DNA of 20,676 nucleotides, from the IMG/VR virus record IMGVR_UViG_3300037189_002397, positions 1 through 20,676 of that record, one strand, 5' to 3'. The DNA is from a virus. Both the position numbers and the translations under genes were made by a program. The first letter of the stretch is position 1. Each line of letters opens with the position of its first letter. Below, piece after piece: positions 1 through 20,676 of the stretch. The notes under the pieces are model-generated. The model was not told where the DNA came from. It searched no databases and worked only from the letters and a program-made list of their open reading frames with translations.

Positions 1-163
1 CATAGGCTTGGTAGTCTTGGTTGGCCAGTGCTTGGCCGCGAGCCAGCATGTCCGTGACATACGGCCCCGCCCAGTTTGAAAGGGAGGATTCGGTGCCGGT
101 TTGTTGACCGACTCCGGTATCGGCGGCGGAACCCGTAGTTCCTGAAGATGCTGCTGTTGCCAT
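1..163 (-). CDS. Probable virion-associated protein, N-terminal 54 residues only (runs off the window)
   Basis: The frame opens with ATG at 163-161 and stays open to base 1, so only the N-terminus is present. The start lies 12 bases after the previous stop. A purine-rich GAGGTAGGA just upstream is a good Shine-Dalgarno sequence. The visible protein begins with an Ala/Ser/Thr/Gly-rich low-complexity stretch and continues with LSNWAGPYVTDMLARGQAL. I associate that pattern with proteins encoded near the ejection or internal virion proteins of podovirus-like phages, but this is recall, not a search. It is the last gene of the tightly spaced series. Its function is unknown and the C-terminus must be read from the neighbouring sequence. 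Confidence 0.75.
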   Translation of the reverse strand, partial: MATAASSGTTGSAADTGVGQQTGTESSLSNWAGPYVTDMLARGQALANQDYQAY

Positions 164-175
164 GTCCTACCTCGC

Positions 176-1135
176 TTACGCTAAGAATTCATCGGGGTTG
201 ATTTGCTTGCCCTGCTTGGTTGTGCCAGTGCGGGCTTTACGAATTTTGTCCATCATGGCGTACAGGCGCTGTGCACCTGCTTCGGAATTTCCGTTGCCGA
301 AATGCCCAACAACGTCTGCGGGGATAACAAACTCGCCATGGCTCAACCGAGCTTCCTGTTTCCCTTCAATTCGTGCTGGAATTTTATCCGCCATACCATC
401 TGTTGTGCCAGCTAAATACCGACCCCTAGCCATTTCGGCGATACCACCCGATGCGTATTTCGGCACGGGCAAGTCTTTGATGACGGACGACGCAGGTCTG
501 ACTTCCGACTCTTCGGCTTCTTTTTTCTCCGCACCTGCTTGTAAGACACTACGTTCTTGGCGTGCAGGGTTGGATTTGTTAAGGGCTTCCAAACCTATGG
601 CTTCTTGCTTGGCGGCGGTACGAGCGGCTTCAGCGTCCTTGGGTGCAACGAACTTGGTGCTGGAGAAGTAGTCTTGGGCGGTACTCCCCGGACGGCGGTT
701 GGGGTCGTAGGTGTTGGCCACCGTCTCACGCACCGCTTCGTACTTGGGGATGCCGCCTTGGTACCCAGTCTTCTCGGGTGCTTGTTGGCTTTGGTACAAG
801 CCGTACAAACCACCTGCGGCCCCCGCCACGTTTCTCCAGTTTACTGAGCCGTCTTTGCTGGTGAACGCGTTTTTGAGTGCGTTTAACGCTGCCTGCCCGT
901 ATTTCTGCGCGTACCCACTGATGGTCGATATAACATCGCTACCCGCACCTCTAGCGTCTGGGTAATCTTCATAGAACTCTTCGCTACCATAGTATGAGGA
1001 GTCTACGGGTTGCGCCGTAGTTTCGTCTAACAAGTTACCGTCAGCGTCCCAGACATTTCCGGTATCGTTGTCTATGTTGTACCCAGTCTCGTTGCCGTCC
1101 TCATCGACCCCTGTGGATACCCATTCAAGCGCCAT
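176..1135 (-). CDS. Virion-associated protein with conserved phage C-terminal motif (319 aa)
   Basis: ATG at 1135 follows the previous stop by 4 bases and is preceded by GAAGGGG, a good ribosome site. Residues 1-60 are very acidic, with Asp/Gly/Asn repeats such as DEDGNETG and DADGNLLDE that look able to bind cations. A middle part holds GYQGGIPKYEAVRE and YDPNRRPG (about residues 124-150). This is followed by a Glu/Ala/Lys-rich, probably helical stretch (165-215). The C-terminus (about 226-304) has YASGGIA, then GTTDGMADKIPARIEGKQ, HGEFVIPADVV and YAMMDKIRKARTG. I recognise this block from virion proteins of many podovirus-like phages, where its biochemical role is not established. Its place after the giant internal-type protein suggests a virion or ejection component. 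No catalytic motif is seen. Confidence 0.8.
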   Translation of the reverse strand: MALEWVSTGVDEDGNETGYNIDNDTGNVWDADGNLLDETTAQPVDSSYYGSEEFYEDYPDARGAGSDVISTISGYAQKYGQAALNALKNAFTSKDGSVNWRNVAGAAGGLYGLYQSQQAPEKTGYQGGIPKYEAVRETVANTYDPNRRPGSTAQDYFSSTKFVAPKDAEAARTAAKQEAIGLEALNKSNPARQERSVLQAGAEKKEAEESEVRPASSVIKDLPVPKYASGGIAEMARGRYLAGTTDGMADKIPARIEGKQEARLSHGEFVIPADVVGHFGNGNSEAGAQRLYAMMDKIRKARTGTTKQGKQINPDEFLA

Positions 1136-1139
1136 AGCT

Positions 1140-4100
1140 TTACCCCTTCAAAAACTTTAGAAGTTCGTTGTTCACATCTTCAACATCGTCCACCGCACCT
1201 CCCTGTGCGAACGGGGATGCAAACATCTTTTCCTGTGACGGGTTAGCGAAAATGCTGTTCCAGTCGTAAATGTACCCAATCTTGGCAGGGTCAGCAGCTT
1301 TCACTGTGACTTGCTGGCCCCCGGTGTCACCCGCCTGCCCCAACATGCTCATCATGCTGTTGAGGTTACCCATGCGCTGAGTCTTGAGTGCAGCCGCAGC
1401 TTGGGCTCGACGCGTGGCCTCTGCTTCGTTTTGCTGGGCTTGGCGCGTAGCCGCTGCTTCGTCTTGCACGGCCTTGAACACGCCGGTAGGTGCCCATTTG
1501 GAACCCGCAGCGGGGTTGTAGGTGAACGGGTCGTTGGTATCTGGCTTGTAAGTTGGGTCTTGTGATCTGAGATACGTCTCAATCGCAACCTTGTCCTTCT
1601 GGTCAATTACCTTGTCGCCGTTGTAGTCGTACTGTGCATCGTACGCACCCTGAGTCTCCAGTAGGTTAATCACGGCGTCCAGATCGGACTGCGTGGCTTG
1701 CTGGGTACCGCGACCAACTACATCCTGCAACGCGCCGATTTGGGTCTGCACCTCCCCCTTAGCAGCGGCAATAGCCGTATTGAGGTCAACACCCTGATTT
1801 GTAAGCTGTGTAGCAAGAGCTTTTTGTTCCGCCGTTAAGGCGGCGTACTTGGTTTGTAGGTCAGTAGATACGTCGGCGATGCCGCTTTGCAACGTAGTAA
1901 CCGCTTGGGCAATCGCTGTTTTTAGGTCAACACCCTGATTTGTAAGCTGCGTGGCAAGCGCTTTTTGTTCAGCCGTCAAGGTGTCGTACTTGGTTTGCAA
2001 GTCCGCCTGTACCGCAGCAATCTCTCTACCGAGGGCCGTCTGCACCCCCGAGAGCTTAGAGGTCAGCGTTGCAGCATCGGTCTTCTGAGCATCCGCTACC
2101 GTCTCAATAGCCTTCTGGAGTGCGGCATCACGGGTCATACCCGCCTGCTCGTTCAGGGCGACCTGCGCGAGGATGTCCTTCTCTGTCTGGGCCAGATCAG
2201 CTTCTATGCCTGCTATCTTTGTACCAAGGCCCGCCGCTGTCGTGTTCAGCTTCGTCAATATGGACGCAGCATCGGTCTTCTGGGTAGCTGCTACTGTCTC
2301 GATAGCCTTCTGGAGGGCGGCATCGCGGGTCATACCCGCCTGCTCATTCAGGGCGACCTGCGCGAGGATGTCCTTCTCTGTCTGGGCCAGATCAGCTTGT
2401 ACGCCTGCTATCTCTCTACCGAGGGTCGTCTGCACCCCTGCGAGCCTAGAGGTCAGCGTTGCAGCATCGGTCTTCTGAGCAGCCGCAACCGTGCTAATAG
2501 CCTGCTGGAGTGCGGCATCGCGGGTCATACCCGCCTGCTCGTTCTTCGCTACCTGCGCGAGGATGTCCCTCTCTGTCTGGGCCAGATCAGCTTGTAGCGC
2601 CGTGTTTACTTTGTCGATGTGCGCGTATAGACCTGTGGCAGCGGCCCCACCTGTACCAGCACTGCCTACGATCTTATCGACCGTTGCCTTAACGTCATCC
2701 GCCGTGAGTCCTGCGTCGCGCAGGTCTTGAATGGCTTTGTCCACAGATGCAAAGTTTTGGTCTGTGGATGTGCCTAACGCCGCAATCGCTTTCTGTAGAT
2801 CAGCTTTGGCCGTATCTACCTTCAAGGCAACTTTGGCAACCTCCAACCCAGTATCGGCCATCGACTTTGTGAGGTCGGTACGCACCAGATCGATTGCGGC
2901 TTTGGCTTCCGCGCTGATGCCGCCAGCGCTCATCTCATCAAGCTGCGCCATGATGGAGTTGTACTGCGCAGTGGGAAGGTAATCAGTGGCTTTAGCAGTC
3001 AGCCCCGACTCGTCGTATTGGCCCAATAGCTTTTTAATGTCGTCAGCCGTGGGCTTATTCAGCCCCAGTGCAGCGTATGCGGCTTTGACTTCGCCCTCAT
3101 CGACCATGCGGGGGTCAACGTAAGCACCGATAGCCGTAGCCTGCTCAGCTTCATTGACCTGCCCAACAAACCTTTTTATTTCCGCATCAGAAGGCTTGTA
3201 GCCCTGATCGGTCAGATACTTCTTGGCTTCGTCAAACGTCACTTGGCGTGGGTTAACGTAATTGGTAATTGCCTGCGCCTGTGCGGCCTCAGTTTTATTA
3301 CCAACAAACTGTTTGATCTCATCCGCAGAGGGTGTGTAGCCCTTGGCGGCAAAAAATGATTTGGCTTCGTCGGAGTTGGTTGCCTTGAGGTCAAATTCCG
3401 CCTTGGCCGCAGTCGTAGCAGCAGCTTCGTCTTTCTGACCTACCAAGTTGGCAGCTTCTGCATCAGTCAGCGTATAGCCTTCGGCAGCGGCAGCGGCTTT
3501 GACTTCTGCAAGGTCGAACACTTTGGGGTCAACGTACGCCTCGGCGCGGCTGTCCAACGTCGTGTCGGTGCCTTTGCCAGTCAGTGCTTTTACGTCTGCA
3601 TCGGAGTACGTGTAGTCATTACGCTTGGCCAGCGCTACAGCCGCTTCGTCACTGCTCGTGTAGTTGGTATTGTCAATGGTGTTCATCAAGTTGGACTTGA
3701 TGGTGTTATCCGTGACACCAAACCTAGCCAGTGCAGCGTCGGCAGCGGCAGGGTTACCCTTGTTGGTCTCCAAAATGTTGGCGATCTGGGGGTTGCCTTG
3801 GATAGCGTTGGAGATTACATCCCCGGTGCGACTTGCGCCGTATGCACCCCCAGCAATCGGGCCACCGGCAATGACGCCAAACGCAGCGGCCTGCGTAATC
3901 TCTTTGGCAACGTCACGAGTCTTATCGAGCTTGTAGAGTTGACCTTCAAGCGCAGCTTGCGTAAGACCTTCTTCACCGCCCTCAGACACACCTTCTTTGA
4001 TGGCGATCTTGGTGCCGGTCTTAGCAAAATCCCCGAGGGCTTGCATCGCGTCGCCCAGCCCCGTACCGGTTCTACCCAGAAGAGCTTTCTCAAGGGCCGC

Positions 4101-6734
4101 ACCACCAATACCCATCGACGCGGCGGTAGTAGCCGCAGCAACGAACGCTTGGCGCTGCGCAATATCCATAGCGATCTTGTCAGCGTCCGCAGGAGTCTTA
4201 CCCACTTTAATCGCGGTCTTGTACGCTTCGTTGTACGCGCTAGTTGCCGCGCCACCAGCCGATTCGGCGATGTCTGTGGCGATAGCTGCTGTCATACCTG
4301 CGGCGGTGCCCATCTTGGCGGCAACAGCTTGGCCATATTTCAACGCAAGCGCAGCACCCTTGGCACCTCCTGCGGCTACGCCACCAATCAGAAGCGGGGC
4401 GATTTCTTGGATGCCTTCAACACCAACGTACTCTGCAACGAATTGCAATGGGGCGGACTTGAACGCACCGTAGATTGCTTTGAGCGTACCGCCAACACCT
4501 TTGGCGTCGCCAATTATGGTGTTCATGTTCCTAACGGCTGCTTGGTACTCCGCAGTATTACTTGCTTTGCCAAGATCGTTCAACGCGGTTGCAAACTTGC
4601 CCATCTTCGTAGTGCTTGGCGCAACACCCAGCAACACAGACATGCCGTTGATGGACTCAAGGAAACCACCGCCCGCTTTTAGGACGTTGGCAGATGCGTT
4701 GATAAGCGTTGAGTTGCCCGACTGCTGTGCCCAGCCAACTACCGTCTTGGCTGCGTCAATCATGGCTTGACTTACAGGCCCGTTGGCGGCACTCGCATTC
4801 CCCATCGAGGCCATGGCAAGAATCTTCTCCTGCCCAGTAGGCGGCTTCTTGTTAGTCGCGGTGGCTTTAGGCAGTTCGTAAGTGCCAGTGGTTGGATTCC
4901 ACGCGGCCACGCCCGCGCTGGGGTTGTCTTCAATCCAAATGGGACGACCTTTGGCGTCGTAGACCAACGACGCAGCGCCGTTATCGAACGCCTCAACCGA
5001 GGCCAACTTGGTGCCCGCAGGTGGGGTGAAGTCGGCGGGCTTGTTCCACTCTCCGTACGAAACGCCGCTACCCTTAATTCTAAGCACGTTGTTTTGTTGG
5101 TCGCTCACCAGTTTATTTACCGATGAAGTGTTACCGTTGATAACATCTTGGATAGACGCGGCCTTGAGCGCTGAGATATTGTTGCCGTAGTTATTGTCAA
5201 TGTTGTCCAGAATCTTGGAGATCATGGCTGGGTCAGCCGTAGCCAACGTCACGCCCTTACTCTCCAGTGCCTGAGTAACCAGACGAGTGCGCTCTGCGAT
5301 AACAGCCGGTTCAGCGGCTTTATTGTTTGTCGGTGCACCTTCAAACTGACCCTTGGACAAGAAGTGCTCGTATGGGTCAACATCCGCGCCGAGTCCGTTC
5401 AATTCGCGGTACTGGTCGGCGTTGAAGTTCTCATCCATCGCTTCGACGAATGCGCGATTACTAGCGCGGTAGATCGGGGCAAGTGCATCAGCCAGACTAT
5501 CTGTCTCGGCGCTAAATGCTCGGATGGCTTTTTCGTAGTCCCCGGTTTGCACCGCATAGTCTTGCTTCAACGCGTCAAGTTCACTACCATACTTAGCAAG
5601 TTGTGGTTGGTACGTCCGGGTGTAGAGTTGGTTAAGCATCTGTACAAACCCGTTGTAGTTTTGGATGGCAGCATTTGCGGCTCTGCCATTTGCTTCCGAA
5701 GGGTCGTCCTCGAATTTTTTGACTGCGGCGACATACGCATCGCTGAGTTTATTTTGAATCTCTAGTTTACTTTGGAGTTCCGTAGCAACCCCGTTGTACT
5801 TGGCGGCAGCAGTTTTCTGCGCCTCCATGTTCGCATCTAATTTAGTTGCGACTGTGTCTGCGGTTCCGAACGCAGTTTTGACTGCTGCGGTTGCCGACTT
5901 AAACGCATCCGAGGCCATATCGCCAAGAGCTTTTGTGCCAGCCCGTGTCATGGCAGCTTGGATGACATTAGATGCGTTACCACCTGTCAACGCAGCAGTA
6001 GCCGTGCCCATGAGTACATCCGTCAAGACGGCGCGCTGAGTGTCGTCGAGCTTGTTGCCGTCCGGGTCAAACGACTTGATTGCATCAGTCACGACGCCAG
6101 AGGCTTTGATGACGCTACCTATGACGGCGGCATCAACAGGTCTACCCGTGAGTTTTGCAGCGATGGCCGATTCAATGCCCGCTCGCACGGTCGGCGGCAA
6201 CTTTGAGAAATTACCCCCAGTTGCCTCATTAACTTTGCCCAGCACCGCGCCGGTTGCTGCGCCCACCCCCCCGCTAACGAACGCTTTAAGAGGGTCTTGC
6301 CCCGTCACAATTGCAACAGATGCAGCGGATGCGCCTCTACCAATAATTTGGCCCGCAAGGGCACTGTCGGTGGCTTTGGCAGCAGCAGCAGTAGCCGTCT
6401 TGCCAACGTAGTCGCCAACCTGCTGGGAGACATACGCTTTAGCCGTGGCCGTCAATATATCGCCCAGATCACCACCCTTTATGGCAACGTCCGCGCCTTC
6501 AATAAGCGGAAGCGTCCATTGCGCGCCGGGGATCATAACAGCAGCAATTTGCGCGATGGTTTTTAACGGATTGTCAAGCGCGCTCTCAATGACATTGCTG
6601 ACTGTTTTTAGAACGGGGTCAATGAGCTTGTCAACGACAAAATCGTTCAGCTTAAAGATGGCGTTACCAACCGATGATACGACGTCACCAACTGCGTTAG
6701 CCACGCCTTTAACAGCCTTTACAACTGCACTCAT
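1140..6734 (-). CDS. Giant repeat-rich probable internal/ejected virion protein (1864 aa)
   Basis: I choose ATG at 6734: it overlaps the previous stop in TAATG and has AAGGG six bases upstream. A more upstream in-frame start (6803) would run deep into that gene. The N-terminus (about 1-300) and 780-1000 are Ala/Gly-rich, with weakly hydrophobic helices such as APLLIGGVAAGGAKGAA. Near residues 448-463 is DVDPYEHFLSKGQFEG, a motif type seen in large surface proteins. Residues 1027-1253 carry five 46-residue repeats (GYxPSxxEIKxFVG, YVDPR). Residues 1383-1671 carry three 65-residue and two 47-residue coiled-coil repeats. Residues 1703-1714 form an EF-hand/dockerin-like loop. The C-terminus holds YDWNSIF, FASPFAQGGAV and LLKFLKG, the last two familiar from phage virion proteins. 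Size, composition and place fit an ejection protein. I see no lytic transglycosylase or polymerase motif. A tape-measure role is the alternative. Confidence 0.8.
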   Translation of the reverse strand: MSAVVKAVKGVANAVGDVVSSVGNAIFKLNDFVVDKLIDPVLKTVSNVIESALDNPLKTIAQIAAVMIPGAQWTLPLIEGADVAIKGGDLGDILTATAKAYVSQQVGDYVGKTATAAAAKATDSALAGQIIGRGASAASVAIVTGQDPLKAFVSGGVGAATGAVLGKVNEATGGNFSKLPPTVRAGIESAIAAKLTGRPVDAAVIGSVIKASGVVTDAIKSFDPDGNKLDDTQRAVLTDVLMGTATAALTGGNASNVIQAAMTRAGTKALGDMASDAFKSATAAVKTAFGTADTVATKLDANMEAQKTAAAKYNGVATELQSKLEIQNKLSDAYVAAVKKFEDDPSEANGRAANAAIQNYNGFVQMLNQLYTRTYQPQLAKYGSELDALKQDYAVQTGDYEKAIRAFSAETDSLADALAPIYRASNRAFVEAMDENFNADQYRELNGLGADVDPYEHFLSKGQFEGAPTNNKAAEPAVIAERTRLVTQALESKGVTLATADPAMISKILDNIDNNYGNNISALKAASIQDVINGNTSSVNKLVSDQQNNVLRIKGSGVSYGEWNKPADFTPPAGTKLASVEAFDNGAASLVYDAKGRPIWIEDNPSAGVAAWNPTTGTYELPKATATNKKPPTGQEKILAMASMGNASAANGPVSQAMIDAAKTVVGWAQQSGNSTLINASANVLKAGGGFLESINGMSVLLGVAPSTTKMGKFATALNDLGKASNTAEYQAAVRNMNTIIGDAKGVGGTLKAIYGAFKSAPLQFVAEYVGVEGIQEIAPLLIGGVAAGGAKGAALALKYGQAVAAKMGTAAGMTAAIATDIAESAGGAATSAYNEAYKTAIKVGKTPADADKIAMDIAQRQAFVAAATTAASMGIGGAALEKALLGRTGTGLGDAMQALGDFAKTGTKIAIKEGVSEGGEEGLTQAALEGQLYKLDKTRDVAKEITQAAAFGVIAGGPIAGGAYGASRTGDVISNAIQGNPQIANILETNKGNPAAADAALARFGVTDNTIKSNLMNTIDNTNYTSSDEAAVALAKRNDYTYSDADVKALTGKGTDTTLDSRAEAYVDPKVFDLAEVKAAAAAEGYTLTDAEAANLVGQKDEAAATTAAKAEFDLKATNSDEAKSFFAAKGYTPSADEIKQFVGNKTEAAQAQAITNYVNPRQVTFDEAKKYLTDQGYKPSDAEIKRFVGQVNEAEQATAIGAYVDPRMVDEGEVKAAYAALGLNKPTADDIKKLLGQYDESGLTAKATDYLPTAQYNSIMAQLDEMSAGGISAEAKAAIDLVRTDLTKSMADTGLEVAKVALKVDTAKADLQKAIAALGTSTDQNFASVDKAIQDLRDAGLTADDVKATVDKIVGSAGTGGAAATGLYAHIDKVNTALQADLAQTERDILAQVAKNEQAGMTRDAALQQAISTVAAAQKTDAATLTSRLAGVQTTLGREIAGVQADLAQTEKDILAQVALNEQAGMTRDAALQKAIETVAATQKTDAASILTKLNTTAAGLGTKIAGIEADLAQTEKDILAQVALNEQAGMTRDAALQKAIETVADAQKTDAATLTSKLSGVQTALGREIAAVQADLQTKYDTLTAEQKALATQLTNQGVDLKTAIAQAVTTLQSGIADVSTDLQTKYAALTAEQKALATQLTNQGVDLNTAIAAAKGEVQTQIGALQDVVGRGTQQATQSDLDAVINLLETQGAYDAQYDYNGDKVIDQKDKVAIETYLRSQDPTYKPDTNDPFTYNPAAGSKWAPTGVFKAVQDEAAATRQAQQNEAEATRRAQAAAALKTQRMGNLNSMMSMLGQAGDTGGQQVTVKAADPAKIGYIYDWNSIFANPSQEKMFASPFAQGGAVDDVEDVNNELLKFLKG
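1593..1628 (-). other. EF-hand / dockerin-like calcium loop in the giant virion protein
   Basis: The encoded 12 residues are DYNGDKVIDQKD, residues 1703-1714. They match the canonical DxNxDxxxDxxD calcium loop, with acidic or Asn ligands at positions 1, 3, 5, 9 and 12. The following helix (KVAIETYLRSQDP) resembles half of a type I dockerin. Only one copy is visible, so a full dockerin pair is not supported. Confidence 0.6.
1722..2003 (-). repeat. Two tandem 141-base coding repeats (47 aa each)
   Basis: Units at 1863-2003 and 1722-1862 each begin with the codons for DLQTKY and share TAEQKALATQLTNQGVDL. They lie directly after the three 195-base repeats in the giant virion gene and extend the predicted coiled coil. 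The heptad-like Ala/Leu/Gln pattern suggests a fibrous or helical rod. Confidence 0.85.
2004..2588 (-). repeat. Three tandem 195-base coding repeats (65 aa each)
   Basis: Units lie at 2394-2588, 2199-2393 and 2004-2198. Each starts DLAQTE(R/K)DILAQVA and contains NEQAGMTRDAALQ. The landmark GCCAGATCAG recurs at 2191, 2386 and 2581, exactly 195 bases apart. Units two and three share about 80 bases with only about two differences. Recent duplication or ongoing homogenisation is therefore likely. The protein product is predicted helical and coiled-coil. Confidence 0.9.
2976..3656 (-). repeat. Five tandem repeats of about 138 bases (46 aa) in the giant virion gene
   Basis: Units lie at 3516-3656 (47 aa), 3378-3515, 3240-3377, 3102-3239 and 2976-3101 (last one short, 42 aa). 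The consensus is about (D/S)xxEVKxxxAxxGYxxxxAEIKxFVGxxxEAxxxxxAxxYVDPRxV. Protein similarity is clear while the DNA has diverged, so these repeats look older than the neighbouring 195-base set. The function is unknown. Confidence 0.8.
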
Positions 6735-7189
6735 TACGCACCCTTCAACACGACGTACGCACGCATATCCCCGGTGTTCAATTTGTACACTTGCATGCCC
6801 CATTCTTGGAGTTCGGGGCGGCGAGCGATCGCGTTAAACAACTGCAAAATCTTCTTGTCTGAGAAATCGCTGGTCATGCGCTCAACCCCCTGTTCCGGCA
6901 ACGCTTTGACGTACTTGACGGAGTTTTCTAAATAGTTTCGCGCAGTATCCGCGTTAAACGCACGCATGGCAACTTCTTTACTGTCCTCACTGTAATGCGA
7001 CATGAACACGGTGTTACCGATCTGCTCGACTTTGGTGTTGGGCATGGAGCCTTCAGCAACAATCGACAGGATAGCCGCTTGCAGGGTTACGTTCTTGGGT
7101 AGTTGGCCAGCTTCTTTGGCCTCCCCCACGCTTCGTGCAATGATGGTGGAGGTGTCTAATTCCTCTTTGTTGCTATCGACAAGCTGCAT
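6734..7189 (-). CDS. Conserved-looking phage protein of unknown function (151 aa)
   Basis: ATG at 7189 follows the ketosynthase stop by two bases, with a strong TAGGAG seven bases upstream. The stop overlaps the start of the giant virion gene (TAATG), so the gene is locked between the two. The protein is soluble, with no signal peptide or membrane segment. Visible features are GNTVFMSHYSED (about 58-69), then RAFNADTARNYLENSVKYV, then KKILQLFNAIARRPELQEWGMQVYK and a C-terminal strand-like RAYVVLKG. This alternation is compatible with a small alpha/beta fold. I recall similar proteins next to internal virion genes in podovirus-like phages, but that is memory only. It could serve the ACP-ketosynthase pair or the ejection proteins; nothing in the sequence decides. 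Confidence 0.75.
   Translation of the reverse strand: MQLVDSNKEELDTSTIIARSVGEAKEAGQLPKNVTLQAAILSIVAEGSMPNTKVEQIGNTVFMSHYSEDSKEVAMRAFNADTARNYLENSVKYVKALPEQGVERMTSDFSDKKILQLFNAIARRPELQEWGMQVYKLNTGDMRAYVVLKGA
6741..6745 (-). promoter_or_regulatory. Ribosome binding site that fixes the start of the giant virion protein
   Basis: On the minus strand AAGGG lies six bases before ATG 6734. It supports this start over the in-frame start at 6803, which would overlap the preceding gene by 70 bases. Confidence 0.6.
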
Positions 7190-7191
7190 AG

Positions 7192-8310
7192 TCAGGCTCC
7201 TACGGACAGCACTGCGGCTGAGTAAACATTCCCCATGCCCGCCGCGAGGCTAAGCACCAATCCTTCAGGAGTCGGTAGGGACTCCGATAGGAACACACGG
7301 TCATCCTCAGTCCGATTTTTGATTGCTGGCACGGTGCCTCCCCACAAAGAATCGACCAAGAGCGCGGTTTCCAGCAGCCCACTGGCTCCCATTGTATGCC
7401 CAATGACAGGTTTGTAGGAAGTGGCAACGAAGCCATCCGGGAGGATTTGCGCTAGGGCATTGCGTTCTGACACGTTATTAGACGCGGTTCCAGTCCCGTG
7501 TGTTTTGACGATACGTACAGCGTTGGTGGCCACACCCGCAATCTCAATCGCCCCCTGCGCGGCTTTGACAAACCCCAGCCCAGAATCAAGCTGGCCCAGA
7601 GCGTTAGTGCAGGGCTCGCTGGCGGTGTACGCCCCCATGAGTTTGGCAAGCGGCTTGAATCCTGACAACGCCAGCCCCTCACTGGACTCAAAAACAGCGA
7701 ACACCGCGCCTTGTCCTACATGGAAACTACCGTTCTTGGCGTCAAAGGCGGATGGGAGGATGCCTTCCTCGGCCTCTCGCTTGGCGGTCAGGCATGCCTT
7801 GGTCTCGCCGAAGAACTCCAGCACCAGATTTGATACCGCATCCTCCACGGACAGGACGACTACTCGGGTAAATCCATAGAAGTTCAGCAGAGTCTGCACG
7901 TCCATAAGCGCCTTGAGGCTGGATGCGCAGGCTGTCGAGTCGGTCACGATGTGGTCAGACGCCCCGCATGCTTGGGCAATACGGCTGGCGTAGACCTGTG
8001 TCAGCGTCAAAGGTAGCGGTTTGTATTGGTATGACAGGCGGGAGTTCCGGGGATTCGCCGGTACGCCAGCGAAGTGAGCGTTGCCCGCTGCCAAGATAAA
8101 TGCCGTCTTTTTGGACGGGGTATCCCGCAGGAGTTTGGTCAGGGTGGGGTCGAGCACCTTCTCAGCAAGCCGGTGCGGCGGGTAAAACACCCCCGTGGAT
8201 ACGCGAGCGTAGGTGTCAGGTAGCCAATGTACCCGCTGGGGGAAGGAAATGTCGTCAAGCAGTTCTGTGGTTTCTGTGGAGATGGTTCGGGTATGGGTCA
8301 ACGCGATCAT
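7192..8310 (-). CDS. Beta-ketoacyl-ACP synthase (KAS I/II, FabF-like), phage-encoded
   Basis: Thiolase-fold condensing enzyme expected to join an acyl group on its active-site Cys to a malonyl-ACP unit in the cytoplasm. The triad is visible: Cys128 in DSTACASSLKAL, His271 in KTHGTGTASNN and His305 in KPVIGHTMGASG. Lys300 lies five residues before the second His, as in KAS enzymes. FDAKNGSFHVGQGA (about 189-202) matches the family's FDxxRDGFVxGEGA block, with Gln for Glu. At 372 residues it is shorter than typical FabF (about 410). The N-terminus lacks the usual VVVTGLG-like strand. The C-terminal gatekeeper region (normally NSFGFGGTN) reads AAGMGNVYSA. The ATG overlaps the ACP stop (ATGA), with GGAGGGG five bases upstream, so translation is probably coupled and strong. 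A ketosynthase is well supported. Substrate and product are not known. Confidence 0.9.
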   Translation of the reverse strand: MIALTHTRTISTETTELLDDISFPQRVHWLPDTYARVSTGVFYPPHRLAEKVLDPTLTKLLRDTPSKKTAFILAAGNAHFAGVPANPRNSRLSYQYKPLPLTLTQVYASRIAQACGASDHIVTDSTACASSLKALMDVQTLLNFYGFTRVVVLSVEDAVSNLVLEFFGETKACLTAKREAEEGILPSAFDAKNGSFHVGQGAVFAVFESSEGLALSGFKPLAKLMGAYTASEPCTNALGQLDSGLGFVKAAQGAIEIAGVATNAVRIVKTHGTGTASNNVSERNALAQILPDGFVATSYKPVIGHTMGASGLLETALLVDSLWGGTVPAIKNRTEDDRVFLSESLPTPEGLVLSLAAGMGNVYSAAVLSVGA

Positions 8311-8588
8311 TGCATCCCCTCCATGGCGGCATCGACAGACTCGGGCTCTTTGGTCTTGTGCTGGTGCACTTGCGCCATCAGTTCAGCGGGGGTCGTGAAC
8401 GTGAAGTGCTTCGCTATCTCGTCGTCGATACCGTAGATGTCTTCCAAGTGGATGAGCATCATCAGCCCGTCCATGCTGTCTAGCCCCGTTTCGGAGAACG
8501 GAATCTCCATCGTTTCGATGGGCGTGTAGTCGGTAAAGGCGGGGCGTACGTGACGCGCCAACCGGTTAAACAGTTCAAGTTCGTCCAT
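8307..8588 (-). CDS. Acyl carrier protein, phage-encoded (93 aa)
   Basis: Small acidic helical carrier that would hold acyl chains on a 4'-phosphopantetheine arm. The attachment motif is GLDSMD, with Ser38 the expected modified residue. It is followed by the helix-II pattern LMMLIHLEDIYGI and a short acidic loop (DDE), as in AcpP. Length fits ACPs (about 75-90), plus a C-terminal tail of about 15 residues. I choose ATG 8588 because AGGTG lies five bases upstream; the more upstream TTG (8645) would add 19 non-ACP residues. The stop overlaps the ketosynthase start (ATGA), which strongly suggests the two work together. No phosphopantetheinyl transferase is visible, so activation would depend on the host or on a gene outside. 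DSM in place of the usual DSL is a tolerated variation. Confidence 0.88.
   Translation of the reverse strand: MDELELFNRLARHVRPAFTDYTPIETMEIPFSETGLDSMDGLMMLIHLEDIYGIDDEIAKHFTFTTPAELMAQVHQHKTKEPESVDAAMEGMQ
8316..8322 (-). promoter_or_regulatory. Strong Shine-Dalgarno of the ketosynthase, inside the ACP gene
   Basis: Minus-strand GGAGGGG ends five bases before ATG 8310. It lies within the last codons of the ACP gene and is one of the strongest ribosome sites in the window. It suggests substantial synthase translation coupled to ACP translation. Confidence 0.6.
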
Positions 8589-8593
8589 GTTCG

Positions 8594-8598
8594 CACCT
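8594..8598 (-). promoter_or_regulatory. Ribosome binding site fixing the ACP start
   Basis: Minus-strand AGGTG lies five bases before ATG 8588. It favours the 93-residue ACP over the 112-residue version from the upstream TTG, which has no comparable site and adds residues absent from ACPs. Confidence 0.55.
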
Positions 8599-8616
8599 GT
8601 GTGAAGAGGGACGCGT

Positions 8617-8645
8617 AGTATCCCCCACGGTGCGGCACGAATCAA
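8617..8645 (-). promoter_or_regulatory. Weak sigma70-like promoter candidate before the ACP-ketosynthase pair
   Basis: In the largest gene-free gap (8589-8665) the minus strand reads TTGATT (8645-8640), a 17-base spacer, then GATACT (8622-8617). Each hexamer matches 4 of 6 consensus bases. There is no extended -10. Transcription would start near 8610, about 20 bases before the ACP start. Such matches arise by chance, and phage late promoters may not be sigma70-like, so this is only a candidate. Confidence 0.25.
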
Positions 8646-8665
8646 CGTCAGAAGGTGCGTTGTTA

Positions 8666-9016
8666 CTACCCGATCTTCCAGTTGGTTCCGTCGGAATACA
8701 CAGGTACCTTGTTGGCCCCGCCGCCAGCCACAGTTGACGCAAAGGTAGTTGCGTTGGCATCGGACACGAACGACCGCGCCCCCACGCCAGAGGTTACGGC
8801 GCTTGGCAGGGTAGCCACGGTGTATACCGTTGTTGGAGGGATAACGCCGTTCCCAGCGTTCAACTGGTTAACGATGGTTTGCAAGCGGTTGAAGTACAAC
8901 CGCAAGATGTTGTTCAACTGATCTTGATACGCACGGTCGTATTCTTCGCGTGCCTGCGGCAGCGCAGGCGGTGCAATCTTTTGAAGCTCAAACTCGGTAG
9001 TGACAATAAAGCTCAT
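8666..9016 (-). CDS. Small structural protein, probable tail/fibre-linked (116 aa)
   Basis: ATG at 9016 overlaps the stop of the 700-residue gene (ATGA), so the two are translationally coupled. Residues 20-55 are charged and probably helical (EEYDRAYQDQLNNILRLYF). They are followed by a Thr/Val/Ala-rich part and a C-terminus with GARSFVSDANATTFAS and VPVYSDGTNWKIG. The latter pattern is familiar from phage fibre and tail proteins, where it forms a short beta domain. Helix plus beta-tail organisation suggests a trimeric or collar-type accessory attached to the preceding structural protein. No enzyme motif is seen. The gene ends before the 77-base gap that precedes the ACP gene. Confidence 0.75.
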   Translation of the reverse strand: MSFIVTTEFELQKIAPPALPQAREEYDRAYQDQLNNILRLYFNRLQTIVNQLNAGNGVIPPTTVYTVATLPSAVTSGVGARSFVSDANATTFASTVAGGGANKVPVYSDGTNWKIG

Positions 9017-11115
9017 CGACGGCCATCCGAACGCATGTCAATTCGAGGTGCGCCCAACTGCCAGTTCACACCCAATTCGGTGGACTCAAACTTGATGGAC
9101 ATCTGGCGACCACGCACCCGAGTGAAAATCTGCCCTGTGAATTCCTCCACCGGCAGCGTCGCAATCCGCGTAACACTTGCAAAACTCTCGTTGGCCACGG
9201 AGTGATTAGCGTCGGTGGGCTTGTTGACCGAGTACCCAGAGCCAGAGTTCTTCAGCGGCAACAGGTACATCGTGGCGCTTGGTGGAGTCGCCGTAGACCC
9301 CTCGAACGTAACATCGGGCAAGACGCGCCACACAAACATAAAGTTGTGGCCGTCATCCAAGTCAAACTGCGCAGAGGTAATAGACGCCGTAATCGGCAGT
9401 GTGGTGGCCGTGGCGTTGTCATCCACCCCGTCTTCGTGGTTCACAAGGTTGTTGTAGTACGTCGCCGCTAGTGGGTAGTCACGCAGTCCAGAATCCAGCC
9501 ATGCAGTACGGGCCATGTCGCCGTAGTACCAGACGTTTTCCATGTAGTTGTAGATAACGTACTTGTCGATGTCGGTCGAGCCTGCGGAGCAGTAGAACCA
9601 CCAGATTTCGTTGAAGCCCTCGTTGGTGCCCGAGCACACCTGCGCGTACTGCGCGGTGTTAATGTCCTCAAACACATAGCGGCGCAAGTCACAGTTAAGT
9701 GTTTGCGTGCGGCCATCGTATTTGTAGAACTTGTCTTTGCCCATCCAGTAGGACACGCCGTTGGAGTACGCCACGGAATTCTGGCCCACGATAGAAATGT
9801 TCTCGCCCACAATCTGAGCACCCCAGACGATGGGTGCGCCCACGTACTGAAGCGAATACAGCGCGGCGTCAGTCCACACCAAAACTTCTTGCCGTGACTG
9901 GGTGGCTGTAATGATTTCAGAGCCGCGAGACAAGCGCAGAAAACCCGCTTGGTTGGTCGCTGCGGGAGTCCAGTTGAACGGGTCTTCTTGATCAGACCAG
10001 CGAATTAGCATCGGGTCAACTGTGGCCGAGCCATAGTCATTGCAGCCGAACGCAAACACAAAGCGGCTGATGTCAGACACCAACAAATAGTTTTGCTCGA
10101 TTGGTACGTCCGTTGCGCCCCCAAAGTCCGCCAACATATACCCGTTCGACAGAATACGGCAATTGCCCACAGCCGCGCCAGAGACGGCAATGAGTGCCCC
10201 CGCAGGTGTCAGTGAGATGTTGAACGCGGAGCCCGAGGCGTTGCGCACGTAGTACAACTCCCCCGGAATAATGCCTACTGGCATGGTGGCCCCGGCGTCA
10301 GGCGCGAAGCGCAAGGGCGTACCGTCAGCGTATTCGGCAGCGGCAGTGATTACCGTGGGCGTGGCCACCGTAGCAGCAAACGTACCGGGGACGTACCCAG
10401 ACGTGGCATCCCAGTAATAGATCGGGCCTTCACGTGGGCCGAAGATCAAGTCTTCGCCGTAGTTCTGCTGGCTCCACAAGCGGATAGCGTCCGTAGACGC
10501 TTCACCGATGCCCCAAGGGCCAGCACCCCAAGGGCCAGCACCCCAGCCTACCAACGGCACCGCAGCCGCAGGGCCAACATTGATTTGATACAGCGCGTAC
10601 ACAGTACCGCCACCGGTCGCGTTCGACGTAGCGTCTGAGCTTGCCGTGATGGTGTACGTGGTGGCCCCAGTGACTGTGATCTCGTACTGGCCAAAGATGG
10701 TTAGCCCGCCCACGGCGGTTGCGTTGTAGAACGTCACAAAGTCGCCGTCTATGTACCCGCCATTGGCATCAGTCACCTCTACAACGGGGGAACCAATGAA
10801 TGTTTCAAACGGGTTAGTCAGCGTGACCTGATCACGAAACGGGGTGATGTCGTTATAGACACCGCCTGCCGCAAGGTAAAACTTGAGGTTGGTACCCACG
10901 CCGATCAGGTTGATGCCACCAAGGGTTACCCAGTTCCACAAGGAACGGCAAATGCCTAGAAAGGTGGATGAAGAGATACGTGTCCAGCCGCCAATCTTCT
11001 CGGGCGTGCCTTGACGAAAGCGAACCTTCTCGCTCTCATACCAGCCTCCTTCGTTGGTGTACCGCGTGTTCTCGCGGTTTACACCGGGCTTGAGCAGTAT
11101 CTTCTTCAGTGGCAT
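9013..11115 (-). CDS. Large tail structural protein, nozzle/hub-like (700 aa)
   Basis: ATG at 11115 lies one base after the endolysin stop, with no good Shine-Dalgarno, so coupled translation is likely. The protein is Trp/Tyr/Gly-rich and predicted mostly beta. The N-terminus KKILLKPGVNRENTRYT, then GGWYESEKVRFRQG and EKIGGW (39-44), is a pattern I recall from podovirus-like tail proteins. An Ig-like insert (about 105-175, YIDGDFVTFYNATAVGGLT) precedes a WGAGPWGAGPWG repeat (near 190-201). Later segments such as WTDAALYSLQYVG, ISIVGQNSVAYSNGVSYWMG and FNEIWWFYCSAGS look like beta-propeller blades. Size, position and propeller look suggest the tail nozzle (T7 gp12-like role), but homology to T7 gp12 is not shown. 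The alternative is a distal hub. Confidence 0.7.
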   Translation of the reverse strand: MPLKKILLKPGVNRENTRYTNEGGWYESEKVRFRQGTPEKIGGWTRISSSTFLGICRSLWNWVTLGGINLIGVGTNLKFYLAAGGVYNDITPFRDQVTLTNPFETFIGSPVVEVTDANGGYIDGDFVTFYNATAVGGLTIFGQYEITVTGATTYTITASSDATSNATGGGTVYALYQINVGPAAAVPLVGWGAGPWGAGPWGIGEASTDAIRLWSQQNYGEDLIFGPREGPIYYWDATSGYVPGTFAATVATPTVITAAAEYADGTPLRFAPDAGATMPVGIIPGELYYVRNASGSAFNISLTPAGALIAVSGAAVGNCRILSNGYMLADFGGATDVPIEQNYLLVSDISRFVFAFGCNDYGSATVDPMLIRWSDQEDPFNWTPAATNQAGFLRLSRGSEIITATQSRQEVLVWTDAALYSLQYVGAPIVWGAQIVGENISIVGQNSVAYSNGVSYWMGKDKFYKYDGRTQTLNCDLRRYVFEDINTAQYAQVCSGTNEGFNEIWWFYCSAGSTDIDKYVIYNYMENVWYYGDMARTAWLDSGLRDYPLAATYYNNLVNHEDGVDDNATATTLPITASITSAQFDLDDGHNFMFVWRVLPDVTFEGSTATPPSATMYLLPLKNSGSGYSVNKPTDANHSVANESFASVTRIATLPVEEFTGQIFTRVRGRQMSIKFESTELGVNWQLGAPRIDMRSDGRR
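10511..10545 (-). repeat. 15-base tandem repeat encoding WGAGP
   Basis: CCCCAAGGGCCAGCA occurs at 10511-10525 and 10526-10540 on the plus strand, followed by a partial third copy. It encodes WGAGPWGAGPWG in the 700-residue tail protein. It is likely a slippage-prone loop or blade edge. Confidence 0.9.
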
Positions 11116-11116
11116 A

Positions 11117-11581
11117 TCAGGCTACCAGTCCGTTGAGGTACACCGTCTTTCCGCCTTCTTTCACAGCGGTCAAGTCTTGCTTTTTCAGGTTTGCGGGGTC
11201 GTAAGACACGTGCACCCAGCCTGAATCCGGTACCCCACGAGTATAAAACTCTAGGATCAGTTGTGTGTAGGAGAGATTTGCTTTAATCCACTGTGCCAAG
11301 TCTGCATTGGCCACGCCCGGAATCTCGATATCTGCGGCCATGCCGTTGCAGTGGTCAGAGGTGCGAGAGCCGCCTACCTTGGCGTTGACCTCGGGGTGGC
11401 GGAAGCCAGAATTAACCTTGACGCCTTTGGCGTAGTGGTCACGCACAGGCTGAAGCACCTTCTCAACCAGCAGCTTCAGGTTGGCGGTCTGCGCTTCATT
11501 CGGCGTGTTGTCCATGTCGTGGCGCAAAGCTGTATCGCTTTTGACCATCTCGGACAGCGTGAAGTTTTTGGTCAGGTTCAT
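11117..11581 (-). CDS. Endolysin, M15-family zinc peptidase (154 aa)
   Basis: Predicted to cut the peptide part of peptidoglycan (D-Ala-D-Ala or L-Ala-D-Glu bonds) at lysis. The Peptidase_M15_3-type pattern is visible: SGFRHPEVNAKVGG, then SDHCNGMAADIEI with zinc ligands His77 and Asp84, then WVHVSY with His124. Glu111 in LILEF is a candidate catalytic residue. The N-terminal NFTLSEMVKSDTA is typical of this family. There is no signal peptide, so export would depend on the holin. ATG 11581 overlaps the holin stop (ATGA), with AAGGAC just upstream. The length is normal for a single-domain endolysin. It could be a virion-associated lysin, but the adjacent holin makes the lysis role more likely. 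Confidence 0.9.
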   Translation of the reverse strand: MNLTKNFTLSEMVKSDTALRHDMDNTPNEAQTANLKLLVEKVLQPVRDHYAKGVKVNSGFRHPEVNAKVGGSRTSDHCNGMAADIEIPGVANADLAQWIKANLSYTQLILEFYTRGVPDSGWVHVSYDPANLKKQDLTAVKEGGKTVYLNGLVA

Positions 11582-12042
11582 TTCATGTCCTTGAACTTCT
11601 GGATTTCACTAGCCTTGTCCTTGGAGCCTTGCGAGCTACCCCGATGAAAGTTCAAGACGGTGCCGCACATTGTGATGAGTGATCCAAGCGCCATGTAGAC
11701 CAGTTCTTTGTTGGCTTCTGGAACGCCCTTCATAAACGCAAACCAAGCCAAGAAGATGGTGGCGGTGACAATGCCAAGGTCAAGCGCGTAAGCCGTGTTT
11801 TTAGCCAGCCACGACGCGTTAGTGGACTCTTGCACCTTGGCGTTCATGTCCCTAGCACTGTCTGTGTTGGCGTTATCCAACTCAACCAGTTTGGTCTCGT
11901 TCGCCATTTGCGCCAACTCGCCGTTTTGCTGCATCTGCACCAACTCTGCTTTGGCTTTGTCAGCCGCCACAGGATCAGGTAGAAACCGGTCGATCAGCTT
12001 GCCACCAATCGCAGCCAGTGGGTTTAGGTCGCTGAGGTTCAT
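11578..12042 (-). CDS. Holin, GTA-type 3TM-like family (154 aa)
   Basis: Inner-membrane protein expected to time lysis and release the endolysin. The N-terminus LNPLAAIGGKLIDRFLPDP and the following helical charged segment (28-75) match the GTA_holin_3TM pattern. Hydrophobic spans lie at about 84-104 (ALDLGIVTATIFLAWFAF) and 114-131 (LVYMALGSLITMCGTVLN). A polar tail RGSSQGSKDKASE is characteristic of this family. The amphipathic N-terminal segment may be the third membrane-associated helix. The start overlaps the preceding gene's stop (ATGA), with a modest GGA upstream. It ends four bases into the endolysin gene, forming a compact lysis cassette inside the tail operon. Confidence 0.85.
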   Translation of the reverse strand: MNLSDLNPLAAIGGKLIDRFLPDPVAADKAKAELVQMQQNGELAQMANETKLVELDNANTDSARDMNAKVQESTNASWLAKNTAYALDLGIVTATIFLAWFAFMKGVPEANKELVYMALGSLITMCGTVLNFHRGSSQGSKDKASEIQKFKDMK

Positions 12043-12356
12043 TTGTTATCCAGCCTAGTTTCAATGATCGCAATCTTCTGGCGGTTGTACTGGATGTCGT
12101 CGCGGTTCTTTTGAATTTCCTGCGACAAGTCTTGGCGCAATCGCTCACGCGCAAGTTCAGCACCCGTGTTGGTCGCTTGCTTGTTATCCGAGGTAACAAC
12201 GAGAGAAATTTTGCTATTGAGGATGGTGACTTCGTGGCTCAAGTTGGACAGCGCCGACATCAGGTACACCACGCAGGTAAACAGTAATGGAAGCACGGCA
12301 AAGGTGAGTTTCTCGATCAACGCACCTTTTGCGCTCTCTTTAGATTCGTCTGCCAT
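12039..12356 (-). CDS. Single-span membrane protein with coiled coil, lysis-associated (105 aa)
   Basis: The N-terminus is charged and followed by one membrane span (about 16-37, LTFAVLPLLFTCVVYLMSAL). A long helical, polar, probably coiled-coil domain follows (40-105: LARERLRQDLSQEIQKNRD and the like). Three acidic residues precede the span, so topology is not certain; if N-in, the coil is periplasmic, as in inner-membrane spanins. No lipoprotein partner (o-spanin) with a lipobox is seen embedded or adjacent. Coupling to the holin by ATGA and the place at the head of the lysis cassette support a lysis role. It could instead be a holin regulator (antiholin) or one of the uncharacterised phage membrane proteins common near holins. 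GGGAG seven bases before ATG supports the start. Confidence 0.75.
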   Translation of the reverse strand: MADESKESAKGALIEKLTFAVLPLLFTCVVYLMSALSNLSHEVTILNSKISLVVTSDNKQATNTGAELARERLRQDLSQEIQKNRDDIQYNRQKIAIIETRLDNK

Positions 12357-12375
12357 TTTTTACTCCCGTAAAAGG

Positions 12376-12681
12376 TTAAGCCCACACACGCCGGGGCAGT
12401 GTAGGGTGTACTTCAAATGCTTGCAATGGTTCGGCGTCCTCACCTTCCACCAAGCGGATGTTAATGTGCCAGCCGGGGAGCGGGATAGGCTCGGGCGGGT
12501 TGTCGGGGTCTGTAACCTCTTGGCGCTCGTACAGAACGCCAAGCGTGTCGATGTTGGCGTAGTTGGGAGTGACGTAAGCCTCAGCGGTTACGTTGCCTTC
12601 TTCATCCGTCACAGCATCGTGCGGGGCGTACAGCACTGCATCAGCAGCAGCTTGGTCAGGAAAAGCTAGGTAGAAATCCAT
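12376..12681 (-). CDS. Small tail-fibre-associated protein of unknown function (101 aa)
   Basis: ATG 12681 follows the 609-residue gene by 9 bases, with AAGGA six bases upstream. The protein is acidic and soluble, with MDFYLAFPDQAAADAVL at the start and the C-terminal PGWHINIRLVEGED and FEVHPTLPRRVWA. The last two patterns recur in small proteins downstream of phage tail fibre genes, as far as I recall, and might assist fibre folding or cap the fibre. No catalytic motif or membrane segment is seen. An accessory or chaperone role rests on position only. Confidence 0.7.
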   Translation of the reverse strand: MDFYLAFPDQAAADAVLYAPHDAVTDEEGNVTAEAYVTPNYANIDTLGVLYERQEVTDPDNPPEPIPLPGWHINIRLVEGEDAEPLQAFEVHPTLPRRVWA

Positions 12682-12690
12682 GATGCGTCC

Positions 12691-14520
12691 TTAACTTGTG
12701 AGGGCTTGCAACTGAGCGTTAGTGACACGCAGTGGGTAGTAGGCAAGTTTAGAAATTGTGCCGTTAAGCGGTAAAGAAGCAGCTTGTTGCCCAATTTCAA
12801 ATTGCGTTACCACTGGAATCACGCAGCTTGTATCCGTAAGCGCAGCAGCCCCATTCTTACTAAACGCAGCATCGTTAAATTTGTATGCAACAGCCGAGGT
12901 TTGGGCGGTATCAGAATAAGCTCCTGAACCAATCGTCACTTGCGTTACTGAATTTACCTGCATGTCCATGTAGTTTGCTACTACACCACTTGCGTTGGAC
13001 GCAATGAGTGTTATGGCGTTGCCAACTGTTCCATCATTAACTGAAAAAGCACGCCTAGCACCGGTTCCGGAGCTACCTTTATACGCCCCAAAGAAAGTCC
13101 CCTCCCCGGCGTTATACCAACTAGAGAAGTTTGCCCCCGTCATGCTTGCAGCATCAGCAGCGCGTGTGACCTGTGAAGCCACTGTTTGAATGTAGCTGGT
13201 GGAAAAGGCTGCGGCTTCCAGTTGAGCGCCCCAGATAAAGATGCCGGAGTAGCCGTTGCCCGTGTAAGTAGCTGTAAATGAGCCACCAGTTGATTGCAAA
13301 AAAATATCAATTCGGCCCGTTGTAGAGGTGCTGTCAATGATTCCAGACAATGTGCATCTGTACCAATTGTTGCCGACAGGGGTAATTGAGGCAGACGCCC
13401 CTGATCCTGTTCCAAAGTTAGCAGCCGCCGTTGATATTGTTCCGTTCGACAGATCAAACAAAACACGAACACCATTACTACCTGCGGTGTTTCCGTATTG
13501 AATACGAGCAAATCTGGCAGCGCCAGTTGCAAATGCCTTGAAGTAACAAGAAGCGGTGTAAGTTGTATTAGCGACAACCGTATTGCTTTGAGTCACTGCA
13601 TGGTTGGCTGTAGCAGTGTCTTCAACCAACCCATCACCAGTTAGCGTCCCATCAGGCGCAACAATGGTGTTTGTTGTAATGCTAGACCCAGATTTTGTCC
13701 AAGCAGCGTTATCAAACTGTTCAGAATACGTCAGCAAGTTCGTCCGTTGCTCCTCAATCAGCAGCCCCAAGCTCGCAAACGTAGTGGGGTTGTAATCGAA
13801 CCGCGCCACACCAGACAATGCTGTTAAAAGCTGCGGGACGTAATTGGTAACGGGCTGTGTGGTTGTGACTGTGTAGGCTGTGACTGTGGAGCGTTGCTCC
13901 AGTTGAGCACCCCAAGCAAGGATGCCGCCCGAATCAACAACTGTTGAACTGCCATTGGTATCAGCTAGTCCAACAGCAATAGCTCCGGTACGCGCTGTGT
14001 TAACTGTAAATGTTATCGTGCAACGAAAGAAACCATTAGTGGACGCAGTAATTGTTGCCGTATGCGCCGCATTGGTCGTTCCTATTGTTCCGTTTTGAAC
14101 ATCAAACCAAGTTGCTCGATTAGTGCCATCAGACAGAGTTTCTAGAAACCGCAGAAAGTTTTTGCCGTTTGGCTTTGCAAACACTGAAGCTGTATATGTT
14201 AACGGGGCAACAGTAACACTCTGTTGCGACTGGCCTGCCGTGGTCTGTCCAGTTGCTTGCGTAATAGATGTTGCGGTGCTTGTTCCATCAGGTGCTGTAT
14301 CAGCATTATTTACCAATACAGTGCGCTGAGCGCTCCAAGGCGATGTTGCCAAAGCCTGACTCTGCAACAGCAAATTCTCTTCAGCCTTGGCAGTCTGTGT
14401 ACCGTAATAGGTGGCTGTGCTGGCTCTGGTAAACGTAATGCGGGGGTCAAGTTCTTTGGTGTTGGCAAAGTCAAGCAGCAGCGTAGGCTTGATCGCAGGG
14501 AAGTTGGATTGAATGCTCAT
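12691..14520 (-). CDS. Tail protein with two jelly-roll-like modules and a LamG/ConA-like end (609 aa)
   Basis: The start ATG 14520 has AAGGA six bases upstream. The N-terminus (PTLLLDFA, then DPRITFTRASTATYYG, residues 11-40) is a common opening in phage tail proteins and may anchor to the virion. Two modules follow: 48-217 and 257-445. Each starts (E/T)NLL(L/T)YS/Q, passes YTAS(V/C)(F/Y)(A/F)K and ends WGAQLE (203-208 and 430-435). This is a carbohydrate-binding-module-like beta-sandwich pattern. Residues about 461-609 (MTGANFSSWYNAGEGTFFG, then LNGTISKLAYYPLRVTNAQL) resemble a LamG or concanavalin-like lectin domain. No hydrolase catalytic motif is obvious, so it looks like a binder rather than a depolymerase. 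Role: probable receptor or surface-glycan recognition. Confidence 0.75.
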   Translation of the reverse strand: MSIQSNFPAIKPTLLLDFANTKELDPRITFTRASTATYYGTQTAKAEENLLLQSQALATSPWSAQRTVLVNNADTAPDGTSTATSITQATGQTTAGQSQQSVTVAPLTYTASVFAKPNGKNFLRFLETLSDGTNRATWFDVQNGTIGTTNAAHTATITASTNGFFRCTITFTVNTARTGAIAVGLADTNGSSTVVDSGGILAWGAQLEQRSTVTAYTVTTTQPVTNYVPQLLTALSGVARFDYNPTTFASLGLLIEEQRTNLLTYSEQFDNAAWTKSGSSITTNTIVAPDGTLTGDGLVEDTATANHAVTQSNTVVANTTYTASCYFKAFATGAARFARIQYGNTAGSNGVRVLFDLSNGTISTAAANFGTGSGASASITPVGNNWYRCTLSGIIDSTSTTGRIDIFLQSTGGSFTATYTGNGYSGIFIWGAQLEAAAFSTSYIQTVASQVTRAADAASMTGANFSSWYNAGEGTFFGAYKGSSGTGARRAFSVNDGTVGNAITLIASNASGVVANYMDMQVNSVTQVTIGSGAYSDTAQTSAVAYKFNDAAFSKNGAAALTDTSCVIPVVTQFEIGQQAASLPLNGTISKLAYYPLRVTNAQLQALTS

Positions 14521-14529
14521 GTTGTTTCC

Positions 14530-17325
14530 TTATGCCAGCGTCAGTGTAGCCGAGCGAACAGTGCCGTCCGAGCCTTTAACCTTCACCACCAGCGTGGTGT
14601 CGTTGGTCAGTTGGAACACCATATCCCTAACGCCATTTGGCGTGGCGGATGCTTGCGGCTGAACCACCACCGCATCTGCGTTCATGTAGGCCAAGTTACC
14701 CAAATACTGGTTCAGCGGAATCTCGTTGGGGGCTGTGCCGATGTCGGACTGCTGGACAATGGGGTCAGCAGCGGAAACCGTGCCGCCAAAATATACTGTG
14801 CCCGCCGCCACGTAGAGCGCATAGGGGTTGGTGATTGTGACGTTAGTCCCGGCAGTAGGTGCACCGTCGATATACACCGTAGACGCGTTGGTATAGGTTA
14901 CGGTAGTGTTTGTCGCAGCGATGGCTGGATTATCAAAAGACGCTATTGTTCCGTGTGCAACAGTGCCGGAAGCCGCAGTGATGCCGTCCGTATACGTTGC
15001 GCTAGCCGAGTAAAGTTTAGCCGCTACCGTAGTAGATAACGCCGCGCCCGTAACTGCGGAAAAACCAACCGTCGTAAGCCCCGACGAGTTGATCCGCATC
15101 CGCTCCGTAGGTGTTGCTGACCCATCCGCAGTGGTGGAGAAGATTAGGCGACCGGGCATATCGTTCGTGCCGGGGGCGCCGTCAACCTGACCAGTTATTT
15201 GGGCGGCTTTTACAAACGCCGTGCCATCATCACCACTAAAGTTTATTGTTCCTAAAATTTCACCAGAAACAACCGCCGCCTGCGTTCCAATAGTTGCACT
15301 GGCTGACTTGGCCAAAAACATAGCCGGGGCGTAGAACGAAGTCGTGGCAACGTTAGACCATGCCGTAACCGCAAGGGATGAGCCAGCGGTAACCCCTTGT
15401 ATCTGAGTAGAAGGAGTAACAACTACTGCGGATTGTGGATGTTGGTATGTTGCTACAGCCGCTGTATAGCCAACAACAACTCGACCAGCCGGGTCAACCA
15501 CAACCGGCGTGCTGTCGGGATTAGCAGCATCCTCAACCAACAGGGCGTTGCCCGTCCCCGTTTGCGTGATCCGTAGAGCGTCACCAGTCGATGAGCCGCT
15601 GATAACCACGCCGGGTTGCACAGTACCGTTGATGGTCACAGTGTCAGCGGCTGCGTCGCCAAGGGTGGTATTACCTGTAGACGATAGCGTTGTAAACGCA
15701 CCTGTTGCCGGGGTGGTTGCACCCACAGTGCCGTTGATGTTGATTGAGGCTGTGCCTGTAAGGTTAGTAACCGTACCGCTCGATGGAGTACCAAGCGCCC
15801 CACCGTTTACCACTGGAGAGCCAGCGGTGCCCACGTTGACTGCAAGCGCCGTGGCTACCCCCGTGCCGAGGCCAGAAATACCTGTGGAGACAGGAAGGCC
15901 AGTAGCGTTGGTGAGCGTGACTGACGAGGGAGTTCCCAACGCTGGAGTGACCAGCGTGGGCGAAGTAGACATCACCACATCGCCGGTGCCCGTTATCGGA
16001 TTGCTGACCAAGGCTTTGCCAGCCGTTGTAAACACTGCTTGAGAAGCAGTCAAAGCAGTCATCACCGGAGCAGCGTTGATTGTTGCAACGCCAGTGGAGT
16101 CCGCCAATGTGATCGAAGCCGTGCCGTCCTTGGCCTTAATGTTGGTTACTTCGAGGTTTGTAAGGTCAAGCGTGGTGGCATTCACAGAGCCAGCGTTAAC
16201 TGCACCAGAGACAGTCAGGTCAGTGCCGCTAAATGTCAGGTTTGCAGAATCAACGATCAAGCCCCCTGTGGAGATGTAGGGCACGCGAGTCGCAGTGGCA
16301 GTGGACACCACCAACTTAGGCACGCTCACAGAGCCTGTACCGTTGGGGGTCAGCGTGATGTTACCGTTAACACCTTGGGCAATCTGAACGGTGCCAGAGT
16401 TTGTGCCTGAGTTGGTGGACAGGGTGAGGTTAGCAGCGCCACCGGTGGTCACCGTGAGAGCGCCCGCACCATTAGATGTCAGGGTAGCTGCGGCAGCGGC
16501 GTCACCCACACGCACCGTGTCAGCGTCCAGTTGAACGTCGCCGGTACCGTTGGGGGCAATGACGACGTTGCCGTTGGTGTTAGTCGATGCAATGGTGTTG
16601 CCATCGAGGCTCAGGTTATCCACCGCAAGGAACGTGGCAGGAGTTGTTGCGCCAATTGACACACCGTTGATCGTGCCACCGGAGATGGCCACCAGAGCCA
16701 TGGTCGCAGTGCCGTCAATGAACAGGGCTCTCCATGAGTTTGCGGCGGAACCCAGATCACGAGCGTTATCGGTTGAAGGCAGCAGGTCAGTGTTGAACCG
16801 CGCCGTGGCAGTGATGGTGTCCGAAGTGGCGTTACCCAGCGTGGTGTTGCCGTTGATCGTGGCGTCGCCACCTACGGTCAAGTTGCCAGTGATGTTGCCA
16901 TCGACAATAGTGGTCACGCAAGAGTTGACGCTAGTGCCGTTACAGAACAAGAACGCGGTGTTGCTAGCAGCAACCGCCACACCTGTGCCTGCGGAAGTCT
17001 TCAGGGTGATAGCAAAGGCCGTGGTGTTCTGCACCACATAGAGCTTGGCCGAGGCTGGGCAGATAATTTCGCCCGCGCCTGTAAGGGCCGAGCCACCAGC
17101 GCCAGTGGCTGCAACCAGCATGGCACAACGCGACTCAGAGGTCGTACCGTTGGCTGTGGTCAGGGTATGAGCGTTACCAGTCCAAGTGTTGATTGTCGAG
17201 AGGCCAGCGATGGCTTGCTCGATCATTGACGTGATGTTGTCGTTAACGACATCGCCCCAAGTACCAGAGAGTTCACCGGTTACGGGAAGCGCCAATTTTA
17301 GCGTCGGCGTGTATTGTGTGGTCAT
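14530..17325 (-). CDS. Long repetitive tail fibre-type protein (931 aa)
   Basis: ATG 17325 has GAGGG about eight bases upstream and lies 12 bases after the glycine-rich gene. The N-terminal about 160 residues (YTPTLKLALPVTGELSGTWG, then IICPASAKLYVVQNTTAF) match an attachment-type domain widely seen in phage fibres. A long Thr/Asn/Gly/Val-rich shaft follows, with quasi-repeats such as NLTVGGDATINGNTTLGNA, GALGTPSSGTVTNLTG and TPATGAFTTLSSTGNTTLG. Around 735-750 lies GSATPTERMRINSSG, a common fibre motif. The C-terminus (IPLNQYLGNLAYMNADAVVV) lacks the S74-type self-cleaving chaperone. Predicted beta-helical or trimeric shaft. The small downstream proteins may supply assembly help. Fibre role is likely; the receptor is unknown. 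Confidence 0.8.
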   Translation of the reverse strand: MTTQYTPTLKLALPVTGELSGTWGDVVNDNITSMIEQAIAGLSTINTWTGNAHTLTTANGTTSESRCAMLVAATGAGGSALTGAGEIICPASAKLYVVQNTTAFAITLKTSAGTGVAVAASNTAFLFCNGTSVNSCVTTIVDGNITGNLTVGGDATINGNTTLGNATSDTITATARFNTDLLPSTDNARDLGSAANSWRALFIDGTATMALVAISGGTINGVSIGATTPATFLAVDNLSLDGNTIASTNTNGNVVIAPNGTGDVQLDADTVRVGDAAAAATLTSNGAGALTVTTGGAANLTLSTNSGTNSGTVQIAQGVNGNITLTPNGTGSVSVPKLVVSTATATRVPYISTGGLIVDSANLTFSGTDLTVSGAVNAGSVNATTLDLTNLEVTNIKAKDGTASITLADSTGVATINAAPVMTALTASQAVFTTAGKALVSNPITGTGDVVMSTSPTLVTPALGTPSSVTLTNATGLPVSTGISGLGTGVATALAVNVGTAGSPVVNGGALGTPSSGTVTNLTGTASININGTVGATTPATGAFTTLSSTGNTTLGDAAADTVTINGTVQPGVVISGSSTGDALRITQTGTGNALLVEDAANPDSTPVVVDPAGRVVVGYTAAVATYQHPQSAVVVTPSTQIQGVTAGSSLAVTAWSNVATTSFYAPAMFLAKSASATIGTQAAVVSGEILGTINFSGDDGTAFVKAAQITGQVDGAPGTNDMPGRLIFSTTADGSATPTERMRINSSGLTTVGFSAVTGAALSTTVAAKLYSASATYTDGITAASGTVAHGTIASFDNPAIAATNTTVTYTNASTVYIDGAPTAGTNVTITNPYALYVAAGTVYFGGTVSAADPIVQQSDIGTAPNEIPLNQYLGNLAYMNADAVVVQPQASATPNGVRDMVFQLTNDTTLVVKVKGSDGTVRSATLTLA

Positions 17326-17337
17326 CTATTTACCCTC

Positions 17338-18945
17338 TTATGTGGCAACTTGTTGCCAGCCCGCAGTTTGCGTATCACTCACGACGACCCATGTGGGCGT
17401 CTGAGCATTGTTGACATTTTGCCAGTTGGCGCTCTGACTATCGTCTATCTGCCCCCAGACATTGACTTGCCCGATCTCTCCAGTTGCAAATACTCCAGTA
17501 ACCAGAACCGTTACACTTACCGGGCCAATTGAAAGTACCCCCGTAGACGAACTGGCAGAATTTCCAGATAGGCCAACCACAACATTTGGGGCAATCAATC
17601 CGGCTAATGTTGTTGCTGAAACTCCAGCTACTGAACGCAAGATATTTCTAGCCAACGCCCCCGCAGCAGTGGTTGCAGCCCGCCCAGCAATTGCAAGCGC
17701 GACACTGGGCGTTACAGACCCTGCGGATGCAGCAGTTGAAAGCCCCGAAAGACTGGCCGTTACACTTGTAACTGCGACAACTAAACCGGCAGATGTAGTC
17801 GCCGCATTCCCTGTAATTTCTTTGCTTATATCAACAGATGAAAATGCACCGGCAGAGGCTACAGTTGATTGGCCATCAATACTTACGGATATATTGGTTG
17901 ATGCGACTGCGCCAACAGACGATGCAGAGGAAGAGCCTGTTGTGTTAAGGCTGATGCCGGGAGTTGCTACTCCGGAAGTTGTTGTAACTGATTGGGCTGG
18001 AACAGTTGCCAAAGGCGTGTAGGTGATGACCAACGCCCCGATTGACCTAGCGCCTCCAGTAGAGGTTGTAGATGCTGCGGCACCGCCACCGCCAGCACCG
18101 TACAGACCGCCAGCACCGCCAACTGTAGTGCCAGTACCATCACCAGCACCGCCACCACCGCCGCCAGAAAAGACATAGGTCGTGGCTGCGTTTGTGCCCG
18201 CCCCGCCTGCGCCACCAGATGTGCTTGCTGCTCCACCAGTACCCCCAGCACCAGCACCAGTTCCTGCCGTGCCTCCAGTTGCGGATGTACCCGATCCTGC
18301 TCCACCACCGTTACCGCCGCCACCGCCGCGACCAATTGCTGTTGACGTAGTACTATTTGCCCCGCCAGCGCCACCCGCACCATTTGGCCCTGCGGCACCG
18401 CCGCCACCACCGCCACCGGCTCCAGAATTAGCACGGCCATTTCCGCCAGAGCCACCAGCGAATTGAACGGTTGTGTAGGTTCCACCACTAGCGCCGGGTG
18501 CGCTCTCAACAAAAATGTTAGGTGTAGGGGCGCTCCCACCCGGCCCGCCGCTAACCCCGCCACCTGCCCCGCCACCATTAGCAGTAACACCTGTTCCATA
18601 TATGGCAACAGGCGGTGAGCCACCATCGTCGCCTTGGAATACGGTAAAAAGTGTATATTGCCCAGATGTGTTAACAGAAGAAAGTATTGCTACTTTTTGT
18701 CCATCAACACCATTCTCTGTTAGAGAATATAACTTGAGCGGGAAATTGGCAACGCTTTGATATGATCCCCCGCCGCCGCCACCACCGCTTGCACTGCCCG
18801 TATTTGTAGCGCCAGTGTTGCCGGGGCCGTATGCCTCAAATTTGTTAGCGGCATCATTCCAGTCCGCCGGGATAGTCCAAGTTTCTGTACCTGTAATGAC
18901 GATCTGCTTGTCGCCATTTGCAAGTGTTGTTGTTATCTGGGACAT
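17338..18945 (-). CDS. Glycine-rich adhesin-like tail protein with three repeat regions (535 aa)
   Basis: ATG 18945 has only a weak ribosome site. Residues 17-48 (GTETWTIPADWNDAANKFEAYG) introduce a very Gly-rich region (50-300) with many GGxGG and GGGGGG runs. It closes with ARSIGALVITYTP. This opening and closing frame is typical of phage glycine-rich domains, and some such adhesins fold as polyglycine-II helix bundles. Residues 319-489 hold about eight repeats of 20-23 residues (AxTxAGxxxPxVxVxLxG), probably a beta-structured stack. The tail 490-533 has IGQVNVWGQI and three 11-residue repeats. Likely a receptor-binding tip or fibre-associated protein. Surface display and receptor are inference; no enzyme motif is seen. 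Confidence 0.75.
   Translation of the reverse strand: MSQITTTLANGDKQIVITGTETWTIPADWNDAANKFEAYGPGNTGATNTGSASGGGGGGGSYQSVANFPLKLYSLTENGVDGQKVAILSSVNTSGQYTLFTVFQGDDGGSPPVAIYGTGVTANGGGAGGGVSGGPGGSAPTPNIFVESAPGASGGTYTTVQFAGGSGGNGRANSGAGGGGGGGAAGPNGAGGAGGANSTTSTAIGRGGGGGNGGGAGSGTSATGGTAGTGAGAGGTGGAASTSGGAGGAGTNAATTYVFSGGGGGGAGDGTGTTVGGAGGLYGAGGGGAAASTTSTGGARSIGALVITYTPLATVPAQSVTTTSGVATPGISLNTTGSSSASSVGAVASTNISVSIDGQSTVASAGAFSSVDISKEITGNAATTSAGLVVAVTSVTASLSGLSTAASAGSVTPSVALAIAGRAATTAAGALARNILRSVAGVSATTLAGLIAPNVVVGLSGNSASSSTGVLSIGPVSVTVLVTGVFATGEIGQVNVWGQIDDSQSANWQNVNNAQTPTWVVVSDTQTAGWQQVAT
17347..17445 (-). repeat. Three 11-residue repeats at the C-terminus of the glycine-rich protein
   Basis: The repeats read DDSQSANWQNV, NNAQTPTWVVV and SDTQTAGWQQV (residues 501-533). 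All keep Q at position 4, W at position 8 and V at position 11. The regular Trp spacing suggests a short binding or assembly element. Confidence 0.8.
17479..17991 (-). repeat. About eight degenerate 20-23 residue repeats in the glycine-rich protein
   Basis: Residues about 319-489 repeat a pattern of x(S/A)Txx(A)G, four to six residues, then alternating Val/Ile/Leu and a closing Gly. Examples are QSTVASAG, LSTAASAG, RAATTAAG and VSATTLAG. Repeat borders are approximate, and DNA identity is low. Confidence 0.7.
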
Positions 18946-18963
18946 ATCATCACATCAACAGAA

Positions 18964-19437
18964 TTACGCGATGTTGATAAGTGCGGTACCAGCGGCGTTA
19001 GTAGGCATGGTTAGTGTCAATGTTGCCGCAACTGGGTTTTGCGCAGTGAATGTGCAAACTTCAATTGACTTGTTGGACTGAGTGCTGTTGTACAGCAAAA
19101 TGCAATCTACGTTGGCACCGGGCGTAATGTTGGAATACACAATGCTTGCGGATGGCGTCCAGACGCCAGTCGTGCTGCTCAAAGATGGAGCCGTAGCATT
19201 TGTTACGGTAACTCCACCAGCAGTATATCCACCAGCCGTAGCAATCTCGCCGCTTGTCGTATACGTTGCAGTTGTATTGTTAATAGTTGCAGACGCAAGA
19301 TACAAAGCTGCTTTGACCGTATCAGTTGTTGGGGCGGTTAGGCTACCCCTAGAAACTAGAGTTACGGCCCCCAGTTGATGAAGGCCAACCATAACTTCCC
19401 ACTTGAAGTTATTACTAATGCCTGCTGTATTAGCCAT
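18964..19437 (-). CDS. Small virion-type protein, paralogue of the gene at 19649-20083 (157 aa)
   Basis: ATG 19437 overlaps the stop of the 69-residue gene (TAATG), with GGAG seven bases upstream. The protein is Thr/Ala/Ser/Gly-rich and predicted beta. From about residue 40 it aligns with the 144-residue protein: KAALYLASATINNTTATYTT, then (S)GEI and GYTAGG, a region where IVYSNIT faces VITARGA, and a C-terminal TLTLTMPT ending INIA. A small beta-sandwich virion protein (capsid decoration or tail accessory) is the likeliest reading, because it lies between the adaptor and fibre genes. I know no assigned function. Confidence 0.75.
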   Translation of the reverse strand: MANTAGISNNFKWEVMVGLHQLGAVTLVSRGSLTAPTTDTVKAALYLASATINNTTATYTTSGEIATAGGYTAGGVTVTNATAPSLSSTTGVWTPSASIVYSNITPGANVDCILLYNSTQSNKSIEVCTFTAQNPVAATLTLTMPTNAAGTALINIA

Positions 19438-19646
19438 TAAATTTCTCCAATTTGGCCAAGAACGTTGCGACCTTGACGTTTATAAATATGAACAAACCTC
19501 TTTACGCATTCTTCGCCAAGCCAAAATTCGTGGGCACAAATCGTTTCTTCGTCATTGTCAACCCAGCAGACTCGCTCTTCCAACAAAGAGGTTGGCAAGT
19601 TTCCTTGAGATGTGTAAATCAATGGATCGTCAGCAACTGTTTCCAT
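19437..19646 (-). CDS. Small conserved-looking protein of unknown function (69 aa)
   Basis: ATG 19646 begins two bases after the stop of the 144-residue gene. Its stop overlaps the next start (TAATG). The coupled spacing argues that it is a real gene, although its ribosome site is poor. The protein is acidic at the N-terminus and centre (ERVCWVDNDEETICAHEFW), with a basic end (CVKRFVHIYKRQGRN). It has three Cys and two His (CVKRFVH, ICAHEF), but these do not form a clear zinc-finger spacing. No membrane segment is seen. It sits between two paralogues, so a role shared with them is possible. Confidence 0.65.
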   Translation of the reverse strand: METVADDPLIYTSQGNLPTSLLEERVCWVDNDEETICAHEFWLGEECVKRFVHIYKRQGRNVLGQIGEI

Positions 19647-19648
19647 AT

Positions 19649-20083
19649 TTATGCAATCCGAATAATTGAAGTTGTTGCCCCAGAAACTGGGAACTGAATT
19701 GTGAAATTACCGGCAGTTGAAATCTTATCGCCGCCAAAGTCCAGAACCGCAACCGCAGGATTGGTCACGCCATCGGCCAAGTAGATCAACGCGCCACGCG
19801 CAGTAATCACGCTGGATGCCCATGTGGTGTCCGCGAAGTCAATAAACGCGGCGGTGCCAGAAGACGTAGGAACTTGGCTGACCGTTAAGATGTTGCCACC
19901 AGCAGTGTATCCGGTGCCTACAACTTCATTGGATGTGCTGTATGCAGTCGTAGCTGCGTTCAACGTGGCGAGCGAAGTGAATAACGCGATCTTGTATACC
20001 TGCGTTGTACCAGTGCCAAAGTCGAAGTTCCCGTTGAGGACGCCAACTTTGAACGAGGTGCACATCCCTTGCGTGATCGCCAT
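19649..20083 (-). CDS. Small virion-type protein, paralogue of the gene at 18964-19437 (144 aa)
   Basis: ATG 20083 has AAGGA seven bases upstream and lies 10 bases after the adaptor stop. It opens AITQGMCTSFKVGVLNGNFDF, then VYKIALFTSLATLNAATTAY, TSNEVVGTGYTAGG (about 48-61) and a beta-rich C-terminus ending TTSIIRIA. The middle and end align with the 157-residue protein two genes on, so the two derive from duplication. Its place next to the head-tail adaptor suggests a head decoration or neck protein. A fibre-attachment role is equally possible. No catalytic motif is seen. Confidence 0.78.
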   Translation of the reverse strand: MAITQGMCTSFKVGVLNGNFDFGTGTTQVYKIALFTSLATLNAATTAYSTSNEVVGTGYTAGGNILTVSQVPTSSGTAAFIDFADTTWASSVITARGALIYLADGVTNPAVAVLDFGGDKISTAGNFTIQFPVSGATTSIIRIA

Positions 20084-20093
20084 TTTTTATTCC

Positions 20094-20676
20094 TTAACTC
20101 ACTGGGTTGCGAACTTGCACAGTGCGGTACGTGTCTGTACGTAGCTTGCCATCGCCCAAGTTCTTCAAGAGGCCAATCGCCTGAACATACAGTTGTTGAT
20201 ACTGGCCCACCAAATCTTGTTCGCCCTTCATGAATCGTATGGCTTCAACCAATGCGCCGTTCAAGAGAGCGGAATCAAACTCGGTGCCCAGCCACGTGGT
20301 GCCCGCCGTGACGATAGACTCGGGATAGTAGCCGTAGTGCAGTTCTGCGCTATACGACTGGTCAGGTGTGGGGCCGACGATGAACGCAGAAGCATCGAAG
20401 ATGGCGTAATACTTGGGGGTATTGCGGGTCGCTGTAACGTCGCGTGGGTATGCCTCACGGATGAAGTTCACGTCCTTGTCAATCAAGTAGTTGTATTCCC
20501 CACTAGACTTGATCACGGCCAGCGAGTACACATACAAGAAGTCGGATGGAATCTGTAGGTACTTGTTGCCCGCCGTCAGCGCCCCCGTAACGTTCTTGCG
20601 AATAGCAGGAATCTGCACCGTGTTGTAAATCTTCTGCTCAGCCTGTTCGGTGAACATAGCCAACTCCTGCGCAGAA
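20094..20676 (-). CDS. Head-tail adaptor-like protein, N-terminus off the window
   Basis: The frame is open to the window edge. The in-frame residues upstream of TTG 20663 (SAQELAMFTEQAEQKIYN) continue the pattern expected of a SU10-type phage adaptor, so TTG is probably internal and the true start lies outside. Visible landmarks are AEQKIYNTVQIPAIRKNVTG, LQIPSDFLYVYSLAV, FIREAYPRD and PKYYAIFDASAFIVGPTPD, then a helical C-terminus (LLNGALVEAIRFMKGEQDL). These fit a protein on the head side of the portal that receives the tail. It is followed 10 bases on by the virion-type paralogue. Membership of the SU10 adaptor family is from memory of the pattern, without a search. Confidence 0.65.
   Translation of the reverse strand, partial: SAQELAMFTEQAEQKIYNTVQIPAIRKNVTGALTAGNKYLQIPSDFLYVYSLAVIKSSGEYNYLIDKDVNFIREAYPRDVTATRNTPKYYAIFDASAFIVGPTPDQSYSAELHYGYYPESIVTAGTTWLGTEFDSALLNGALVEAIRFMKGEQDLVGQYQQLYVQAIGLLKNLGDGKLRTDTYRTVQVRNPVS

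Follow-up and report, generated by a model that had tools for sequence, protein, structure and literature searches.

A pair of genes for an acyl carrier protein (ACP) and a beta-ketoacyl synthase (KAS) lies on the minus strand inside the late operon of a phage, in a stretch of 20,676 nt (IMG/VR virus record IMGVR_UViG_3300037189_002397) that was analysed at its full length and is called the window here. As judged from sequence, the active sites of both proteins are intact, which supports the prediction, made already in a preliminary description of this DNA, that they form a minimal acyl-condensing unit; the enzyme superfamily is known and the arrangement, owned by phages, is new. The pair usually stands just before the genes for a protein of predicted GNAT fold and an ejection-type protein, an order suggesting that such phages supply a fatty group themselves, by making it or by attaching it. 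We favour, with a probability of roughly 0.4, the reading that phage acyl-ACP feeds the GNAT-fold protein as an acyltransferase, which would then acylate the ejection protein or another virion protein.

The operon and its predicted condensing pair

The ACP gene (8307..8588, minus strand) encodes 93 residues with a predicted phosphopantetheine site at Ser38, and its stop overlaps the start of the KAS gene (7192..8310, minus strand; 372 residues) by 4 nt (ATGA). The overlap had been described correctly, though the word "fused" used along with it does not hold for what are two overlapping ORFs; the pair is compact, at about 1.4 kb. Two nucleotides past the KAS stop begins the gene for a 151-residue protein with a predicted GNAT fold (6734..7189, minus strand), followed by that for the large ejection-type protein (1140..6734, minus strand), whose ORF is open from 6803 and whose relatives share a start at 6734 that overlaps the GNAT stop. 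These four genes are tightly packed; the label "ejection-type" is taken from the operon position and from homologues, there being no family match. Just upstream of the ACP gene lies a gene for 116 residues with no assigned family (8666..9016, minus strand; our group F7, at position -2 in 48 loci), and beyond it that for a virion structural protein (9013..11115, minus strand; PHROG 3287, our family F3 with 118 loci), in the place that corresponds to the "phage stabilization protein" of phage MW202545. PHROG matches and the comparison with MW202545 confirm that the pair sits between structural and ejection genes, as first reported. Consensus promoters around the operon are no more frequent than chance would give, and terminators are rarer than that.

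Two further features of the window concern other proteins or regions. The ejection-type protein (1140-6734, minus strand) contains tandem repeats of about 34 residues, such as VNPRQVTEAEARKFFADRGYTPTDAEVRQFVGQ, which are clearer in a relative of 2400 residues (L386:8459-15661), with roughly ten copies. A 535-residue protein with a long glycine-rich stretch and no Pfam match, encoded at 17338-18945 (minus strand), is probably a tail fibre.

The KAS matches both Pfam ketosynthase models above the cut-off of 20.8 bits (Ketoacyl-synt_C, E 4e-14, 53.1 bits; ketoacyl-synt, E 3e-6, 27.4 bits) and, over residues 4-324, PHROG 35856 (E 6e-42), a phage family of unknown function of which it is, by sequence, a member or a very near relative. 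Its AlphaFold model (pLDDT 87) resembles FabF and type II PKS ketosynthases with Z of about 40 over about 350 aligned residues, so that a thiolase-type fold of the KAS I/II kind is predicted. In an alignment with FabF and FabB of E. coli, Cys128, His271, His305, Lys300 and Glu282 occupy the catalytic sites, in agreement with the earlier report of an intact triad of Cys128, His271 and His305, and the five residues are invariant in 134 distinct phage KASs. At two positions these 134 sequences depart from FabF, again without variation: the gating Phe is replaced by Met359 and an Asp by Asn279. The match to the FabF equivalog TIGR03150 (E 1e-25) reaches 90 bits compared to a curated cut-off of 493.75, and that to the AmcF model (369 positions; E 1e-21) is weaker and far below its cut-off; on these profile scores the enzyme is not FabF proper.

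The ACP (...ETGLDS(38)MDGLMM...) scores 18.7 bits against Pfam PP-binding, under the cut-off of 20.8 that one relative's ACP clears with 26.2 bits, and matches PHROG 5934 "acyl carrier protein" with E 0.002. Owing to the low profile score, its identification leans on the DSxD motif, which with its Ser at the start of helix II is invariant in 17 ACP representatives, on the pairing with the KAS, and on the presence of a Ser-bearing ACP directly upstream of the KAS in all 132 distinct relatives with readable upstream DNA (from 134 distinct KASs). The motif GLDSMD with Ser38 had thus been read correctly, and the conserved pairing that the preliminary description proposed to look for in databases is found. 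Of 25 KAS loci that seemed to lack an ACP, 23 proved to carry one, and at the remaining 2 the contig ends too early. The phage ACPs diverge from AcpP, with an invariant Met at the position of an acidic residue in its helix II (DSLDTVE).

A complete phage-encoded pathway can be rejected for the relatives covered. Searches with Pfam PF01648, PF13561, PF00698 and PF07977 found no PPTase, SDR-type ketoreductase, malonyl transferase or FabA/FabZ-type dehydratase in 20 large relatives per search, including a 63-kb genome (contig ends overlapping by 4.2 kb) and the circular MW202545, while well-known bacteria were matched in the same searches. For 64 ORFs of the 63-kb genome, a set without ACP and KAS, no lipid enzyme was seen among the 25 families listed of the 29 Pfam families matched. 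The earlier remark that neither a malonyl source nor ACP activation is encoded therefore extends to the relatives searched, and host enzymes must activate and load the ACP. The same complete relative (G014, L261-L264) encodes a GroES-like Cpn10, a DarB-like antirestriction protein and a DUF2201/VWA metallopeptidase-like protein.

Spread of the pair and its two operon homes

Relatives of the KAS are encoded on at least 585 IMG/VR contigs (a count of contigs, not of independent species), and the ACP-KAS pair is present in well over 100 viral loci with KAS identities of 45-95%, a degree of conservation that rules out chance ORFs. The preliminary description had named a single occurrence with decayed active sites as evidence against its view; instead there are hundreds of contigs, with the catalytic residues unchanged throughout the distinct KASs compared. 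Among GenBank phages there is one match, MW202545 (Manatee Spring, 57 kb), where the gene is annotated as 3-oxoacyl-ACP synthase. Further "phage" matches, from Listeria, Enterococcus, Staphylococcus and others, are 23-31% identical, belong to unannotated records and are probably bacterial FabF. MW202545 carries a row of six tRNA genes (L028:36797-37372); no tRNA genes were found in the pieces of two large relatives. Cellular genomes gave a single close KAS match, the Balneolaceae MAG contig JAGYJQ010000016.1, which has the phage order ACP-KAS-GNAT-ejection and is either a mis-binned phage or a hint at the host. In a quick tree with long branches, from which we claim the separation and not the exact sister group, a branch with a support of 100 separates the 62 phage KASs, as a single clade, from 15 cellular KASs.

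The pair lies in the late operon, as in the window, at 124 of 173 loci, and behind a SNF2-like helicase gene in a replication operon at the other 49. Late expression, which had been inferred from the window, is thus not general, and a strictly late or structural role is weakened. On the KAS tree parsimony gives four changes of place, at least three of them forced by well-supported branches. Within a single group of phages the pair thus travels as one unit, and its expression need not be late. In two of the replication-type phages the structural gene, a small gene and the genes for the 151-residue homologue and the ejection-type protein still follow one another, the GNAT remaining in the late operon and the ACP-KAS pair being absent from its place there. 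At the replication-operon loci, the gene behind the pair encodes a protein of about 101 residues (L014:4677-4982 and relatives; family F9) that has a sigma-region-4-like look and no NCBIfam family match.

The GNAT-fold neighbour and its link to the pair

Four roles had been put forward for the pair at the outset (diverting host acyl chains, building a short ketoacyl product, altering the host membrane, acylating a virion protein) with none chosen, and the predicted GNAT fold of the next gene product and its co-travel with the pair were missed. The model of this 151-residue protein (pLDDT 92.5) matches an acetyltransferase with Z 11.9 and rmsd 2.6 over 126 residues, GNATs fill the match list, and among the viral matches are an "Internal virion protein A" and a protein of the DUF2824 type. 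A GNAT fold is predicted on this basis, though the fold alone shows no function. Searches of Pfam, PHROG and NCBIfam gave nothing convincing for the family. In the family alignment, NADTARN follows strand 4 in place of the CoA-pyrophosphate glycine loop, and His65, which is not at the N-terminus, is nearly invariant. Enzymes of the RtxC family, for instance HlyC and ApxIC, are GNAT-like, lack CoA-binding elements and acylate lysines from acyl-ACP (PMC8339906). By analogy, the missing glycine loop would fit the use of acyl-ACP, and the phage protein may work in an RtxC-like manner; we claim no family membership, and the RtxC (HlyC-type) family gave no supported Pfam match. MadA (YiiD), which also has a GNAT domain, might have offered a precedent for malonyl-ACP decarboxylation and was set aside, since that activity sits in its hot-dog domain (PMC8666670). 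GNAT proteins have been described next to the internal virion proteins of podoviruses; T7 gp13 is a presumed case, for which a part in virion morphogenesis has been suggested (PMC6775973).

The GNAT gene adjoins the KAS in 116 of 173 loci. For one GNAT subfamily the KAS is adjacent in 79 of 80 loci. One record with a GNAT and no KAS (L329; 36.8 kb) is probably a fragment. A second GNAT search found the KAS adjacent in 32 of 54 loci; among the rest, 3 have it elsewhere in the record and others are on short contigs. On three contigs the ACP directly abuts the GNAT with no KAS between them; the longest, of 65.6 kb, encodes no KAS anywhere and has exact 124-bp end repeats, making it probably a closed genome, which implies that the ACP can dispense with the KAS and stay with the GNAT. 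Pairwise distances among ACP, KAS and GNAT are correlated at 0.77-0.87, compared to only 0.40-0.44 for their correlations with the upstream structural gene. Distances of the GNAT and the ejection-type protein are also coupled (partial 0.40), so that physical linkage alone could explain part of the co-inheritance of the GNAT. Ratios of dN/dS against four near relatives (KAS 0.06-0.08, ACP 0.09-0.16, GNAT 0.05-0.12) indicate that the set is under purifying selection.

Possible functions and known systems

In the mechanism that we propose, host AcpS would put the phosphopantetheine arm on the phage ACP and host FabD would load it with malonate, with which the phage KAS would condense an acyl starter; the chain may then be finished by host reductases and a dehydratase. 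The GNAT-fold protein, a candidate acyl-ACP acceptor and transferase, would move the acyl group from the phage ACP to an amine (lysine or N-terminus) of a virion protein, with the ejection-type protein as the putative substrate, and acylation would help that protein to enter membranes. Phages with the ACP and no KAS would use host acyl chains directly. We put forward more tentatively the full version, in which, throughout a widespread phage group, phage-made acyl-ACP and the GNAT-fold acyltransferase fatty-acylate the ejection protein itself, and the attached lipid lets this virion protein cross the host envelope or insert into it. An acyl-ACP module is favoured by the invariant catalytic residues, the Ser of the ACP in each readable relative and the low dN/dS, and its link to the GNAT by the replication-type relatives whose GNAT has stayed in the late operon. 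Counting against virion acylation are the 49 loci where the pair is away from the ejection genes; additionally, a T7 gp13-like GNAT stands beside ejection genes where no ACP is reported, and the phage GNAT may thus have another job.

The main rival, possible in our view though doubtful, is that the pair is an elongation unit working on host malonyl-ACP and host reductases, altering host lipids in quantity or in chain type during infection, in the service of replication, envelope changes or lysis, with the GNAT gene a mere neighbour. Such lipid remodelling would suit a pair that shifts whole between late and replication operons and so works without an adjoining GNAT, as well as a KAS with what appears to be a full FabF-type site, and viral fab genes have been reported as lipid AMGs (PMC10653327). 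However, an elongation unit would not account for the apparently closed genome in which an ACP adjoins a GNAT and a KAS is missing, an ACP of the phage's own would be needless if host AcpP is abundant, and the replication-type relatives still keep the GNAT. In a further reading, ACP, KAS and GNAT could together make an N-acyl amine or a short ketoacyl compound serving as a host signal or inhibitor. GNAT-fold enzymes of the LuxI and FeeM types use acyl-ACP for small molecules and provide a precedent, and models of the type II PKS kind, AmcF among them, are matched by the KAS as well. That match is weaker than the one to FabF, no further biosynthetic enzyme was found in the relatives searched, and the location by the ejection gene would be left without explanation, so we regard a small molecule as unlikely.

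Less probable again is that ACP and KAS act as decoys or structural parts that bind host ACP partners or virion proteins without catalysis. The Met in helix II of the ACP and the replacement of the gating Phe and an Asp in the KAS would agree with this, but five invariant catalytic residues in 134 KASs and the Ser in 132 ACPs are not expected of proteins that do not catalyse. A recent, incidental capture of acpP-fabF from a host has in its favour that the same order is present in E. coli, and is nevertheless highly improbable: the phage clade is separate from the 15 cellular KASs, none of which is nested in it, relatives occur on hundreds of viral contigs, and the only close cellular match carries the phage gene order, such that the tree and the cellular scan essentially exclude it. 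The preliminary description had argued against a passive pick-up, a position that the separate clade, the number of contigs, the invariant residues and the constant pairing all strengthen. Acylation of a virion protein by the GNAT-fold protein remains the reading that we prefer.

No paper was found that describes this ACP-KAS pair for phages, or phages that supply their own fatty group, which is weak evidence, as only openly licensed literature was covered. Phages with a lone ACP are known, no function being given for it (PMC5463345), and fab genes have been reported from viruses (PMC10653327, PMC12783922); these, like the prophage sets taken up below, are different or too sparsely described for comparison. 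The function of PHROG 35856 is not annotated, and to it the present analysis adds the ACP pairing, the GNAT link and the active-site census. With FabF/FabB and AcpP the phage pair shares the fold, the catalytic residues and, as found in E. coli, an ACP gene immediately before that of the KAS; it differs in a KAS that is about 20% identical and about 40 residues shorter, with Met for the gating Phe and Asn for Asp, that belongs to a separate phage-only clade, and that has no other fab genes with it. AmcF/AmcG with AmcB (cispentacin) and the actinorhodin KS/CLF likewise appear to resemble it as ketosynthases on a private ACP, and the AmcF complex performs one C2 extension on its ACP (PMC10698177); however, AmcF requires its partner AmcG, whereas no second KAS-like gene lies beside the phage KAS.

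The RtxC enzymes resemble the phage GNAT in a GNAT-like fold, predicted for the phage protein, without CoA-binding elements. They take acyl groups from acyl-ACP to a membrane-active protein of a neighbouring operon (PMC8339906), and the corresponding phage donor and substrate are proposed ones; in contrast to the phage set, they use host ACP with no dedicated KAS, and the phage protein has no sequence match to them and its conserved His is not N-terminal. T7 gp13-like GNATs, internal virion protein A and DUF2824 proteins share the GNAT fold beside ejection genes (PMC6775973), though no adjacent ACP-KAS pair is reported for the phages concerned. The present locus opens two questions, namely what job the GNAT-like protein beside podovirus ejection genes performs and whether phages acylate virion proteins. 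Rhodobacteraceae prophages with fabG-acpP-fabF sets also have an ACP and a KAS in a viral region (PMC8224337), in an order resembling the bacterial fab cluster, whereas the clade described here is phage-only and lacks fabG. Viral fab genes are usually taken as borrowed host metabolism; here a phage-only KAS lineage is locked to its own carrier, depends on host enzymes for all other steps, and is linked by its location to DNA ejection in most of hundreds of viral contigs.
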